Positions 1 to 64,000 of a stretch of 64,000 nucleotides of DNA are shown piece by piece. The stretch comes from Bradyrhizobium sediminis. Its GTDB lineage: Bacteria > Pseudomonadota > Alphaproteobacteria > Rhizobiales > Xanthobacteraceae. The notes beneath the pieces are model-generated. The model worked only from the letters and a program-made list of their open reading frames with translations, was not told the origin of the DNA and made no database searches. Position 1 is the stretch's first letter; each line of letters starts with the position of its first letter. The stretch is from NCBI RefSeq assembly GCF_018736105.1, contig NZ_CP076135.1, positions 1,424,001 through 1,488,000 on the forward strand, in the 5' to 3' direction. The translations under genes and the position numbers were made by a program.

Positions 1-286
1 GCACCAGCCGGTCGTCCAGCCATTTGGCCGTGACTTCGTAACTTCCCGAAGGCGTGGCGATGCCTTCGATCCCCTCGACGTCGCCTTCGCCGGTGAACAG
101 CGTCGCCTTGCCGGAAAAGCGCAGGCTCTCGATCTCCTGGCGCTTGCCGGAATCCAGCGCCACCGTCGCGACGTTGCGCTGGCCTGCATTGGTGCAGCAG
201 GCACAGGCGAAGGCGGACGAGGCGGCGCCGACCAGGACAAGCAAAGCTGCGGCAAGGCGAAGGCCATGGCGGATCAATTCGGTCAT
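1..286 (-). CDS. Secreted hypothetical protein, C-terminus outside window
   Basis: Reading on the minus strand from ATG at 286 there is an open frame of 95 codons that runs off the window edge. It begins with a signal peptide (residues about 1-28, basic MTELIRHGLR then a hydrophobic Ala/Leu/Val stretch ending SSAFA) followed by a cysteine cluster CACCTNAGQRNV. The rest is a mixed beta-type domain (KATLFTGEGDVEGIEG). I do not recognise the family. The cluster right after the cleavage site could be a lipobox-like anchor or a metal/disulfide site; this is inference. Confidence 0.75.
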   Translation of the reverse strand, partial: MTELIRHGLRLAAALLVLVGAASSAFACACCTNAGQRNVATVALDSGKRQEIESLRFSGKATLFTGEGDVEGIEGIATPSGSYEVTAKWLDDRLV

Positions 287-367
287 CGGCTGTTCCTTCG
301 CCGCGTCATCGGATGATCGACGTGGCGGCTGACGCGTTCCACGGGAGGGCCGGGGCGTTCGCGCAAG

Positions 368-613
368 CTAGGCCTTGTCCTCGACATCGGTGTTGGGACG
401 GTCGATGCCGGCGGCGGTTTCGGTGTGCCAGATGCCGTCGGGGGTCTCGTATTCGATCACCTCGGTGCGCCCGGGCACGCGCTGTTCGGCGGCGGCGCGC
501 TTGGCGGCGGCAAGCGCTGCGGCATGGGTCCTGAAGGCTTCCGAAAACACGCCATTGACGGTGTAGGCCCAGCCGTCGTCGTGCTGAACGATCCGGTAGA
601 TGACGTGGCTCAT
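368..613 (-). CDS. DUF2188-like small protein
   Basis: An 81-residue soluble protein starting MSHVIYRIVQHDDGWAY. The pattern of an N-terminal beta hairpin (YRIVQHDDGWAYTVNG), an Ala/Arg-rich helix (residues 24-45) and a final hairpin (TEVIEYETPDGIWHTE) is the layout of DUF2188-type proteins, which have no assigned function. No signal peptide or membrane segment. It stands alone, convergent with nothing and divergent from the gene at 771. Family call is from memory of the pattern. Confidence 0.7.
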   Translation of the reverse strand: MSHVIYRIVQHDDGWAYTVNGVFSEAFRTHAAALAAAKRAAAEQRVPGRTEVIEYETPDGIWHTETAAGIDRPNTDVEDKA

Positions 614-770
614 CGGGAACTCGCTGTTTTGCTGGCGCGGGCACGGTGACCCGGGGGGTGAACGACCGGCCTATTCTATGACAAAATGGGGCGCGATGTA
701 GGGGTTGCTTCCGGCCGTTCGTCCTTGCCGGGGACGCGGGATCAGGGCCGGCGGGCAAGGGAGAAGACAA

Positions 771-1037
771 ATGTGCCGTAACATCAAGACGCTGTTCAAT
801 TTTGAGCCGCCGGCGACCGAGGAGGAGATCGAGGCCTCCGCGCTGCAATTCGTGCGGAAGCTGTCGGGTTTCAACAAGCCGTCACAGGCCAACGCGGAGG
901 CCTTCGACCGCGCCGTCGCCGAGGTCGCGGCCTCGGCCCGGCGGCTATTGACGTCGCTGCATACCCATGCCCCGGCGCGCGACCGCGAGACCGAGGCCGA
1001 GAAGGCGAAGGAGCGGTCGCGGCTGCGGTTTGGCTGA
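771..1037 (+). CDS. DUF2277 family protein
   Basis: An 88-residue protein starting MCRNIKTLFNFEPPATEEEI, the characteristic opening of DUF2277, followed by helices (EASALQFVRKLSGFNKPSQANAEAF) and a charged C-terminal tail. The start at 771 is chosen over the upstream in-frame codon at 705 because it gives the family N-terminus and is preceded by a GGGAGAAG ribosome-binding site. Small soluble helical protein; function unknown for the family. Single gene. Confidence 0.85.
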   Translation: MCRNIKTLFNFEPPATEEEIEASALQFVRKLSGFNKPSQANAEAFDRAVAEVAASARRLLTSLHTHAPARDRETEAEKAKERSRLRFG

Positions 1038-1130
1038 ACGGCGGTTCGGCGGTTACGTGATCCGCCTCACGGTGCGGCGGGACGGCGGCGCTCATGATGG
1101 CCTAAAGCCATTCAGCCGTCGGAGAGAACC

Positions 1131-1358
1131 ATGAACCCGGTAACCTCGTTGAAACTCAGCGCCATTGCTTTCACGGTTCTATGGACCGGCTGGATGCTGT
1201 GGTGGGGTGGATCGTTCGAGCGCGCCAACGTCATCCTGCTTACGATCTGCGGTATCGTGGCCGGTTATGTGTGGTACCGCGCCATGCGCTGGCAATTCCA
1301 GCGCATCGGCATGCTGCCACGACGCGAAGGTCCGGCCGATCCGACGGCGAAGCGGTGA
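1131..1358 (+). CDS. Small two-helix membrane protein
   Basis: A 75-residue protein with two hydrophobic segments (about residues 10-26, AIAFTVLWTGWMLWWGG, and 33-50, NVILLTICGIVAGYVWY) joined by a short polar loop, then a basic cytoplasmic tail. A GGAGAGAACC ribosome-binding site lies just before the ATG. Family not recognised; probably an inner-membrane protein. It faces the convergent gene ending at 1366, with only 7 bp between the stop codons. Confidence 0.7.
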   Translation: MNPVTSLKLSAIAFTVLWTGWMLWWGGSFERANVILLTICGIVAGYVWYRAMRWQFQRIGMLPRREGPADPTAKR

Positions 1359-1365
1359 GCGGTTC

Positions 1366-1572
1366 CTACTGCACGGCGAGTTGAATATTCGACGTCATCA
1401 TCACGGGCTGGCCGGCCTTGACGACACGGACATGTTCGCCCTGGGCGATGCCGTTGCTGCCGCTGGTATGGGCGGCGATGCTGATGCCGGCGACGGCAAT
1501 CGCGCCGATCAGCGCCACGGTCACGACCTTCAAATGTGTGGTTCTGTCGATGCTGTAAAATGAGTGATTCAT
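1366..1572 (-). CDS. Small exported or membrane-anchored protein
   Basis: A 68-residue protein with a short basic N-terminus (MNHSFYSIDRTTHLK), one hydrophobic segment at about 15-34 (VVTVALIGAIAVAGISIAAH) and a short hydrophilic tail. The ATG at 1572 has a GGAGG site six bases upstream. The segment could be an uncleaved anchor or a signal peptide. Family not recognised. Confidence 0.65.
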   Translation of the reverse strand: MNHSFYSIDRTTHLKVVTVALIGAIAVAGISIAAHTSGSNGIAQGEHVRVVKAGQPVMMTSNIQLAVQ

Positions 1573-1734
1573 TCCAAGCCTCCGCCCTTCGGCCGATGCA
1601 GAACTGCCCGTATGCTCCTTATGATGCTTGGTAACCGCTGACGCCGGAGACCGCCATTTCGCTCGATGCCTTAAGGCGAGTTACCTACGTAGTTTGCCGG
1701 AGGCGGCCTGCTGCTGGCCGGCTCAACCGGCTGG

Positions 1735-2907
1735 CTAGCCCGCGTCCCACGCGACCGGCAGATTGAACAGCCCGCGAAATGCCCAGCCGCCGATCCGTAC
1801 CGCCTCGCTTTCGTCGAGCCGCAGGCCTTTCAGCCGCGCAAACACGCTCGGCAGCGCGACGTCGGCGACCATCGCGCGGGAGGCGAAGGCGCCGGCGCAA
1901 TAATGCGGGCCGGCGCCGAAGGCGATGCTCTTCTGGGTATCGCGGGTGAGGTCGAATCGGTCGGGGTCTTCAAAGCAGGCCTCGTCGCGATTGGCCGAAC
2001 CGAACATGAAGAACACGCGGTCCTCCGGCTCGAAATCGACGCCGCCATAGGACCACGGCTTTGCCACCCGCCGCGGTGACATTCCGATCGGCGCAATCCA
2101 GCGGGCATATTCCTCGAACACGTCGAGCCACTTCGCCTTGCCTTCGCGCACCAGCGCAAGCTGATCGGGATGGGTCAGCAGCGCCCAGACCGTGCCGGAG
2201 ATGGCGTCGCGCGGCTCGTTCTGCCCGCCCGAGATCGCCAGCTTGATGTTGGCGCGGATGCTCGGCATCGGCTGGCCGGCCGCCAATAGCACGCTGAGGA
2301 TCGAGGTGTTGGGGTGTTTGGTCACGACCGGGATCATGTCGTCGATCGCGGCGTCGATGCCGGCGGTGGCGGCATGGCAGCGCGCCTCCACTTCCTTGTT
2401 GCCGGTGTAATTGGCGATGCCGTCGATCATCGCCTGCGACCACGCGTCCATGTCCGCAAAACGCACGTTGGTGAGCCCGGTGATGTCCTTCAGGCACTCG
2501 GCCGACAGCGGCAGCGCGAACGCCTTGCAGAGGTCGGCGCGCCCTGCCGGCGCCAGCTCGTCGAGGATGCGGTCGGCATGGGCCTGGAACTGCCGGCTCC
2601 AGGTGTCGCGCACGGTGCGCGGCGACACCGACGGAAACATCGCCGCGCGCTCGGCCATGTGCGCGTCGCCGTCCTTGCGCATCATGTTGTGGCCCATCAG
2701 CGTGTTCATCAGCCCGGCCGGCTGATGCGACGAGAACACGTCGATGCGCTTTTCCTGGGTGAAGATGTCGTCGCGCCGGGTGAACACGGTGGAGCCGAGC
2801 TGCGGCACGAACGCGATCGGCGCCTGTTTTCGCATCACAGCCAGATCGGGATAGGGATCGGCCCAGAATCGGGCAACGTCGATATCGAAATGCGGCGCGT
2901 TGGACAT
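1735..2907 (-). CDS. Cytochrome P450
   Basis: A 390-residue soluble bacterial P450. The haem-binding loop FGAGPHYCAG (Cys 337 as thiolate ligand) and the K-helix ExxR motif (Glu 266-Arg 269, EYAR) are both present, and the length is normal for class I bacterial P450s needing separate ferredoxin and reductase. The I-helix reads AISGGQNEPRDA (227-234) instead of the usual AG-x-D/E-T, so the acid-alcohol pair for oxygen activation is not in its usual form. No redox partner gene is adjacent. Substrate unknown; an oxygenated aromatic or fatty-acid type compound is only a guess from the group. Confidence 0.93.
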   Translation of the reverse strand: MSNAPHFDIDVARFWADPYPDLAVMRKQAPIAFVPQLGSTVFTRRDDIFTQEKRIDVFSSHQPAGLMNTLMGHNMMRKDGDAHMAERAAMFPSVSPRTVRDTWSRQFQAHADRILDELAPAGRADLCKAFALPLSAECLKDITGLTNVRFADMDAWSQAMIDGIANYTGNKEVEARCHAATAGIDAAIDDMIPVVTKHPNTSILSVLLAAGQPMPSIRANIKLAISGGQNEPRDAISGTVWALLTHPDQLALVREGKAKWLDVFEEYARWIAPIGMSPRRVAKPWSYGGVDFEPEDRVFFMFGSANRDEACFEDPDRFDLTRDTQKSIAFGAGPHYCAGAFASRAMVADVALPSVFARLKGLRLDESEAVRIGGWAFRGLFNLPVAWDAG

Positions 2908-3027
2908 GGCGTTCGGCTCCCCACCCCGGGGCTTTCCGCCCGGCTATAGGGAACTCTAGCGCGAATCCCGCAGGAGTGAATACCAAGCCTGAGTTGCGCC
3001 CTCCGTGGCAAGCCGGATGCGGTCGCC

Positions 3028-3273
3028 CTAGTCCCGATGCTCGGGCACGTCGATGCCTTCGGCCACGTATTGCCGGATCTTGTTGCGCAGGGTGCGCACC
3101 GACATCCCGAGCACGCGCGCGGCGCGGGTGCGGTTGCCGCCGCAGCGGCCAAGGGTCTGCAGCACCAGTTCGCGTTCGACCTCGCCGACGGTGGACCCGA
3201 TCAGCAGCGGCACGATTTCATTCGGAGCGAGTGCGGGCGCCGGCACAGGCGGCGCGGAAACAGTATGGGTCAT
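3028..3273 (-). CDS. Stand-alone Fis-type HTH protein resembling the FlbD C-terminus
   Basis: An 81-residue protein: a Pro/Ala-rich N-terminal 25 residues, then a Fis-family helix-turn-helix (TVGEVERELVLQTLGRCGGN, then NRTRAARVLGMSVRTLRNKI). By eye about 27 of 45 positions are identical to the C-terminal DNA-binding domain of the FlbD protein encoded at 31975-33360 in this window. It has no receiver and no AAA+ domain, so it cannot itself activate sigma-54. The ATG at 3273 is preferred to a TTG at 3291 because GGGAGG lies five bases before it. A CtrA-like site lies about 90 bp upstream. Probably a DNA-binding accessory or competitor of FlbD; this role is inferred. Confidence 0.85.
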   Translation of the reverse strand: MTHTVSAPPVPAPALAPNEIVPLLIGSTVGEVERELVLQTLGRCGGNRTRAARVLGMSVRTLRNKIRQYVAEGIDVPEHRD

Positions 3274-3362
3274 CGACACCTCCCGATTCAACGCCCGTCC
3301 GAATCGCGGAGCGGAAACATCGAGAACGAACTACCCCCAACAACCAGAACGTGCGCGGAGTC

Positions 3363-3379
3363 GGTTAACAAATTGCTAA
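3363..3379 (-). promoter_or_regulatory. CtrA-like binding site upstream of the Fis-type HTH gene
   Basis: On the minus strand the sequence is TTAGCAATTTGTTAACC, matching the alphaproteobacterial CtrA consensus TTAA-N7-TTAAC at all but one fixed position, with the correct seven-base spacer. It lies about 90 bp before the ATG at 3273. Consistent with cell-cycle or flagellar control of that gene. Confidence 0.5.
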
Positions 3380-3460
3380 CGCCGGCGGCATGGAACCGGA
3401 CGAGGCCAGGTTCCATCCGGTTCCATATCTTGCGGGCGGGCGCCGGCCTATCCCCCTCGC

Positions 3461-4228
3461 TCAGATCGTCCGGTAGCCGCCATCGACCATCACGATGGTG
3501 CCGCTGACATAGGCCGACAGGTCCGAGGCGAGGAACACCGCCGGTCCGACGATATCCTCCGGCTTGCCGGCGCGGCCGAGCGGCGTGTGCTCGATGAACA
3601 CTTTCGCCAGTTCCGGATTGCTGGCGCGCACCTTTTCGTTGAGCGGCGTTTCGATGAAGCCCGGGCCGATCGCATTGACGCGGACGCCGTCCTTGCCGAG
3701 TTCGGCGGCGATCGCCTTGGTGAAGCCGAGCACGCCGTGCTTGGAGGCGGTGTAGGCGGGCGAACTCGGCGTGCGCAGATGCACGAAGGACTGGATCGAG
3801 CCGATATTGACGATGCGCCCCTTGGCGGCGCGCAACGGCGCGAGAAACGCGTTGGTCACGTTGAACACGCCGGTGAGGTTGATGGCGATGATGTCTTCCC
3901 AGTCGTTGATCACGGCCTCGGGCGCGCCCAGCATGCCGTTGCGCCGCGCGATGCCGGCATTGTTGACCAGGATCGAGACCTGCCCGACCTTGTCGGCGAT
4001 CTTCTTCGCCACCGCGACGCAGTCCTCGCGTTTGGTGACGTTGAGCACGAAGCTCTCGGCTCTGCCGCCCGCGCTGCGAATTTCCTGCGCGGCCTCGGCG
4101 AGCGCCTTCTCGTTCATGTCGAGCAGCACCACCTGCGCGCCCTCGCGGGCGTAGCCTGCCGCGATCGCGCGCCCGATGCCGGAAGCAGCACCGGTGACGA
4201 CCGCGATGTGGTTTTGGAGAAGGGGCAT
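3461..4228 (-). CDS. Short-chain dehydrogenase/reductase (SDR)
   Basis: A 255-residue classical SDR, NAD(P)-dependent. The cofactor loop TGAASGIGRA is near the N-terminus, NNAG follows mid-domain, and the catalytic Ser (NIGSIQ), Tyr and Lys (YTASK) are in place, with the usual C-terminal PEDIVGPAVFLASDLSAYVSGTIVMVDGG ending for sugar- or 3-oxoacyl-type reductases. The residue after the first beta strand is Asp (LLDMNEKA), which favours NAD(H). The start at 4228 follows an AGAGGAAA ribosome-binding site; a frame extension to 4303 lacks one. Substrate cannot be assigned. Single gene, divergent from the J-domain gene. Confidence 0.92.
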   Translation of the reverse strand: MPLLQNHIAVVTGAASGIGRAIAAGYAREGAQVVLLDMNEKALAEAAQEIRSAGGRAESFVLNVTKREDCVAVAKKIADKVGQVSILVNNAGIARRNGMLGAPEAVINDWEDIIAINLTGVFNVTNAFLAPLRAAKGRIVNIGSIQSFVHLRTPSSPAYTASKHGVLGFTKAIAAELGKDGVRVNAIGPGFIETPLNEKVRASNPELAKVFIEHTPLGRAGKPEDIVGPAVFLASDLSAYVSGTIVMVDGGYRTI

Positions 4229-4353
4229 TGGCGTTTCCTCTGTGTTCTTGGTGTTTTTGGTTTTTGAATTCGGACAAGCTAATTCAAGTTTGAGCGGTCG
4301 CAAACGGAAAGCTTTACCGGGAGAGTTGTATTCGTCTTGCCCGGTGTTGCGCC

Positions 4354-4827
4354 ATGGATAGCAAGCTCAGGCAATGGCAGCTCGATATCGAGCGGATCTG
4401 GCAGGCCGCCGCGCCCGACTGGCGCGAGGCCGCGCGCCTCGCCGACGTGCTGGCGCGGACCAGTCCCGAGGTGCTGCTGCGGCACGCGGCGGCGCAGGCG
4501 CTGCCGATCCTGCGCCATGCCGCGGCTGAAACCTGCGACAATGAAATCGCCGAGGCCGCGCGGCGCCGTCTCGGCATCGTCCGCGAAGTGCTGCATACCC
4601 TGACCGCCCCGCGGTTCGGCCGCCGCGACATCCCGGTGAAGACGCTGACGCCGGCCGAACGTTACCGGCAACTGCTCGGATTGCCGCTCGACCGCCGCCT
4701 GACGGCGGCCGAAATCCACCGCGCCTACAAGCGCGTCGCCAAGACCGCGCACCCCGATGCCGGCGGCAGCGCGCATGAGTTCCAGGCGCTGTCGGCGGCG
4801 CGCGAGGCGCTGATGAAGGAGCAGTGA
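4354..4827 (+). CDS. J-domain (DnaJ-like) protein
   Basis: A 157-residue protein whose last ~60 residues form a J-domain: RYRQLLGLPLDRRLTAAEIHRAYKRVAKTAHPD, with the HPD motif needed to stimulate DnaK ATPase, then DAGGSAHEFQALSAAREALM. The first ~95 residues are helical and Ala/Arg-rich with no zinc-finger or G/F region, so it is a type III J-protein with the J-domain at the C-terminus. Probably directs DnaK to a specific client; client unknown. A long stem-loop follows the stop. Confidence 0.88.
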   Translation: MDSKLRQWQLDIERIWQAAAPDWREAARLADVLARTSPEVLLRHAAAQALPILRHAAAETCDNEIAEAARRRLGIVREVLHTLTAPRFGRRDIPVKTLTPAERYRQLLGLPLDRRLTAAEIHRAYKRVAKTAHPDAGGSAHEFQALSAAREALMKEQ

Positions 4828-4848
4828 GGGTGCCGAGCGGCGCGCGCC

Positions 4849-4895
4849 GAAAGGGAATGGGCACGGCGCCAGTTGGCGCACGTGCCCATCCTTTC
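4849..4895 (+). terminator. Long stem-loop after the J-domain gene
   Basis: Inverted repeat in which GAAAGG and ATGGGCAC on the left pair with GTGCCCAT and CCTTTC on the right, enclosing a second small hairpin GGCGCC/GGCGC. It starts 21 bp after the stop at 4827. There is no T-tract, so it may stabilise the 3' end or act in Rho-dependent termination rather than being a classical intrinsic terminator. Confidence 0.4.
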
Positions 4896-5253
4896 CGCCG
4901 ATCGAACAGTTTCAGGGGCTCAGGGATGCACCTTTTTTCAGCATGCCGTCCCTAAGGCCCGAGCATCGCGAATACACCTGCCGGGGACGTCAGGCATTGA
5001 TGAAGGTCAATGACGGGCGGGATGCCCGGACATGGAGTGAGTGTTGGGAACCGGCGCCAAGGTTCAAGCGATCATGCGCATAGTGTAGGCAAAGCCACAT
5101 GGTCGCGCGCCCGCCGGCGAATTCCGTGCGGCCATCACAGTGCGGACACACGAATGCGCTTTGCCGATCCAGCCCATCGGCTACACTTGCCAAAACGCGA
5201 CTCAATCTGCGTCGTCGGCGCCTGCCTGACAAAATCCCAAGGAGACCGTCCCC
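4896..5253. other. Intergenic stretch without a convincing gene
   Basis: About 360 bp between the stem-loop and the secreted-protein gene at 5254. It holds a FixK/FNR-like palindrome TTGATGAAGGTCAA at 4997-5010, too far (about 250 bp) from the next start to be a clear promoter element. A minus-strand frame 4990-5232 is open but has no family features or ribosome-binding site. Confidence 0.4.
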
Positions 5254-5694
5254 ATGAAGATCTCATCCGCCATTCGCGTTGCGCTGGTCGCGCTGACCGC
5301 TTTCGCCGGCGCCACGCTGTCCTCCGCCTCGCGCGCCGACGAGGGCTCGGTGTCGCTCGTGATCTACAAGGCGGGCTGGATCATCGGCGGCTCCGGCGGC
5401 AGCGGCACGCTGACCTTCCGCGGCCGGGTCTATCCGCTGTCCACCGGCGGGCTCGACTACGGCCTGGTGTTCGGCGGCTCGAAGACGGTGCTGCGCGGCC
5501 GCGTCAGCAACATCTACCGGCCCTCCGACGTTGCCGGCGTCTACGGCGCGGCCGGCGCGGGCCTCGCGGTCGGCCGCGGCGCGCGCGCGATCGTGCTGAC
5601 CAACCAGAAGGGCGCGGTACTGGAACTGTCCGGCCGCCAGGTCGGCCTGATGGCGAACGCGGACCTGAGCGGACTGGCGATCACGTTAAAGTAG
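5254..5694 (+). CDS. Secreted glycine-rich hypothetical protein
   Basis: A 146-residue protein with a clear Sec signal peptide (MKISSAIRVALVALTAFAGATLSSASRA, cleavage near residue 29) and a small beta-rich domain with many glycines (GGSGGSGTLTFRGRVYPLS, VGRGARAIVLTNQKGAVLEL). The start has an AAGGAGACC site. A repeated idea in the mature part is short strands ending in glycine pairs, as in lipid-binding or envelope proteins, but I do not recognise a named family. No lipobox. Single gene followed by about 1 kb of repeats. Confidence 0.75.
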   Translation: MKISSAIRVALVALTAFAGATLSSASRADEGSVSLVIYKAGWIIGGSGGSGTLTFRGRVYPLSTGGLDYGLVFGGSKTVLRGRVSNIYRPSDVAGVYGAAGAGLAVGRGARAIVLTNQKGAVLELSGRQVGLMANADLSGLAITLK

Positions 5695-5736
5695 TTCGCC
5701 ATGCCGGCCGTCAGACGATGACGCGACTCTGAGCTC

Positions 5737-5915
5737 CCTCTCCCGCTTGCGGGGGAGGGCTGGGGTGGGGGTGTCGCCGCGATTCGCACTGTTCGCGTGG
5801 AGGAAGTTCCCCCACCCGCCGCGCTCTTCGAGCCCATAGCCGATGCTTTGCTTCGGCGTGCCTATCTACGAATGGTCGCCGAAGGCGGCCTATGCTCCCC
5901 CGCAAGCGGGAGAGG
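5737..5915. repeat. Intergenic element with 21-bp perfect inverted ends
   Basis: The 21 bases at 5737-5757 (core CTCTCCCGCTTGCGGGGGAG) are the exact reverse complement of 5895-5915. Each end is itself palindromic around CCGCTTGCGG. GAGCTC motifs flank both ends (5731-5736 and 5922-5927). The 137 bp between carry no gene. This is the structure of a non-coding MITE/REP-like repeat as scattered in Bradyrhizobium genomes. Confidence 0.7.
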
Positions 5916-6017
5916 TGAAGTGAGCTCCCGGCTCGGGTGAGCGATATGCGGGATCATCGCTCAAATTTCAGGATTCGAAATTTCAAACAGCGAGAGGACA
6001 TGCGTCCGCATTGTCGC

Positions 6018-6475
6018 GGCGCGATGCGCCCGAGCTTTGCGTCGATGGTCACCCTCTGAAAGAAGAGGGCGCAGGGAAGACCGGGTGCGCGCTGCACCCG
6101 CGGTCCCGTGTGCAATTGTTATTGGGTAGAACGCACACGAGCATACAGGTTCAGCGGAGGCAATCCGGCCTTCCCTGCGCAGTGGTTTACGGCTTATAGC
6201 GCGCTCTCCCTGGTGACCGGGCTTTCTTGCCACCATCATCCACGGGAAGTTTTGCCTCCCGCGAACTTGACGCCAGCGTCGGGGCGTCAGGACCACACGG
6301 CTTCGCCGTCCGCTCGAGTCACGCTCGTCAGTCGCAACTTCCGCGTCCACCGCATCCCACCGCGCGTTCGTGACGATCGCGACCCGCCCCTCTCATCGGG
6401 TGAGACACGCGAAGTCGTAGTGCTGATTTGCCCGACGGGTTAAGCGGAAATTTGCCCGTCGGGTTGATTTGTCGC
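6018..6475. repeat. Long dispersed intergenic repeat (Bradyrhizobium type), approximate ends
   Basis: This non-coding stretch (phrases such as GCGCCCGAGCTTTGCGTCGA, GAAAGAAGAGGGCGCAGGGA, GCGTCAGGACCACACGGCTT, and twice TTGCCCG(A/T)CGGGTT near 6430-6465) matches what I remember as a several-hundred-base repeat found many times in Bradyrhizobium chromosomes. Boundaries are estimated. Frames open across it (for example 5961-6350 minus) are repeat translations, not genes. Copy number cannot be tested from this window. Confidence 0.6.
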
Positions 6476-6689
6476 AGGCGGTCGTGAGATTTCGCTTGCG
6501 CGCGCGGCGAAGCAGTTCGCGCTTTGAGCAGGCCCGCGGCACGCCGCTGTCGGCGCTGGCCGTCAAGGCCCCACCGACGGGGCGCGCGGGCGAGGAGGGA
6601 ATCTCTACCCTGTGCGGCCGGGATCGGCTTAAATGGGTTTGCACCGTAGCGGAAATCGTTATGCTGGCCAGAATCCACAAGGGTAAATC

Positions 6690-7109
6690 ATGAAACGCTA
6701 TCTGATCTTCGCAGCACTCGGCCCCCTCCTCGGCGGATTTCTGCTGCTGCTGGCGACCACCTACACCTCGGGCTATTGGACCCAGACCAACATCGGGGAA
6801 GTCAAGAAGCTGCTCGTGGTGTTCGCGAGAACCCTGCAATATGCCTATCTATTCGGCATCGTGCCGGCGCTGATGATGGCGGCGGTGGACGATATCCTGT
6901 TCCACGTCAAACGGCTGGGCTCGGGAGTGCGGATACTGATCATCGGCGTGCTCGCCTTCGTCGCGTCGGAATTGCTCTTCGGCTCGCGCGGGCCGGACTC
7001 CGGCGCCGTGCAGTTCATCCTTTACGGCCTGCCGGGCCTGGTCCCGGCGACGATCGCGTCATGGCTGGCGCACAAATACGCCGAGCCGCAACCGCAGCCG
7101 GCGGCATAG
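6690..7109 (+). CDS. Four-helix inner-membrane protein, unknown function
   Basis: A 139-residue hydrophobic protein with about four membrane segments: residues 5-25 (LIFAALGPLLGGFLLLLATTY), 48-66 (LQYAYLFGIVPALMMAAVDD), 78-95 (GVRILIIGVLAFVASELL) and 107-128 (QFILYGLPGLVPATIASWLAHK). The C-terminus is polar and Pro/Gln rich. No catalytic motif seen and family not recognised. A short gap separates it from the DUF4112 gene downstream, so they may be co-transcribed. Confidence 0.75.
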   Translation: MKRYLIFAALGPLLGGFLLLLATTYTSGYWTQTNIGEVKKLLVVFARTLQYAYLFGIVPALMMAAVDDILFHVKRLGSGVRILIIGVLAFVASELLFGSRGPDSGAVQFILYGLPGLVPATIASWLAHKYAEPQPQPAA

Positions 7110-7196
7110 CGCGGGCGGCGAGATCCGCGCAACCGTCGCCATCGGCAGGCGCGACCGCGTGACGCAACTTGCGCTCGCCCGGCGCGATACCATGTG

Positions 7197-7739
7197 ATGG
7201 CGATGTCGAACGAAGAGATCATATCCCCGCGGCTCGGGCGTGGGCGAACCTCCGGCGCCACGTTCCGCGGCGCGCAGGCGCGCGGCCCGGTCATCGATCA
7301 GGAGGGGCGCGAGATCCGCTCCGAGGCGCTCGGCCCGCAGGGCAGCGGCTTCCATTTCGAATTCGGCCATTCAAGCGCCAATCCGTTTGCCGATCTCACC
7401 CGCGAGCAGCGGATGGCGCGGCTCGATGCGCTGGCGAAGCTGCTCGACGTCGCCTTCATCGTGCCCGGCACCAATATCCGCTACGGCATCGACGGGCTGA
7501 TCGGATTGATCCCGGTGATCGGCGATCTCATCACCACGGCGATCTCGCTGTGGCTGGTGCGCGAGGCGCGCGCGCTCGGCGCGCCCTGGCATGTTACGGC
7601 AAGGATGCTCGGCAATGTCGCGCTCGACGGCGTGGTCGGACTGGTGCCGGTCGCCGGCGACGCCTTCGACGTCATGTTCCGCGCCAATGTGCGTAACGTG
7701 CGGATGCTGAAGCGCTGGATGGACAAGCAGCCGCGCTAG
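7197..7739 (+). CDS. DUF4112 domain protein
   Basis: About 180 residues. The C-terminal two-thirds carries the DUF4112 pattern: LAKLLDVAFIVPGTNIRYGIDGLIGLIPVIGDLITTAISLWLVREARALGAP and then a second Gly-rich helix pair DGVVGLVPVAGDAFDVMFRANVRN. The first ~60 residues are hydrophilic and probably disordered. Two amphipathic or membrane-embedded hairpins are likely. Function of the family is unknown. Three closely spaced starts exist (GTG 7194, ATG 7197, ATG 7203) and the sequence does not decide between them. Confidence 0.85.
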   Translation: MAMSNEEIISPRLGRGRTSGATFRGAQARGPVIDQEGREIRSEALGPQGSGFHFEFGHSSANPFADLTREQRMARLDALAKLLDVAFIVPGTNIRYGIDGLIGLIPVIGDLITTAISLWLVREARALGAPWHVTARMLGNVALDGVVGLVPVAGDAFDVMFRANVRNVRMLKRWMDKQPR

Positions 7740-7770
7740 CCCGCGCCGCTCAACCGAACGCGGGACCCGC

Positions 7771-7804
7771 AAAAAGCAATGCCCCCGGAGCCGATCCGAG
7801 GGCA
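7771..7804 (-). terminator. Rho-independent terminator for the gene at 7826-8122
   Basis: On the minus strand TGCCCTCGGA pairs with TCCGGGGGCA around the loop TCGGC (one mismatch), followed by TTGCTTTTTGCG. It begins about 22 bp after the stop of the minus-strand gene. Confidence 0.7.
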
Positions 7805-7825
7805 TGGGCGCTTTGAGGCGTGAGG

Positions 7826-8122
7826 TTACGCGGCGTCGGCGTCGGCGTCGTTGCTGGCAGGCGCGGGCTCGGGCGCACGCGGACGGCGCGGCAGCGGGAA
7901 ATCCTGGCTCTCATAGAGCGTGCGGATGCCGCTCTGGTCGAAGCGGGCCTCGTCGACCTGCAGATAGGCGCCGTTCAGCGAATCCGCCGGCAATTCCTCG
8001 ATCGCGAAGCGCACCGCTTCGGCCGCGGTGCCAAATCGCCGATAGGCGAATCCGGCCCGCTTCTTCTTGCGGATCGCGGCGGGGAACAACTCGGCGGCAG
8101 TATTGTAACTGAAGGCAGCCAT
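7826..8122 (-). CDS. Conserved hypothetical small protein
   Basis: A 98-residue soluble protein. A compact domain of about 70 residues (FSYNTAAELFPAAIRKKKRAG, YRRFGTAAEAVRFAIEELPA, LNGAYLQVDEARFDQSGIRTLYES) is followed by a Pro/Ala/Asp-rich tail. The helix-strand order is like other short alphaproteobacterial proteins of unknown role. No signal peptide. It is followed by an intrinsic terminator, so it is a single-gene unit. Confidence 0.75.
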   Translation of the reverse strand: MAAFSYNTAAELFPAAIRKKKRAGFAYRRFGTAAEAVRFAIEELPADSLNGAYLQVDEARFDQSGIRTLYESQDFPLPRRPRAPEPAPASNDADADAA

Positions 8123-8339
8123 GGTCAGTGACCTCTAATCTTTTCGTGGGAACGCGATTCGCAATCGCGAACGTATCGTGCGGGTGGGTTCAAGGCCGCG
8201 CCGGCACACGTCATTTCAGGACAGTCTATAATATAAGCCCGTTTGCCAGAAATGCGACTCCTGACGGGCGGGATGATGAATCCGGGCACCCCGATACCAG
8301 TTCCGAAATAAACCCTGTTATTTCAATGCTTTGTCGTGG

Positions 8340-8504
8340 TCAGAGCTTGCGGAGCAGCACCAGGACGACCAGCACGACCAGAATGACGCCGCCGAGGCCC
8401 ATTCCGGAATGGCCCATGCCGAAGCCGTAACCGCCGAACCGGCCGCTGTAGCCGCCGAGCAGGATTATAATCAGGATGATGATGAGTATCGTTCCGAGCG
8501 ACAT
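8340..8504 (-). CDS. DUF3309-type small membrane protein
   Basis: A 54-residue hydrophobic peptide: MSLGTILIIILIIILLGGYS, a Gly-rich centre (GRFGGYGFGMGHSGMGLGG) and a second hydrophobic run ILVVLVVLVLLRKL. This is the layout of DUF3309 proteins, two membrane strands joined by a glycine/tyrosine loop. The ATG at 8504 has GGGGAGAG upstream; the frame open to 8744 enters a repeat and is not coding. Function of the family is unknown. Confidence 0.85.
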   Translation of the reverse strand: MSLGTILIIILIIILLGGYSGRFGGYGFGMGHSGMGLGGVILVVLVVLVLLRKL

Positions 8505-8664
8505 GGCACTCTCCCCGAGAGGCGGCCGGCGAACGAAATCTGCCGCCCCGCCTACCCCAAGCAAAGCATATCCCGGCCGATGGTTCCACCTCGGGGAACC
8601 ATGCCGCTCATGTGAGCTCGCTACCGGCCTTTTGGGGCGACCCTGATGGTTGAAACTAACACTG

Positions 8665-8835
8665 CTGTCGTCGCCCGGCTTGACCGGGCGACCCAGGGCG
8701 ACGTCCCGGTTGAATCCGCCCAGTATTCCAGAGACGCCAGCCATAGTGCCGTGAAGTCGCGGCGTACTGGATCGCCCGGTTGTAGGCGAGCGGAAGCGAC
8801 GCCGTCCTTCGGACGGCTATGCCGGGCGACGACAG
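8665..8835. repeat. 171-bp intergenic element with 15-bp perfect inverted ends
   Basis: CTGTCGTCGCCCGGC at 8665-8679 is exactly mirrored by GCCGGGCGACGACAG at 8821-8835. The interior contains CAGTATTCCAGAGACGCCAG, a phrase I associate with dispersed Bradyrhizobium/Rhodopseudomonas repeats. Non-coding. It occupies most of the 405-bp gap between the DUF3309 gene and the convergently oriented neighbour's 3' end at 8910. Confidence 0.7.
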
Positions 8836-8909
8836 TCTTGTTGTGGCGGACGTCCTGCCAAGCCCCAGTTTCTGCCCAGGAGCGAAGGGGGCGTCGAATT
8901 CCCGACTTG

Positions 8910-9287
8910 CTACTTCTTGCCGTCCTCGATCGGCACGATCTTCAGCGGCGAGGCGTAGGGTTCGACGCGGAGCGACTCGCTGGCGATCAGCCCGACCTGG
9001 CGCAGCGGCGCCTGCTCGAGGTCGCCGGTCGGCGCCTTGCGCACCGCATATTGCCACACGCTCATCGAGCCCTTGGCGACCAGCATCTTGGCGATCCCGC
9101 CGGCGTTGTTGCCTTCGAGCTTGGCCAGTTCGTCGTCGGTCATCCCGATCACGATTTCATCCTTCGAGGTGATGACCTTGAACAGGGAGACCTTGTCGGC
9201 GGCAAAGGCGGGCTGGATCACAGTGCTCTCCATGATGAGGCCGGCGAGGCCAATTCCAAGCAACAGGCGCGTGGACGTTTTCGACAT
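8910..9287 (-). CDS. Periplasmic hypothetical protein
   Basis: A 125-residue protein with a Sec signal peptide (MSKTSTRLLLGIGLAGLIM...QPAFA, cleavage near 29) and a mature domain beginning ADKVSLFKVITSKDEIVIGM. The sequence TDDELAKLEGNNAGGIAKML, then SMSVWQYAVRKAPTGDLEQAPL, is conserved-looking but not from a family I can name. The start at 9287 is chosen because it gives the signal peptide; the longer frame (to 9425) extends into sequence without coding features. Confidence 0.7.
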   Translation of the reverse strand: MSKTSTRLLLGIGLAGLIMESTVIQPAFAADKVSLFKVITSKDEIVIGMTDDELAKLEGNNAGGIAKMLVAKGSMSVWQYAVRKAPTGDLEQAPLRQVGLIASESLRVEPYASPLKIVPIEDGKK

Positions 9288-9421
9288 TTCAGACTTTCCC
9301 GGGCTTGGGCGCGGACAAGCCGAAAGACCTTGACCAGGGAAACAAGAGCCCCGCGCGACCGGTCTTTGGTCGCATGGAGCGGAAAACAAGTTCGAAGCGA
9401 TTTGCATGTTTTGGCACGCTT

Positions 9422-9710
9422 TCATTCGCCGCGCTGCGCCAGCTCGCGCACGCCGGAGGGCGTCAATCCGTAACGTTGGCGGAAGCTGCGGTTGAAATAG
9501 GACAGGTCGCCAAAACCGCAGTCGAACGCGATCGAACTGATGGTGCGTACGAGGTGGTGCCGGTCGATCAGGATACGATAGGCGCGCGACAGGCGCTGCT
9601 CGCGGACGAAATCGGAGAAGCTGGTGTCTTCGCTTTCGAACAGCTTGCGTACATAGCGCGATGTGATGCCCTGATTGAGCGCAGCGCTGAAGGCGACATC
9701 ACCGGCACCG
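9422..9710 (-). pseudogene. AraC-family regulator, C-terminal fragment
   Basis: The minus strand encodes GITSRYVRKLFESEDTSFSD, then FVREQRLSRAYRILIDRHH, ISSIAFDCGFGDLSYFNRSF and RQRYGLTPSGVRELAQRGE before a TGA at 9422. This is a nearly complete AraC/XylS two-HTH DNA-binding domain, including the GFGDLSYFNRSFR signature. The upstream effector-binding domain and start codon are absent: the frame loses similarity at about 9705-9715, where plus-strand outer-membrane protein sequence begins. No signal that it is still expressed. Confidence 0.8.
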
Positions 9711-10213
9711 GACTGAAAAGCTCAGCCACTGGAACTCCGATGTGTATGACACCATTCTGCAATCCTAGCGCTCCCGTTCCGGGCGCCAGCCAGTACATGG
9801 CGCAGGATATCAACTGGCTGGCATCGCTGCGCGGCCGCCTCGGCTACAGTTGGGGCTCCAGCCTGTTCTACGTCACCGGCGGCGCGGCTTGGGCCAACAT
9901 CAGCTACAGGGCCGACTCGGCCGATGCTACCTGGGTCTGCAACGGTGGCGGCGGCGGCGGCGCCGGTTGCTCCTATCCGGCATCCTTCGACAGCACGAAG
10001 ACGGGCTGGGCGGTCGGCGCCGGCTATGAGGCGATGATCACCGCCAATTGGAGCCTTCGCGCCGAGTATCTCTACTACAGCTTCGGTGGAACAACGGCGT
10101 CCGCGGCCGGGACTCCGGCGGCAGCCTGCCAGGTCGCAGACTGTAGCGCGACGTACATCTTCTCGGCCACTGACATCCACACGGCGCGCGTGGGCGTAAA
10201 CTACCGGTTCTGA
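9705..10213 (+). pseudogene. Outer-membrane beta-barrel protein (Omp25/RopB-like), 5'-truncated
   Basis: The plus strand encodes the last ~165 residues of an Omp25-like porin-family barrel: WLASLRGRLGYSWGSSLFYV, TGGAAWANISYRADS, a TKTGWAVGAGYEAMITANWSLRAEYLYYSFG strand and the terminal DIHTARVGVNYRF ending in aromatic Phe as required for outer-membrane insertion. The signal peptide and first strands are missing. A continuous frame back to 9305 is only the antisense of the AraC fragment. An intrinsic terminator follows the stop, as expected for a once-functional gene. Confidence 0.75.
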
Positions 10214-10235
10214 TCGTTAGACCGTGGAATCGCCG

Positions 10236-10266
10236 AAGCCCCGGACCGTTGGTCCGGGGCTTTTTT
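10236..10266 (+). terminator. Intrinsic terminator after the barrel fragment
   Basis: AAGCCCCGGACC and GGTCCGGGGC form a strong GC stem with loop GTT, immediately followed by TTTTTT. The stem starts 23 bp after the stop at 10213. On the minus strand the A-run also makes it a plausible stop for transcription from the msrAB side. Confidence 0.9.
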
Positions 10267-10352
10267 CATCGCGAGCGATCTACAGATATGAACTACCGCT
10301 CAACTGTCCCGCGCCGCGCGCACGGACAACGTCCTCGATCCTGGCGACGCGC

Positions 10353-10766
10353 CTATTTCGGCTGCAGCTTCAGCGCCGCCGAATTGATGCAGTAGCGCAG
10401 CCCGGTCGGGCCGGGGCCGTCGTCGAAGACGTGGCCGAGATGGCCGTTGCACTTCGAGCACAGCACTTCGGTCCGGATCATGCCGTGGCTGATGTCGCGC
10501 TCCTCGTCGACATGGCTCTCCGCCGCCGGCGCGGTGAAGCTCGGCCAGCCGCAGCCGGAATCGAACTTGGCATCCGATTCGAACAGCGTCTGGCCGCAGC
10601 CGGCGCAGGTATAGGTGCCGGCGCGCCGCTCATGCTCGTACTCGCCGGAGAACGGCCGCTCGGTGGCCTTCTCGCGCAGCACCGCATACTGCATCGGCGT
10701 CAGCTCCTTGCGCCACTCGGCCTCGCTCTTCTCGATCTTGCCGGTCATCGATTTGGTGTCGGGCAT
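10353..10766 (-). CDS. msrB: Peptide-methionine (R)-S-oxide reductase MsrB
   Basis: A 137-residue cytoplasmic MsrB that reduces the R epimer of methionine sulfoxide using thioredoxin. Both zinc pairs are present (CAGC, Cys 54/57; CSKC, Cys 103/106), the catalytic Cys 126 is in RYCINSAAL, and GCGWPSF carries Cys 72. Conserved [16 protein letters not shown] is intact. It follows msrA by 28 bp on the same strand, so the pair is co-transcribed and repairs both epimers. No signal peptide is visible, in contrast to its partner. Confidence 0.97.
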
Positions 10767-10794
10767 GGAGTCTCCTTGGAATGGAAAACGACCG

Positions 10795-11511
10795 TCAATT
10801 GGTGACCTTGACGCTGCTCACCAGCGTCGGCTTCTCGATGTAGTTCTCGGCGAAAATCTTCTTCAGGTTTTCGACCTTGGGAATGTCATTATACGCAATA
10901 TAGGGCTGGTTCGGGTGCAGCGTCAGGTAGTCCTGATGATAGGCCTCTGCCGGATAGAACGCCTCCAGCGGCCCGATCTTCGTCACGATCGGCTTCCTGT
11001 AGACCTTGGCGGCGTTGAGCTGGGCGACATAGGCCTCCGCGACCTTCTTCTGCTGGTCGGAAGTGGTGAAGATCGCCGAGCGATACTGCGTGCCGGAGTC
11101 CGGTCCCTGCCGGTTCAGCTGGGTCGGATCGTGCACCACCGAGAAGAAGATCTGCAGGATCTTGCCGTAGCTGATCTTCTTCGGGTCGTATTTGATCTCG
11201 ACGACTTCGGCATGGCCGGTCGCCCCTGAACTGACCAGGGTGTAGTTGGCGGTCGCCTTGCTGCCGCCGGCATAGCCGGAGACGGCGTTGACGACGCCGG
11301 CTGTGTGCTGGAACACGCCCTGCACGCCCCAGAAACAGCCGCCGGCAATCACAGCAGTCTGGATGCCGTCGGCCGACTGGACGTCAACTGCCGGAGCGGG
11401 GATGACCACGGCGTCTTCGGCGGCGCGCGAGGGCGCGATCGACAACGCTGAAATCGCCAGCGCGCCGATGGCGGCGGCGCAGAGCGAAAGGCGGTTGAGG
11501 CTGCGGGACAT
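10795..11511 (-). CDS. msrA: Peptide-methionine (S)-S-oxide reductase MsrA, exported
   Basis: A 238-residue MsrA. Residues 1-30 are a signal peptide ([22 protein letters not shown]), so this copy acts in the periplasm. The catalytic motif GGCFWG has Cys 59, followed by the usual [49 protein letters not shown] and AEAYHQDYL blocks. The start at 11511 has an AGAGGAAA site; an open frame upstream to 12372 is antisense to the helicase gene. First gene of msrA-msrB. Confidence 0.96.
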
Positions 11512-11657
11512 GGGGTTTCCTCTGGGTGTCAGCGGATTGGTGGGCAGTCTGGGGCGGGAGCCGCAATTTGCAATCTGTAGCTCCACCCGACGCCCCAAGA
11601 TACGCGACGGGGCGGGGCTTGTTACGGCGGCAAGCACACGAGTTCGTGAATGAAAGC

Positions 11658-12767
11658 CTACACCACCACGGAGAGCCGCTTCGCCGCCCGGGTGATGCCG
11701 GTGTAGAGCCAGCGCGCGCGGCTGTCCTGGAACGCGAAGCTCTCGTCGAACAGCACCACGTCGTCCCATTGCGAGCCCTGGGATTTGTGCACCGTGAGCA
11801 CGTAGCCGTAGTCGAACTCGTCGTAGGGCTTGCGCTGTTCCCAGGGAATGGTCTCGATGGCGCCGCCGAAACAGTCGCCGCGCACCGAGACCTTGGTCAC
11901 CTTGTGGCCGAAGTCCTCGTCGGGCGACAAGCGCATGGTGATGATCCTGGATTTCGACGCCGCGCGCGACTTCACCCGCCACAGCCCGCCGTTGAACAGG
12001 CCCTTCTTGCGGTTGTTGCGCAGGCACACCAGCTTGTCGCCGGCCACCGGCATCGGATCCTCGATGTTCTGCTTCTGCCGCACCCGCATGTTGTAGGCGC
12101 GCCTTGTATTGTTGCGCCCGACCAGCACCTGGTCGGCGCTCATCACCCGGTCGGGATCGAGTTCGTTGCGCGACACCACCTGGCTTTCGCCGTAGCGGCC
12201 GATGTCGAGTTCGCGGCCCTCGCGCACGTCCATCGACATCCGGATGATCGGGTCGTCCTGCGCCTGGCGATGCACCTCGGTCAGCATCACGTCGGGCTCG
12301 CAGTCGGTGAAGAAGCCGCCGCCCTGGATCGGCGGCAGCTGCGCGGGGTCGCCGAGCACCAATAGCGGGCAATCGAACGACATCAGGTCACGCCCCAGTT
12401 CGGCGTCCACCATCGAGCATTCGTCGATCACGATCAGCTTGGCTTTCGAGGCGGGCGCGTCGTCCCAAAGTTCGAAACTCGGCTGCTCGACGCCGGATTC
12501 GCGGGCGCGGTAGATCAGCGAGTGAATGGTGGAAGCGTTGTCGCAGCCCTTGTTGCGCATCACCAGCGCCGCCTTGCCGGTGAAGGCGGCGAATTTCACT
12601 TCGCCCTCGACGCCTTCGGCGATGTGCCGCGCCAGCGTGGTCTTGCCGGTGCCGGCAAAGCCGAACAGCCGGAACACCGGCGGCGTACCGTTCCGGCCCG
12701 GCTTTGCCTTCAGCCAGTCGGCGACGGCCTTCAGCGCGGAGTCCTGATGCGGCGTGAAAGTGGGCAT
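11658..12767 (-). CDS. RecD/TraA-like ATP-dependent DNA helicase
   Basis: A 369-residue superfamily 1 helicase of the RecD2/AAA_30 type. Walker A is GFAGTGKTTLARH near residue 35, the Q-motif-like TPHQDSALKAV precedes it, Walker B is LIVIDECSMVD, motif III LLVLGDPAQLPPI follows, and the C-terminal UvrD_C_2 block YGYVLTVHKSQGSQWDDVVLFDE plus RARWLYTGITRAAKRL closes the protein. It lacks the N-terminal RecBCD-interaction domain, so it probably works alone as a 5'-3' helicase in repair. ATG 12767 gives MPTFTPHQDSAL, the natural start; the upstream extension to 12812 is not needed. Confidence 0.93.
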   Translation of the reverse strand: MPTFTPHQDSALKAVADWLKAKPGRNGTPPVFRLFGFAGTGKTTLARHIAEGVEGEVKFAAFTGKAALVMRNKGCDNASTIHSLIYRARESGVEQPSFELWDDAPASKAKLIVIDECSMVDAELGRDLMSFDCPLLVLGDPAQLPPIQGGGFFTDCEPDVMLTEVHRQAQDDPIIRMSMDVREGRELDIGRYGESQVVSRNELDPDRVMSADQVLVGRNNTRRAYNMRVRQKQNIEDPMPVAGDKLVCLRNNRKKGLFNGGLWRVKSRAASKSRIITMRLSPDEDFGHKVTKVSVRGDCFGGAIETIPWEQRKPYDEFDYGYVLTVHKSQGSQWDDVVLFDESFAFQDSRARWLYTGITRAAKRLSVVV

Positions 12768-12896
12768 GGGGTCTCGAATGGGGCGGTCGCGCGGCCGTGG
12801 ACCGCGACTCAACTACCCGCAAGCTAACCATTCATGCCGAAGGCGCAAGCCGCCGGCGGCCAGCCAGGCGCCCGCGAATTCGTGGGTAAACCGGGC

Positions 12897-13535
12897 CTAT
12901 TGCCAGCCCGGGACGCCGCGCATGTCGGGCAAATGGTGGGCGATACCCTTGTGGCAATCGATGCAGGTCTTCTCGCCCGTGAACAGGAAGCGCTTATGCG
13001 CAACCGAAGCGCGCGGCGACTGCTTGGTGATGTCCATCGACTCCGTGCTGTGGCAGTTGCGGCATTCCAGCGAGTCGTTGGCCTTGAATCGCGCCCATTC
13101 GCGCAGCGCCATTTCCAGCCGATGGTCGACGAACTTCTCGCGGGTATCGATGGTGCCGAAGATCTTGCCCCAGACTTCCTTGGACGCCTGCATCTTGCGC
13201 GCGATCTTGTCGGTCCAGTTGTGCGGGACGTGGCAATCCGGGCAGCTGGCGCGGACGCCGGAGCGGTTGGAGAAGTGGATGGTGGTCTTCAGCTCCGCGA
13301 ACACGTTGTCGCGCATTTCGTGACAGCCGGTGCAGAACTTCTCGGTATTGGTCAGCTCCAGCGCGGTATTGAAGCCGCCCCAGAAGATCACGCCGGCAAC
13401 GAAGCCGGCGAACACCAGCAGGCCGAGCCCGAACACCGAACTCGGCCGGCGCAGCACGCCCCACAATTCGACGATGAAATTCCAGAGACGTGCCAGCCAG
13501 GATCGGCGCGGCGCGGCCGGGTCGACCGCGCTCAT
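12897..13535 (-). CDS. napC: NapC, membrane tetrahaem cytochrome c
   Basis: A 212-residue NapC/NirT-type quinol dehydrogenase that passes electrons from the membrane quinol pool to NapAB. One membrane helix at about 35-55 ([22 protein letters not shown]) anchors a periplasmic domain with four CxxCH motifs: CTGCH, CPDCH, CRNCH and CIDCH. The length and the YSHxxE-type spacing are normal. Its start overlaps the napB stop by 4 bp (ATGA), showing translational coupling at the end of the operon. Confidence 0.97.
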
Positions 13536-14002
13536 CGGCGTCCTCCCGGCGTCGCCCGGCTGATCATGGTGTCGACGTCGACGAAGTCATTGGTGATCGG
13601 CGCCTTCACCACGTTCTGCGGGACGTGGCACGAATTGCAGAAGAACCGGCGCGGCGACACCGAGGCGAGGAACTGGCCGTCGCGATCCATGAAGTGGGTG
13701 ATCGAGACCATCGGGGCCTGCGACTCGCCGGTGCGGGCGCGGGCATGACAGGACAGGCATTTGTTGCCGTCCATGTCGATCTGGTAGCCTTCGACCGAAT
13801 GCGGAATCACCGGCGGCTGCTCGGGATAGTTCCGCGTTTCCTTCTCCGAGGTATTGCGCATCGGCGTCATCGGGGCGGCAGGCCCCTCTTCGTTGAGCGG
13901 GGTCGAGCCGCGCAGGCCCGAATTGAGCCCTTGCGCCAGCAGCGAGCTGGATCCGGCCGCAATCGCGATCACCAGCAGGAAGATTCCGGGTTTTCTGATC
14001 AT
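13532..14002 (-). CDS. napB: NapB, dihaem cytochrome c subunit of nitrate reductase
   Basis: A 156-residue periplasmic electron-transfer subunit. A signal peptide ([20 protein letters not shown]) precedes the mature protein, and two haem motifs CLSCH and CNSCH are present, with the family phrases [40 protein letters not shown] and [12 protein letters not shown]. The ATG at 14002 lies five bases after the napA stop. The upstream in-frame region within napA is not coding for NapB. Confidence 0.97.
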
Positions 14003-14007
14003 GGCAT

Positions 14008-16512
14008 TCACACCCGCTCGATGCGCACGGCGCATTTCTTGAAATCGGTCTGCAGCGAAATCGGATCGGTGGCGTCCAGCGTCACCTTGTTGATGAGCTG
14101 CGCCTCGTCGAACCACGGTACGAACACCAGCCCGCGCGGCGTCTTGTTGCGGCCGCGGGTTTCGACCCGGGTGCGGATATAGCCGCGGCGGGACTGCACC
14201 TTGATCTCGTCGCCGCGCCGCAGCTTCAGCTCGGCGGCGTCGTCGGGATGCATGAAGCACACCGCTTCGGGGAACGCCTTGTAGAGCTCGGGGACGCGGC
14301 GCGTCATGGTGCCGGAATGCCAGTGCTCGAGCACGCGCCCCGTCGACAGCCAGAACGGATATTCGCTGTCGGGGGACTCGGCCGCCGGCTCGAAGGGCAG
14401 GGCGAAGATGCGCGCCTTGCCGTCGGGGAAGCCGTAGAACTGCACGCCGACGCCCTGCCTTACATAGGGGTCCATGCCCTCGCGGAAACGCCATTTGGTT
14501 TCCTGCCCGTTGACGACCGGCCAGCGCAGCCCGCGCTCGCGGTGATAGGTATCGAACGGCGCGAGGTCGTGGCCATGGCCGCGGCCGAAGGCGGCATATT
14601 CCTCGAACAGACCCTTGTGGACGTAGAAGCCGAACGCCTTCGATTCGTCATTGGCGTAGCCGGCTTCGATGTCGGACAGCGGGAACTTGTCGACCTGGCC
14701 GTTCTTGTAGAGCACGTCGAACAGCGTCTTGCCGCGGTAGTCCGGCTTCCTGGCGAGCAGCTCCTCCGACCAGACTTCCTCCATCTTGAAGCGCTTGGAG
14801 AATTCCATCAGCTGCCAGAGATCCGAGCGGGACTCGCCGGGGGCAGGGACCAACTGATGCCAGAACTGGGTGCGCCGCTCGGCATTGCCGTAGGCGCCTT
14901 CCTTTTCCACCCACATCGCGGTCGGCAGGATCAGGTCGGCGGCGAGCGCGGTGACCGAGGGATAGGCGTCGGAGACGACGATGAAATTGTCCGGATTGCG
15001 GAAGCCCGGATAGGTCTCTTCGTTGGCGTTGGGTCCGGCCTGCAGATTGTTGTTGACCTGAACCCAGTAGGCGTTGAGCAGCCCGTCCTTCAGCATCCGG
15101 CTCTGCAGCACCGCGTGATAGCCCGGCTTGTCGGGAATGGTGCCCTCCGGCAGCAGCCAGATCTTCTCGGCGATGTCGCGGTGCGCCTTGTTGGTCACCA
15201 CCATGTCGGCGGGCAGGCGGTGCGAGAAAGTGCCGACCTCGCGCGCGGTGCCGCAGGCCGAGGGCTGGCCGGTCAGCGAGAACGGGCTGTTGCCGGGCTC
15301 GGAGATTTTTCCGGTCAGCAGGTGGATGTTGTACACGAGATTGTTGCACCAGACGCCGCGGGTGTGCTGGTTGAAACCCATGGTCCAGAAACTGGTGACC
15401 TTGGTCTTCGGGTCGGCATAGAGATCGGCCAGCGCCTCGAGGCGGTTGAGCGGCACGCCGGACATCTCCGCCGCCTTCTGCAGCGTGTAGTCGGAGACGA
15501 ACTTCGCATATTCGTCGAAGCTCATGTCGGTGGAGTCGTTGGCCTTGGCCGCGCCCGTCGCCTTCTTCTGCAGCGGATGCTCGGGGCGAAGCCCGTAGCC
15601 GATGTCGGTCTGGCCGCGCTTGAACGTGGTGTGCGCCGCGACGAAGTCCTTGTTGACCCGGCCGGTCCTGATGATGTGGTTGGCGATGGCGTTGAGGATG
15701 TAGAGATCGGTCTGCGGCTTGAACACCATGCCGATGTCGGCAAGGTCGAACGAGCGGTGCTCGAAGGTCGACAGCACGGCGACGCGGACATGCGGCGCCG
15801 AGAGCCGGCGATCGGTCACCCGGGTCCACAGGATCGGATGCATCTCCGCCATGTTCGAGCCCCACAGCACGAACGCGTCCGCCTGTTCGATGTCGTCGTA
15901 GCAGCCCATCGGCTCGTCGATGCCGAAGGTGCGCATCATGCCGGCAACCGCCGAGGCCATGCAGTGCCGCGCATTGGGATCGATGTTGTTGGAGCGGAAG
16001 CCGGCCTTGAACAGTTTCGAGGCGGCATAGCCTTCCCAGATCGTCCACTGGCCGGAGCCGAAAATGCCGACTCCGCTGGGGCCGCGCTTCTTCAGCGCCG
16101 CCTTGTATTTCTCCGCCATGATGTCGAAGGCTTCGTCCCACGACACCGGCGTGAACTCGCCGTTCTTGTCGTATTTGCCGTTGGTCTTGCGCAGCATCGG
16201 CTTGGTGAGGCGGTCGTGGCCGTACATGATCTTGGAAAGGAAATAGCCCTTCACGCAGTTCAGCCCGCGGTTGACCTCCGACTTGATGTCGCCGTGGGTT
16301 GCGACCACGCGGTTGTCCTTGGTCGCCACCATGACGCTGCATCCGGTGCCGCAGAACCGGCACGCCGCCTTGTCCCACTTCAGCTCGCTCACGGCGCGTT
16401 CGGTGGCCAGATTCGCCGCCACCGCCGGCGTGCTCATTCCTCCCGCCAGCGCCGCCATCGCGGCGGCCTCCAGCTTCAGAACCTGGCGGCGATCGAGTTT
16501 GGGTGAGGTCAT
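14008..16512 (-). CDS. napA: NapA, periplasmic nitrate reductase catalytic subunit
   Basis: An 834-residue molybdopterin enzyme that reduces nitrate to nitrite in the periplasm. A twin-arginine signal ([19 protein letters not shown]) sends the folded protein out by Tat. The [4Fe-4S] ligands are Cys 51, 54, 58 (CRFCGTGC) and Cys 86 (NCVKGY). The Mo-ligating Cys is in [12 protein letters not shown]. The C-terminal Mo-bis-MGD domain has [19 protein letters not shown] and the full length is normal. GGGAGAAC precedes the ATG. In Bradyrhizobium this enzyme supports nitrate respiration and the first step of denitrification. Confidence 0.99.
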
Positions 16513-16596
16513 GGCGGTTCTCCCGACGTCAGATTTTTCGTGTGAGCATGATCGTTTCCGAAAACCGGTTCCCGCTGTTCGGGATCATGCGCTGTG

Positions 16597-16917
16597 TCAG
16601 CTTGCGTCGATGGCGTGAAAGACGAGTGAGGCGGTGTAGACGTCGGGCAGCAGCGCGATGGTGTTGAGGGTCGATCCGAGCGCGCCGGCATCGGGCGCAT
16701 CGACCACGACGACCAGTTTGCCCTTGGGATCGCGGCCGTAGATCTCGCATCCGGCCAGCGCCACGATGGCGGCTTCGACGCTGGCGAGGCTATCCGGCCG
16801 GGCCTGGACCAGAATGCTGGCAATCTCGCCGCCGGGCGGCGCCACCACCTGGTCCGCCCTGAGCAGACGGCCCGTGATGAGGGCCCGACGATCGATTGCG
16901 GTGTGAGGTCCGGCCAC
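16597..16917 (-). CDS. napD: NapD, chaperone for NapA
   Basis: A 106-residue ferredoxin-fold protein that binds the NapA Tat signal during cofactor insertion. The recognisable parts are ALITGRLLRADQVVAPPGGE, IASILVQARPDSLASVEAAI and the Gly/Asp-rich KGKLVVVVDAPDAG. It starts at GTG 16917 with AGGGA eight bases upstream. It lies between napE and napA in the standard order. An 84-bp spacer before napA holds no further gene. Confidence 0.93.
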   Translation of the reverse strand: MAGPHTAIDRRALITGRLLRADQVVAPPGGEIASILVQARPDSLASVEAAIVALAGCEIYGRDPKGKLVVVVDAPDAGALGSTLNTIALLPDVYTASLVFHAIDAS

Positions 16918-16943
16918 GATGATATTCCCTGAAAAAGCTGGAT

Positions 16944-17126
16944 TTAGCGTGCGGGCGGGCCGGGCGGACCGGCCAGCATCTGATAGACCCAGACCGCGAG
17001 CCCGTAGCCGCCGACGGTCGCGACCGCACCGGCCGGCATCAGCACCGCGGTCAGGAACAGAAATGCGAAGATTTCCATGCGCCTGCGGCGCAGCCGTCCA
17101 CTCGTGTCGTCGCCTGTGGCCGACAT
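16944..17126 (-). CDS. napE: NapE, small membrane protein of the nap operon
   Basis: A 60-residue protein with the NapE core RRRMEIFAFLFLTAVLMPAG and VATVGGYGLAVWVYQMLAGPPGPP, that is one strongly hydrophobic helix or hairpin ending in a Pro-rich tail. First gene of napEDABC. The ATG at 17126 is used here; a GTG at 17138 in the same frame is an alternative. The precise role of NapE is unknown. Confidence 0.9.
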   Translation of the reverse strand: MSATGDDTSGRLRRRRMEIFAFLFLTAVLMPAGAVATVGGYGLAVWVYQMLAGPPGPPAR

Positions 17127-17214
17127 GCTCTGTCTCACTTGAAAATGATGATGATTGGCGGCATCCGGGCCGTACCTTTAGATCAATGTTGAGCCTCGAA
17201 TCAGATAGCGCGCC

Positions 17215-17228
17215 TTGATCTCAATCAA
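17215..17228. promoter_or_regulatory. FixK/FNR box upstream of napEDABC
   Basis: TTGATCTCAATCAA is a perfect palindrome of the TTGAT-N4-ATCAA type bound by FNR/FixK2 proteins. Its centre is about 95 bp upstream of the napE ATG, leaving room for a start site about 41 bp downstream of the centre. In Bradyrhizobium the nap operon is known to be activated by FixK2 under low oxygen, which fits exactly. It lies in the divergent region shared with the monooxygenase gene at 17374. Confidence 0.85.
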
Positions 17229-17373
17229 TCCTAGCACGCCTTGCCCGCCTCCCGGCGCGACCTAACGTCCCTTCCACACTTGCTTCCGCCATGCGGAATT
17301 GGCGCGACGGTGGACTCGGCTCCCGCGGCTATTACAATACGATTAACAACAAGCCGGTCCCGGGAGCGACGCC

Positions 17374-18579
17374 ATGAAATTCGGCATCTTCTATGAGCTG
17401 CAATTGCCGCGCCCGTGGCAAGCCGGCGACGAACTCAGGCTCTACCAGGACGCGCTGACGCAGCTGGAGACCGCCGACCGGCTCGGCTACGACCATGCCT
17501 GGGTGGTCGAACATCATTTCCTCGAAGAATATTCGCATTCGCCGTCGCCGGAATCGTTTCTCGCCGCCGCCTCCCAGCGCACCAGGAACATCCGGCTCGG
17601 CCACGGCATCTTCCAGCTCACCACCAATCATCCCGCGCGCGTCGCCGAACGCGTCGCGGTGCTCGACCTCCTCAGCAACGGCCGCGTCGAATTCGGCATG
17701 GGCGAGAGCGCCTCGATCACCGAACTGACACCGTTCGGCCGCGACATGGAGACCAAGAAGGAAGTGTTCGAGGAGGCCGTCCGCGCCATCTTCCCGATGT
17801 TCAGGGACGGCGGCAGCGAGCATCACGGCAAGTATTTCGACATTCCCTTGCGCAACGTGGTGCCCAAACCCGTTCAGAAGCCGCACCCGCCATTGTGGAT
17901 GGCGTGTTCGCAGTTGCCGACCATCGAGCGCGCCGGCCAGAATGGATTCGGCGCGCTCGGCTTCCAGTTCGTCAGCGCCGACGCCGCGCACGCCTGGGTG
18001 CACGCCTATTACAACGCGATCACCAAGCGGCTGAAGAAGCTCGCCGATTACGAGATAAATCCGAACATGGCGCTGGTGTCGTTCTTCATGTGCGCGAAAA
18101 CCGACGAGGAGGCCCGTGCGCGCGCCGACGGCGCCACCTTCTTCCAGTTTGCGCTGCGCTTTTATGGCGTGTCGCAGAACCGGCAGCGCCCCGATCCCGG
18201 CACCGTCAACATGTGGGACGAATACAACAAGTGGAAGCGCGACAATCCGGAAGCGCAGGAGGCGGCATTGCGCGGCGGCCTGATCGGATCGCCCGAAACT
18301 CTCCGGAAGAAACTGCGCCGGTTCCGCAGCTCGCACATCGACCAGGTGATCCTGCTCAACCAGGCCGGCAAGAACAGCCACGAGCACATCTGCGAATCCC
18401 TCGAATTGTTCGCCCGCGAAGTGATGCCGGAATTCCGCGAAGATCCCGAGCACGACGCCTGGAAGAAAGGCGTGATGAGCGGCGCGATCCAACTCGAGGA
18501 GATCGACACCGAAGCGTTCAAGGACCGCTACGGCAAGCTGGCCGTGAACGTCGCCAAGCCGGCCACGGCGGCGGGCTGA
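17374..18579 (+). CDS. LLM-class flavin-dependent oxidoreductase (luciferase-like)
   Basis: A 401-residue TIM-barrel monooxygenase of the bacterial luciferase family, using reduced FMN supplied by a separate reductase. Typical blocks: MKFGIFYELQLPRPW, WVVEHHFLEEYSHSPSPESFL, RNIRLGHGIFQLTTNHPARVAERVAVLDLLSNGRVEFGMGES and GSPETLRKKLRRF. Substrate unknown. It is close to the sulfonate region, where such enzymes (SsuD, SfnG, DszA) are common, but it is a separate subgroup of the family. Divergent from nap. Confidence 0.93.
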   Translation: MKFGIFYELQLPRPWQAGDELRLYQDALTQLETADRLGYDHAWVVEHHFLEEYSHSPSPESFLAAASQRTRNIRLGHGIFQLTTNHPARVAERVAVLDLLSNGRVEFGMGESASITELTPFGRDMETKKEVFEEAVRAIFPMFRDGGSEHHGKYFDIPLRNVVPKPVQKPHPPLWMACSQLPTIERAGQNGFGALGFQFVSADAAHAWVHAYYNAITKRLKKLADYEINPNMALVSFFMCAKTDEEARARADGATFFQFALRFYGVSQNRQRPDPGTVNMWDEYNKWKRDNPEAQEAALRGGLIGSPETLRKKLRRFRSSHIDQVILLNQAGKNSHEHICESLELFAREVMPEFREDPEHDAWKKGVMSGAIQLEEIDTEAFKDRYGKLAVNVAKPATAAG

Positions 18580-19015
18580 CAGTCTCGACTGCCGAGTCCC
18601 GACACTCTCGTGGAATGGCTCACTGGATATTCGAGCTAACGCAGAAGATCGTTTCGCGATTTCGAATCGGAGAGCAAGGTTGTCTGCTGTCCAGCGCCAA
18701 CGCGCCGCGAGGGGCTGAGCCGTCTTGCCAACTGATATCGATGAGTATTCGTTGACGAAGCAAAAACCGTTTCATCGCGGAACGATATGATTCTGGAGAT
18801 AATCTCTCCGTTCGCTTTCACATTCAAAATTCCATTTCATTGACGATCGCGAGGCCACCGCGCATCATCGCAGCATGAATTCAACGGAGCGAGAGTTCGA
18901 ATCTCGCCGGGATTGAACCGAACTCACTGATCGCCAGTGTCGGAAAATACCGGGCCGCAGCGTCATCGCGTTGCGCCGACGGCGGCGCTATGCCGCCGGA
19001 AAGCAGGAGAACAAG
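18580..19015. other. Intergenic region, nothing assigned
   Basis: About 436 bp before the first ABC transporter operon. No credible gene on either strand. A TTGACG at about 18842 with CATCAT 17 bases later is a weak sigma-70-like arrangement, but I cannot call a promoter. The final bases carry the AGGAGAACAAG ribosome-binding site of the next gene. Confidence 0.4.
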
Positions 19016-20116
19016 ATGTTGAGAGATGGGAAGCAGAAGAAATCGTTGCTGGATCGCCGCTCGCTGCTGCGAGCGGGAGCCGCGGCGGCGCTGGCGGCGC
19101 CGGTCGGCGTATTCGGCGCGCAAGCGTTTCCGTTCCGCGCCGCGGCGCCGGCGATCGACTTCTCGGAATTTCCGATCTGCAAGACCGCATCCGACGCGCC
19201 GCCGCTGACGGGGGCGCCACGAAAATTGAAATTGTCCTGGAACGCCGGTGCGGTCTGCCTGGCGCCGCTGCCGGTCGCGATCGATCAGGGAATCTTCCAG
19301 AAACACAATCTCGACGTCGAACTGGTCAACTACAGCGGCTCGACCGACCAGCTGCTGGAGGCGATCGCGACCGGCAAGACGGATGCTGGCGTCGGCATGG
19401 CGTTGCGCTGGCTGAAGCCGCTCGAGCAGGGCTTCGACGTCAAGATCGCGGCCGGGACCCATGGCGGCTGCATGCGGGTTCTGACTCGGGCGAATTCGGG
19501 AATCGACAAGCTCTCCGACCTCAAGGGCAAGATCGTCGGCGTCGGCGATCTCGGCGGGCCGGACAAGAACTTCTTTTCGATCCAGCTCTCCAAGCAGGGC
19601 ATCGATCCCGTCAAGGACGTGGACTGGCGGGTCTATCCCGGCAATCTGCTGCAGCTGGCTGTCGAGAAGGGCGAAGTCCAGGCGTTCCTGGGTTCGGATC
19701 CGATCGCCTATCTCTGGCTGAAGGATCCCGCCTACAAGGAAGTAGCCTCCAATCTCGACGGCGAATACAAGGACAAGACCTGCTGCATCGTCGGTTTGCG
19801 CGGTAGCCTCGTGCGCGAGGAGCCCCAGGTCGCGCGCGCGATCACTCGGGCGTTGCTCGATGCGGCGATGTTCACCTCACAGAACCCGGACAAGGCCGCG
19901 GCGTCGTTCCAGCCCTATGCGCCGAAGACCGCCAGCTTGCAGGATTTGCAGGCGATGGTTCGCTATCACACCCATCATCACCATCCCGTGGGCGACGCGC
20001 TCAAGCAGGAACTGAAGGCCTATGCGGACGATCTGAAGCTCGTTTCCGTCTTCAAGCCGAGCACCGATACAGCAAAATTTGCGGAGCGGATCTATGTCGA
20101 CGTATTCGGCGTCTAA
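19016..20116 (+). CDS. ABC transporter substrate-binding protein (NrtA/SsuA/TauA family)
   Basis: A 366-residue periplasmic binding protein. The N-terminus DRRSLLRAGAAAALAAPVGV is a twin-arginine-type signal. The NMT1/THI5-like core has LAPLPVAIDQGIFQKHNLDVELVNYSG, DQLLEAIATGKTDAGVGMAL, DLKGKIVGVGDLGGP and a helix-rich second lobe. It contains a histidine run HTHHHHPVG near residue 305. Start at 19016 follows AGGAGAAC. It overlaps the permease gene by 23 bp, so it is operonic. It is distant from the two SsuA-like proteins in this window and its ligand may be different. Confidence 0.9.
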   Translation: MLRDGKQKKSLLDRRSLLRAGAAAALAAPVGVFGAQAFPFRAAAPAIDFSEFPICKTASDAPPLTGAPRKLKLSWNAGAVCLAPLPVAIDQGIFQKHNLDVELVNYSGSTDQLLEAIATGKTDAGVGMALRWLKPLEQGFDVKIAAGTHGGCMRVLTRANSGIDKLSDLKGKIVGVGDLGGPDKNFFSIQLSKQGIDPVKDVDWRVYPGNLLQLAVEKGEVQAFLGSDPIAYLWLKDPAYKEVASNLDGEYKDKTCCIVGLRGSLVREEPQVARAITRALLDAAMFTSQNPDKAAASFQPYAPKTASLQDLQAMVRYHTHHHHPVGDALKQELKAYADDLKLVSVFKPSTDTAKFAERIYVDVFGV

Positions 20117-21134
20117 GGCGGTCGCGCTTCCGCAATCGGCGGAGGAGGGCGCTGCATTTGCAAGCCGGCCGCTGTCGCTTCCCGCGTCATTTCTTGCCAA
20201 TGGCGCTGCGGTATTCGCAAGCGTCGCCTGGGTCGGCTTCGGGCTGTCATGCCTGTGGTGGGCGGATCTGGCGGACTGGCCGCGAACGCATGCACTCGCT
20301 GTCGCCGCATTCGTGATCGCCGGCGGCATCCTTGCTGCGACCTTGAGTGCGAGTTGGCTCGGGCGCTTCGGCGCAGCGCTGCAACAGCGCGCGCCATGGC
20401 TGCTGGCGCTCGGCCTGTTCCTGACCCTGTGGGAAGTCGCGACCGCGAAATTCGCGTGGTTGCCGCTGCCGTTCTTTCCGCCGCCGCAGGCGATCGTCGA
20501 AGTCTATACCGATGACCTGCCCAAGCTGCTCGACAGTGTCTTTGCGTCGGTGAAGCTTCAGCTCGGCGGCTATGCGATCGGCGCGGCAGCCGGCTTCCTG
20601 ACCGGCGTCTCGATCGGGTGGTCGCGCAGCGTGGGCTACTGGGTGCATCCGGTGTTGCGATTCATAGGACCGCTGCCGGCGACGGCCTGGCTTCCGTTCG
20701 CATTCTTCACCTTTCCGTCGAGCTGGAGCGCCAGCACGTTCCTGATCGCGCTGGCCACGGGCTTTCCAGTCACGGTGCTGACCTGGTCCGGCGTGGCGAG
20801 CGTCAGCAACGCCTATTACGACGTGGCGCGAACCCTTGGCGCCAGGCCATGGTTCCTCGTGCTGAAGGTCGCCATTCCCGCGGCGCTGCCGCACGTCTTC
20901 GTCGGCCTGTTCATGGGCCTCGGCTCGTCCTTCGCCGTGCTGGTCGTCGCCGAAATGATCGGCGTCAAGGCGGGGCTCGGCTGGTACCTGCAGTGGGCCC
21001 AGGGCTGGGCGGCCTATTCGAACATGTACGCCGCGCTGATCGTGATGTCGCTGCTGTGCTCGGGCGCGATCACTCTGCTGTTCCGGACACGCGACCGCCT
21101 GCTGGTCTGGCAGAAGGGTGTCGTCAAATGGTAG
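20094..21134 (+). CDS. ABC transporter permease (SsuC/TauC-like) with extra N-terminal helices
   Basis: A 346-residue inner-membrane permease. The C-terminal ~250 residues are the BPD_transp_1 domain with the EAA loop (YYDVARTLGARPWFLVLKVAIPAALPHVF) that contacts the ATPase. The N-terminal ~110 residues add two or three membrane segments (FASVAWVGFGLSCLWWADLA, ALAVAAFVIAGGILAATLSA) not found in SsuC from the second system here. The start at 20094 has GGAG upstream and overlaps the binding-protein gene. Confidence 0.9.
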   Translation: MSTYSASKAVALPQSAEEGAAFASRPLSLPASFLANGAAVFASVAWVGFGLSCLWWADLADWPRTHALAVAAFVIAGGILAATLSASWLGRFGAALQQRAPWLLALGLFLTLWEVATAKFAWLPLPFFPPPQAIVEVYTDDLPKLLDSVFASVKLQLGGYAIGAAAGFLTGVSIGWSRSVGYWVHPVLRFIGPLPATAWLPFAFFTFPSSWSASTFLIALATGFPVTVLTWSGVASVSNAYYDVARTLGARPWFLVLKVAIPAALPHVFVGLFMGLGSSFAVLVVAEMIGVKAGLGWYLQWAQGWAAYSNMYAALIVMSLLCSGAITLLFRTRDRLLVWQKGVVKW

Positions 21135-21925
21135 CGCTCGCGATTGCCGAACCGATCACTTATCCTGCCGTGGGCGCCTCGCTCGAGGTCGAACACATCA
21201 GCCACGCCTTCGACATCGACGGCAGCGTGCTTCCGGTGCTCGACGACGTGAATTTCAGCGTCAAGCCCGGCGAGTTCGTGGCGCTGCTGGGACCGTCGGG
21301 CTGCGGCAAGTCGACCCTGCTGCGTCTGGTCGCAGGACTTGAGGCGCCGCGATCCGGCGTGTTGCGCGAGGACGGCGATCCGGTGAAGGGACCGTTTCCG
21401 TCGCGCGTCGTGGTGTTTCAGGACCCGACGCTGTTTCCCTGGCGAACCGTGTGGAATAACGTGGCGCTCGGCCTTGAGGCGCAGGGTATCCTGAAGACCC
21501 AGCGCCAGCGCGTCGATGCCGCCATCGACCTGGTCGGGCTCTCGCGGTTTCGTAACGCCTATCCGCACCAGCTGTCGGGCGGCATGGCGCAGCGCGTGGC
21601 GCTGGCGCGAGCGCTGGTCAACGATCCCAGGATCCTCATTCTCGACGAGCCGCTCGGCAAGCTCGACTCGCTGACGCGCATCACCATGCAGGCCGAAATC
21701 GTGGCGCTCTGGCAGCGCAAGGGATTTACGACGCTGCTGGTGACGCATGATGTCGAGGAAGCGCTGTTCCTTGCCAACCGCGTCATCGTCTTCAGCGACC
21801 GGCCCGCGCGCATCAAGGCCGACATCGCAGTCGATCGTCCCTTTCCCCGGCACCGCGGCGATCCCAGGCTCGCGGAGCTGCGCCGGAACATCCTGGGGCT
21901 GCTCGGATTGGACGCAACATGGTGA
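21128..21925 (+). CDS. ABC transporter ATP-binding protein (SsuB/TauB-like)
   Basis: A 265-residue ATPase. Walker [13 protein letters not shown]-loop VVFQDPTLFPW, signature [15 protein letters not shown], Walker B ILILDEPLGKLD and the switch histidine VTHDVEEAL are all present. It overlaps the permease stop by 7 bp. The N-terminal 20 residues (MVALAIAEPITYPAVGASLE) are an extension. It energises uptake with the products at 19016 and 20094; the ligand is probably an organosulfur compound given the gene neighbours. Confidence 0.95.
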   Translation: MVALAIAEPITYPAVGASLEVEHISHAFDIDGSVLPVLDDVNFSVKPGEFVALLGPSGCGKSTLLRLVAGLEAPRSGVLREDGDPVKGPFPSRVVVFQDPTLFPWRTVWNNVALGLEAQGILKTQRQRVDAAIDLVGLSRFRNAYPHQLSGGMAQRVALARALVNDPRILILDEPLGKLDSLTRITMQAEIVALWQRKGFTTLLVTHDVEEALFLANRVIVFSDRPARIKADIAVDRPFPRHRGDPRLAELRRNILGLLGLDATW

Positions 21926-22278
21926 GCGCAGTGGGCAGTTCCATACGCAAGCAGCTTTCGGTCGACGCCACGCCGGCGATCCTCGACCGCGCCAGCCAAC
22001 TCGCTGCCCAATTTGCCACGCGGGCAGACAGGAGCGCCGGCAATTCCGGCGAACGGGCATGCATGCCCAACGCCTACATCATCGAAGTTCTGCACCAGAC
22101 GGCCGGAATCGTCGCGTTCGACGAGCGTGGGTTCCGGTTCTTTTCCTCGCAACGCGTTTTCGACAGTCTCGAAGGCCGCCGGTTTCGTTCCGCGCGCGAT
22201 GCGGAACGCGCGGCGAGAGCGCTGCTCGACGGGCGGCGCCGCTCTGCGAGCAAGCCTCAGTTCACCGCCGCCCTCTGA
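21919..22278 (+). CDS. Small hypothetical protein in the transporter operon
   Basis: A 119-residue soluble protein whose ATG overlaps the ATPase stop (ATGGTGA). First ~50 residues are polar and Ala/Arg rich (RKQLSVDATPAILDRASQLA). The second half is a compact domain, MPNAYIIEVLHQTAGIVAFD, then RGFRFFSSQRVFDSLEGRRFRSARDAERAARALL. No signal peptide, no membrane helix. Family not recognised. Tight overlap with the ATPase and a 31-bp gap to the next binding protein make it part of the operon. Confidence 0.8.
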   Translation: MVSAVGSSIRKQLSVDATPAILDRASQLAAQFATRADRSAGNSGERACMPNAYIIEVLHQTAGIVAFDERGFRFFSSQRVFDSLEGRRFRSARDAERAARALLDGRRRSASKPQFTAAL

Positions 22279-22309
22279 TCAACGCGGCCAAACCCGAAAG
22301 GACGGATTC

Positions 22310-23278
22310 ATGATCATAAGACGCAGTATTCTCGGTATTCTCGGTGGGGCGCTGGCTGTTGCAGCTCTCGCCACATCGCCTGTCGCCGCGCAGGCGCAGG
22401 ACAAGCCGACCGAAATCCGCATCGGCACGCAGAAGGGCGGCTTCTTTCCGGCCGTGCGGCAGCGCCATACCGTGGAGGACGCATTCAAGCCGCTCGGCAT
22501 CGAGATCAAGTGGATCGACTTCCAGTTCGGTCCGCCGCTGCTGGAGGCGATCAACGTGGGTGCGGTCGATTTCGGCTTTGTCGGCGATTCGCCGCCGATC
22601 TTCGCGCAGGCGGGTAACGCCAGGATTCGCTACGTCGCGGCCGTCAAATCGGACGGCAATACGCAGGCGATCATTGTCCCCAAGGATTCGCCGATCAAGA
22701 CCCTTGCCGATCTGAAGGGCAAACGCGTTGCCTTCGGCAAGGGATCAAGCGCGCAAAATCTGCTGATCGCCGCCCTGGAAAAGGGCGGGCTTGCCTGGAG
22801 CGACATCACGCCGGCTCCGCTCGCGCCGGCCGATGCGACAGCAGCATTCGTGAAAGGATCGGTCGAGGCTTGGTCGATCTGGGATCCCTATCTGGCGCTT
22901 GCCGAGCTCAAGGAGAACGCCCGCGTGATCGCCTTTGACAAGGACGTGCACAAGCCCAACGCGTTCTACATCGCAGGTGCGGATTTCGTGGAGAAATATC
23001 CCTCGCTGGTAGCAAAGCTCAACAGCGTGTTCGCATCGGAAGGTCAGTGGGCCGATCTCCATCACGAGGAGGTCGCGAAAGCGCAGGCGGAGGCGACCGG
23101 TGTCGATATCGTGGCCATCAGGCGTTTTGTCGATCGCTCGAACTACCGCGTCGCTCCAGTCGACGACGAGGTGATCAAGAGCCAGCAGGCGGTCGCTGAC
23201 CGTTATGCACGCCTCGGCTTGATCCCGAAGCGGGTCAACGTTTCCGACGTCGTCTGGAAATGGACACCCGGCTCCTGA
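22310..23278 (+). CDS. Aliphatic sulfonate-type ABC substrate-binding protein
   Basis: A 322-residue SsuA-family periplasmic protein. Signal peptide to about residue 30 (ILGGALAVAALATSPVAAQA). Core: EIRIGTQKGGFFPAVRQRHT, IDFQFGPPLLEAINVGAVDF, GFVGDSPPIFAQAGNAR, LKGKRVAFGKGSSAQNLLIAAL and VEAWSIWDPYLALAELK. It is clearly paralogous to the protein at 26833-27783. The ATG at 22310 has AAAGGACGG upstream. It lies between the first transporter and the TauD-like dioxygenase, which suggests it delivers that enzyme's substrate. Confidence 0.93.
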   Translation: MIIRRSILGILGGALAVAALATSPVAAQAQDKPTEIRIGTQKGGFFPAVRQRHTVEDAFKPLGIEIKWIDFQFGPPLLEAINVGAVDFGFVGDSPPIFAQAGNARIRYVAAVKSDGNTQAIIVPKDSPIKTLADLKGKRVAFGKGSSAQNLLIAALEKGGLAWSDITPAPLAPADATAAFVKGSVEAWSIWDPYLALAELKENARVIAFDKDVHKPNAFYIAGADFVEKYPSLVAKLNSVFASEGQWADLHHEEVAKAQAEATGVDIVAIRRFVDRSNYRVAPVDDEVIKSQQAVADRYARLGLIPKRVNVSDVVWKWTPGS

Positions 23279-23305
23279 AATTGGCGCAGCTGAAAGGAAC
23301 ACCAA

Positions 23306-24244
23306 ATGAGCTTCTACCGGGACTTCAATGACAAGATTGCGATCGAGGCCTGGAATGGCGAAAGGCGCCAGCCTTACGAAACCATCGGGGTCAAACAGCT
23401 CTCGCCGACCGTCGGCGCCGAGATATCCGGCGTCGACCTTTCGAAGGAGGTCTCCGACGTCCAGTTCGCGGAAATCCGCCGCGCGCTCGACGAGAACCTT
23501 GCAATCATCTTCCGCGACCAGGACATTTCGCGTGAGCACCATAAGCGGTTCGGCCTGCGCTTCGGCAAGTCCCTGCACCGGCATGAACTCGCTGCCACGC
23601 GCTTCAGCCATGAAGGCCCGTTCGACCCGGAATTTCTGTCATGGAAAACCGGCCGGGATTCGCGTTTCACCGCGGGCGACGGCTGGCATCCCGATGTGTC
23701 CTGCGACCCAAGTCCGATCGCGGTCTCGCTGCTGCGCGTGACGAAGACGCCACCGCTTGGCGGCGACACCGCCTTCGCCAACATGTATCTTGCTTATGAG
23801 TTTCTGTCAGACCCGATCAAGCGCCTGCTCGACGGACTGACGGCGATCCACGATGGCTCGCTTGCCTGGACGGCGGGCTATGGCGCAAAGCCGGATCCCG
23901 GCAAGACCTATCCGCAGTCGGAGCATCCCGTGGTGGCGACCCATCCGCGAACGGGCCGGAAGTTTCTCTATGTGAACGCGTCGTTCACCTCCCACATCGT
24001 GCAGCTCACACGCAGGGAAAGCGACGCGCTGCTCCAGTTCCTGTTCCGCCACGTCGAAGGCCAGCTTGCGCTGCAGACGCGTGTGCACTGGCAACCGAAT
24101 TCGCTGCTGGTGTGGGACAACTGGGCGAGCCAGCATCATGCCGTGTGGGACTATTACCCGGAAGAGCGCTGGGGCGAGCGTGTCTCGGTAGTGACCGGCG
24201 AGGCGCCGCAGGCCCGTCTCGATCTGAGCGTCGCGGCGGAATAG
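23306..24244 (+). CDS. TauD/TfdA-family Fe(II)/2-oxoglutarate dioxygenase
   Basis: A 312-residue alpha-ketoglutarate-dependent dioxygenase. The facial triad is visible as H128-x-D130 (GWHPDVS) and a distal His at 277 (DNWASQHHAVWDYY), with Arg 292 (ERVSV) placed to bind 2-oxoglutarate. Relatives desulfonate taurine or alkyl sulfates or hydroxylate small acids. Being next to a sulfonate-type binding protein and the transporter, release of sulfite or sulfate from an organosulfur compound is the most likely job. The first ~30 residues are an extension relative to TauD. Confidence 0.93.
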   Translation: MSFYRDFNDKIAIEAWNGERRQPYETIGVKQLSPTVGAEISGVDLSKEVSDVQFAEIRRALDENLAIIFRDQDISREHHKRFGLRFGKSLHRHELAATRFSHEGPFDPEFLSWKTGRDSRFTAGDGWHPDVSCDPSPIAVSLLRVTKTPPLGGDTAFANMYLAYEFLSDPIKRLLDGLTAIHDGSLAWTAGYGAKPDPGKTYPQSEHPVVATHPRTGRKFLYVNASFTSHIVQLTRRESDALLQFLFRHVEGQLALQTRVHWQPNSLLVWDNWASQHHAVWDYYPEERWGERVSVVTGEAPQARLDLSVAAE

Positions 24245-24291
24245 CCGCCGGTTCGGCGGGCGCTGCTTGTTGAACCCGGCAATTGCGCCGC

Positions 24292-25074
24292 TCAGTCCTG
24301 CAGCGCCGCCAGCAGCTCGTCGGGCCGCTCGACCATCATCATGTGGCCGGCGCCCGACAGCACCACGGTGCGTGAATTTGCAAGTGCTGCGGCCAGCGCC
24401 TTGCCGGCTCTTGCCGGTGTCATCATGTCGCGTTCGCCGAGAATGAGCGTGGCAGGCACCGTGACCTTGGCGGCGGCGGCGAGCGCGCCCTGATAGGCGT
24501 TGCAGGCGGAAAGGTCGTTGAACAGCACGCCGGGCCGGCACTGTTCGAGCACGCGCTGGGCGCCGTAATGCATCCACAGGCCGGGCGCGAGGCTGCCGCC
24601 GAGTTCGGCCTGATGGCCGAGGCCCCAGATCGAGACCATGTCGACCGCATCATGGTCGTTGGCTTCGGCGGCCTTGAGCAGGTCGGGACCGACGGTCATG
24701 GTAGCCGCCGTTCCGATCAGGCTCAGCCCGGAGACTTTGGCCGGGTGCCGCGCCGCGGTTTCGAGCGCAATCAGCGAGCCCATGGAATGTCCGACCAGCC
24801 GCGCCTTGGGCACGCCGGCCGCGTCGAGCAGTGCGGCGGTCCAGTCGGCCATCTCGGAGATGGTCGGTAGCGGCGCGCCGCCCGAGCGGCCATGGCCCGG
24901 CAGGTCCGGCGCCAGCACGCCAAAGCCGTGGTGAGCGAACCACCTCGAATGCAGGGCCCAGGTGGTGTGATCGAAGCCGGCGCCGTGCAGCAGCACGATG
25001 GCAGGCAGCGACTTGTCGAATTCCCGGCCGCCGGTGGCGACGAAGGTATCAATGCCGTTCACGGACAGTTGCAT
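24292..25074 (-). CDS. Alpha/beta hydrolase
   Basis: A 260-residue hydrolase. Nucleophile elbow GHSMGS with Ser 97, oxyanion region LLHGAGFDHTTW, acid in ERDMMTP and base His in SGAGHMMMVERP. It resembles esterase or 3-oxoadipate enol-lactonase-like proteins; substrate unknown. It starts 3 bp after the metY stop on the same strand, so the two are one operon: a metY-linked hydrolase. Convergent with the dioxygenase gene. Confidence 0.92.
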   Translation of the reverse strand: MQLSVNGIDTFVATGGREFDKSLPAIVLLHGAGFDHTTWALHSRWFAHHGFGVLAPDLPGHGRSGGAPLPTISEMADWTAALLDAAGVPKARLVGHSMGSLIALETAARHPAKVSGLSLIGTAATMTVGPDLLKAAEANDHDAVDMVSIWGLGHQAELGGSLAPGLWMHYGAQRVLEQCRPGVLFNDLSACNAYQGALAAAAKVTVPATLILGERDMMTPARAGKALAAALANSRTVVLSGAGHMMMVERPDELLAALQD

Positions 25075-25077
25075 GGC

Positions 25078-26373
25078 TCAAGCCTTCTGCGAAATACGGA
25101 GCGCCTGGCCGAGGTCGTCGATGATGTCGGCGGCGGCTTCGATGCCGACCGACAACCGCACCAGTTCCTCGCCGACCCCTGCGGCCTTCAGTTGCGCGGC
25201 ATCCATCTGCTGATGGGTGGTGCTGGCGGGATGAATGACCAGGGTCTTGGCGTCGCCGACATTGGCGAGGTGGCTGATCATCCGAAGTGCCTCGATGAAC
25301 TTCTTGCCGGCCGCCCGGCCGCCCTTGATGCCGAAGCTGACGATCGACCCGGCGCCGCGCGGCAGCAGGCGCTTGGCCAATTCATGGTCGGGATGATTTT
25401 CCAGCGACGGGTGCAGCACCCACGCCACCGCCTTGTTGGCGGCCAGCGCCGCGAGCACGGCATGGGTGTTGGACATGTGGCGGTCCATGCGGACGCCGAG
25501 CGTCTCGACGCCCTGCAGCAGCTGGAAGGCGTTGGTCGGCGACAGGCAGGCACCGAAGTCGCGCAGGCCTTCGGTGCGCGCCCGCATGATGAAGGCGGCC
25601 TGGCCGAACTGCTCGTCGAAAACGATGCCGTGATAGCCGGCATAGGGTTCGGTCAGCACCGGAAACTTGCCGGACGCGCGCCAGTCGAACCGGCCGCCGT
25701 CGACGATCACGCCGCCGATGGCGATGCCGTGGCCGCCGATCCATTTGGTCGCCGAGTTCATCGCGATGTCGGCGCCGAGCTCGATCGGCCGGCTGAGATA
25801 GGGCGTCGCGAAGGTGTTGTCGATCAGGAGCGGAATTTTCGCGTCATGCGCGATCTGCGCGACGGCGGGGATGTCCAGCACTTCGAGGCCGGGATTGCCG
25901 ATGGTCTCGCCGATGACGAGGCGGGTATTGGGCCGGATCGCCGAACGGAACTCGTCCAGCGCGCGCGGCTTGACGAAGGTCGTGGTGATGCCGAAGCGCG
26001 GCAGCGTATGAGCGAGCAGGTTGATGGTGCCGCCGTAGAGCGAGGCGGAGGCGACGATGTGGTCGCCGGCATTGAGCAATGTCGCGATGGCCAGATGCAT
26101 CGCCGCCATGCCGCTCGCGGTGCAGATCGCGCCGACCCCGCTCTCCAGCGCGGCCAGCCGCTCTTCCAGCACCGCCGTGGTCGGGTTCGAAATCCTCGTA
26201 TAGATGTGGCCGGCGCGTTCGAGGTTGAACAGCGCCGCGGCGTGCTCGGAATCCTGGAATACATAGGACGTGGTCTGATAGATCGGGACCGCGCGTGCGC
26301 CGGTGACGGGATCCGGGTGCTGGCCGGCATGCAGGCTCAGGGTTTCGAAGGCGGGCGGTTTGGGTGCGGCCAT
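25078..26373 (-). CDS. metY: O-acetylhomoserine sulfhydrylase (MetY-type PLP enzyme)
   Basis: A 431-residue Cys/Met-metabolism PLP enzyme. PLP-binding Lys 210 lies in MNSATKWIGGHG, with YTRISNPTTAVLEERLAALE, ASGMAAMHLAIATLL, ASASLYGGTINLL and PLLIDNTFATPYL as expected. Length and the C-terminal RLSVGIEAAADIIDDLGQAL fit O-acetylhomoserine aminocarboxypropyltransferase, which makes homocysteine from sulfide. It would use sulfur released by the desulfonation genes here. ATG 26373 gives the usual N-terminus FETLSLHAGQ. Confidence 0.94.
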   Translation of the reverse strand: MAAPKPPAFETLSLHAGQHPDPVTGARAVPIYQTTSYVFQDSEHAAALFNLERAGHIYTRISNPTTAVLEERLAALESGVGAICTASGMAAMHLAIATLLNAGDHIVASASLYGGTINLLAHTLPRFGITTTFVKPRALDEFRSAIRPNTRLVIGETIGNPGLEVLDIPAVAQIAHDAKIPLLIDNTFATPYLSRPIELGADIAMNSATKWIGGHGIAIGGVIVDGGRFDWRASGKFPVLTEPYAGYHGIVFDEQFGQAAFIMRARTEGLRDFGACLSPTNAFQLLQGVETLGVRMDRHMSNTHAVLAALAANKAVAWVLHPSLENHPDHELAKRLLPRGAGSIVSFGIKGGRAAGKKFIEALRMISHLANVGDAKTLVIHPASTTHQQMDAAQLKAAGVGEELVRLSVGIEAAADIIDDLGQALRISQKA

Positions 26374-26832
26374 GGCGATCTCTAAAACGATGCGGTTTTG
26401 CCGGTTATCCCGGACGGCAGCAGGATGTGCCACAAAAAGTCAGGGATTGTTAGCCCCCGGGGTTGGCGCGGCCCGACTTTCCTGCTGGCGAGTGCCCGGT
26501 TCGGCGAAAATTATTCCGTCTCCGGCGTGGTCGGCGGTTCGATCCTTTGCGGCCGCCCGGATTTGCCCCAATCGATGGCATTCGAGCAGCGCCCTGATGC
26601 AGATCGCGTTGCACGGCCGACTTCATGGTGAACAAATTTTCGCGATGCGCGCGTCAAGAAAAATGCGTCGCGGCGGAACATGATCCGGCAATAAACCCAT
26701 CGCCGCGCAGCCGATGAGCAGTGGCGTCATTGCTATTTTTGCGGAGCACTCGACAGCTCCCGAGAGCGGCACCATCATCCCACGCATCGAATGATCGCGC
26801 ACTGTCCGCGGCATTCTTGTCGGGAGATCGCA
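26374..26832. other. Divergent intergenic region between metY and the ssu operon
   Basis: About 460 bp with no credible gene. I looked for a SAM-II-type riboswitch before metY and did not see its conserved core. The half next to 26833 is AT-richer (ATTGCTATTTTTGC near 26735) and probably holds the ssu promoter, but no clear hexamers can be named. Confidence 0.4.
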
Positions 26833-27783
26833 ATGAAGCGTCGTGAATTTCTGAAACTGTCCTTGGGAACCGCAGCGGTCGCTGCGCTGTCGCGTGAGGT
26901 GCAGGCGCAGACTGCAATCAAGGAAATCCGCATCGGCTACCAGAAGAACGGAGTGCTGGTGATCGCGCGGCAACAGGCGGCGCTCGAGAAGCATTTTGCG
27001 CCGCGTGGCATCGAGGTGAAGTGGGTCGAGTTCTCATCCGGTCCGCCGATGCTGGAGGCCATGAATGTCGGCAGCGTCGACTATGGCGCGGTCGGCGATT
27101 CTCCGCCGATCTTTGCGCAGGCGGCGGGCGCAGCCATCGTCTATGCCGCGGGTCAGCCGATCACCAACGGACAGGGCATTCTGGTTCCGGCCGCTTCCGG
27201 CATTCGCGGCATTGCGGATCTGAAGGGCAAAAGGGTCGGCTTCACCAAGGGATCCAGCGCCCACAATGTCGTGGTGCAGACGCTGGAGAAGGCCGGTCTC
27301 AGCTATGCCGACATTACTCCGGTCTATCTGACGCCGCCGGACGCCGGCCCGGCTTTCGCCAATGGCAGTATCGACGCCTGGTCGATCTGGGATCCGTATT
27401 TCGCGATCGGCGAAACCAGGCAGAACGGGCGGATCCTGGTCAACGCCTACGAGATCACCAAGACCAACTCGTTCTACATCGCCAACCGCGACTTCGCGAA
27501 GAACCACGGGCAGGTGCTGCAGCAGATCATCGACGTGACGTCCGCGACCGCCAAGTGGGCCGAGCAGCACCGCGACGAGGTGGCGAAAGCGCTGAGCGCG
27601 GTCACCGGCATTCCCCTGGATATCCAGACCGTCGCCGCCAACCGCTCGTCCTTTGCGGTCGGGCCGGTCACCGATGACATCATCGCGACCCAGCAGGGCG
27701 TCGCCGATCGCTTCTTCAAGCTCGGACTGATTCCGAAGCCGGTCGTGGTTCGCGATGCGGTCTGGAAGCCGGCGCAGACCTGA
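26833..27783 (+). CDS. ssuA: SsuA, aliphatic sulfonate-binding protein
   Basis: A 316-residue periplasmic binding protein for alkanesulfonates. The N-terminus MKRREFLKLSLGTAAVAALS is a twin-arginine signal, unusual because E. coli SsuA uses Sec. The core closely follows SsuA: IKEIRIGYQKNGVLVIARQQ, GPPMLEAMNVGSVDYGAVGDSPPIFAQAAGA, LKGKRVGFTKGSSAHNVVVQTLEKAGLSYADI and IDAWSIWDPYFAIGE. First gene of a run ssuA, small protein, ssuD, ssuC, ssuB, flavin reductase. GGGAGA precedes the ATG. Confidence 0.95.
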   Translation: MKRREFLKLSLGTAAVAALSREVQAQTAIKEIRIGYQKNGVLVIARQQAALEKHFAPRGIEVKWVEFSSGPPMLEAMNVGSVDYGAVGDSPPIFAQAAGAAIVYAAGQPITNGQGILVPAASGIRGIADLKGKRVGFTKGSSAHNVVVQTLEKAGLSYADITPVYLTPPDAGPAFANGSIDAWSIWDPYFAIGETRQNGRILVNAYEITKTNSFYIANRDFAKNHGQVLQQIIDVTSATAKWAEQHRDEVAKALSAVTGIPLDIQTVAANRSSFAVGPVTDDIIATQQGVADRFFKLGLIPKPVVVRDAVWKPAQT

Positions 27784-27817
27784 TCTGGTCCCGGCATTGC
27801 CATCGGAGGATTGAAAC

Positions 27818-28027
27818 ATGCGTTGGTTCAAGCGGGCGATCGCGATGGCGGTGGTGTCCATGAACATCGCGCTCGCCGGTGTCGGCGCGACCTACGGCCG
27901 GGAGCAAATCGCCCGCAACGGCGGCGCGGTCGCCGATCAAAACCGGGTTACGGACGCGATCTTCGCTTCCGTCCCGTTCCCCACACACTTCGGAATTTCC
28001 GACGCGGCAAGGAGGCCGTTCCATTGA
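27818..28027 (+). CDS. 69-residue protein between ssuA and ssuD
   Basis: A small protein with a strong GGAGG ribosome-binding site eight bases before its ATG. Residues 1-28 ([20 protein letters not shown], then GVGATYG) form a signal peptide or membrane anchor; the rest is polar ([20 protein letters not shown]). Its TGA overlaps the TTG start of ssuD (TTGA), so ssuD translation is coupled to it. I do not recognise a family; possible membrane leader or partner of SsuD, by position only. Confidence 0.7.
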
Positions 28028-29196
28028 GTAGCCGTCCATCATCCAACGCCAACGTTCTCTGGTTTCTGCCGACCCATGGCGACGGTCGCTATCTCGGCAC
28101 CACGACCGGCGGGCGCGAGGTCAGCTTCAATTATCTGCGCCAGATCGCGCAGGCTGCGGATCAACTCGGCTATTTCGGGGTGCTGATCCCGACCGGACGC
28201 AGTTGCGAGGATTCATGGGTGGTGGCGTCGGCCGTGGCGCCCTGGACCGAGCGGCTGCGTTATCTCGTTGCGGTGCGGCCCGGCCTGCAATCGCCGGCCG
28301 TGGCGGCGCGCATGACCGCGACGCTCGACCGGGTGTCGAACGGTCGATTGCTCGTCAACGTCGTCACCGGCGGCGATCCGGTCGAGAACAAGGGCGACGG
28401 CGTCTTCCTCGATCACGACGAGCGCTACGCCGTGACCCGTGAGTTTCTCAACGTCTATAGCGACCTGCTCGCGGGCAAGGCCGTCAATTTCAAGGGCAGG
28501 CACATCCGCATCGAGGACGGGCGCCTGCTGTTCCCGCCGGTGCAGTCGCCGCGCCCGCCGCTCTATTTCGGCGGATCGTCGGACGCCGGCATCGATGTCG
28601 CCGTCGATACCGTGGACAAATACCTGACATGGGGCGAGCCGCCGGCGCAGGTCGCCGAAAAGGTCGCCGGCGTCAAGGCGGTTGCCGCCAGCCGCGGACG
28701 CAAGCTCTCCTTCGGCATCCGCCTGCATGTGATCGTTCGCGAGACCAATGCGGAAGCCTGGAAGGCGGCGGATGAATTGATCCAGCACGTCACCGACGAG
28801 ACCGTGGCTTCGGCGCAGAAGATTTTCGCGCGCATGGACTCGGTCGGCCAGCAGCGCATGGCGCAATTGCACGGCGGACGCCGCGACAAGCTCGAAATCA
28901 GCCCGAACCTCTGGGCCGGGGTCGGCCTGGTGCGCGGCGGCGCGGGAACCGCGCTGGTCGGCGATCCCGAGACCGTCGCGGCGCGCATCCGGGAATATCA
29001 GGATGTCGGCATCGATACCTTCATCATGTCGGGCTATCCTCATCTCGAGGAGGCCTATCGCTTCGCCGAACTGGTGTTCCCGCTGCTGAAGCTTGCGCAA
29101 CCGAACGATGTGACGCCGATCCGCGTCAACACCGGACCGTTCGGCGAAACCATCGCCAACGAACACCGGCCGCTGGTGAAGGCGTCGCAGTCATGA
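28024..29196 (+). CDS. ssuD: SsuD, FMNH2-dependent alkanesulfonate monooxygenase
   Basis: A 390-residue flavin monooxygenase that cleaves alkanesulfonates to aldehyde and sulfite. The sequence follows E. coli SsuD along its length: [102 protein letters not shown] and [20 protein letters not shown]. It starts at TTG 28024, which has AAGGAGG eight bases upstream and gives the family N-terminus. Reduced FMN would come from the reductase at 30861. Confidence 0.96.
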
Positions 29197-29999
29197 GCCT
29201 GATCGAAAGCCTTGCGCGGTCGCGCAGCCTGCGACTGCCGCGTGCCGACGGCCTGATCCCGTGGATCGTGCCGCTGGCGATCGTGCTGACCTGGCAGGCC
29301 GCCAGCGTGACCGGGCTGGTGCCGGCGCGGGTGCTGCCGGCGCCGAGCGACGTGGCGCTGGCGGGCTGGAAGCTGGCATTGTCCGGCGAACTCGCGCGCA
29401 ACATCTGGGTCAGCTTCTGGCGCGCCAGCGTCGGTTTTGTCATCGGCGGCGGCATCGGCTTTGCCTTTGGGCTGGCCAATGGGCTGTCGCAGCTCAGCAG
29501 CAAACTGACCGACACCACGCTGCAGATGGTGCGCAACATTCCGCACCTCGCGCTGATCCCGCTGGTGATCCTGTGGTTCGGCATCGATGAATCGGCCAAG
29601 CTGTTTCTGGTCGCGCTCGGGGTGTTCTTCCCGATCTATCTCAACACGCTGCACGGCATCCGCACCGTCGATCCGCAGCTGATCGAGATGGGGCGGATCT
29701 ACGGCATGACCGACGGCGAACTGTTCCGGCGGATCATTTTCCCGGGCGCGCTGCCGTCGATCTTCGTCGGCGTGCGGTTCGCGCTCGGCATCATGTGGCT
29801 GACGCTGATCGTGGCGGAAACCATCGCGGCCTCGTCGGGCCTCGGTTACATGGCGATGCAGGCGCGCGAGTTCATGCTGATCGACGTCGTGGTGCTCAGC
29901 ATCCTGATCTACGCCTTGCTCGGAAAGCTCGCCGACAGCGCCTCGCGCGTGCTCGAGCGGCTGACGCTGTCCTGGCATCCCGCCTTCCAGAAACACTAG
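29193..29999 (+). CDS. ssuC: SsuC, sulfonate ABC permease
   Basis: A 268-residue permease with about six helices ([69 protein letters not shown], and others). The EAA loop is [29 protein letters not shown], which docks with SsuB. The ATG overlaps the ssuD stop (ATGA), so translation is coupled. Together with SsuA and SsuB it imports alkanesulfonates. Confidence 0.96.
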
Positions 30000-30007
30000 G
30001 AATCAAC

Positions 30008-30853
30008 ATGCAAGAAGCCCTTCGTTTCCTTCAGCCGGATGCCGAGCCTCTGGACCGCGCGGATTTCATCGAGCAGGCACGGCTGCTGCGCCGCGGCCCG
30101 GAAGTGCCGTCCCGTGGGCTTGCGCTGACCATTCGCGGCCTGCGCAAGTCGTTCGGCAGCAACGAGGTGCTGCGCGGCGTCGATCTGCATATTCCGGCGG
30201 GGCAATTCGTCGCGATCGTGGGGCGCAGCGGCTGCGGCAAGAGCACGCTGCTGCGCCTGATCGCGGGGCTCGAGACCATCGACGACGGCGCCATCGGCTT
30301 CGGCGAAGCGGTGCGAGCCGAGGACGTCCGGGTGATGTTTCAGGAGCCGCGGCTGCTGCCGTGGGCGCGGGTGCTGTCGAACGTCGAAGTCGGCCTTGGC
30401 CGCGACCGTGCGTCTTCGGATGTGCAGGCACGTGCGGAACGGGCGCTGACCGAAGTCGGTCTCGACGACAAGCGCGGGCAGTGGCCGGCCGTTCTCTCCG
30501 GCGGACAGAAGCAGCGCGTGGCGCTGGCCCGAGCCCTGGTGAGCAATCCCCGGGTTCTCGCCTTCGACGAGCCGCTCGGCGCACTCGATGCCCTGACCCG
30601 CATTTCCATGCAGCGGTTGCTGGAGCGGGTCTGGCGGGATCAGGCCTTCACTGCAATCTTGGTGACCCATGACGTTTCGGAAGCCGTCGCGCTCGCGGAT
30701 CGCGTGGTGGTGATCGAAGACGGCCGTATTGCGCATGACGTCAGCGTGGACATTCCGCGTCCGCGCCGGCGCGGCTCAGCCGATCTGGCGGCGCTGGAAG
30801 GTTCGATCCTGCGCAACCTGCTGCAATCCGGGGATGAGCCATCCGACTCGTGA
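30008..30853 (+). CDS. ssuB: SsuB, sulfonate ABC ATPase
   Basis: A 281-residue ATP-binding protein. Walker [13 protein letters not shown]-loop [11 protein letters not shown], signature [15 protein letters not shown], Walker [13 protein letters not shown] and switch His in VTHDVSEAV. The N-terminal ~35 residues ([20 protein letters not shown]) are an extension typical of SsuB from rhizobia and pseudomonads. AGGAA precedes the ATG, 8 bp after the ssuC stop. Confidence 0.96.
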
Positions 30854-30860
30854 GGCTGCC

Positions 30861-31445
30861 ATGAATTCCGCCTTTCGCACCATCAGCATCGATCGCGAGG
30901 TCTCCGCAGGCGACTTTCGCGGCGCCATGCGACATCTGGCGGGCGGCGTCAGCGTGATCACGGCCGGGCGGGCCAGCGATATCACGGGCATGACGGTGAC
31001 GTCGGTGTCGTCGCTTTCGGCCGATCCGCCGAGCCTGATCGTCAGCATCAACCGGGGGTCTTCGTCCTGGCCGCTGTTGAAGCGCTACGGGTTTTTTGGC
31101 GTGAATATCCTGACCGCAGATCAGGTCGATATCGCCGAGCGGTTTGCCGGCAAGGACGGATCGAAGGGTGTGGAGCGGTTTGCCGGCGCCGAATGGATCA
31201 GCCGTGCGTCCGGCGTGCCGCTGCTGGCGGACGCGCTGGCGGCGGCGGATTGCGAAGTTGAGGACATCGTCGAACGCCATTCCCACGCCATCGTGATCGG
31301 GCGGGTGTTGGACCTCCAGGTGTCGGGGCGCACGGCGGCGCTGGCCTATTGGCAGGGGCAGTATGTCGCGATCGATCAGGACGAGGACGCGATCAAACTC
31401 GCGGAGGTCAGCGTTCCGGCCCCTCGCGTCCGGCGCGGAGTTTGA
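30861..31445 (+). CDS. Flavin reductase (FMN reductase domain)
   Basis: A 194-residue flavin reductase of the HpaC/NtaB split-barrel type: DFRGAMRHLAGGVSVITAGR, GMTVTSVSSLSADPPSLIVS, INRGSSSWPLLKRYGFFGVN and a C-terminal HSHAIVIGRVLDLQV. It uses NAD(P)H to make FMNH2. It starts 7 bp after ssuB, so it is the reductase half of the two-component SsuD system in place of the unrelated SsuE of enterobacteria. Confidence 0.93.
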   Translation: MNSAFRTISIDREVSAGDFRGAMRHLAGGVSVITAGRASDITGMTVTSVSSLSADPPSLIVSINRGSSSWPLLKRYGFFGVNILTADQVDIAERFAGKDGSKGVERFAGAEWISRASGVPLLADALAAADCEVEDIVERHSHAIVIGRVLDLQVSGRTAALAYWQGQYVAIDQDEDAIKLAEVSVPAPRVRRGV

Positions 31446-31543
31446 CGGCAATACCGGCGTCGGGAGTTGAGGCCACGGGCATTTTGCGCGTTTGCGGCTT
31501 GCATGTCCGGCACGTATAGTCGGACAACCGGAACCGAAGAGCA

Positions 31544-31675
31544 TTGCCGCGGAGGAACGCAAGACCCTTCAAATCGCCTGGGCGCTTTGCGCGCCTGGTG
31601 CTGATCGGGTTCGGTTTCGCCGGCGTCGTCTTCGGCGCCAGTTTCATGGACCTCACCGGCAACGTGGCGCTTTGA
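31544..31675 (+). CDS. Possible 43-residue membrane peptide
   Basis: An open frame from TTG 31544 encodes a basic start (PRRNARPFKSPGRFARLVL) and a hydrophobic, glycine-rich helix (IGFGFAGVVFGASFMDL) before TGA at 31673-31675. It ends 4 bp before the ATG of the next small membrane protein, a spacing typical of coupled genes. The start codon is uncertain. Kept because the composition is that of a real single-pass peptide rather than random GC-rich frame. Confidence 0.45.
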   Translation: MPRRNARPFKSPGRFARLVLIGFGFAGVVFGASFMDLTGNVAL

Positions 31676-31679
31676 CCTG

Positions 31680-32030
31680 ATGAAACGGTTTGCGGTCTGG
31701 GTATTTTACGGCATCGGCGCGCTGGCGATCGGCTATCTCGCGCTTTACGCCTATGCGGCATTCACCGGCCGCGGCCTGCAGCCGGGCGACCCGATCCACA
31801 TCTTCCGCAGACCGGATGCGCCGAGCTATTCGTGGCGTCCGGAGCGTATCGTCGTCATTGCGAGCAGCAAACAGCGAAGCAATCCGGACCCCGTGGCTGG
31901 ATTGCTTGCGGAGCCAGTCATCGGGCGCGCATTTGCGCGACCCGTTGGCTCGCAATCACATGGTGAAATCCTGACTACGCGCCCGCAGCGACGCGATGAT
32001 AGTCGGTGGCGCCCGATCCGGCGGGCGTGA
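31680..32030 (+). CDS. Small membrane protein with repeat-derived C-terminal tail
   Basis: A 116-residue frame. The first ~57 residues look like a real protein: MKRFAVWVFYGIGALAIGYL, then ALYAYAAFTGRGLQPGDPIH and IFRRPDAPSYSWRPERI, one membrane helix plus a short polar part. The last ~58 residues are encoded by a palindromic intergenic repeat (31854-31959) and then by the antisense of the end of flbD. The native protein probably ended near residue 60. The stop lies 55 bp inside the convergent flbD gene. Confidence 0.6.
   Translation: MKRFAVWVFYGIGALAIGYLALYAYAAFTGRGLQPGDPIHIFRRPDAPSYSWRPERIVVIASSKQRSNPDPVAGLLAEPVIGRAFARPVGSQSHGEILTTRPQRRDDSRWRPIRRA
31854..31959. repeat. 106-bp palindromic repeat inserted in a gene 3' end
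   Basis: GTCATTGCGAG (31854-31864) is mirrored by CTCGCAATCAC (31949-31959) with one mismatch, and an inner pair GAAGCAATCC / GGATTGCTT lies inside. The phrase GTCATTGCGAG...GAAGCAATCC is a well-known bacterial intergenic repeat pattern that I associate with Bradyrhizobium and relatives. Confidence 0.65.
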
Positions 32031-33360
32031 TCGGCAATCCGCCGTCGGCATATTCGTTCAGCTTGTTGCGCAGGGTGCGGATCGAGATGCCGAGGATGTT
32101 GGCGGCGTGGGTGCGGTTGCCGAGGCAATGCTTCAGCGTTTCCAGGATCAGATCGCGTTCGACGTCGGCGACCGTTCGCCCGACCAGCGCGCGCGTTACC
32201 TGCTCGGCGGCGAAGGTGGCGTGCGCCACCGCCGGCGGGGTCCTGGCGAGATCGAGACGGTCGCCGTCGGGCGTCAGGATCGCCTCGACGCCGATCTCGT
32301 CGCCCTGCGCCATCAGCACCGAGCGATGCATGGTGTTTTCCAGCTCGCGGACGTTGCCCTGCCAGCGGTTGGACGTCAGCACCCGCCGCGCCTCCGCCGA
32401 GATCGGGCGCAGCGGCACGCCGTTGGCGTCGGCATACTTCTTGGCGAAGTGCTGCGCCAGTTCGAGAATGTCCGCCGGGCGTTCGCGCAACGGCGGAATC
32501 TTCAGGTTGACGACGTTGAGCCGGAACAACAGGTCTTCGCGGAAGGTGCCTTCGCGCACGGCGTCGGCCAGGTTGCGGTTCGAGGTCGCGATGATGCGGA
32601 TATCTACCGGCACCGGCTTGGTGCCGCCGACGCGATCGATCACGCGCTCCTGGATGGCGCGCAGCAGCTTGGATTGCAGCCGCACGTCCATTTCCGAGAT
32701 TTCGTCGAGCAGCAGGGTGCCGCCGGTGGCTTCCTCGAACTTGCCGATCCGCCGCGCCACGGCGCCGGTGAACGCACCCTTCTCGTGGCCGAACAGTTCG
32801 GATTCCAGCAGGTGCTCGGGGATCGCCGCGCAATTGATCGAGATGAACGGCCGCTTGGCGCGGTGAGAGCGGGTGTGGACGTAGCGCGCCAGCACTTCCT
32901 TGCCGGTGCCGGATTCCCCGGTGATCATCACTGAGGCGTCGGAGCCCGCGATCTGCTGCGCCAGCCTGATCACCTTGGCCATCGCCTCGTCGCGATAGAC
33001 CAGGTCGCGTGAATCATTGGCGACCGCGGCGAGCACCGCGGCGATCAGTTCCGGATCGGGCGGCAGCGGGATGTATTCCTTGGCGCCGGCGTGGATCGCG
33101 GCCACCGCGGCGCGGGCGTCGTTGGAGATGCCGCAGGCGACGATCGGCACGTGGATGTGTTCGGCTTCCAGCCGCATCACCAGATCGCGGATGTCGAGGG
33201 CGACGTCGACCAGCAGGAGGTCGGCGCCCTTGCCGCCGCGCAGCACGGCCATCGCCTGTTCGTTGCCCTCGGCGTGCGTCACCGACGCGCCGTTTTCCAT
33301 GGCGATCTTGGTGGCTGTCGTGAGCTGGCCCTTCAATGTGCCAACGATGAGAAGCCGCAT
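31975..33360 (-). CDS. flbD: FlbD, sigma-54-dependent flagellar regulator
   Basis: A 461-residue NtrC-type activator of late flagellar genes. Order: receiver-like domain (1-110), AAA+ domain with Walker A GESGTGKE (148-155) and the sigma-54 contact loop GAFTGA (195-200), then a Fis-type HTH (about 392-437, NRTHAANILGISIRTLRNKL). The receiver keeps Asp 52 and a Lys but lacks the N-terminal acidic pocket (LLIVGTLKGQ), as in Caulobacter FlbD, so it is probably not controlled by normal phosphorylation. Last gene of fliFGHN-flbD. Confidence 0.95.
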   Translation of the reverse strand: MRLLIVGTLKGQLTTATKIAMENGASVTHAEGNEQAMAVLRGGKGADLLLVDVALDIRDLVMRLEAEHIHVPIVACGISNDARAAVAAIHAGAKEYIPLPPDPELIAAVLAAVANDSRDLVYRDEAMAKVIRLAQQIAGSDASVMITGESGTGKEVLARYVHTRSHRAKRPFISINCAAIPEHLLESELFGHEKGAFTGAVARRIGKFEEATGGTLLLDEISEMDVRLQSKLLRAIQERVIDRVGGTKPVPVDIRIIATSNRNLADAVREGTFREDLLFRLNVVNLKIPPLRERPADILELAQHFAKKYADANGVPLRPISAEARRVLTSNRWQGNVRELENTMHRSVLMAQGDEIGVEAILTPDGDRLDLARTPPAVAHATFAAEQVTRALVGRTVADVERDLILETLKHCLGNRTHAANILGISIRTLRNKLNEYADGGLPITPAGSGATDYHRVAAGA

Positions 33361-33421
33361 GATATTCTCCTGTTCGTCTGTTCGCGCGGTTTATGCGCCG
33401 TATTGTTGAGATCGCGCCCTG

Positions 33422-33772
33422 TCAGGTGCGCTCCGCCTTGATGATTTCCGTCATGGTCACGCCGAGCTTGTCTTCGACCAGAACCACTTCGCCGCGCGCC
33501 ACCAGGCGGTTGTTGACATAGATGTCGATGGCTTCGCCGACGCGGCGGTCGAGCTCGAGGACGGTGCCCGGCCCGAGCTTCAGGAGTTCGCCGACGTCCA
33601 TCTTGGAGCGGCCGAGCACGGCCGAAACCTGCACCGGCACGTCGAACACCGCCTCCAGGTCGGCGGCGATGCGCGATGCCTGTTCGTTTTCACTGTAGGC
33701 CACGTCGTCAATCCCCGGCGCGTCTGCGGCGTTGAGATCGGGAAGCGGGACCTGTGCGTCGGTGTCACTCAT
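33422..33772 (-). CDS. fliN: FliN, flagellar C-ring/switch protein
   Basis: A 116-residue protein whose C-terminal ~75 residues are a SpoA domain (DLEAVFDVPVQVSAVLGRSK, DVGELLKLGPGTVLELDRRV, GEAIDIYVNNRLVARGEVVL, VEDKLGVTMTEII), the core of FliN in the flagellar C-ring. The acidic N-terminal 35 residues are usual in alphaproteobacteria. It forms the lower C-ring with FliG and FliM; FliM is not in this window. It lies between fliH and flbD. Confidence 0.96.
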   Translation of the reverse strand: MSDTDAQVPLPDLNAADAPGIDDVAYSENEQASRIAADLEAVFDVPVQVSAVLGRSKMDVGELLKLGPGTVLELDRRVGEAIDIYVNNRLVARGEVVLVEDKLGVTMTEIIKAERT

Positions 33773-33782
33773 GGCTTAATCC

Positions 33783-34415
33783 TCATGGCCGATTCCCGGC
33801 CTGGTCGCGGGACGCGATGTAGCGCCCGACAAGTTCGTCGACTTTGGCTTCGATCGCCGCACGCTCCAGCACCACGCCGCCGTCGGCCCATTCGATCCTG
33901 CAATCGCCGGTCGCGATTTGCGGCTCCGCGAGAATGACGAGACGGCCTTCGAAGCCGCTTTGCTTGGCCAGCCGCTCGATCCGTTCGCGCGCCGCCTCGT
34001 AGAGGGAATCGTTGATCCGGACCACGAGGTGCGGCGTCGAGACCAGATGCGAGAAGCAGTCGCTGACCAGGCCGACGATTTCGGCGAGCGGCTCGCCGGC
34101 GATCAGCTCGGTGCACAGCTTGCGCGCCACCGCGACCGCGACGTCGACGGCCTCGGTCTCCATCCGGGTTTCGATGCCGGAAAAGCGCGTCGCGATGCCC
34201 CGAATGCCGATGCTGATCTCCTCGAGCGCCAGCGCGGTGCGGCGGTCGCTCTCCGCCTTGGCCTCGCGCTGGCCGGCATCGAAGCCGTCGCGGTAGGCGC
34301 GGGCCTCGGCAGCGGCGATCTTCTGGACGATCTCGGCCGACGTGGCCGGCCGTTCGCGCGACTTGTCCGGCGCCGAGAAGTCCATGTCAAAAAGGAATTT
34401 TGCGGGCGCGGCCAT
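33783..34415 (-). CDS. fliH: FliH, flagellar export ATPase regulator
   Basis: A 210-residue protein with a long charged helix (SAEIVQKIAAAEARAYRDGF, DAGQREAKAESDRRTALALE) and a C-terminal FliH/HrpE-like domain (VVLERAAIEAKVDELVGRYI). FliH holds the FliI ATPase at the export gate. Similarity is low, as usual for FliH, but the position between fliG and fliN supports the call. The ATG overlaps the fliG stop by one base (TGATG). A longer upstream frame is antisense or overlaps fliG. Confidence 0.85.
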   Translation of the reverse strand: MAAPAKFLFDMDFSAPDKSRERPATSAEIVQKIAAAEARAYRDGFDAGQREAKAESDRRTALALEEISIGIRGIATRFSGIETRMETEAVDVAVAVARKLCTELIAGEPLAEIVGLVSDCFSHLVSTPHLVVRINDSLYEAARERIERLAKQSGFEGRLVILAEPQIATGDCRIEWADGGVVLERAAIEAKVDELVGRYIASRDQAGNRP

Positions 34416-35497
34416 CAGTACACCAGCTCGTCGTCGGCGCGGTTCTTGGTCAGCATGATTTCGCCTTTGGCGGCAAGATCCTTGGCCAGGTTGACGAGCA
34501 GCGCCTGCGCCTCGTCGACGTCGCGCAACCGCACCGGTCCCAGCGCCGCCATGTCGTCGAGCAGCATCTTGCCGGCGCGGGAGGACATGTTGCCGAGGAA
34601 GAAGCCGCGGACGTCCTCGTTGGCGCTCTTCAGCGCGACGCCGAGCTTGTCCTTGTCGACGTGGCGCATCAGGGTCTGCGCCGAGGCGGAGTCGAGCTTG
34701 ACCAGGTCGTCGAAGGTGAACATCAGCGCCTTGATGCGTTCGGCGGACTCGCGGTTGTCCTCTTCCAGCGAGGTGATGAAGCGGGTTTCGGTCTGGCGGT
34801 CGAAATTGTTGAAGATCTCGGCCATCACCTCGTGGGCGTCGCGGCGGCGGGTCTGCGACAGGTTCGACATGAATTCGGTGCGCAGCGTCTGTTCGACGCG
34901 CTCGATCACTTCCTTCTGCACCGCTTCCATTTTCAGCATCCGGCCGATCACGTCGAGTGCCATGTCCTCGGGTAGGATCGCGAGCACGCGCGCGGCGTGT
35001 TCCGGCTTCAGCTTCGACAGCACCACGGCGATGGTCTGCGGATATTCGTTCTTCAGATAGTTGGCGAGCACCTCTTCCTGCACGTTGGAGAGTTTCTCCC
35101 ACATGTTGCGGCCGGCGGGTCCGCGAATTTCATCCATGATGCCGACGACACGTTCGGGTGGCAGGTATTGCTGCAGCAGTCGTTCGGTGGCGTCGAAGGT
35201 TCCCATCAGCGCGCCGGACGCCGACATCCGCGAGACGAATTCGAGCAGCAGATCTTCCACGATGTCGGCCTCGACGGTGCCGAGCGTCGACATGTGCATC
35301 GACAATTCGCGTACTTCATTGTCATCGAGCAGCGACCACACCTTGCCGCCATACTGTTCGCCCAGCGCCAGCATCAGGATAGCGGCGCGCTTCGGCCCGC
35401 TCATCGGCTTGCTCTTCGGGCGATTGGCCTGACGGCTGGCCAGCGCGGCGACGACACTGGTGATATCGTTGGCGTTGGTGGTTTGCGGTACGGACAT
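34415..35497 (-). CDS. fliG: FliG, flagellar motor switch protein
   Basis: A 360-residue rotor protein with the three ARM/HEQ domains: N-terminal [20 protein letters not shown], middle [27 protein letters not shown], and C-terminal torque helix RLDDLVKLD-like block [20 protein letters not shown] with the following [28 protein letters not shown] that carries the charged residues contacting MotA. Length is normal. It begins 2 bp after the fliF stop. Confidence 0.97.
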
Positions 35498-35498
35498 G

Positions 35499-37127
35499 TC
35501 AGGTCGCGGGCTCCGTTAGCCATTGGCGGACGATGGTAGCGGTTTCGTTGGGGTTGCGTTCGGCCAGTTCGCCGACCCGGTGCACCGATTGGGCGTGGAC
35601 CTGGCCCTGAACCTGGGCGACGTCGATCAGCGTAGCGGTGGCGTTGGGGCCGGGGACCAAGCTCTGGCCGGGCGTGCCTTCGGCCGGCGCGCTGCCGTCA
35701 GTCAGCGCCGGCATCGAGCCGTCACCGGTCAGGCTGGGGATCACTTCGGCCGCCAGGATGCGCCTGACCAGCGGCCGGATCACCATGAACAGCACCACCA
35801 GGCCGAGCAGCATCATGACGCCAAGTTCGATGACGTACATCACGTCGTCCTTGGTGAACTGCAGCATGCCGAGCAGGCCGGTCGGTTCGACGACGGGCGG
35901 GATCACCGGCGGTTCGGCGAATTTGAGGTTCACCACCTCGACCTGGTCGCCGCGCTTCTGGTCGAAGCCGATCGCCGAACGGACCAGCGCCGCGATGCGG
36001 TCGAGCTGCTCCTTGCTGCGGTCCTGGTAGACCATCTCGCCCTTTTCGTTCTTGACATAGGCGCCGTCGACCAGCACGGCGACCGAGATGCGGTTGACCC
36101 GTCCGACCTCGGTCACTTCGGTCTTGGTGGTGCGGGAAATCTCGTAATTGTTGGTTTCCTCGCTCTTCTTGCTCTGGTCGCGCGCGACCGCCGCGTTGTC
36201 CTTGTTCTGGTTGCCCGGCAGCTCGTTGTTGACGGTGACCTGGCCGTTGTCGGCGCCGCTGGCGGAGGACTCTTCCCGGGTCTGGCTCGAGCGCAGCACC
36301 CGGCCCTCGGGATCGAACTTGTCGGAGGTCTGGGTGATCTTGTTGTAGTCGAAGTCGGCCGAGAGCTGGACCCGGGCGCGGCCGGCGCCGACCACCGAGG
36401 ACACGATCGCCTCGATCTCGTTGCGCATCCGCTTTTCGAAGCCAGCCCGGCGCTCGTCACCGATGGCGTTGTCGGCGTCGTTGGCGGCACCATCGGCGAG
36501 CAAACGCCCGGCCTCGTCGACGATCGACACCCGCTGCGGCTTCAAGCCATTGACAGCGGAAGCGACGACGTGGCGGACGGCCCTTATCTGTTGCGGCTCC
36601 AGCGAGCCGCGCACGCGTACCACGATCGAGGCCGACGGCTCCGGCGTTTCGCGCGAAAACAGCGGCCGCTCGGGCAGTACCAGGTGGACGCGGGCCGCCT
36701 GGATGCGGTCGATGGCGCGGATGGTGCGGGCCAGTTCGCCCTCGAGCGCACGCAGGTGATTGATGTTCTGGACGAAGCTGGTGGTGCCGAGCGCGTCGGA
36801 TTTGTCGAAAATCTCGTAGCCGACGCCGCCCCCCCTGGGCAGGCCGCCTTCGGCGAGCTTCATGCGCAGCCGGGTGACCTTGTCCTTCGGCACCATGATC
36901 ACGGCGCCCTCGTTGCGGATCTCGAAGGGAATGGCTTGGCGTTCCAGGTCCTTGATGATCCCCGAGGAGTCCTCGGCGCTGAGGTCGGTGAACAGGGTGG
37001 TCATCTGCGGCGTGGTGACGCGCATGATGACGAAGCCGAAAAAGGCGATCAGCGCGGTTGTCACCGCGATCATCGCCATCAGGCGGGAGGCACCGAGACC
37101 TCTTAGGAAAACTACCAGACCCTGCAC
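35499..37127 (-). CDS. fliF: FliF, flagellar MS-ring protein
   Basis: About 542 residues. Two membrane helices (about 15-35, [20 protein letters not shown], and 440-460, [20 protein letters not shown]) flank the large periplasmic ring-building domains ([60 protein letters not shown]). The C-terminal cytoplasmic tail ([23 protein letters not shown]) binds FliG. I chose GTG 37127 because it has AGGGG upstream and gives the family start [11 protein letters not shown] 37130 or 37169 are alternatives. First gene of the operon. Confidence 0.95.
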
Positions 37128-37236
37128 CAACCGCCCCTGAGATTCGGCCCCCAGGAGCCGACTGGGCAATTATTGCCTACGGGATGGTTTCGATATGGTT
37201 AACGACCGTTAAGGGCCGCAGTGAAAGTTGAACATC

Positions 37237-37268
37237 AAAAAAATCGGCTTCTCAGGAAGAAGCCGATT
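37237..37268 (-). terminator. Intrinsic terminator after sciP
   Basis: On the minus strand AATCGGCTTCT pairs with AGAAGCCGATT, followed by a run of seven T (genomic A at 37237-37243). It lies 31 bp beyond the sciP stop and separates sciP from fliF. The plus-strand direction also has a short T-run (TTTT). Confidence 0.85.
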
Positions 37269-37298
37269 TTCATCAAATAAGATGGTCTGCAGGGGGGC

Positions 37299-37574
37299 TT
37301 ACTGGCGATATTGCTGGATACGGGTGGTGCGTAGTCCTGCAAGGCCGTGTTGATCGATGGAAAACTGCCAGGAAAGGAATTCGTCGACCGTCAGTGTGTA
37401 GCGGCTGCAAGCCTCCTCGAGGGAGAGCAGGCCGCCGCGGACTGCGGCAACGACTTCGGCTTTACGGCGGATTACCCACCGTTTCGTACCGGGCGCGGGC
37501 AAATCCGCAATTGTTAACGGACTGCCGTCAGGCCCGATGACGTATTTTACCCTCGGGCGATGGGGTTCTGTCAT
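37299..37574 (-). CDS. sciP: SciP-like CtrA inhibitor (DUF1153)
   Basis: A 91-residue DUF1153 protein, in Caulobacter called SciP, which binds DNA at CtrA-activated promoters and blocks them in G1. Conserved stretch: VKYVIGPDGSPLTIADLPAP, TKRWVIRRKAEVVAAVRGGL, LSLEEACSRYTLTVDEFLSW. The helix-turn-helix lies in the second half. ATG 37574 fits the family start (MTEPHRPRVKYV). It is in the flagellar region, as in other alphaproteobacteria, and has its own terminator and a CtrA-like site upstream. Confidence 0.92.
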   Translation of the reverse strand: MTEPHRPRVKYVIGPDGSPLTIADLPAPGTKRWVIRRKAEVVAAVRGGLLSLEEACSRYTLTVDEFLSWQFSIDQHGLAGLRTTRIQQYRQ

Positions 37575-37629
37575 GGCGTACTCACAAACTCTCAACCACT
37601 AACTCACCATGACAACCTACGCCCTCCGG

Positions 37630-37645
37630 CTTAAAATTTGCCTAA
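37630..37645 (-). promoter_or_regulatory. CtrA-like site upstream of sciP
   Basis: On the minus strand TTAGGCAAATTTTAAG: two TTAA-type halves (TTAG and TTAA) with a seven-base spacer, close to the CtrA consensus TTAA-N7-TTAAC. It lies about 56 bp upstream of the sciP ATG. In Caulobacter sciP is itself activated by CtrA, so a site here is expected. Confidence 0.45.
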
Positions 37646-37765
37646 GCTCAAGGCTTCAATACGAATCTCCTTGAAAATGTCGTCAAAACGGCCCGGCGTC
37701 TGGGGGGCGCCGGGCCGGAACAGGCTGGTGGATATGCCGGGAACGGGCGGCGTCCCGAATGGCGC

Positions 37766-38458
37766 CTAGCTGGTGGTGGGGCGGATCACGCGCCGGATCT
37801 GGTCGGTGGTGTAGTTCTGCCCCCCGATCGAGAGCAGGGCCGGGCTAGCGGTGAGATCGACGGAGTCGACGACGCCCTGGATTTCCGTGGCGATAGCCAC
37901 GTCCTTGCCCGAGCTGTCCTTGCCCGTCGCGGTCAGCTTGTAGATGCCCGCCGGCCATTGCACGCCGTCATTGCCCTTGCCGTCCCAGACGAAACTGGCA
38001 TTGCCCGCACTCAGCGCATAGTTGCCGGAATAGACCGTTTGCCCAGTCGAGTTGGTGATGGTGACCTCGGCGGTTGCGGCCTTGGCAGCCTTCAAATTCC
38101 AGGTTGCCGTATCGTTGAACTGCTGGCTGCTGCCGTCGACGGCGACGGTGTTGCCGACATAGATCAACGCCTGGGTCGCCTGCGCGCTCTTCTCGAGTGC
38201 GATCAGCGACTTCAGCTGCTCGTTCGATTTGAGCTGCTGCTCGACGCCTGCGAACTGCACCAGTTGCTGGGTGAACTGGTTGGTGTCGAGCGGATCGAGC
38301 GGATTCTGGTTCTGCAGCTGCGTCGTGAGCAACGTCAGGAAAGTCTGGAAATTATCCGCAATCCCGGTCGTCGCCGTCGAGGCGGTGGTGGTCTTGTCGG
38401 TGCTCGGCGTCGTCTTTCCCGATACGACCGGCGTTGGCATGGATACGTCGACTGCCAT
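37766..38458 (-). CDS. flgD: FlgD, flagellar hook cap/assembly protein
   Basis: A 230-residue hook-capping protein. The N-terminal signature is NFQTFLTLLTTQLQNQNPLDPLDTNQFTQQLVQFAGVEQQ, followed by a Tudor-like/FnIII region with FVWDGKGNDGVQWPAGIYKLTATGKD. FlgD forms a temporary cap that guides FlgE polymerisation. The ATG has a GAGGAGATC site. It lies 10 bp after fliK, in the same transcript. Confidence 0.95.
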   Translation of the reverse strand: MAVDVSMPTPVVSGKTTPSTDKTTTASTATTGIADNFQTFLTLLTTQLQNQNPLDPLDTNQFTQQLVQFAGVEQQLKSNEQLKSLIALEKSAQATQALIYVGNTVAVDGSSQQFNDTATWNLKAAKAATAEVTITNSTGQTVYSGNYALSAGNASFVWDGKGNDGVQWPAGIYKLTATGKDSSGKDVAIATEIQGVVDSVDLTASPALLSIGGQNYTTDQIRRVIRPTTS

Positions 38459-38468
38459 GGTGATCTCC

Positions 38469-40097
38469 TCAGACCCTGATATCGACGCCGCTGCTCGAAC
38501 CGAGCATGCGGCCATAGGTACGTCCTGCGATGACGGCGGGAATGCTGTCTTCTTCGGCCACGACGAGGCGATGGGCGTTGGGAGCCGATCCGTCCCCGTT
38601 GTTCTGGCCGGATGATGACTGGTCGCGCAGGCTGAACTGCAGGCCGCCGTCGCCGGTCAAGAGCCCGGCGTCGTTGAGCGCGCGCTGCAGCTGCGGGGCG
38701 TCCTGGCGCAACATCGACAGCGTTTCCGCCTTTTCGACCATGAGATGCGAAGTCACGAGGCCGTTGCGGTCGACGTCGATGCGGACGTCGATGCGGCCAA
38801 GATCGGCGGGATCGAGCCGGATTTCGAAGCGGCTCTTGCCACTTCGCGCCGACACGGCAATCTCGAGCGCCAGGCCGCCGAGCGGCACCGCCGCATCGGT
38901 TGCCGCCGTGACGGTCAACGGCGCTGCGGCGGCGGCCGGGCCGGCGTGAAGCTGCGGCTGGATCGCGTTGGCCGCCTGCACGCCAGTGCCGGATGGATCG
39001 AGCGGCGTTGGTCCGGCCTGGGCGGCGGTCGGAGGCGCCAGGCCCGATCCGTTGGCCGCCGATGCCGACGGAGCGCCGGCGGAGCCGTCCGCTTTCGCCG
39101 CGTCGATCGCCTCGTGTCCGGCCTTCGGTTTGCCGGCGGCGGGCGCTGGTTGCGCGACATGACTGGCCGGTGTTGCGGTCGATATGGCTGTCGCGGCGGG
39201 ATCGCCCGTGCCAGGCACGGCGTCGGAGCCATCGGATGCCGCAGTCGGGGTTTGGGTCGCCGCTGCCTTGGCCGGCGTCGCGGCCTTCGGCGCCACCGGC
39301 GCGGCAACGGACGCGGCCAATGCCACGCCGGCCGCCGGGATTGCGTCGGTCTCGGCCGCCGGTTGCGCAGCGGCGGCAGCGGTCGCTGCGGTCTGCGCAT
39401 CGGCCTTTGCCGCGGCGGCTGCATTGGGCGTGCCCGCGGCGGCAGCTGCGCCGGCGTCTGGATCGATCTTGGCCTGCGCGGATGAAGCGACCGCGGAGGC
39501 GCCGGTGTCCGATGCGCTCGCCGCAATGGCGGCGGCTGCGATCGCAAGCGGCGCCGTCGCATTGCCGGACGCGGGCGAAGCAGCAGGAACCGCCGTCGCA
39601 GCGGCAGCAATCGGCACCGCGACCGGGTCGGGCGTCGTCGCGACAGCGCCGTCCTGCACTGCCGGGGCAGCGGCATCGGCCGCAGAATCGTTTGCCGCAG
39701 ACTCGTCGGAGGCCTGCTCTGCGTCTGATCTCGTCGCGGGCTCGCCCTTCGAAGTGCCGGGCCTGGCGTCGGCGCGCGAGGCCGCGTCGGTGTTGATCCC
39801 GGCGCGCCGTCTGGAATTGGCGACACGATCGTCTGCATCGTTCCGGGCCGCCCGGTCGGCAGCCGCGGCGTCGCGCGACCGCCTGACGTCGGCTGCCGTT
39901 GCAGCGGCATCGTCGGAGCGGCGTTGCGAGGCCGATTGTGCATCGGCGTGTGCGTTATCGTTGGCGTCCGGGGGCGCATTGCTGTCGACCAGCGCCGCGA
40001 AGCTGTCGTTTCCAGGCGATTGGTCCGATCTTGCGGACCTCGGCGCCGGCGCCTGAAAAGACACGGATGCAGTTGGATCTGTGGTCACGCTGAACAC
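38469..40097 (-). CDS. fliK: FliK, hook-length control protein
   Basis: A 542-residue protein. Residues 1-~390 are low-complexity Ala/Asp/Pro/Thr sequence as expected for the disordered ruler part. The C-terminal ~120 residues are the Flg_hook domain: LALEIAVSARSGKSRFEIRL, DPADLGRIDVRIDVDRNGLV, MVEKAETLSMLRQDAPQLQR, ALNDAGLLTGDGGLQFSLRD. This domain switches the export specificity when the hook is complete. Start is GTG 40097. It overlaps a long antisense frame that is only an effect of the composition. Confidence 0.93.
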   Translation of the reverse strand: MFSVTTDPTASVSFQAPAPRSARSDQSPGNDSFAALVDSNAPPDANDNAHADAQSASQRRSDDAAATAADVRRSRDAAAADRAARNDADDRVANSRRRAGINTDAASRADARPGTSKGEPATRSDAEQASDESAANDSAADAAAPAVQDGAVATTPDPVAVPIAAAATAVPAASPASGNATAPLAIAAAAIAASASDTGASAVASSAQAKIDPDAGAAAAAGTPNAAAAAKADAQTAATAAAAAQPAAETDAIPAAGVALAASVAAPVAPKAATPAKAAATQTPTAASDGSDAVPGTGDPAATAISTATPASHVAQPAPAAGKPKAGHEAIDAAKADGSAGAPSASAANGSGLAPPTAAQAGPTPLDPSGTGVQAANAIQPQLHAGPAAAAAPLTVTAATDAAVPLGGLALEIAVSARSGKSRFEIRLDPADLGRIDVRIDVDRNGLVTSHLMVEKAETLSMLRQDAPQLQRALNDAGLLTGDGGLQFSLRDQSSSGQNNGDGSAPNAHRLVVAEEDSIPAVIAGRTYGRMLGSSSGVDIRV

Positions 40098-40448
40098 GGG
40101 CGGCCTCTTGCAATGGAACTTGAAGAGGCATCAGCAAGGACCGGGCCATCCCGAGCTTCAAAAAATATCTATATTTTACATAGGCTTACCTGCATGCTGG
40201 GTGAGCTGCGGGGCCGCTGCGCCCTTTCTTTTCCTGCCCGGCGGCAAGATTTGCCGTTGGGCCCCGCGCAAAACGGCCTGGCGTGATTGCTTCGCGGGAA
40301 TGCGGCCTATATTAAAGAGCAGCCTTTCAGCCGCGCCGAAAAGGCCGATCCGCCTTCCCGGTGCCGTTTTCAAGGCTTTCTAACGACAAGGCTTTTTACT
40401 TTGATCGCGAAGCCCTCCGGGCCGCGGTCGCATTGATGACCGGAACCC
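40098..40448. other. Divergent region fliK / mnmA
   Basis: About 350 bp. It contains a short AT-rich palindrome, AAAATAT-CT-ATATTTT at 40162-40177, very different in composition from its surroundings, about 65 bp upstream of fliK. No gene is seen. Promoters for both flanking genes should lie here, but I cannot define a -35/-10 pair with confidence. Confidence 0.45.
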
Positions 40449-41639
40449 ATGCTCAACAGTCTGGATCTCCAAGGCCGTCCACAGGACACCAGGATCGTCG
40501 TCGCCATGTCGGGCGGCGTCGACTCGTCGGTGACGGCTGCGCTGTTGAAGTCCGAGGGCTATGACGTCGTCGGCATCACGCTGCAGCTTTACGATCATGG
40601 CGCTGCCACCCATCGCAAGGGCGCCTGCTGCGCCGGGCAGGACATTCACGACGCCCGCAACGTCGCCGAGCGGATCGGCATCCCGCATTACGTGCTGGAC
40701 TACGAGAACCGCTTTCGCGAATCCGTCATCGACAACTTCGCCGACAGCTATGCTTCGGGCGAGACGCCGGTGCCCTGCATCGAGTGCAACCGTTCGATCA
40801 AGTTTCGCGATCTGCTGGCGACCGCGCGCGAACTCGGCGCCGCTGCGCTCGCGACCGGACATTATGTCGCTTCGCGCCGCTTGCCCGACGGATCGCGCGC
40901 GCTGGTCTGCGCCGCCGACGCCGATCGCGACCAGAGCTATTTCCTGTTTGCGACCACGCGCGAGCAACTCGATTTTCTGCGCTTTCCGCTCGGCGACATG
41001 ACCAAGCCGCAGGCGCGCGAACTGGCGCGGCGCTTCGGTCTCGAGGTCGCGGACAAGCATGACAGCCAGGACATCTGCTTCGTGCCGACCGGGCGCTACA
41101 CCGACATCATCGGCCGGCTGCGGCCGAACGCGGTCGAGCCCGGCGACATCGTCGACCTCGGCGGCCGCGTCATCGGCCGGCATCAGGGCATCGTTCACTT
41201 CACCGTCGGCCAGCGCCGCGGCCTCGGCATCGCCTCCAGCGCGCCGCTCTATGTGGTGCGGCTGGACGCCGGCAGCCGCCGCGTCGTGGTCGGTCCGCGC
41301 GAGGCGCTGCGGATGGATCGGATCCAGTTGCGCGACATCAACTGGATCGGCGACGGCGCGCTCGATGCGGCGGTCGGCGACGGCCTCGAATTGTTCGTGC
41401 GGGTGCGATCGACCCGCGCGCCGCAGCCGGCATGGCTGCGCGCCGCCGACGGCGGCTATGAAGTCGAACTGGTTGCCGGCGAGGAGGGCGTCTCGCCGGG
41501 CCAGGCCTGCGTGTTCTACGATGCTTCTTCAGGGCAGGCGCGCGTGCTCGGCGGCGGTTTCATCAAGAGCGCAACGTCCAGGGGCGCGGTGCGCGAAGCC
41601 GCCGCGCCGCGGCCGCTGGTCGAGGCCGTGCGCGGATAA
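40449..41639 (+). CDS. mnmA: MnmA, tRNA-specific 2-thiouridylase
   Basis: A 396-residue enzyme that thiolates U34 of tRNA Lys, Glu and Gln. PP-loop SGGVDSS (21-27) activates the uridine with ATP. Catalytic Cys 113 ([11 protein letters not shown]) and Cys 210 (QDICFVPTG) match Cys 102/199 of E. coli MnmA. The C-terminal barrel has [20 protein letters not shown] and [19 protein letters not shown]. The protein is about 25 residues longer than E. coli MnmA. No obvious ribosome-binding site before ATG 40449. The pmtA-like gene follows 33 bp downstream. Confidence 0.97.
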
Positions 41640-41672
41640 GAATCTTCAGGCAGATAAATTCAAGGCTGGGGC

Positions 41673-42311
41673 ATGGCTGCAGATATCGACCGCGCGGGGG
41701 TCGCAAAGGCTTATGGGCGCTGGGCGCCGGTCTACGATCTGGTATTCGGCAAGGTATTCGATCAGGGCCGCCAGTCGACCATTGCGGAAGCCGACAAGAT
41801 CGGCGGACGGGTTCTCGACGTCGGCGTCGGCACCGGATTGTCGCTGTCGGACTATTCGCCCACCACGAAACTGTGCGGCGTCGATATTTCCGAGCCGATG
41901 CTGCGCAAGGCGCAGAGCCGCGTGCGCGCGCTCGGTCTCAAGAATGTCGAGACGCTCGCGGTGATGGACGCCAAGAACCTGGCGTTTCCGGATTCGTTCT
42001 TCGATGCGGTGGTGGCGCAGTACGTCATCACCGCGGTGCCTGATCCCGAAGCCACGCTGGATGACTTCATCCGCGTGCTGAAGCCCGGCGGCGAACTCAT
42101 CCTGGTCAATCACATCGGCGCCGAGAGCGGCCCGCGCCGCATCTTCGAACTGGCGTTCGCACCATTGGCGCGCCGGCTCGGCTGGCGGCCTGAATTTCCA
42201 TGGGGCCGCCTGGTGAACTGGGCGGCCAGGCACGGCGGCGTCACCCTGACCGAGCGCCGGCCGATGCCGCCAATGGGGCATTTCTCGCTGATCCGCTACC
42301 GCAAGTCCTGA
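41673..42311 (+). CDS. pmtA: SAM methyltransferase, PmtA-like phospholipid N-methyltransferase
   Basis: A 212-residue class I methyltransferase. The SAM motif is VLDVGVGTGLSLSDY, with post-I acidic residue in LCGVDISEPMLRKA and motif AVVAQYVITAVPDPEATLDD. The N-terminal AYGRWAPVYDLVFGKVFDQGR and C-terminal GRLVNWAARHGGVTLTERRP, together with MGHFSLIRYRKS, match the Rhodobacter/Bradyrhizobium PmtA group that makes phosphatidylcholine from phosphatidylethanolamine. Assignment to PmtA rather than a ubiquinone-type methyltransferase is probable, not certain. Confidence 0.8.
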   Translation: MAADIDRAGVAKAYGRWAPVYDLVFGKVFDQGRQSTIAEADKIGGRVLDVGVGTGLSLSDYSPTTKLCGVDISEPMLRKAQSRVRALGLKNVETLAVMDAKNLAFPDSFFDAVVAQYVITAVPDPEATLDDFIRVLKPGGELILVNHIGAESGPRRIFELAFAPLARRLGWRPEFPWGRLVNWAARHGGVTLTERRPMPPMGHFSLIRYRKS

Positions 42312-42463
42312 GGGGACGGCGGTTTCGCAGGGAACATCCACGCCCCGACGCCCGATACCGGCAATATGCCGGTGTTTCCGCCGACCGGGAGCCCCGGCGG
42401 CGATCCCGATGTCCACCCGAAATAGGCACGTTTGCAGGCACTTGGAGGCGGATGCGGGTTTGC

Positions 42464-42492
42464 TTGACAGGCACCTGACCGACTTCTTATAT
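42464..42492 (+). promoter_or_regulatory. Sigma-70 promoter of the tRNA gene
   Basis: TTGACA at 42464-42469 and TTATAT at 42487-42492 with a 17-bp spacer. A start site near 42499 would be about 40 bp upstream of the tRNA. This is the best consensus-type housekeeping promoter seen in the window. Confidence 0.75.
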
Positions 42493-42539
42493 GCCGCGCG
42501 TTCGCAACCGCGGTATATAGTGCCGTGATGGTGAGCCGT

Positions 42540-42616
42540 GGCGAGGTAGCTCAGCTGGTTAGAGCACGGGAATCATAATCCTGGGGTCGGGGGTTCGAGT
42601 CCCTCTCTCGCTACCA
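42540..42616 (+). tRNA. tRNA with CAT anticodon (probably elongator tRNA-Met)
   Basis: 77 nt with encoded CCA. Acceptor GGCGAGG pairs with TCTCGCT (two G-U pairs), D-arm TAGCTCAGCTGGTTAGAGCA, anticodon stem CGGGA/TCCTG with loop ATCATAA (anticodon CAT), variable GGGTC, T-arm GGGGG-TTCGAGT-CCCTC. Discriminator A. CAT can be elongator Met or lysidine-modified Ile2; the overall body resembles alphaproteobacterial elongator tRNA-Met, but the gene alone does not settle it. No rRNA nearby. Confidence 0.95.
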
Positions 42617-42651
42617 AATCTTTCGTGTCCAGCCCGTATTCCGGCTCCGGA

Positions 42652-42984
42652 CTATTTCCCGCTGCTGTCGATATAAGCCGACCAGGCCGCCGTGGCCAGG
42701 ATCCGCGATGGCTTGCCCTTGCAGGCCGCCTCGACGGCGGCGATCATCGTGGCATCATTGGCTTTCGACTGGTCTTGCTGGCTCGATACGGCCACGTAAT
42801 TGAGGCCGCTCCAGAAACCGTAAATCCACACCGTACCTTCCTGCCTGTGGTCCCGGCTCGAGAGCCAGTAGGCGCATGTGCGGCCGCCGATGCCGGCCAG
42901 ATCCACTGAAGCCTCCTCCGCCGATGCAGCGCCGGCGGCCATGACGAGTGACAGCAGGACGAAGAGTGAATTTCGCATCGGCAT
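42652..42984 (-). CDS. Small secreted protein
   Basis: A 110-residue protein with a Sec signal peptide (MPMRNSLFVLLSLVMAAGAA, SAEE) and a mature domain holding two cysteines: TCAYWLSSRDHRQEGTVWIY, GFWSGLNYVAVSSQQ and ATMIAAVEAACKGKPSRILATAAWSAY. The Cys pair probably forms a disulfide. General shape resembles small periplasmic proteins with an aromatic helix bundle, but no family is named. ATG 42984 has AAGAAG upstream; ATG 42978 is an alternative. Divergent from the large cysteine-repeat gene. Confidence 0.75.
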   Translation of the reverse strand: MPMRNSLFVLLSLVMAAGAASAEEASVDLAGIGGRTCAYWLSSRDHRQEGTVWIYGFWSGLNYVAVSSQQDQSKANDATMIAAVEAACKGKPSRILATAAWSAYIDSSGK

Positions 42985-43136
42985 CCAATTCTTCTTTCTT
43001 GCCAGGATAATCGCCGCTGTTTGGCATCCTCGGCAACACCAATCTCGTGATGATGCGATGGTTGTCGGGGAGGAGTGGCCGGGTGACGCCGCACAACATG
43101 CCGCGCTTTTGACGCAATTTGAAACGTCGCGCCGGT

Positions 43137-43150
43137 TGATCCCGATCAAA
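43137..43150. promoter_or_regulatory. FixK/FNR box upstream of the cysteine-repeat protein
   Basis: TTGATCCCGATCAA, a perfect TTGAT-N4-ATCAA palindrome. Its centre is 64 bp upstream of the ATG at 43208; a start site 41.5 bp from the centre (about 43185) would put TATCAAAC at the -10 position and leave a 5' leader with the AAGGA site. This is the layout of a class II FNR/FixK2-activated promoter. Confidence 0.75.
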
Positions 43151-43207
43151 CTAATTTTCCGGCATCAGTATCAAACTAAATTTTCAGTTGCCTTGAAGGA
43201 TTCATCC

Positions 43208-46129
43208 ATGCGCGCAAATGCGATTTCCTCGGTAGGGCGGCAAGGCAATTACTCCAACATAAGTCACCTGGCGACCGCGGCTGTCGCAGTTGTCCTGGCG
43301 GTGCTGTCTTCCGTCGGTGTAGCCTTTGCGCAGGTATCGCCGCCAACCGGCATCGTCGCCAACGGCAATGCGGTGGTGACCGGCTTCTCCGGCGCGCTGC
43401 CGCCGGCCAGCATCGCGCCGGGCGTCGATCCCGCCGACAAGACTTTCATCGATCTGCAAGGGCCGGCCGCGCGCGTTTTCGATCTGCAGGCGCCGGGCGC
43501 GCCGCCGCAGGCGCAATTGCTTACGGCGCCGAAGCCTTTCACCGTGACCGCAGGTCAGATCGGCCAGGTGTTCGGCGTTGCGCTCGACAACGCAACGCAG
43601 CCCAATATCTTCGTCGCGGCGACCTCGGCCTATGGGCTGCCGATCGTTGTCCCCGCAGGTGCCGGTCAACCGGTTCGCGTCAAGCAGGGCGGGCCCAACG
43701 CCGCCTTCATGCCGGGCCTTTTCGGACCGTCGCAGCTCGGCGGCGGCCCCGGTTCGATCTGGCGGATCGATGGCACGACCGGCGAGGTTCGTCTGTTCGC
43801 CAATGTGACGCTCGATGGCGCTGCCAATCCCGGGCCGGCGCTCGGCGGCCTCGCTTTCGATTCCGTCTCGAACACGTTGTTCGTCGCCGACCGCGCGACC
43901 GGAATGATCCACGCTTTTGATCCCACCGGAAAGGAACGCGGCCGCTACGATCACGGTGTCCAGGGGCGCGGTGCGGCCGGTCTGCCGCCTGTGGCCTATG
44001 ATCCCGCCAGCCGTCTCGACATCTCGAGCCCGAAATTCCGCACCGGCGATCCCGGCACCTGGGGCTATACCGCTTCGCCGCGGTTGATCTTCGGTCTCGG
44101 CGTTCGCAACGGGCGTCTCTATTATGCCGTCGCCAGGGACCTGCAGATCTGGTCGGTGGCGATCGCGCCGGATTTCGGCGGCGATCCGCGCCTCGAACTC
44201 AGCGTCGCGCCCGGACCGGGGCCGAGCGAAATTTCCAGGATCACCTTCGACGATCAGGGCCGCATGCTGCTCGCCGAGCGCGCGGCTCCCAGCGGCGCCG
44301 CCGACTTCACGGCGCTAACCATGGAAGCGACCGGTCGCGTGCTGCGCTATCTGCCGGCACCTCCCGGCACAGTCGGGCCGCAATGGCAGGAGCAGTCCGA
44401 CGAATATGCAATCGGTTTCGCGCGGCAGATGCGCAACGGCAATGGCGGCGTTGCCGTCGGTTTCGGTTACGACGAACTGGGCCGTATCGACCGCGCCGCC
44501 TGCGGCCAATTTCTTTGGTCGACCGGCGAACAACTGCGCAATGCCGTCGATCCCGCGCTCGCCGCGCTGCTCGCCCAAGGCGGCCCGGCTGACGTGAACG
44601 GCCTGCAAGGCAATGAGATTACCGCGGTCGTGCCGGCCAACACGCCGCCGCTGCAAAGCTACTTTGCCGATTACGACGACCAATTCCAGGACCCCGGCGC
44701 GCGCGGTCTCATCGGCGACATCGCGATCTTGCGCGTCTGCGGTCAGGCCGGCTTCATGCTGCCGGGCTGGTACCGGCCGCGGGTCGAGCTGCTGCCGGGA
44801 TTCTTCTGGTATCGGATGCACGGCAAGAAGCCGCCGAAGCTCGATTGCCCGCCCGGCTCCGGCAATCAGTGCGCCTGTCCGCCCGGCACGACACAACAGC
44901 CCGGATTCCAGTGCTGCCCGATAGGATTCTTTCCTGGCCCGAACGGGCAGTGCCAGTCGCCATGCCCGGACGGATCGACCGACCCCGGCCATGTCGAGGC
45001 GTGCTGGTCAGGCTTTGACCCCAGCACATTCGATCCCAACGACCTGACCAAGTTGACCTGTCTGGATGGCACCAAGGCGGTCCACGATGCCAATGGCTAT
45101 CATTGCCCGGCGTTCAAGATGCCGGTCTGTCCGGTTGGATACGAGCCGGATCCATCCAGCGCGCACGGCTGCAAGCCGACGGCTGCGGGGAAGGCTTGTT
45201 CGCAGCCCGGTCCCAATATGATCCAGCCTGGGCTCGACGGAAGTTGCCTGCAGCTCTGTCCGAGCGGATCCGCGGCTTTCTACGCCAATCAGTGCTGCCC
45301 TGACGGCACGCTGCCCGGCCCCGACGGCAAGTGCGACAAGCCAAAGCTGCCAGGCTGTCCGCCCGGCCAGTTGTCGTCGAAAGGCATTTGCTGTGAGCCG
45401 GGGTCCAAGCCGCAGCCCGACGGCAGTTGCTTCCCGATGAAGAAGCCATGTCCGCCCGAGCAGCTGTCGTCGAACGGCACCTGCTGCCCGGCCGGCACGA
45501 CACCGCAGCCGGATGGCAGCTGCGGCCCGCTGAAGAAGATATGTCCGCCCGAGCAACTGTCGTCGAGCGGTCAATGCTGCCCGTCCGGCACCAAGCCGCA
45601 GTCAGACGGCAGCTGCGGTCAGCTGGCGGGTTGCCCGCCTGGCACGACCACCAATGCGCTTACCGGCGAGTGCTGTCTGCCGCCGAGCGCGGTAGCCGGC
45701 ACCGCCGCCGCGTGCAGCTGTCCGCAAGGGCAATTCCTTGTCGACGGGAAATGCGTCACCAATGCCGCGCCGGTCACGCAACCGGGCGCCTGCTTCACCG
45801 GCTATGTCAAACTGCCGAACGGCTCATGCTGCCTCGCGGCCCAGGCGACGGCAGGCGGGCAGTGCTGCCCGTCCGGACAGAAGCCTGATGCCGACAAGCG
45901 GAAATGCGTGCCCGGAGGTCCGGCATTCGTGCCCGGCGGCATTCATGTTCCCGCGCCGGTCATCCTGCCGCGCGGCAAACGAGGCGGCCGGGAGTTTGTC
46001 CCGCCACCGCCGCGGATCGTGGTGCGGCCGCCGCCGAAGCGGTTCGTCCCGCCGAAGCGCTTTGTACCGAAGCCGATAGTTCGGCCGGCTCCAATCGCGC
46101 CACGCTTCCGCCAACAATTCGATCGGTGA
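43208..46129 (+). CDS. Large secreted protein: beta-propeller-like domain plus cysteine-rich repeats
   Basis: A 973-residue exported protein. Signal peptide about 1-41 (ATAAVAVVLAVLSSVGVAFA). Residues ~45-545 resemble an NHL/propeller-type domain (GLAFDSVSNTLFVADRATGM, IHAFDPTGKERG, ISRITFDDQGRMLLAER). Residues ~547-905 are Cys-rich: at ~716, ~747 and ~778 a 31-residue unit recurs (CPPxQLSSxGxCCxxGxxPQ, then PDGSC), flanked by diverged copies. The last ~65 residues are basic and Pro-rich (PPPRIVVRPPPKRFVPPK). AAGGA precedes the ATG. No catalytic motif seen. Probably a cell-surface or matrix protein; the architecture is not one I can name. Operon with the next gene. Confidence 0.85.
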   Translation: MRANAISSVGRQGNYSNISHLATAAVAVVLAVLSSVGVAFAQVSPPTGIVANGNAVVTGFSGALPPASIAPGVDPADKTFIDLQGPAARVFDLQAPGAPPQAQLLTAPKPFTVTAGQIGQVFGVALDNATQPNIFVAATSAYGLPIVVPAGAGQPVRVKQGGPNAAFMPGLFGPSQLGGGPGSIWRIDGTTGEVRLFANVTLDGAANPGPALGGLAFDSVSNTLFVADRATGMIHAFDPTGKERGRYDHGVQGRGAAGLPPVAYDPASRLDISSPKFRTGDPGTWGYTASPRLIFGLGVRNGRLYYAVARDLQIWSVAIAPDFGGDPRLELSVAPGPGPSEISRITFDDQGRMLLAERAAPSGAADFTALTMEATGRVLRYLPAPPGTVGPQWQEQSDEYAIGFARQMRNGNGGVAVGFGYDELGRIDRAACGQFLWSTGEQLRNAVDPALAALLAQGGPADVNGLQGNEITAVVPANTPPLQSYFADYDDQFQDPGARGLIGDIAILRVCGQAGFMLPGWYRPRVELLPGFFWYRMHGKKPPKLDCPPGSGNQCACPPGTTQQPGFQCCPIGFFPGPNGQCQSPCPDGSTDPGHVEACWSGFDPSTFDPNDLTKLTCLDGTKAVHDANGYHCPAFKMPVCPVGYEPDPSSAHGCKPTAAGKACSQPGPNMIQPGLDGSCLQLCPSGSAAFYANQCCPDGTLPGPDGKCDKPKLPGCPPGQLSSKGICCEPGSKPQPDGSCFPMKKPCPPEQLSSNGTCCPAGTTPQPDGSCGPLKKICPPEQLSSSGQCCPSGTKPQSDGSCGQLAGCPPGTTTNALTGECCLPPSAVAGTAAACSCPQGQFLVDGKCVTNAAPVTQPGACFTGYVKLPNGSCCLAAQATAGGQCCPSGQKPDADKRKCVPGGPAFVPGGIHVPAPVILPRGKRGGREFVPPPPRIVVRPPPKRFVPPKRFVPKPIVRPAPIAPRFRQQFDR

Positions 46130-46152
46130 TTTCAGTTCTGTCAGGAGGATCC

Positions 46153-46500
46153 ATGATGCGAGAAAAATTCACGTCGGCGATCATCGCGAAGCGATCAGCT
46201 CTTGCGATGGCAGGTCTTGTTCTCGCTGCCACGATAGGTGTCGCCAGCGCGAGCACCTCGACGGGATCGGCCGGCAACTCGACCTGGTTCAGCGTGCAAC
46301 CGTCCGTCAGGCTCGCTGAAGCGGAGGTGACGACCAAGAAGAATGTGAAGAAGCCGAAGGTGCGAGGATCAGGAAAGACCTGGCTCAATCCGCAGCCCGA
46401 ACCGCCCATGGGCCCCGCCAAGGTCGATAAGGGCGGAACCTGGTTGAACCCGCAGCCGGAGCCGCCGCGGCCGGTCACGGGCAGTAAGAAATTGAACTAG
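46153..46500 (+). CDS. Small secreted protein with duplicated TWLNPQPEPP motif
   Basis: A 115-residue protein. N-terminal signal peptide (RSALAMAGLVLAATIGVASA), then a basic linker (TTKKNVKKPKVRGSGK) and two copies of TWLNPQPEPP (about 79-88 and 98-107) separated by MGPAKVDKGG. The ATG at 46153 has a perfect AGGAGG site and follows the large cysteine-repeat gene by 23 bp, so they are co-transcribed. Pro/Trp repeats suggest a binding ligand for a protein surface or polysaccharide. Family not recognised. Confidence 0.75.
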   Translation: MMREKFTSAIIAKRSALAMAGLVLAATIGVASASTSTGSAGNSTWFSVQPSVRLAEAEVTTKKNVKKPKVRGSGKTWLNPQPEPPMGPAKVDKGGTWLNPQPEPPRPVTGSKKLN

Positions 46501-46520
46501 CTTCGCGCGCCGATGCGCAC

Positions 46521-46775
46521 TCAGTTGTTTGCCCCGGGTGTCTTGTTGGGCTTCACCGTCGGCACATTCTTCTTGTGAATCTCCGCCTTGCCGCCCCACG
46601 TCGGACTGCCGGGCGGGTTCACACAGCGGCAGGGCATCGGGACCGCTGACGGACGATCCTTCGGCGGCGGCTGGCATTCCCGCACCATCGGAAATGGGCA
46701 GGGCGCCGCCGATGCCGATTGAACAGACGGCAACAGGGCGACCGCGGCCAGCGCGAAAGCAAGTGTCATGCGCAT
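46521..46775 (-). CDS. Small secreted cysteine-containing protein
   Basis: An 84-residue protein with a signal peptide (MTLAFALAAVALLPSVQSAS, AA) and a short Pro-rich mature part with four cysteines (APCPFPMVRECQPPPKDRPS, MPCRCVNPPGSPTWGGKAE). GAGGG lies before ATG 46775. It converges on the WLNPQPEPP gene, with only 20 bp between the stops. Together with its own FixK-type box it mirrors the operon on the other strand. Confidence 0.7.
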   Translation of the reverse strand: MRMTLAFALAAVALLPSVQSASAAPCPFPMVRECQPPPKDRPSAVPMPCRCVNPPGSPTWGGKAEIHKKNVPTVKPNKTPGANN

Positions 46776-46836
46776 CGTTGAACCCTCAAACTCTTGTGCC
46801 CCGCGTTTATTCATATGCCTGCGCCGTCGCCCAACA

Positions 46837-46850
46837 TTGATGTGAGTCAA
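46837..46850. promoter_or_regulatory. FixK/FNR-type box upstream of the small cysteine protein
   Basis: TTGATGTGAGTCAA (TTGA-N6-TCAA). The centre is 68 bp upstream of the ATG at 46775 on the minus strand. A start 41.5 bp away falls near 46802, with TATGAAT at the -10 position. Good class II geometry. It could alternatively serve the plus-strand oxidoreductase gene at 47065, but the distance (about 220 bp) is less favourable. Confidence 0.65.
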
Positions 46851-47064
46851 CCGATACCGCGCCAGGGCAACGGAGCGAAATCATGCGATGCCCTGCGATT
46901 TGCGCGCAAAGCCAAAGTCGGTCTTGCGACGAATCCTTCGCGGGAGAGGGAATTCGGTACGATTGGCTGCATGTAGCGCTGCATTTGAATGACCGCCCGC
47001 TTGCAGCCTCCTTGAATTATCTGGTTAGGTGCGACGCCGGCCGTGCCGCGCGTGGGGGAAACAC

Positions 47065-48693
47065 ATGACCAATAATGGCGCAACGTCGCCCAACGACACT
47101 TCCGAATTCGACTACGTCATCGTCGGCGCCGGCTCGGCCGGATGCGTGCTCGCCAACCGCCTCAGCGCCGACGGCAAGCATTCGGTGCTGCTGCTCGAAG
47201 CCGGGCCGAAGGATACCAATCTGTGGATCCACGTGCCGCTCGGCTACGGCAAGCTGTTCAAGGAAAAGACCGTCAACTGGATGTACCAGACCGAGCCCGA
47301 ACCGGGGCTGAACGGGCGCCAGGTGTTTCAGCCGCGCGGCAAGGTGCTGGGCGGATCGAGTTCGATCAACGGCCTGTTGTACGTTCGCGGCCAGCACGAG
47401 GATTACGATCGCTGGCGGCAGCACGGCAACACCGGCTGGGGCTATGACGACGTATTGCCGTATTTCAAGAAGGCCGAAGACCAGCAGCGCGGCGCCGATG
47501 ATTTCCACGGCGCCGGCGGCCCGCTGCCGGTTTCCGACATGCTGCATGCCGACCCGCTGTCGGGGGCCTTCATCAAGGCGGCGACCGAGGCCGGCATCCC
47601 CGCCAATTCCGACTTCAACGGCGCGACCCAGGAAGGCGCCGGCTGGTTTCAGACCACGACGCGAAACGGCCGGCGGGCGAGCACCGCGGTGGCGTATCTT
47701 CATCCCGCCAGGGGACGCAGCAACCTGCACGTCGAGACATCAGCGCTGGCGCAGCGCCTGTTGTTCGAGGGCCGTCGCGCCGCCGCTGTCGAATACCGGC
47801 AGAACGGCGCGTTGCGCACCGCGCGGGCGCGCAAGGAAATCCTGGTCTCGAGCGGCGCCTATAACTCGCCGCAGCTGCTGCAGCTTTCCGGCGTCGGACC
47901 GGCGGAACTGTTGAAGAGCCACGGCATCGGCGTCGTGCTCGACGCGCCCGGCGTCGGCAACGACCTGCAGGACCACATGCAGGTCCGCATCGTGATGCTT
48001 TGCGCGCAGCCGATCACCCTCAACGATATTCTCAATCATCCTGTGCGGCGGATCATGGCCGGCGTGCGCTATGCGGCGTTCCGCAGGGGACCGCTGACGA
48101 TTGCCGCGGGTACCTCCGGCGCGTTCTTCAAGACCAACCCGCGGCTGGCGTCGCCCGACGTCCAGATTCACTTTCTGCCGTTCTCGACCGACAAAATGGG
48201 TGAAAAGCTGCATCCCTTTTCCGCCTTCAGCGCGTCGGTCTGCCAGGTGCGCCCCGAGAGCCGCGGTTCGCTTCGCATCCGGAGCGCCGACCCGATGGCG
48301 CCGCCGGAAATCCGCATCAACTACCTCGCGACCGAGACCGATCGCGCCGCCAATGTCGAAGGCCTCAAGATCCTGCGCAGGATCCTGGCCGCGCCGGCGC
48401 TCAAGCCCTTCGTGATCGAGGAGAAGGAACCGGGCGCGAAGGTGGTGAGCGACGAGGACCTGCTGGCGTTCTGCCGGCTGCGCGGCAACACGGTCTATCA
48501 CCCGGTCTCGACCTGCCGGATGGGCAACGATCCGCTGGCGGTGGTCGACCAGCGGCTTCGAGTCCGCGGCATCGAGGGCCTGCGCGTCGTCGATGCCTCG
48601 GTTATGCCGGACTTGGTGTCGGGCAATACCAACGCCCCCGTCATCATGATCGCCGAGAAGGCGTCCGACATGATCCTGCAGGACGCGCGGTAA
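47065..48693 (+). CDS. GMC-family oxidoreductase (choline/alcohol dehydrogenase-like)
   Basis: A 542-residue FAD enzyme. Dinucleotide motif DYVIVGAGSAGCVLANRLS, GMC signature 1 region GKVLGGSSSINGLLYVRGQ, signature 2 VSSGAYNSPQLLQLSGVGP, and the C-terminal catalytic His in GNTVYHPVSTCRMG with Asn in SGNTNAPVIMIAEKA. Length and layout are those of choline dehydrogenase/alkan-1-ol dehydrogenase relatives; the true substrate is open. ATG 47065 gives the normal N-terminus. Single gene, no betaine genes nearby. Confidence 0.94.
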   Translation: MTNNGATSPNDTSEFDYVIVGAGSAGCVLANRLSADGKHSVLLLEAGPKDTNLWIHVPLGYGKLFKEKTVNWMYQTEPEPGLNGRQVFQPRGKVLGGSSSINGLLYVRGQHEDYDRWRQHGNTGWGYDDVLPYFKKAEDQQRGADDFHGAGGPLPVSDMLHADPLSGAFIKAATEAGIPANSDFNGATQEGAGWFQTTTRNGRRASTAVAYLHPARGRSNLHVETSALAQRLLFEGRRAAAVEYRQNGALRTARARKEILVSSGAYNSPQLLQLSGVGPAELLKSHGIGVVLDAPGVGNDLQDHMQVRIVMLCAQPITLNDILNHPVRRIMAGVRYAAFRRGPLTIAAGTSGAFFKTNPRLASPDVQIHFLPFSTDKMGEKLHPFSAFSASVCQVRPESRGSLRIRSADPMAPPEIRINYLATETDRAANVEGLKILRRILAAPALKPFVIEEKEPGAKVVSDEDLLAFCRLRGNTVYHPVSTCRMGNDPLAVVDQRLRVRGIEGLRVVDASVMPDLVSGNTNAPVIMIAEKASDMILQDAR

Positions 48694-48845
48694 CGCGGCA
48701 GTGTGCCGTCGCGTCCTGGAGCGGAACTCGATCTCGACCGCCGGGCTTCAAGCAGCGAACCGGCCGGATCCCAAGCACAGCCCGCAGCCGGATCCCGGCA
48801 GGTCCCCCGACGAAGATTCATCGTGACAACGTCCCGGCACTTATA

Positions 48846-48863
48846 TAGTTCGTATGCGAACTA
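48846..48863. promoter_or_regulatory. Operator palindrome of the MarR-type regulator
   Basis: TAGTTCGTATGCGAACTA is a perfect inverted repeat of seven bases per arm around TATG. It lies 20 bp before the GTG of the marR-type gene and overlaps the likely core promoter (TATATAGT). Such TTCG(N4)CGAA palindromes are typical MarR-family operators, so negative autoregulation of the marR-hydratase operon is likely. Confidence 0.75.
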
Positions 48864-48883
48864 AATTTTGAGAGCCTGTCCTT

Positions 48884-49324
48884 GTGAGCTTCCGTCAGGA
48901 CCGCCGCCTGGTCTTTCTGCTCAACGTCGCGCAGCGCCGGCTGCAGCGGTGGGTGGCGACGCGGACCGAGAAAAGCGGGGTTACGGCTGCGCAGTCCGGG
49001 TTGCTCTTCATCCTGGGCCGGCGCGACGGCATGCTGATGGGCGAGGCGGGGGCGGCGCTCGACCTGGGACCGCCGGGCATCAGTGGGCTGGTGGACCGGA
49101 TGACGACGGCGAACCTGATCCAGCGGCGCGCCGATCCGGATGACGGGCGCGCGTGGCGCCTTTGGCTGACCTCTGCCGGCCGCGCGGCGCTCGCGCGCTC
49201 GAAAGCAGGGCTTTCCGACATCAACGCACGTCTCACCGAAGGGTTTACCGACGCGGAAATCGACGTCGTCGCGCGCTGGCTCGCCAGTGTGCAAACCAAA
49301 TTTCCAAAAGGAGAAGATGAATGA
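48884..49324 (+). CDS. MarR-family transcriptional regulator
   Basis: A 146-residue winged-helix regulator: dimerisation helices (RLVFLLNVAQRRLQRWVATR), HTH GEAGAALDLGPPGISGLVDR, wing MTTANLIQRRADPDDGRAWRLWLTSAG with the usual Asp-Asp-Gly-Arg tip. It starts at GTG 48884 and its stop overlaps the start of the enoyl-CoA hydratase gene (ATGA). With the palindrome just upstream it probably senses an acyl- or aromatic-CoA and controls its own operon. Confidence 0.93.
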   Translation: MSFRQDRRLVFLLNVAQRRLQRWVATRTEKSGVTAAQSGLLFILGRRDGMLMGEAGAALDLGPPGISGLVDRMTTANLIQRRADPDDGRAWRLWLTSAGRAALARSKAGLSDINARLTEGFTDAEIDVVARWLASVQTKFPKGEDE

Positions 49325-50100
49325 CTGAGCATATCAAGCTGGAAAACGACGGCGGGATCTTGAGTCTGACGATGGCGCGGCCGGACAAGAAGAATGCCTT
49401 GACCAACGCGATGTACGGTGCGTTGGCCGATGCGATCGAAGGTGCGGAGACCGACCCCGCCGTCCGCGTCCTGCTGATCCGGGGCGAGGGGGACATGTTT
49501 ACCGCCGGCAACGATGTCGGCGAGTTCGCTGCCATTGCCACCGGCGGAGTCCAGGGCGAGCGGCACGTCGGCCGCTTCCTGCAGGCCATCGCCCGATCGA
49601 GCCGCCCGTTGGTCGCAGCGGTTCAAGGGCGCGCCGTCGGCATAGGCACCACGATGTTGCTTCATTGCGACCTGGTGGTGCTCGCCGAGAATGCGCTGCT
49701 TTCAACGCCGTTCGTCAACCTGGCCCTGGTGCCGGAAGCCGCATCCAGCCTGCTGATGCCGCTGCGCATCGGCTATGCGCGTGCCTACGAGATGTTTGCT
49801 CTCGGTGAACCGGTGGATGCCGGGTCCGCAGTCACCTGGGGTCTCGCCAACCGGGTCGTGCCGTTGGACAAGCTTGACGCCGAGGCGAAGGCTCTCGCCG
49901 CACGCCTGGCCAGGCAGCCGGCGGGGGCTCTCGGCATGACCAAGCGGCTGATGCGGAATCCGGAGGTGCTGATGGCGCAGATCGTCGCGGAAAGCGAACG
50001 GTTCGCCGAGCGTCTGAAAACCGCGGAGGCGCGCGAGGCCTTCATTGCATTCGCCGAGCGCCGGCCCCCGGACTTCCTGAAGCTCGCGGATGCGCGCTAG
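49321..50100 (+). CDS. Enoyl-CoA hydratase/isomerase family protein
   Basis: A 259-residue crotonase-fold protein. Oxyanion-hole regions GEGDMFTAGNDVGEF and AVQGRAVGIGTTMLLHCDLV, then STPFVNLALVPEAASSLLMP with the Glu usually used in hydration. The C-terminal helix is GMTKRLMRNPEVLMAQIVAE. Acts on an acyl-CoA in fatty-acid or aromatic breakdown; substrate unknown. Coupled to the MarR-type regulator by an ATGA overlap. Confidence 0.93.
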   Translation: MTEHIKLENDGGILSLTMARPDKKNALTNAMYGALADAIEGAETDPAVRVLLIRGEGDMFTAGNDVGEFAAIATGGVQGERHVGRFLQAIARSSRPLVAAVQGRAVGIGTTMLLHCDLVVLAENALLSTPFVNLALVPEAASSLLMPLRIGYARAYEMFALGEPVDAGSAVTWGLANRVVPLDKLDAEAKALAARLARQPAGALGMTKRLMRNPEVLMAQIVAESERFAERLKTAEAREAFIAFAERRPPDFLKLADAR

Positions 50101-50131
50101 CGCGGAGGCAAGGTCGAGCGGCAGAGAATTC

Positions 50132-51508
50132 TCAGAGGACCTTGCCGGGATTGAGAATCCCGGCCGGATCGAGCGCCGTCTTGAGCCGCCGCATCACCGC
50201 GAGCTCGCTGTCGTTTCGGCAGACCGACAGATAAGGTTTCTTCTCCAGTCCGATGCCATGCTCGGCCGAGACGGAGCCGCCGAGCTTGCCGAGCGGGCCG
50301 TAGACCAGGGCCTCGATCTTCGGCCGCAACGCCAGATAGTCCTTCAGCGGCACCTGCACGATGACATGCAGATTGCCGTCGCCGAGATGACCGAAGATCC
50401 AGAGCTTGTGATCGCCGATCGCGGGCTGCAGATCCCCGCTCAAGGCGGCGACATATTGCTCCATCGCACTGATCGGCAGCGAAATGTCGAACACCACGGG
50501 CATGCCGCCGACCACGACCTGCGCGACGTCGTCGCGCAGCGCCCAGAAGGCGCGACGGTCGTTTTCGGACTGGGCGACGGCGGCATCTGAAATCAAATTG
50601 CCTTCCAGCGCCGATTCCAGCGCCGCCACGAAGCGTTCGGAGTCGAGTCTGGCGTTGGCGCCGAGGCTTTCGATCAGGACGTAATAGGGGTGGTCCTGGC
50701 TGACCGGCGGCTTGCCCTTGGCGGGCGCCGTCGTCACCAGGCGGTAGAACGATTGCCACATCACCTCGAAGGCCGACAGCGAGCCGCTCAGGTTCTGGTC
50801 CATGTGCTTGAGCAGTTTCGGCAGGCAATCGAAATCCGCGACCGCGACGATTGCGACGTCCTGCGCGGCTGGCTTTTCCCGCAGCCGCAGCACCAGCCGC
50901 GTGATCACCCCGAGCGTGCCCTCGGAGCCGATGAAGACCTGCTTGAGGTCGTAACCGGTATTGTTCTTGATCAGGTGGTTCATCGAGGAGACCACGGTGC
51001 CGTCCGCCAGCACCGCTTCGAGGCCGAGGATCATGTCGCGGGTCATGCCGTAGCGGATCACGCGGTTGCCGCCGGCATTGGTCGCGGCGTTGCCGCCGAT
51101 GGTCGCGCTGCCGCGGGCGCCGAGGTCGAGCGGAAAGCTCATGCCGTGTTCCTCGACGGCTTCCTGCAGCGTCTGCAGCACCACGCCGGCCTGAACCACG
51201 GCGGTGCGCTGCACCGGGTCGATGTCCTCGATCGCGCGCATCCGCTCCATCGACAGGATCACTTCGGCGGGCGCGGCATCGGCGCCGTGAACGAGGCCGG
51301 TGAGGCCGCCCTGGGTTACCACGGCCACGCCACGGTCGTGGCACCAGCGCAGCACGCGCGAGACCTCCTCGGTGGTTCGCGGGCGCACCAGCGCCTGTGC
51401 CTGCAGATTGTCCCAGCGTAACGCGCCGGCGGATCGCTTGGCGACTTCGGCCGCGTCCAGCACGCCGCCTTCGCCGACGATTCCGGTGAGAGCATCGATC
51501 ACGGGCAT
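50132..51508 (-). CDS. FAD-linked D-2-hydroxy acid dehydrogenase (GlcD family)
   Basis: A 458-residue protein. FAD_binding_4 domain with VVTQGGLTGLVHGADAAPAE and RGSATIGGNAATNAGGNRVI, RYGMTRDMILGLEAVLADGT. FAD-oxidase C domain with HLGDGNLHVIVQV and the end SAEHGIGLEKKPYLSVCRND. Closest to D-lactate/D-2-hydroxyglutarate-type dehydrogenases. It follows the ThDP-enzyme gene by 10 bp on the same strand, so the two probably form one pathway. Confidence 0.93.
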   Translation of the reverse strand: MPVIDALTGIVGEGGVLDAAEVAKRSAGALRWDNLQAQALVRPRTTEEVSRVLRWCHDRGVAVVTQGGLTGLVHGADAAPAEVILSMERMRAIEDIDPVQRTAVVQAGVVLQTLQEAVEEHGMSFPLDLGARGSATIGGNAATNAGGNRVIRYGMTRDMILGLEAVLADGTVVSSMNHLIKNNTGYDLKQVFIGSEGTLGVITRLVLRLREKPAAQDVAIVAVADFDCLPKLLKHMDQNLSGSLSAFEVMWQSFYRLVTTAPAKGKPPVSQDHPYYVLIESLGANARLDSERFVAALESALEGNLISDAAVAQSENDRRAFWALRDDVAQVVVGGMPVVFDISLPISAMEQYVAALSGDLQPAIGDHKLWIFGHLGDGNLHVIVQVPLKDYLALRPKIEALVYGPLGKLGGSVSAEHGIGLEKKPYLSVCRNDSELAVMRRLKTALDPAGILNPGKVL

Positions 51509-51518
51509 GGCGGCTTCC

Positions 51519-53075
51519 TCAGGTCATCGCTTCGATCAGGCGCGGCCCTCTGTGCTTCATCGCCGACTCATACTGCGCGGCGAATTCCTCCGCCGTGGTG
51601 GCGCGGCTGGCTTCGATACCGAGGCCGTCGGCGATCTTGGTCCAGTTCATTTCCGGATTGTGCAGGTCCATCATCGCCAGCGCATTGGCACCGGGCGTGC
51701 CGGCGCCGACGCGCTGCAGTTCGTAATTGAGGATCGCATAGGAGCGGTTGGCGTAGATCACGACCGTGATGTCGAGATTTTCGCGCGCCATGGTCCATAG
51801 CGCCTGCATGGTGTAGGCGGCGCCGCCGTCGCCGTGCGGGCAGACCACCTTGCGGCCGGGCGCGGCCAGCGCCGCGCCGACCGCGAGCGGCAGGCCGAGG
51901 CCGATCGAGCCGCCGGTCAGCGGCAAATGGGTGTGGGGCCGGGCGCGCGCCAGCGTCATCAACAGCGGCAGGCTCGCGGTGTTGGACTCGTCGGCGATGA
52001 TCGCGTGGTCCGGCGTCAGGTGGGCGATGACCTGCGCCACGGTGTAGGAGTTGAGCCGGCCTTTCGGCAGGTCGGGCAGCTGCAGTTCGGTGTAGAGCGC
52101 AGGCCTGGCGGGCGCGCCGAGCGCATCGGCGAGATCTTGCAGGGCTCCGGCGCCGTCCTCATGCGGGTGGGCGAGATGGAAGAGCTCGCAGCCCTCGGGC
52201 ACGCACCAGCTCGGCTTGCCGGGATAGGCGAAGAACGATACCGGCGGCTTGCTGCCGACCAGGATGATCTGCTCGGTGCCGGCGAGAAACGCCGTGATCT
52301 GCTCGCCGAAATAAGGAATCCGCTCCACCGTCACCCGGCCGGCGCCCGGCTCGGAATGCGGCGCGAAGTTGTCGCATATCAGCCGCACGCCGGTCTTGGC
52401 GTGAACTCGCCCGGCCGCCTCGAGCCCGTCGCCGATCAGGGCCTTGCCGCGCAACAGCATGGCGGTCTTCTTGCCGTTCGACAGCAGCTTTGCGATCGCC
52501 TCGACGGTATCGGCGCTGACCTTGGCAGGCCCGATATCCGGCAAGGGTGGCGCGGCGCGATCGGCCGGATTCCAGGCGGTGTCGGCGGGCAGGATCAGCG
52601 TGGCGACGCCACCCGGCGCGGCACGCGCGGCCTGTACCGCCCGCGCCGTATCGGCGGCGACGGTCTTGGCGCTCCTGGATTCGTGGATCCAGCTCGAGAC
52701 CGGGCGGGCAAAGCCGACGATGTCGGACGTCAGCGGCGCATCGTATTGCAGATGATAGGTCGCATGATCGCCGACGATATTGACGACCGGCGTCGCGGCG
52801 CGGCGGGCATTGTGCAGATTGGCAAGGCCATTGGCCAGTCCGGGCCCGAGATGCATCAGGGTCGCGGCCGGTTTGCCGGCGATGCGGCCGTAGCCATCGG
52901 CAGCGCCGGTCGCGACGCCCTCGAACAGGCAAAGCACCGGACGCAATTCCGTGACGGAATCGAGCGCGGCAACGAAGTGCATTTCCGAAGTGCCGGGATT
53001 GGCGAAACAGATATCGACACCGCAACCGACCAGGGTTTTCACCAGCGATTGCGCGCCGTTCATTGGATTGTCCAT
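51519..53075 (-). CDS. Thiamine-diphosphate enzyme (acetolactate synthase/benzoylformate decarboxylase-like)
   Basis: A 518-residue ThDP enzyme. N-terminal PYR domain with ANPGTSEMHFVAALD and LFEGVATGAADGYGRIAGKP (catalytic Glu). Central domain around KKTAMLLRGKALIGDGLEAA. C-terminal PP domain with the ThDP motif HGDGGAAYTMQALWTMAREN and LDITVVIYANRSYAILNYEL. It groups with the acetolactate-synthase-like proteins of unknown substrate (MdlC side) rather than IlvB; no small subunit is nearby. A FixK-type box lies 60 bp upstream. Confidence 0.92.
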   Translation of the reverse strand: MDNPMNGAQSLVKTLVGCGVDICFANPGTSEMHFVAALDSVTELRPVLCLFEGVATGAADGYGRIAGKPAATLMHLGPGLANGLANLHNARRAATPVVNIVGDHATYHLQYDAPLTSDIVGFARPVSSWIHESRSAKTVAADTARAVQAARAAPGGVATLILPADTAWNPADRAAPPLPDIGPAKVSADTVEAIAKLLSNGKKTAMLLRGKALIGDGLEAAGRVHAKTGVRLICDNFAPHSEPGAGRVTVERIPYFGEQITAFLAGTEQIILVGSKPPVSFFAYPGKPSWCVPEGCELFHLAHPHEDGAGALQDLADALGAPARPALYTELQLPDLPKGRLNSYTVAQVIAHLTPDHAIIADESNTASLPLLMTLARARPHTHLPLTGGSIGLGLPLAVGAALAAPGRKVVCPHGDGGAAYTMQALWTMARENLDITVVIYANRSYAILNYELQRVGAGTPGANALAMMDLHNPEMNWTKIADGLGIEASRATTAEEFAAQYESAMKHRGPRLIEAMT

Positions 53076-53128
53076 TTCCGTCCCCGTTTTGTTTTTCTGA
53101 ACGCTATGGCGCAGGCAGAAGACTGCCA

Positions 53129-53142
53129 TTGATGTGAATCAA
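53129..53142. promoter_or_regulatory. FixK/FNR box upstream of the ThDP enzyme operon
   Basis: TTGATGTGAATCAA, a perfect TTGAT-N4-ATCAA palindrome. Its centre is 60 bp upstream of the ATG at 53075 on the minus strand; a start 41.5 bp away is near 53094 with CATAGC as a weak -10. Suggests activation of the ThDP enzyme and the FAD dehydrogenase at low oxygen. Confidence 0.7.
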
Positions 53143-53260
53143 CCGCGCCGCCGCAGCTAAGGACGCCGGCAGCAACCGATCAAGCGGTATCGCCAGGACG
53201 TTTGCCTGCGGGGACCGGAACATTCCGCACCGTCCGGTGCGGAGATGACCGGCGTGCTAT

Positions 53261-53476
53261 CTAATAATGCGGCGGCGGTTCGTTGGTGGCGCCGGGCGCG
53301 TTGGCTTCCGCTTCCCGCAGCCGCTCGTTCAGGGCGGCGAGCTGCCGCGTCAGGGCGTCGATCTGCTGCCATTGCGCGGTGATGGTGTTGTTCAACGCCT
53401 CGATAGTCTCGTCCTGGAACGCCAGGCGGATTTCCAGCGCGTCGATGCGATCGCTGAGCGTCCCGGTGTCATTCAT
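53261..53476 (-). CDS. slyX: SlyX-family protein
   Basis: A 71-residue coiled-coil protein: TLSDRIDALEIRLAFQDETI, EALNNTITAQWQQIDALTRQ, LAALNERLREAEA, then a Pro/His tail ending PPPHY as in other SlyX proteins. Function unknown. The family start MNDTGTLSDR favours ATG 53476 (53485 is possible). It overlaps the trhO stop by 8 bp, so it is co-transcribed with trhO. Confidence 0.93.
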   Translation of the reverse strand: MNDTGTLSDRIDALEIRLAFQDETIEALNNTITAQWQQIDALTRQLAALNERLREAEANAPGATNEPPPHY

Positions 53477-54221
53477 CGGAGCCATGTTCCATTGCGCGTT
53501 CCCGCAAGCCGTGGCCGAGCGCGACGCGGTCGTCGAACACGAAACACTCGCCGCGCCAGCGGCTTTCGGTTTCCGGCACGCCTTCCAGGTATTTCAGGAT
53601 GCCGCCCTTGAGGTGATAGACCTCGGCGAAGCCGCGCGCCAGCAGATGGGCGCTGGCCTTTTCGCAGCGGATGCCGCCGGTGCAGAACATCGCGATCCTC
53701 CGATGCCTGGCCGGATCAAGCTGTTGCGCGGCGAAATCCTTGAATTGCCCGAAACTCCTGATGCCGGGATCGACGGCGCCGGCGAAGGTGCCCATCGCCA
53801 CCTCGAAGGCGTTGCGGGTGTCGATCACGAGCGTGTCGGGCGCTGCGATCAGCGCGTTCCAGTCGGCGGGATCGACATAGATGCCGACCTGCCGCGTCGG
53901 GTCGGCCGCGGGATCGCCGAGGGTGACGATCTCCTTTTTCAGGCGGATCTTCAGGCGCTGGAACGGCATCGCCGCGGCGGCCGAAAATTTCAGCTCGAGA
54001 TTGTCGAGTCGGCCGCCGAACAGGGCGCCATCGCGCAACTCCCCGACCAGCTCGTCGATGGCGTCCCCGCTTCCGGCGATCGTGCCGTTGATGCCCTCAT
54101 GCGCCAGCAGCACGCTGCCCTTCAGTTCCAGAGCGGCGCAGATCGCCCGCAGCGGCTCCCTGAGCTCGCGGAAGTCCGGCAGGGCGGCAAACTGGTAGAA
54201 AGCGGCGACCTTGTAAGCCAT
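53469..54221 (-). CDS. trhO: TrhO, tRNA uridine 34 hydroxylase (rhodanese family)
   Basis: A 250-residue YceA/TrhO-type protein: N-terminal acylphosphatase-like domain (VAAFYQFAALPDFRELREPL, LLAHEGINGTIAG) and a rhodanese domain with active-site Cys 180 in MFCTGGIRCEKASAHLL and HLKGGILKYLEGVPETESRW. It forms 5-hydroxyuridine at the wobble position of certain tRNAs, together with prephenate-dependent routes. Normal length for the short form. slyX overlaps its end. Confidence 0.94.
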   Translation of the reverse strand: MAYKVAAFYQFAALPDFRELREPLRAICAALELKGSVLLAHEGINGTIAGSGDAIDELVGELRDGALFGGRLDNLELKFSAAAAMPFQRLKIRLKKEIVTLGDPAADPTRQVGIYVDPADWNALIAAPDTLVIDTRNAFEVAMGTFAGAVDPGIRSFGQFKDFAAQQLDPARHRRIAMFCTGGIRCEKASAHLLARGFAEVYHLKGGILKYLEGVPETESRWRGECFVFDDRVALGHGLRERAMEHGSDE

Positions 54222-54394
54222 GGCGGAGGTTTATCAGGAGGGTGGAGCAGGGGAAAGACTGACCCGACCTCATCCTGTCGGGATGAGGATGTGCCGGTGT
54301 CATGCATCCCTGAGCATTCCCATCGCGCCCTGAATATGCCAAGTAAGCCCGCGCCCGAGACAACGATAAGACAGCGAAAAGTGAGCAAATTGGC

Positions 54395-55981
54395 ATGAGG
54401 AACTTCCATCTCGCCGGCCGGTCCACGGTCCACGCCCAGAACGGAATGGTGGCGACGTCGCACCCGCTGGCCGCGCTGGCGGCAATCGATGTGCTGCGTG
54501 CCGGCGGCACCGCCGCCGACGCCGCGGTGGCGGCCTGCGCGCTGCTCGGGGTGATCGAGCCGCAATCGACCGGGATCGGCGGCGACTGCTTCGCGCTGCT
54601 TCAGCCCAAGGGCGAGGGCAAGATCACGGCCTATAACGGCTCGGGCCGCGCGCCGCAGGCGGCGACGGCGGAGTGGTACCTCGAGCGCAAGATCAATGCG
54701 ATCCCGCTGACCTCGGCGCACGCCGTCTCCATTCCGGGAGCGGTCGATGCCTGGGCGACCATCCTGCGCGATCACGGCAAGCTCGGGCTCGACACCGTGC
54801 TGCAGCCCGCGATCAAGGCCGCCGAAGAAGGCTACGTCGTCGCGCCCCGCGTCGCCTTCGACTGGAAGAACCAGTTCGAGAAACTGAAGAAGGGCGTCAA
54901 CACCGAGCGCTATCTGCTGCCGCACGGCAAGCCCGCGGTGGCCGGCGACGTGATCCGTCAGCCCGAACTCGGCAAGACGCTGCGCGCGATCGCGAAAGAC
55001 GGCCGCGACGCGTTTTACAAGGGCGCCATCGCCGAGGACATGGTCGAGACCTTGCGCGGCATCGGCGGCCTGCACACGCTCGACGACTTCGCCGCCCACA
55101 CCACCGAGACCACGTCGCCGATCGGCACCGTCTACAAGGGCCATGACGTCTGGCAGTGCCCGCCGAACGGTCCGGGCATCACCATGCTGGTGATGCTGAA
55201 CATCCTGTCGCGCTTCGATCTGACGAAGTTCCCGGCGCTGAGCGTCGAGCGGTTCCATCTCGAAGCCGAGGCCGCGCGGATCGCCTACATGATGCGCGAG
55301 CAGCACGTCGCCGATCCCGCCTTCGTCAAGGTGGACGTCGCGCGGATCTTGACGCCGGAATTCGCCGAAGAATACGGCAGCCAGATCCGGATGGACCGCA
55401 TGCTCGATCTTCCCGTGGTGACGCCGCCGATGAATCCGTCGACGGTCTACATCACCGTGGTCGACAAGGACCGAAACGTCTGTTCGTTCATCAACTCGAT
55501 CGCGCATGCCTTCGGTTCGGCGATCGTCTCCAACAAGACCGGCGTCCTCTTGCAGAACCGCGGCGGCGGTTTCCGCATTCAGCCCGGCCATCCCAACTGC
55601 ATCGCGCCGGGCAAGCGGCCGTTGCACACCATCATCCCGAGCCTCGTCACCAAAAACGGCCGCGCCGTGATGCCGTACGGCGTGATGGGCGGCCAGTATC
55701 AGCCGGTCGGGCAGGTGCGTGTACTGACCAACATGCTCGACTACGGCTGCGACGTGCAGGAAGCCATCGATATGCCGCGCGGCCTGCATTACGAAAACAT
55801 CTACCAGCTCGAGGACGGCGTGCCGGCCGATATCGTCGAGGGCCTGAAGAAGCTCGGGCACAAGACCACCAGCGTGGTCGGCCCGCTCGGCGGCGGTCAG
55901 GCGATCTGGATCGACTGGGACAAGGGCACGCTCACCGCCGGCTCCGATCCGCGCAAGGACGGCTGCGCGCTCGGCTATTGA
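54395..55981 (+). CDS. ggt: Gamma-glutamyltransferase family protein
   Basis: A 528-residue Ntn-hydrolase. N-terminal GMVATSHPLAALAAIDVLRA, GGTAADAAVAACALLGVIEP and GDCFALLQPKG typical of GGT. The autoprocessing Thr is expected in PSTVYITVVDKDRNVCSFIN, in place of the common TTH motif. The small subunit continues with GSAIVSNKTGVLLQNRGGGF. No signal peptide is present, so it is cytoplasmic, like the GGT-like amidases and cephalosporin acylases; a true glutathione role is not proven. Confidence 0.9.
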   Translation: MRNFHLAGRSTVHAQNGMVATSHPLAALAAIDVLRAGGTAADAAVAACALLGVIEPQSTGIGGDCFALLQPKGEGKITAYNGSGRAPQAATAEWYLERKINAIPLTSAHAVSIPGAVDAWATILRDHGKLGLDTVLQPAIKAAEEGYVVAPRVAFDWKNQFEKLKKGVNTERYLLPHGKPAVAGDVIRQPELGKTLRAIAKDGRDAFYKGAIAEDMVETLRGIGGLHTLDDFAAHTTETTSPIGTVYKGHDVWQCPPNGPGITMLVMLNILSRFDLTKFPALSVERFHLEAEAARIAYMMREQHVADPAFVKVDVARILTPEFAEEYGSQIRMDRMLDLPVVTPPMNPSTVYITVVDKDRNVCSFINSIAHAFGSAIVSNKTGVLLQNRGGGFRIQPGHPNCIAPGKRPLHTIIPSLVTKNGRAVMPYGVMGGQYQPVGQVRVLTNMLDYGCDVQEAIDMPRGLHYENIYQLEDGVPADIVEGLKKLGHKTTSVVGPLGGGQAIWIDWDKGTLTAGSDPRKDGCALGY

Positions 55982-56032
55982 GCGCGCGGCGCGAATTGCG
56001 ACCCCTGCCTCCGTCACAAGGATGCCCAAGAG

Positions 56033-56491
56033 ATGGGACATTACCGATTTCGAAGTCTTCCGACCGCCGTTGCCATTGCGCTGGCCGGCGTCTTTCTCCT
56101 CACCGCGCCGTCAGGCGTATCGGCCCAGACCCCAGGAAAAACCATGACCACACCATCAGGCTTGCAGATTTCGGACAGCACGGTCGGGTCAGGCGCTTCG
56201 CCGAAGCCGGGCCAGATCTGCGTCATGCACTACACCGGCTGGCTCTACGAGAACGGCCAGAAGGGCAAGAAGTTCGACAGCTCGGTGGACCGCAACGAGC
56301 CGTTCGAATTTCCGATCGGGCAGCGCCAGGTGATATCGGGCTGGGACGAGGGCGTCGCCACCATGAAGGTCGGCGGCAAGCGCACCTTGATCATTCCGCC
56401 CGCTCTGGGCTACGGCGCCCGCGGCGCCGGCGGCGTCATTCCTCCCAACGCAACGCTGATGTTCGAGGTCGAACTGCTCGGCGTGAAGTAG
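56033..56491 (+). CDS. FKBP-type peptidyl-prolyl cis-trans isomerase, exported
   Basis: A 152-residue protein with a signal peptide ([20 protein letters not shown]) and a single FKBP domain: [87 protein letters not shown]. The active-site aromatic and Ile residues are kept. It acts as a periplasmic folding catalyst. GGT lies 51 bp upstream on the same strand. Confidence 0.96.
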
Positions 56492-56527
56492 CATTCGTCA
56501 GCCGGGAACCAAGCGGAAAGCAGCACG

Positions 56528-57064
56528 ATGACAGATCGCCACGATCACAGCCATTCCGATCATTCGCACGCCGGCCATTCGCACGATCACGGCGACGCCG
56601 AGCGCTGGAAGCACGACGGCGTCCGCGTCATTCCCGGCAACCAGCTCGATCCCAACGTGCCGTCGACGCCGGGCATGGACCGCAAGGCCGCGATCAATTT
56701 CGCCCGCGCCGGCGCGCAGAAATTGTGGGCGGGCACCGTGACCATCCGGCCCGATGCCAAGACCGGCGCGCATCATCACGGCCATCTCGAGAGCATCATC
56801 TACGTCGTGAAGGGCAAGGCGCGGATGCGCTGGGGCGAGCAATTGCAGTTCACCGCGGAAGCGGGGCCCGGCGATTTCATTTTCGTTCCGCCCTATGTGC
56901 CGCATCAGGAGATCAACGCCAGCCGCGACGAGGTGCTGGAATGCGTGCTGGTGCGCAGCGACGGCCAGGCGGTCGCCATTAATCTCGACATCGAGCCGGT
57001 GGAAAAGCCGGAGACGGTGCTGTGGGTCGACCCGGTGCACCTCGATCCGGCGGAGGCGAAGTAG
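56528..57064 (+). CDS. Cupin protein with histidine-rich N-terminus
   Basis: A 178-residue protein. Residues 1-23 are almost only His, Asp and Ser (DRHDHSHSDHSHAGHSHDHG), a likely metal-binding tail. The cupin barrel follows: GAHHHGHLESIIYVVKGKAR, MRWGEQLQFTAEAGPGDFIF, VPPYVPHQEINASRDEVLEC. The motif HHHGHLES gives two His ligands and Glu, and the second His sits in PHQE. Enzymatic role unknown. It starts 36 bp after the FKBP gene. Confidence 0.9.
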   Translation: MTDRHDHSHSDHSHAGHSHDHGDAERWKHDGVRVIPGNQLDPNVPSTPGMDRKAAINFARAGAQKLWAGTVTIRPDAKTGAHHHGHLESIIYVVKGKARMRWGEQLQFTAEAGPGDFIFVPPYVPHQEINASRDEVLECVLVRSDGQAVAINLDIEPVEKPETVLWVDPVHLDPAEAK

Positions 57065-57137
57065 GTTTCGCGCCGCCGCCTTCTCGACAGACCGCCGCGC
57101 GAAGTACGCTTTGGGGGCGATGCCAAGAGGAATTTCG

Positions 57138-57419
57138 ATGCCGCTGACGCGTGGTCGCATTGTAGGGCATGACGGCGAACGCCTGGCGTACGGATTCACG
57201 ATGCTGAACGACGGCGAGACCGTCGAATGTCAGATCAGCGATGCCGCGATGGATGAGCTTGCTGGCGTCAGAGGCTCGCCAAGCACCGCGAGACAGGCGC
57301 AGTTTCTCGAGCATCGCGACACCATCGAGCGAATTGCCTCCAGATTGTTCGACGAGAGCCGGGCCGTGAAGGGCTCTGTCGTGAGGATTTTCACCAGGCA
57401 TATCAACGCAAACAGGTAG
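57138..57419 (+). CDS. DUF1488-like small protein
   Basis: A 93-residue soluble protein: PLTRGRIVGHDGERLAYGFT, MLNDGETVECQISDAAMDEL, AGVRGSPSTARQAQFLEHRD and TIERIASRLFDESRAVKGSV. It resembles the DUF1488 proteins of Bradyrhizobium as I remember them. ATG 57138 has AAGAGGAA upstream; ATG 57120 in the same frame is an alternative. No membrane segment. Followed by a small perfect stem. Confidence 0.75.
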   Translation: MPLTRGRIVGHDGERLAYGFTMLNDGETVECQISDAAMDELAGVRGSPSTARQAQFLEHRDTIERIASRLFDESRAVKGSVVRIFTRHINANR

Positions 57420-57427
57420 GGCCCGGT

Positions 57428-57452
57428 CACCCGTCCCTCGCGATGACGGGTG
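57428..57452. repeat. Short palindrome after the DUF1488-like gene
   Basis: CACCCGTC and GACGGGTG form a perfect 8-bp stem around CCTCGCGAT. It begins 8 bp after the stop. The sequence resembles a piece of the CGTCCCTCGCGATGACGG-type dispersed repeats. No T-tract follows, so a terminator role is uncertain. Confidence 0.5.
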
Positions 57453-57543
57453 CGGCCAGCCTCCCAAAGAAATTTGAGATGGGGGTGTCGGGTCGCGGCC
57501 CGGCCGTTCGTCCTTCGGCCGCAGCACGCCAAAGGAGCCTCTT

Positions 57544-57975
57544 ATGACCAAAATGATCTTCGTCAACCTGCCGGTCAGCGATCTTGCCCGCGCCACCTCT
57601 TTCTATCAGGCCGTCGGTGCCGAAAAGAACGCGCAGTTCTGCGATGAAACCGCGTCCTGCATGGTGTTTTCCGAAACTATCCACGCCATGCTGCTGACCC
57701 ACGACAAATTCCGCCAGTTCACGCCGAAGAAGATCGCCGACGCCAGGACCTCCAGCGAGGTGCTGATCTGCCTTTCCGCCGACAGCCGCGAGGCGGTGGA
57801 CGAGATGATCGGCAAGGCGCAGGCCGCGGGCGGCGGCGTCGATCCCTGCCCGAAGCAGGACTACGGCTTCATGTACGGCCGCAGCTTCGAGGACCCCGAC
57901 GGCCATATCTGGGAAGTGATGTGGATGGATGTCGCGGCCGCGACCGCAGCGCAGCCCGCCATGGCCGACGCCTGA
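57544..57975 (+). CDS. VOC-family (glyoxalase-like) protein
   Basis: A 143-residue vicinal-oxygen-chelate protein with two beta-alpha-beta-beta-beta modules: KMIFVNLPVSDLARATSFYQ, SCMVFSETIHAMLLTHDKFR, EVLICLSADSREAVDEMIGK, YGRSFEDPDGHIWEVMWMDV. The C-terminal FEDPDGHIWEV holds the usual Glu and His. It may be a glyoxalase- or dioxygenase-type protein; substrate unknown. AAGGAG precedes the ATG. A second VOC gene follows 27 bp later. Confidence 0.92.
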   Translation: MTKMIFVNLPVSDLARATSFYQAVGAEKNAQFCDETASCMVFSETIHAMLLTHDKFRQFTPKKIADARTSSEVLICLSADSREAVDEMIGKAQAAGGGVDPCPKQDYGFMYGRSFEDPDGHIWEVMWMDVAAATAAQPAMADA

Positions 57976-58002
57976 TTCAAATCCAACGCGAGGAGCATGC
58001 CG

Positions 58003-58491
58003 ATGTCCAGGATTTCCCCCTGCCTGTGGTTCGACGGCGAGGCCGAGGAGGCCGCAAAATTCTATGTTTCGCTGCTGCCGGATTCCCGGATCGAGATGAT
58101 CCAGAACAACATCGTCGACGGTCCCGCCGGCAAGGCCGGTACGGTGCTGGTGGTCGAGTTCACGCTGGCCGGCCAGCGCTTCTTGGCGCTCAACGGCGGC
58201 ACCCGGTTCGAATACACCCACGCAATCTCGTTCAAGATCGATTGCGCCGATCAGGCCGAGGTCGACCGGTTGTGGGACGCGCTGTCCGCCAATGGCGGAT
58301 CGGTCGAACAATGCGGCTGGCTCAAGGATCGCTTCGGGGTGTCGTGGCAGATCGTGCCGACCGCGCTGCTGCAATATCTCGGCGGCTCCGATCCCGCCGG
58401 CGCCCGGCGGGCGATGCAGGCGATGCTCGGGATGGTCAAGCTCGACATCGAAGGCTTGCGCAAAGCCTATGAGGGCAAGTCGGCCGCTTGA
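58003..58491 (+). CDS. PhnB-like VOC protein (3-demethylubiquinone methyltransferase-like fold)
   Basis: A 162-residue protein: ISPCLWFDGEAEEAAKFYVS, LLPDSRIEMIQNNIVDG, TVLVVEFTLAGQRFLALNGG and WLKDRFGVSWQIVPTALLQY, the PhnB/YjdN pattern. The historical methyltransferase label is not supported by a SAM motif. ATG 58003 is preferred over 57997 because GAGGAG would be only one base from the first ATG. Paired with the VOC gene before it. Confidence 0.92.
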   Translation: MSRISPCLWFDGEAEEAAKFYVSLLPDSRIEMIQNNIVDGPAGKAGTVLVVEFTLAGQRFLALNGGTRFEYTHAISFKIDCADQAEVDRLWDALSANGGSVEQCGWLKDRFGVSWQIVPTALLQYLGGSDPAGARRAMQAMLGMVKLDIEGLRKAYEGKSAA

Positions 58492-58507
58492 AAATGACTC
58501 CCTTTTT

Positions 58508-58597
58508 CGTCATGGCCGGGCTTGTCCCGGCCATTCACGTCTTTCTTGCTTGAGTGAATCTAAGACGTTGATGCCTGGGACAAGCCCGGCCATGACG
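58508..58597. repeat. 90-bp palindromic element (21-bp inverted ends)
   Basis: The 21 bases at 58508-58528 (core CATGGCCGGGCTTGTCCC) are the exact reverse complement of 58577-58597. An inner ACGTCTT / AAGACGT pair continues the symmetry, so the whole unit can fold. It sits 17 bp after the VOC stop and may also help end transcription. It is a typical Bradyrhizobium-type intergenic repeat. Confidence 0.75.
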
Positions 58598-58684
58598 AGC
58601 TTCATTGGCTACGCCTTGAGCAGACGGTGAGGAGGGTGCAACGCGGCCGTCTCGAAGAATGAGGCCACCCAACTCGAAAACGCC

Positions 58685-59794
58685 TCAATAAGTAATCCGC
58701 AGCCCGACGCCGCCATGGATGGTGTTGCCGACCGGCTGCGGGCCGGCGGTGCCGTTGAGGAAGAGATCGGCGACCCAGCCCTTGCTGATGCGGTAGCCGA
58801 GCCGGCCGCCATATTCGAACCAGCTCTGGTTTCCGATCGTTGGCACCACATTGCCTTCGCCGGTGACGGTGGCGACGATGCCGGAGCGGGTCGCAAAGGA
58901 TTGCACGAAGCCGCCGTTGATATTGGCCTCGATGCTGTCGCCGAACAGATGTGTCCATTGGCCGCCGATCTTGACCAGGTTGGTCTTGTCGGTGCCGGTG
59001 GCGATGGTGGCGTCGAACGGATTGAACGCCACGCCGGCCGGGTCGCTGTAGCCGTTGACCCGCTGCCACAACTGCCAGACCTCGACCGACGCTGCGACCT
59101 CGTCGCGCGGCGACAGCCGGCTGATCCAGCCCGCCCGTCCATAGGCGCCGTAATTCTCGCTGGTGGTTTCGCTGTCGAGCGATACCGGGCCGAGGCTGGT
59201 CTGATAGCTGCGGCGGTAGCGCACCTTCTGGAACGGCGACAGCACGGCGCCGATGTCGAAGAACGGCCGCGACGATCCCCAGTCGGTGAAATCATAGCGC
59301 AGCGCGAAGGCGCCGATCGGCGCGCTGGTGACGCTGTAGCCGCCTTCGTTGTACTGGGTGTAGGCGATGCCGGCCAGCAGCGCGAGGTTGGATGTCAGGT
59401 TCTTGCGGCCATGGATGCCGGCCGAGAACGACCCCGCGGAGCCGAATGCGCTGACGCAGTCGTTGCAGTTGACCTGTTCGTTGACGCCGAGCAGCACCGT
59501 GCCGAGCACCCGGTTGGTGATCATCTGGTTGAAGCGCTGCTTGGCCAGATCGCGGACCGAGCCTGCGCTGGAGTCCGAACCGGTGGTCGGCGTGGGAGTC
59601 GGTGTCGGACTAGGCGAGGACGATGGTGTCGGTGTCGGACTCGGCGAGGCCGATGGCGTTGGGGAAGGCGTCGACGTGTCTGGCAAAGATGTGCTTTGCG
59701 CCGATGCCGGAGTGGCCAGCGCCGGAATCAGCACCAGCGACATCGCCGCGCTGAGGGCTGCCGGGAGAACAAAGCTGCGGGTGAATCCTGCCAT
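58685..59794 (-). CDS. Outer-membrane autotransporter-like beta-barrel protein
   Basis: A 369-residue protein: signal peptide (LPAALSAAMSLVLIPALATP), a low-complexity Ser/Pro/Thr linker (about residues 38-68, PTPSASPSPTPTPSSSPSPT), then a barrel domain with alternating strands (NLALLAGIAYTQYNEGGYSV, PFFDIGAVLSPFQKVRYRRS, SWFEYGGRLGYRISKGWVAD) ending GGVGLRITY with the terminal aromatic. A Cys pair CNDC occurs at the start of the barrel. No passenger domain. It starts 2 bp after the FecR-domain gene, so both belong together. Confidence 0.85.
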   Translation of the reverse strand: MAGFTRSFVLPAALSAAMSLVLIPALATPASAQSTSLPDTSTPSPTPSASPSPTPTPSSSPSPTPTPTPTTGSDSSAGSVRDLAKQRFNQMITNRVLGTVLLGVNEQVNCNDCVSAFGSAGSFSAGIHGRKNLTSNLALLAGIAYTQYNEGGYSVTSAPIGAFALRYDFTDWGSSRPFFDIGAVLSPFQKVRYRRSYQTSLGPVSLDSETTSENYGAYGRAGWISRLSPRDEVAASVEVWQLWQRVNGYSDPAGVAFNPFDATIATGTDKTNLVKIGGQWTHLFGDSIEANINGGFVQSFATRSGIVATVTGEGNVVPTIGNQSWFEYGGRLGYRISKGWVADLFLNGTAGPQPVGNTIHGGVGLRITY

Positions 59795-59796
59795 CG

Positions 59797-60516
59797 TCAG
59801 CGCCCGCACAGCATGCCGTTGGGATCGTTGCCGTCATCGACGGGCGGCGTGACCGTCGGCGTCGCATCTGCATATTCGGTGGTGGTGCAAAGCCCCGCCG
59901 CAGCGCCACAGGCGAAAGTCCAGGGCGGATTGCCGGTCTTCTGAATGGTGTATTTGCCGCCGGTGAAGGTGATGACCGCGGTATCGCCGGGCTTGATCAG
60001 GTCGATGCACTGGAAGATCAGGGTGCAGACCCGCGAGGCGCCATTGTCCCGCAGCACCACGGTGGTCTTGCCGCGCTGGGACAGGATATCGAGCACGGTA
60101 CCGCGCACGCCGATGGTCGCGACCTGGGTCTGGATCTTGTAGGCGGCCTTGTCCGAATGGCCGGTGACGAAGCGGAACGCGCCGGTGGTCAGCCTGATCG
60201 AGATGTCGCGATAGCTGTGTTCGTCGTCGAACACGGTGCGGTCGAGCTTGAGCGTCGAATTGGGGCCGAGCGATAGGTTGGTGCTGTCGGCCATCACCAG
60301 CCGCGCCGCGCTGTCGAGGCCGGTGCGCACGATCTCGTCGCGCAGCACGCTGTCGCCGACGTTGATCTGGCTGGTCGCCGATCCCGCGACGCGGACGACT
60401 TCGTTCTTGATGACGGTGGCCTCGCCGACGCGCGTTTGCGCGAGAGCAGGACTTGCCGCAAGCCCCGCCGTAAGGCAAAGCGCGCAGATAAAGATAACGC
60501 CGTGACGCCAATTCAT
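59797..60516 (-). CDS. FecR-domain secreted protein
   Basis: A 239-residue protein with a signal peptide (GVIFICALCLTAGLAASPAL, AQ) and a FecR domain: NVGDSVLRDEIVRTGLDSAA, RLVMADSTNLSLGPNSTLKL, YRDISIRLTTGAFRFVTGHS, YKIQTQVATIGVRGTVLDIL. No N-terminal sigma-binding tail and no sigma factor nearby, so it is the free periplasmic type, not an anti-sigma. Four Cys residues lie in the C-terminal part. It shares a transcript with the barrel gene downstream. Confidence 0.9.
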   Translation of the reverse strand: MNWRHGVIFICALCLTAGLAASPALAQTRVGEATVIKNEVVRVAGSATSQINVGDSVLRDEIVRTGLDSAARLVMADSTNLSLGPNSTLKLDRTVFDDEHSYRDISIRLTTGAFRFVTGHSDKAAYKIQTQVATIGVRGTVLDILSQRGKTTVVLRDNGASRVCTLIFQCIDLIKPGDTAVITFTGGKYTIQKTGNPPWTFACGAAAGLCTTTEYADATPTVTPPVDDGNDPNGMLCGR

Positions 60517-60700
60517 TTCATGACCGATCGATTTATCCCGTATCGTACCGGATCGCATGCGCAAGCGATGTTGTAAATTTATCACAAGCGGCGCCTTATG
60601 ACTCCGATGGTTAGTGACGGCGAATTTGAAATGCGTTCAATGCAATGGACTTAAAAATTCGGCCCGCCCACACTCGATATTCCTGCAACGCCCTCCATCC

Positions 60701-62005
60701 GTGATCCCCGTGCGCGAATCACCTTCTGTTCCCAGGAATCCGGCTGCGCGGAATACGGCCATTGCCGCCATCATTTTCGTCATTGCCCATCTCGCGATGC
60801 TCGTTGGCGTGACTACACCGGAAAAATTCTATTTCGACGAAGTCCATTACGTGCCGGCCGCGCGGCAGATGCTGGAGCCGGTGATGCCCAATCCGGTGCT
60901 CAACCCGATGCACCCGCCGCTGGCCAAGCAGCTGATCGCCTTGTCGATCCGGAGCTTCGGGGATGGGCCGCTGGGCTGGCGCTACCCCGGTGTCCTGTTC
61001 GGAGCACTTTCGATCGTCGCAGTGTATCTGTGCGGTCTGGCGCTGTTCGCGAAACCGGGCCCTGCGGTCGCCGCCAGTCTCATCGCCTTCTTCAACCAGA
61101 TGCTGTTCGTGCAGTCGCGGATCGCGATGCTGGATATCTTTGCGCTGGCGTTCGGGCTGTTCGGGATCGCGGCGTTCATGCATGGCTTCCGGCAAGCGCG
61201 GCCGCATCTGGCCTTCGCGCTCGCCGGCCTCGCCTTCGGTCTTGCGGCCGCCTGCAAATGGAGCGGATTGTTCGCGCTCGCCGTCTGCATCGTCATCGTG
61301 GCCGCGATCCGCCTGATGCAGGGTTGGCGCACGCAGTTCGCCGACGGCCGTGATGGCGACTGGTACCGGCCCGGGCTGTGGCCCGATTTCCGTTATTATC
61401 ACTTCGCCGCCTGCTTCGTGCTGCTGCCGGCGGTGGTCTATCTCGCAACCTTCGTCCCGCTCCATGGCTTGTCGGCGAGCGGCCTCGTTGAAGCCCAGCG
61501 CCGGATTTTCAGCGACAACACCACGACCGCGATTGCAGGGCACACCTATATGAGCGCGTGGCCGTCCTGGCCGTTGCTGGTGCGGCCGGTCTGGTATCTG
61601 TTCGACAAGATCGGCGACGACCGGATCGCGGCGGTGGTGTTGCTCGGCAACCCCGTGGTGCTGTGGGCGGCGCTGCCGGCGCTGGCGATCTGCCTGCGCG
61701 ACTGGATCGTGACGCGCCGGGCCGATGCGTTCCTGGTCCTGGCGTTTTATTTCGGGCCTTATCTGGCCTGGGCGCTGCTGCCGCGAACGCTCGGCTTCCT
61801 GTATTATTATCTGCCGGCCGCCACCTTCGCGAGCCTGGCTCTGGTCTATGTGCTGCGGCGGGGCAACAGCCCGCGCTGGCTGCTATGGGCCTTCGTCGCG
61901 GTCGCTTGTGCGGGCTTCGCCGCGATGCTGCCGATCTCGGCGGCGTTCGTCGGGACGTCGATGGAGACGTTCGTCCGGCTGATGCTTTTCCAGAGCTGGA
62001 TTTAG
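60701..62005 (+). CDS. GT39/PMT-type membrane glycosyltransferase
   Basis: About 434 residues, roughly ten membrane helices. The first loop has FYFDEVHYVPAARQMLEPVM with the Asp-Glu pair of GT39 (PMT_2/ArnT-like) enzymes, then HPPLAKQLIALSIRSFGDGP and GWRYPGVLFGALSIVAVYLC as in yeast-type PMT. It would transfer a sugar from a polyprenyl-phosphate donor to protein or lipid on the outer face of the inner membrane. The start is uncertain; GTG 60701 is used, with GTG 60614 possible. Single gene. Confidence 0.88.
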   Translation: MIPVRESPSVPRNPAARNTAIAAIIFVIAHLAMLVGVTTPEKFYFDEVHYVPAARQMLEPVMPNPVLNPMHPPLAKQLIALSIRSFGDGPLGWRYPGVLFGALSIVAVYLCGLALFAKPGPAVAASLIAFFNQMLFVQSRIAMLDIFALAFGLFGIAAFMHGFRQARPHLAFALAGLAFGLAAACKWSGLFALAVCIVIVAAIRLMQGWRTQFADGRDGDWYRPGLWPDFRYYHFAACFVLLPAVVYLATFVPLHGLSASGLVEAQRRIFSDNTTTAIAGHTYMSAWPSWPLLVRPVWYLFDKIGDDRIAAVVLLGNPVVLWAALPALAICLRDWIVTRRADAFLVLAFYFGPYLAWALLPRTLGFLYYYLPAATFASLALVYVLRRGNSPRWLLWAFVAVACAGFAAMLPISAAFVGTSMETFVRLMLFQSWI

Positions 62006-62019
62006 TAGCGTAAGACTGA

Positions 62020-62048
62020 TCAGCCCGCGCAACGAATGCGCGGGCTGA
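62020..62048. terminator. Strong stem-loop between convergent genes
   Basis: TCAGCCCGCGCA pairs perfectly with TGCGCGGGCTGA over 12 bp with loop ACGAA. It lies between the stop of the glycosyltransferase (62005) and the stop of the OmpA-like gene (62074) and so can serve both directions, although neither side has a good T-tract. Confidence 0.6.
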
Positions 62049-62073
62049 AAAATCATGTTGCAGCGATCGACCG

Positions 62074-62718
62074 TTACTTCGAAGCGGTCTTGGTATCCAT
62101 GTTGACGACCTGAACGCGGCGGTTGGTCGGGTCCATCGGCGCGCTCGGATCCTTCGGCTTGGTCTCGCCGTAGCCGACGGTGACGAGATCGGAGCCGTTG
62201 ATGCCGTATTTCTCGGTGAGATACCGCTTGATGGTGTCGGCGCGGCGCTCGGACAGGTCCTGGTTGTAGGGCTCGCTGCCGATCGCATCGGTGTGGCCGG
62301 CGACGACGAAGGTCGAACCCTTCAGGCTGGCGTCCGAGAGCGCCTTGCCGAGTTCCTGCACCGACGACATCGAGGTCTTGCTGATCTCCGCCGAATTGTA
62401 GTCGAACTGAATCTCGAGGTCGATCTTCGGCTTGGTCGCTGCGATCTCGGCGATTTCCTGGCGTTCGCCGAGCGAGAGCGAGCGCGTCTTGCGATTGCGC
62501 AGGCTGTCGACGAAACTGATTTCCTTGGCCTGGACGGCCGGATCGGCCTGCGGCCCGGCCGACAGGCCGCGGGTCAGCGGCTTCTTCGGCTGCAGGGCAT
62601 TCAGGATCTGGTCTGCCGAGACCTTGTTGTCGCCGGCAAGCGCAATGCCGGCCGTCATCGACAGCGCGGCACCGAGCGCAATCGCTGCAGTGGCAGTAAG
62701 TCTGTGAAGGCTGGTCAT
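62074..62718 (-). CDS. OmpA-family peptidoglycan-associated protein
   Basis: A 214-residue protein with a signal peptide (LTATAAIALGAALSMTAGIA, LA) and a C-terminal OmpA domain: IDLEIQFDYNSAEISKTSMS, GKALSDASLKGSTFVVAGHT, DAIGSEPYNQDLSERRADTI, KRYLTEKYGINGSDLVTVGY. The Asp and Arg that bind diaminopimelate are kept (HTDAIGS, LSERRA). The middle linker is charged. GAGGATACG precedes the ATG. It ties the envelope to peptidoglycan. Confidence 0.94.
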   Translation of the reverse strand: MTSLHRLTATAAIALGAALSMTAGIALAGDNKVSADQILNALQPKKPLTRGLSAGPQADPAVQAKEISFVDSLRNRKTRSLSLGERQEIAEIAATKPKIDLEIQFDYNSAEISKTSMSSVQELGKALSDASLKGSTFVVAGHTDAIGSEPYNQDLSERRADTIKRYLTEKYGINGSDLVTVGYGETKPKDPSAPMDPTNRRVQVVNMDTKTASK

Positions 62719-63101
62719 CGTCGTATCCTCGCTGTTACGCCTGATGGCGCTTTGATGGTCGAACGTTAGACCGGGCGAAGGGCCGTGGATGTGACTTGGC
62801 TCACATTGCTGGACGGACCAAGACCCGGGCTTTCCTGGCGGTCGTTGCGGCCGGCGAAGCCGTTCGATCGCTCCCCTGCCCGAAGTGATCCAGGTCACCG
62901 TCGGCGCGCGGGGACCGGACCAGTTTTTCATATGGGGATAGGTCCCCGTGCTGGCCATGGTGGTTGCCTCAAACCCGGTCTTAATACCGTCATACCGTCG
63001 CCGTAGCGCCGATCTGCGAACAAGAAATTGGCCAGATGGCCATCTAGAAAACCCGCTCGCGAAGAAAAACAACAAAACAAACAAAGCGATGCAGGGGACG
63101 C
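62719..63101. other. Intergenic region upstream of the OmpA-like gene
   Basis: About 380 bp. No gene seen. It contains a palindrome GTGATCCAGGTCAC near 62885-62898 that is CRP/FNR-like in shape but lacks the TTG/CAA ends, and an A-rich run (AAGAAAAACAACAAAAC) near 63060. Confidence 0.35.
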
Positions 63102-63410
63102 GTGTATCAGTCAGTAAAGCGGCAGTATGAGTATGGATATCGGGCGGGCCGGCCGGATCAGACGAGTCCCACGAGTTCGATGCCGGTATTGATCGGCGCG
63201 GCCATGATCGCGGCGGCGATCCTGCTGTCGACGCTGATCACGGCGCTGGGCTCCCGCTATACGGCCGTCGAGAGCCCCAGCGAGGAAAGCGCCTGGCTGG
63301 TCGACCGCCTCACCGGCAATGTCTACCGGTGCCAGGCCGCGGAGCGCGGCAAGGCGTCTTGCGACCCCGACATCGCTACCGGGGCGATCGCCCAGCGGCC
63401 GAAGCGTTGA
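63102..63410 (+). CDS. Small single-pass membrane protein
   Basis: A 102-residue protein: polar N-terminus (YQSVKRQYEYGYRAGRPDQT), one membrane helix at about 28-48 (PVLIGAAMIAAAILLSTLIT, A), and a periplasmic or cytosolic tail with two cysteines (WLVDRLTGNVYRCQAAERGK, ASCDPDIATG). The tail phrase DRLTGNVYRC resembles short exported proteins of Bradyrhizobium. GTG 63102 has AGGGGA upstream; ATG 63180 would keep only the helix and tail. Family not recognised. Confidence 0.65.
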   Translation: MYQSVKRQYEYGYRAGRPDQTSPTSSMPVLIGAAMIAAAILLSTLITALGSRYTAVESPSEESAWLVDRLTGNVYRCQAAERGKASCDPDIATGAIAQRPKR

Positions 63411-63586
63411 ACGGTCGCTGCAGCGTCTGAATCCGCTACGGATCGGCTCCGGCGGGGAGCGCGATGGGACTCCCGCTTCCCGCGTTGCAGCACGCAAAAA
63501 GTTCTTCCTCCTGGAAACGCCTCGGCGGCGTCTGCGTAGTACGAAAGCCGGCAATTTGCTGGCTTCATTCGTTGGCGAGGTTTCCC

Positions 63587-63835
63587 ATGAAGATATTGAT
63601 CGCCGCCGCCATGTTCTCGGCCCTGGCCCTGACGCCGGCATCCGCGAAGATGATGGCCTGCACCGGCGAGAACATGGCCAAGAGCAACGGCATGATGTCG
63701 GGCATGCCCGACGGCCCCGGCAAGATGGCCATGGCCAAGGAGATGGGCATGGCCAATACGGACATCAGCAAGGGCAAAATGCGCGGCGCCTGCATGCATT
63801 ACATGAAGGCCCAGAAGATGGGCGCCGCCAAGTAA
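63587..63835 (+). CDS. Small Met-rich secreted protein
   Basis: An 82-residue protein with a Sec signal peptide (MKILIAAAMFSALALTPASA) and a mature part very rich in methionine (KMMACTGENMAKSNGMMSGM, MAMAKEMGMANTDISKGKM), ending with CMHYMKAQKM. Two cysteines. Met-x-x-Met and His/Cys/Met groupings are typical of periplasmic Cu(I)-binding peptides; this is inference. GAGG precedes the ATG and an intrinsic terminator follows. Confidence 0.75.
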   Translation: MKILIAAAMFSALALTPASAKMMACTGENMAKSNGMMSGMPDGPGKMAMAKEMGMANTDISKGKMRGACMHYMKAQKMGAAK

Positions 63836-63861
63836 AGCCGCTCGAGGTAATTGCCTTTCCG

Positions 63862-63887
63862 CGCCGCCCATGGGCGGCGTGGCTTTT
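63862..63887 (+). terminator. Intrinsic terminator after the Met-rich gene
   Basis: CGCCGCCCATGGGCGGCG is an 18-bp perfect palindrome (seven-base stem) followed by TGGCTTTT. It begins 27 bp after the stop at 63835. Confidence 0.75.
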
Positions 63888-63919
63888 CCCGCGCGCGAAT
63901 CCCGTTACATTGCCGCGCG

Positions 63920-64000
63920 ATGCCCCGCAGCGTTACATCCCGTCCCCTGACCAAGACCGCGGCGCGCCGGATCTGGCTGCGCGCCCAGCGGCTCGATAGC
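63920..64000 (+). CDS. Start of a probable winged-helix (YcaQ-like) protein, cut by window edge
   Basis: 27 codons are visible from ATG 63920: MPRSVTSRPLTKTAARRIWL, RAQRLDS. The phrase ARRIWLRAQRL matches the N-terminus of winged-helix proteins related to YcaQ/AlkZ interstrand-crosslink glycosylases, which begin with a similar ARRIALxAQGL helix. The rest lies outside the window, so the assignment is tentative. Confidence 0.55.
   Translation, partial: MPRSVTSRPLTKTAARRIWLRAQRLDS

Follow-up and report, generated by a model that had tools for sequence, protein, structure and literature searches.

Two inward-facing FixK2-type boxes enclose a conserved block of genes for exported-looking proteins in Bradyrhizobium

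Genes and boxes at the locus

The window, by which we mean the whole 64-kb stretch of Bradyrhizobium sediminis DNA that was analyzed, contains a block in which three genes, here called BIG, WLNP, and CYS, lie between two FixK/FNR-type boxes. The features are as follows.

43136 to 43149, plus strand: left FixK/FNR-type box TTGATCCCGATCAA, perfect TTGA-N6-TCAA, facing BIG, centre 65.5 bp from the ATG
43208 to 46129, plus strand: BIG, 973 aa, with an N-terminal hydrophobic stretch, a predicted beta-propeller, Cys-rich repeats, and a Pro/Arg-rich tail
46153 to 46500, plus strand: WLNP, 115 aa, downstream of BIG, with an N-terminal hydrophobic stretch and two WLNPQPEPP motifs
46521 to 46775, minus strand: CYS, 84 aa, with an N-terminal hydrophobic stretch, convergent with WLNP
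46837 to 46850, minus strand: right FixK/FNR-type box TTGATGTGAGTCAA, reading TTGACTCACATCAA on the CYS strand, perfect TTGA-N6-TCAA, centre 68.5 bp from the CYS ATG
43102 to 46850, no strand: conserved block, its extent taken from DNA homology with the G283 block at the other chromosomal site (43102 to 46777, then the right box)

The initial annotation described two inward-facing boxes about 64 to 68 bp from the first ATGs, and this holds, as both boxes are perfect and their centres stand at 65.5 bp (BIG) and 68.5 bp (CYS). Its coordinates for the right box (46837-46850) are correct, while those for the left box (43137-43150) are one base off, the true position being 43136-43149. BIG, WLNP, and CYS are, as had been stated, the only plausible genes found between the boxes; WLNP and CYS do converge, with stops 20 bp apart, and the block contains no respiration gene, in agreement with the earlier view that the set is not tied to respiration. 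The signal peptides of the three products are by-eye calls from their N-terminal hydrophobic stretches. BIG has 44 cysteines in total and three 93-nt DNA repeats, and no CXXCH haem motif was found in it; CYS has four invariant cysteines and a highly conserved tail, GGKAEIHKKNVPTVKPNKxPG. Searches of the three proteins returned no Pfam family at E<=1 and no curated NCBIfam family, WLNP giving one NCBIfam line at E 0.065, far below the cut-off. Among the 43 homologues of WLNP in the protein database, UniRef names one (P0177) "DUF680 domain-containing," an assignment that we rejected, the Pfam scan of WLNP itself having returned no family at E<=1. Protein databases name B. nitroreducens TSA1 and B. 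zhengyangense as carriers of BIG and B. sediminis as a carrier of WLNP; one published study (PMC10708946) reportedly deals with a free-living lake-sediment relative. The coding patterns for EIHKKNVP and WLNPQPEP were confined to the block locus in all six genomes tested.

To the left of the block lies a short gene (42655-42984) that is absent from the initial annotation. It is divergent from BIG, its product looks secreted, and the left box could serve both genes. On the same side, 0.5 kb away, there is also a tRNA-Met gene. Between 42600 and 47200, five intrinsic terminators were predicted versus 4.2 expected, none of them inside the 20-bp convergent gap.

The box density of the window exceeds chance: five boxes are perfect, and 22 have at most one mismatch versus 10.3 expected, a number reached in 0 of 100 shuffles (maximum 20). 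Across the whole genome (5.45 Mb, one contig), we counted 156 perfect boxes versus 18 matches of the reversed pattern. Two dense box clusters include the nicotinate phosphoribosyltransferase, Lon, and FtsH genes, among others, and a ccoN match at 1814725 has a perfect box 0.3 kb upstream. The earlier proposal of a -10 element at the class II distance fits the CYS side, where TATGAA about 21 nt past the box is plausible, and fits the BIG side poorly. The same picture emerged among relatives, with a TA-containing -10-like hexamer 21 to 22 nt past the box at all 10 CYS loci displayed and a weak -10 on the BIG side.

The boxes and the genes are conserved together

We searched 265 Bradyrhizobium genomes, scoring up to 3 candidates (BIG) or up to 20 (CYS) per genome and locating block loci by protein homology alone, not by the box. 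BIG matches at E<=1e-30 occurred in at least 22 genomes, at least 12 of them with close orthologues (>=70% identity); CYS was found in at least 13, and a close BIG orthologue, CYS, or both in at least 14. The BIG of G179 is 96% identical to that of the window.

A perfect box stands upstream of CYS in 13 of 13 loci, at 65.5 to 94.5 bp (the 82.5 bp of G064 being taken from the displayed frame), and upstream of BIG in 11 of 12 orthologues, at 65.5 to 70.5 bp when measured from the start that matches the conserved N terminus. The exception, G128, has its perfect box 174.5 bp upstream and, closer to the gene, a box with one mismatch at 54.5 bp. No perfect box was found between the outer promoter boxes in the 15 stretches examined, and the promoter flanks show a median ungapped pairwise identity of 32% on both sides. 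Our BIG-side column count covers 12 of 14 loci; the two excluded are G128, whose proximal box has one mismatch, and G063, which lacks BIG together with its box. Because the rows of this count were anchored on perfect boxes, the box columns are invariant by construction, and the evidence therefore lies in the flank identity and the locus counts. The refuting outcome named in the initial annotation, orthologous loci without both boxes or with the genes scattered, was not what these genomes showed; in relatives, genes and boxes keep company at nearly constant spacing.

The number of genes is less constant than their company, and of the proposed three-gene set it is the co-conservation of genes and boxes that stands, not the number three. 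CYS is present in one to four tandem copies in its carriers. Two genomes have WLNP and CYS but no BIG in the block: G063, with a box 59.5 bp ahead of WLNP, and G274, with two boxes, the closer one 220.5 bp ahead of WLNP. Seven genomes have a fourth, divergent gene left of the block, CYSL, and in all seven the centre of a perfect box stands 59.5 bp from where the match begins; the CYSL products of G064 and G302 show the AEIHKKNVPTVKP motif, as in the CYS tail.

The block behaves as one unit at two chromosomal sites

In 11 genomes (G283, G282, G125, G302, G064, G312, G128, G016, G030, G063, and G274, with the block of G030 divided over two contigs), the block occupies site 1, between a DUF1190-like gene and a glutathionylspermidine-synthase-like gene (GSS, PF03738), beside a DUF350 gene. 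GSS occurs in 246 of 265 genomes. The DUF1190-like gene had no match in the Pfam scan, and we name it from gene order. At site 2, used by the genome of the window (G000) and by G179, the block has a secreted-protein gene on one side and a GMC oxidoreductase gene on the other. In the fourteenth genome, G285, the left box and BIG lie on a contig that ends inside BIG, and no GSS match was obtained. The site-1 gene row resembles the PspA-associated DUF350/DUF1190/glutathionylspermidine-synthase-like operons, although the parts of that report covered here do not mention the block (PMC11237479).

Between G000 and G283, homologous DNA extends from 43102, which is 34 bp outside the left box, as far as 46777; the right box is likewise conserved. 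From the 246 genomes with GSS, we examined 29 GSS loci, 3 with the block and 26 without; at the 26 block-less loci, whose junctions measure 6 to 89 bp, no perfect box was found (0/26, 4.2 kb examined each). The corresponding junction in G000 and G179 is empty, 13 bp long, and without a box, lying in G000 at about 1.251 Mb, some 216 kb from the block. Since the boxes are kept at both sites and the empty junctions have none, the box-genes-box arrangement behaves as one unit.

The change of site also bears on whether the boxes belong to the genes on either side of the block (42655-42984 and the GMC oxidoreductase gene at 47065), so that their placement around the three genes would be accidental. 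The distances from the boxes to those starts, 158.5 and 221.5 bp, are not impossible, but among the block loci examined these neighbours occur only in G000 and G179, and elsewhere the boxes stay with BIG or WLNP and with CYS. Relatives of the left neighbour are present in 38 of 265 genomes, and the four examined (L217 to L220, about 65% identity) have no perfect box. Because the neighbours vary while the boxes remain, we rejected this explanation as extremely improbable. The same four loci were searched for an empty second site, and none has the gene order of G000; L219 and L220 have a 40 to 41% GMC-oxidoreductase match on the opposite side of the left-neighbour relative.

Two chromosomal locations, together with a patchy presence (CYS in at least 13 of 265 genomes) and the tRNA-Met gene lying 0.5 kb off, could also be expected of the remnant or cargo of a mobile element, whose conservation would reflect mobility more than host function. 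However, we found neither of the marks of an insertion sequence or integrative element: a recombinase gene is absent between the boxes, and among the repeats of >=14 nt that were listed (20 of 24 direct families and 20 inverted pairs), none pairs the two ends of the block. Plasmid carriage of CYS was likewise rejected, as CYS had no match in the plasmid collection searched. Moreover, BIG and GSS diverge in step (r = 0.79; 55 pairs from 11 carriers), as vertical descent predicts, so that an old block inherited vertically, lost many times, and moved once fits better than frequent transfer. We regard a mobile-element origin of the conservation as quite improbable.

FixK2 is the likeliest regulator of both promoters

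The genome encodes a FixK2 orthologue (L167:1492-2178, minus strand; E 3.9e-126 versus 4i2o FixK2), whose recognition helix RRDIGDYLGLTLETVSRALSQLH is identical to that of 4i2o. The genome FixK2 has a Cys just before this helix, whereas the crystallised 4i2o has Ser at position 183, the crystallised protein being the C183S form according to the portions of the FixK2 study used here (PMC9104804). A FixJ-like gene adjoins the FixK2 orthologue, its match falling below the model cut-off because the ORF is partial.

Both boxes appear to be FixK2 boxes by sequence, fitting the form TTGA/C-N6-T/GCAA that the same portions give; listed targets have it at -66, -69, and -72, among other positions (PMC9104804). 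The block resembles the B. diazoefficiens FixK2 regulon, as far as the sections consulted describe it (PMC9104804, PMC6710368), in box sequence, in box-gene distance, and in having a FixK2 orthologue beside FixJ. The target genes of the block differ in lacking any Pfam or curated NCBIfam match, in coding for proteins that look exported, and in forming a two-box unit found at two sites, and no comparable block was seen in the examined parts of the FixK2 target tables (PMC9104804, PMC6710368).

With sixteen CRP/FNR-type HTH matches above the cut-off in the genome, FixK2 is the likeliest regulator but not the sole candidate. The boxes could be real and bound mainly by another member of the family (FixK1, NnrR, or an FNR-type protein), in which case the signal would be NO or the redox state and not microoxia acting through FixK2. 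Yet both boxes are symmetric TTGA..TCAA sequences within the FixK2 consensus as given in the excerpted source (PMC9104804), whereas in the denitrification promoters examined, a partial sample, the boxes of norC, norE, nirK, nnrR, and others depart from it with TTGC or TTGT half-sites, although the divide is not clean. We therefore hold another regulator to be unlikely; FixK2 would most likely activate both promoters at low oxygen.

The propeller of BIG and a paralogous operon

The AlphaFold2 model of BIG places a propeller at residues about 48 to 511, with pLDDT mostly 70 to 95 at residues 50 to 360 (dipping at 95 to 106) and low across much of 398 to 551, and on this model the N-terminal part is predicted to have the propeller fold. 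In the VIA-align structure list, the model was matched at 10 to 17% identity with YWTD and NHL propeller domains, those of nidogen, LRP6, the LDL receptor, and TRIM71; propellers of the YWTD kind are six-bladed. BIG gave no match at E<=1 to the Pfam families of the YWTD/NHL propeller fold, and the best PDB sequences in a profile search reached only E 0.32 and 0.4. BIG therefore shares the fold with YWTD/NHL propellers but differs from them in being bacterial, in its low identity to the listed structures, and in the lack of a Pfam match, and this likeness of fold shows no function. LRP6-type propellers read short peptides; by analogy, the BIG propeller might read the CYS tail in a similar way.

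A paralogue, BIG2, is found in an operon of the order box-CYSA-BIG2-DsbA in G063, G062, G064, G016, and G167, where CYSA is a Cys-rich gene, the DsbA-like gene belongs to PF01323, and a perfect box lies about 69 to 81 bp ahead of CYSA in the five loci. These are 5 of the 16 same-genus BIG2-type loci examined. Loci of G006, G179, and G226 have a perfect box and an incomplete CYSA-BIG2-DsbA set, in one locus of G288 and two of G197 the matches to CYSA and DsbA are weaker or partial and no perfect box is present, and the five remaining loci have neither a perfect box nor the CYSA/DsbA set. Like the block, the BIG2 operon combines a propeller protein of the same family, a Cys-rich partner, and a perfect box; unlike the block, it runs in one direction, includes a DsbA-like gene, and has no WLNP or CYS. 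Its gene content appears to link the BIG family to disulfide chemistry.

A putative FixK2-activated envelope module

Taken together, we consider it probable, at roughly 70%, that the block is a FixK2-activated, disulfide-rich envelope module, self-contained under two inward-facing FixK2-type promoters. As oxygen falls, FixLJ would raise FixK2, which would bind both boxes at an activating distance. The block would then make BIG, a propeller protein that would be exported and carry a long repeat tail rich in disulfides, as well as WLNP, a small exported proline-motif protein, and one to four CYS, small exported four-cysteine proteins with the AEIHKKNVPTVKP tail. At low oxygen, these products may form a disulfide-linked layer or binding complex in the envelope or outside the cell, in which BIG would be the scaffold or receptor and its partners would be the small tagged proteins. 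The regulatory part of the initial annotation is well supported by the conserved boxes and the FixK2 orthologue with its identical recognition helix, while we infer its low-oxygen and cell-surface or extracellular parts, and with them FixK2 binding, microoxic induction, export, disulfide bonding, and the partnership of the products. Counting against the module are the 16 CRP/FNR HTH matches, the weak BIG-side -10, the G128 mismatch, the absence of BIG in two genomes, the presence of CYS in at least 13 of 265 genomes, and the boxed operon in only 5 of 16 BIG2-type loci.

A bolder version, which we offer tentatively and think rather doubtful, sees a portable low-oxygen surface module bounded by its own two FixK2 boxes, in which BIG would recognise the tags AEIHKKNVPTVKP (CYS, CYSL) and WLNPQPEPP (WLNP) and build a disulfide-linked extracellular layer, the second FixK-boxed operon contributing a scaffold paralogous to BIG along with a DsbA of its own.

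The well-known FixK2 regulons are mostly taken as circuits of respiration, denitrification, stress, and symbiosis. No description of the block or of its protein families was found in the open-licence literature, where the motif strings had no match, and the evidence points to an undescribed surface module that would be induced as oxygen runs out. The natural change of site separates the block from its surroundings, and four families without Pfam annotation (BIG, WLNP, CYS, and CYSL) are offered together with promoters that are directly testable. The block proteins would need disulfide formation under oxygen scarcity, and conserved, FixK-boxed, exported-looking, disulfide-rich proteins suggest that low oxygen remodels the cell surface too.

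Gene content and surroundings of the boxed block

In the related genome G274 (locus L105), BIG, the 973-aa propeller and Cys-repeat protein, is absent, yet its box is retained ahead of WLNP, the gene of the 115-aa WLNPQPEPP-motif protein, and the remnant preceding WLNP looks like the start of the BIG leader. A paralogue, BIG2, occurs in a boxed operon at five loci (L048, L049, L050, L051 and L113), each of which has a perfect TTGA-N6-TCAA box and combines BIG2 with a DsbA-like gene and with Cys-rich CYSA, present as one or two genes. At about 2.361 Mb of contig C1 (L052), the window's own genome encodes another paralogue of BIG, a more remote one (46%) with a DUF11 match, and no perfect box was found within 5 kb of it.

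Two further features lie in or beside the block:
42540-42616, tRNA-Met gene, separated from the left end of the block by 0.5 kb
46335-46359 and 46551-46575, 25-nt inverted repeat (80%) in WLNP and CYS coding DNA

The tRNA-Met gene is a possible landing spot; among the repeats listed for the window, none provided evidence for this. The inverted repeat arises because WLNP and CYS, the 84-aa four-Cys protein, both encode a KKNV-type stretch.

Perfect boxes elsewhere in the window and genome

The window holds other perfect boxes, listed here with a gene that one of them precedes:
4997-5010, perfect box
17215-17228, perfect box, 152.5 bp upstream of a 401-aa ORF starting at 17374
51519-53075, minus strand, acetolactate-synthase-like gene (NCBIfam NF005760)
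53129-53142, perfect box TTGATGTGAATCAA, centre 60.5 bp upstream of that gene

A box of sequence identical to the last was found in another Bradyrhizobium genome, G179 (L097). Along the window's own contig, perfect boxes are densely clustered at about 2.22-2.25 Mb (L161) and 2.76-2.79 Mb (L162), where the surrounding genes include those for nicotinate phosphoribosyltransferase, Lon and FtsH, and these clusters probably represent the core of the FixK/FNR regulon.
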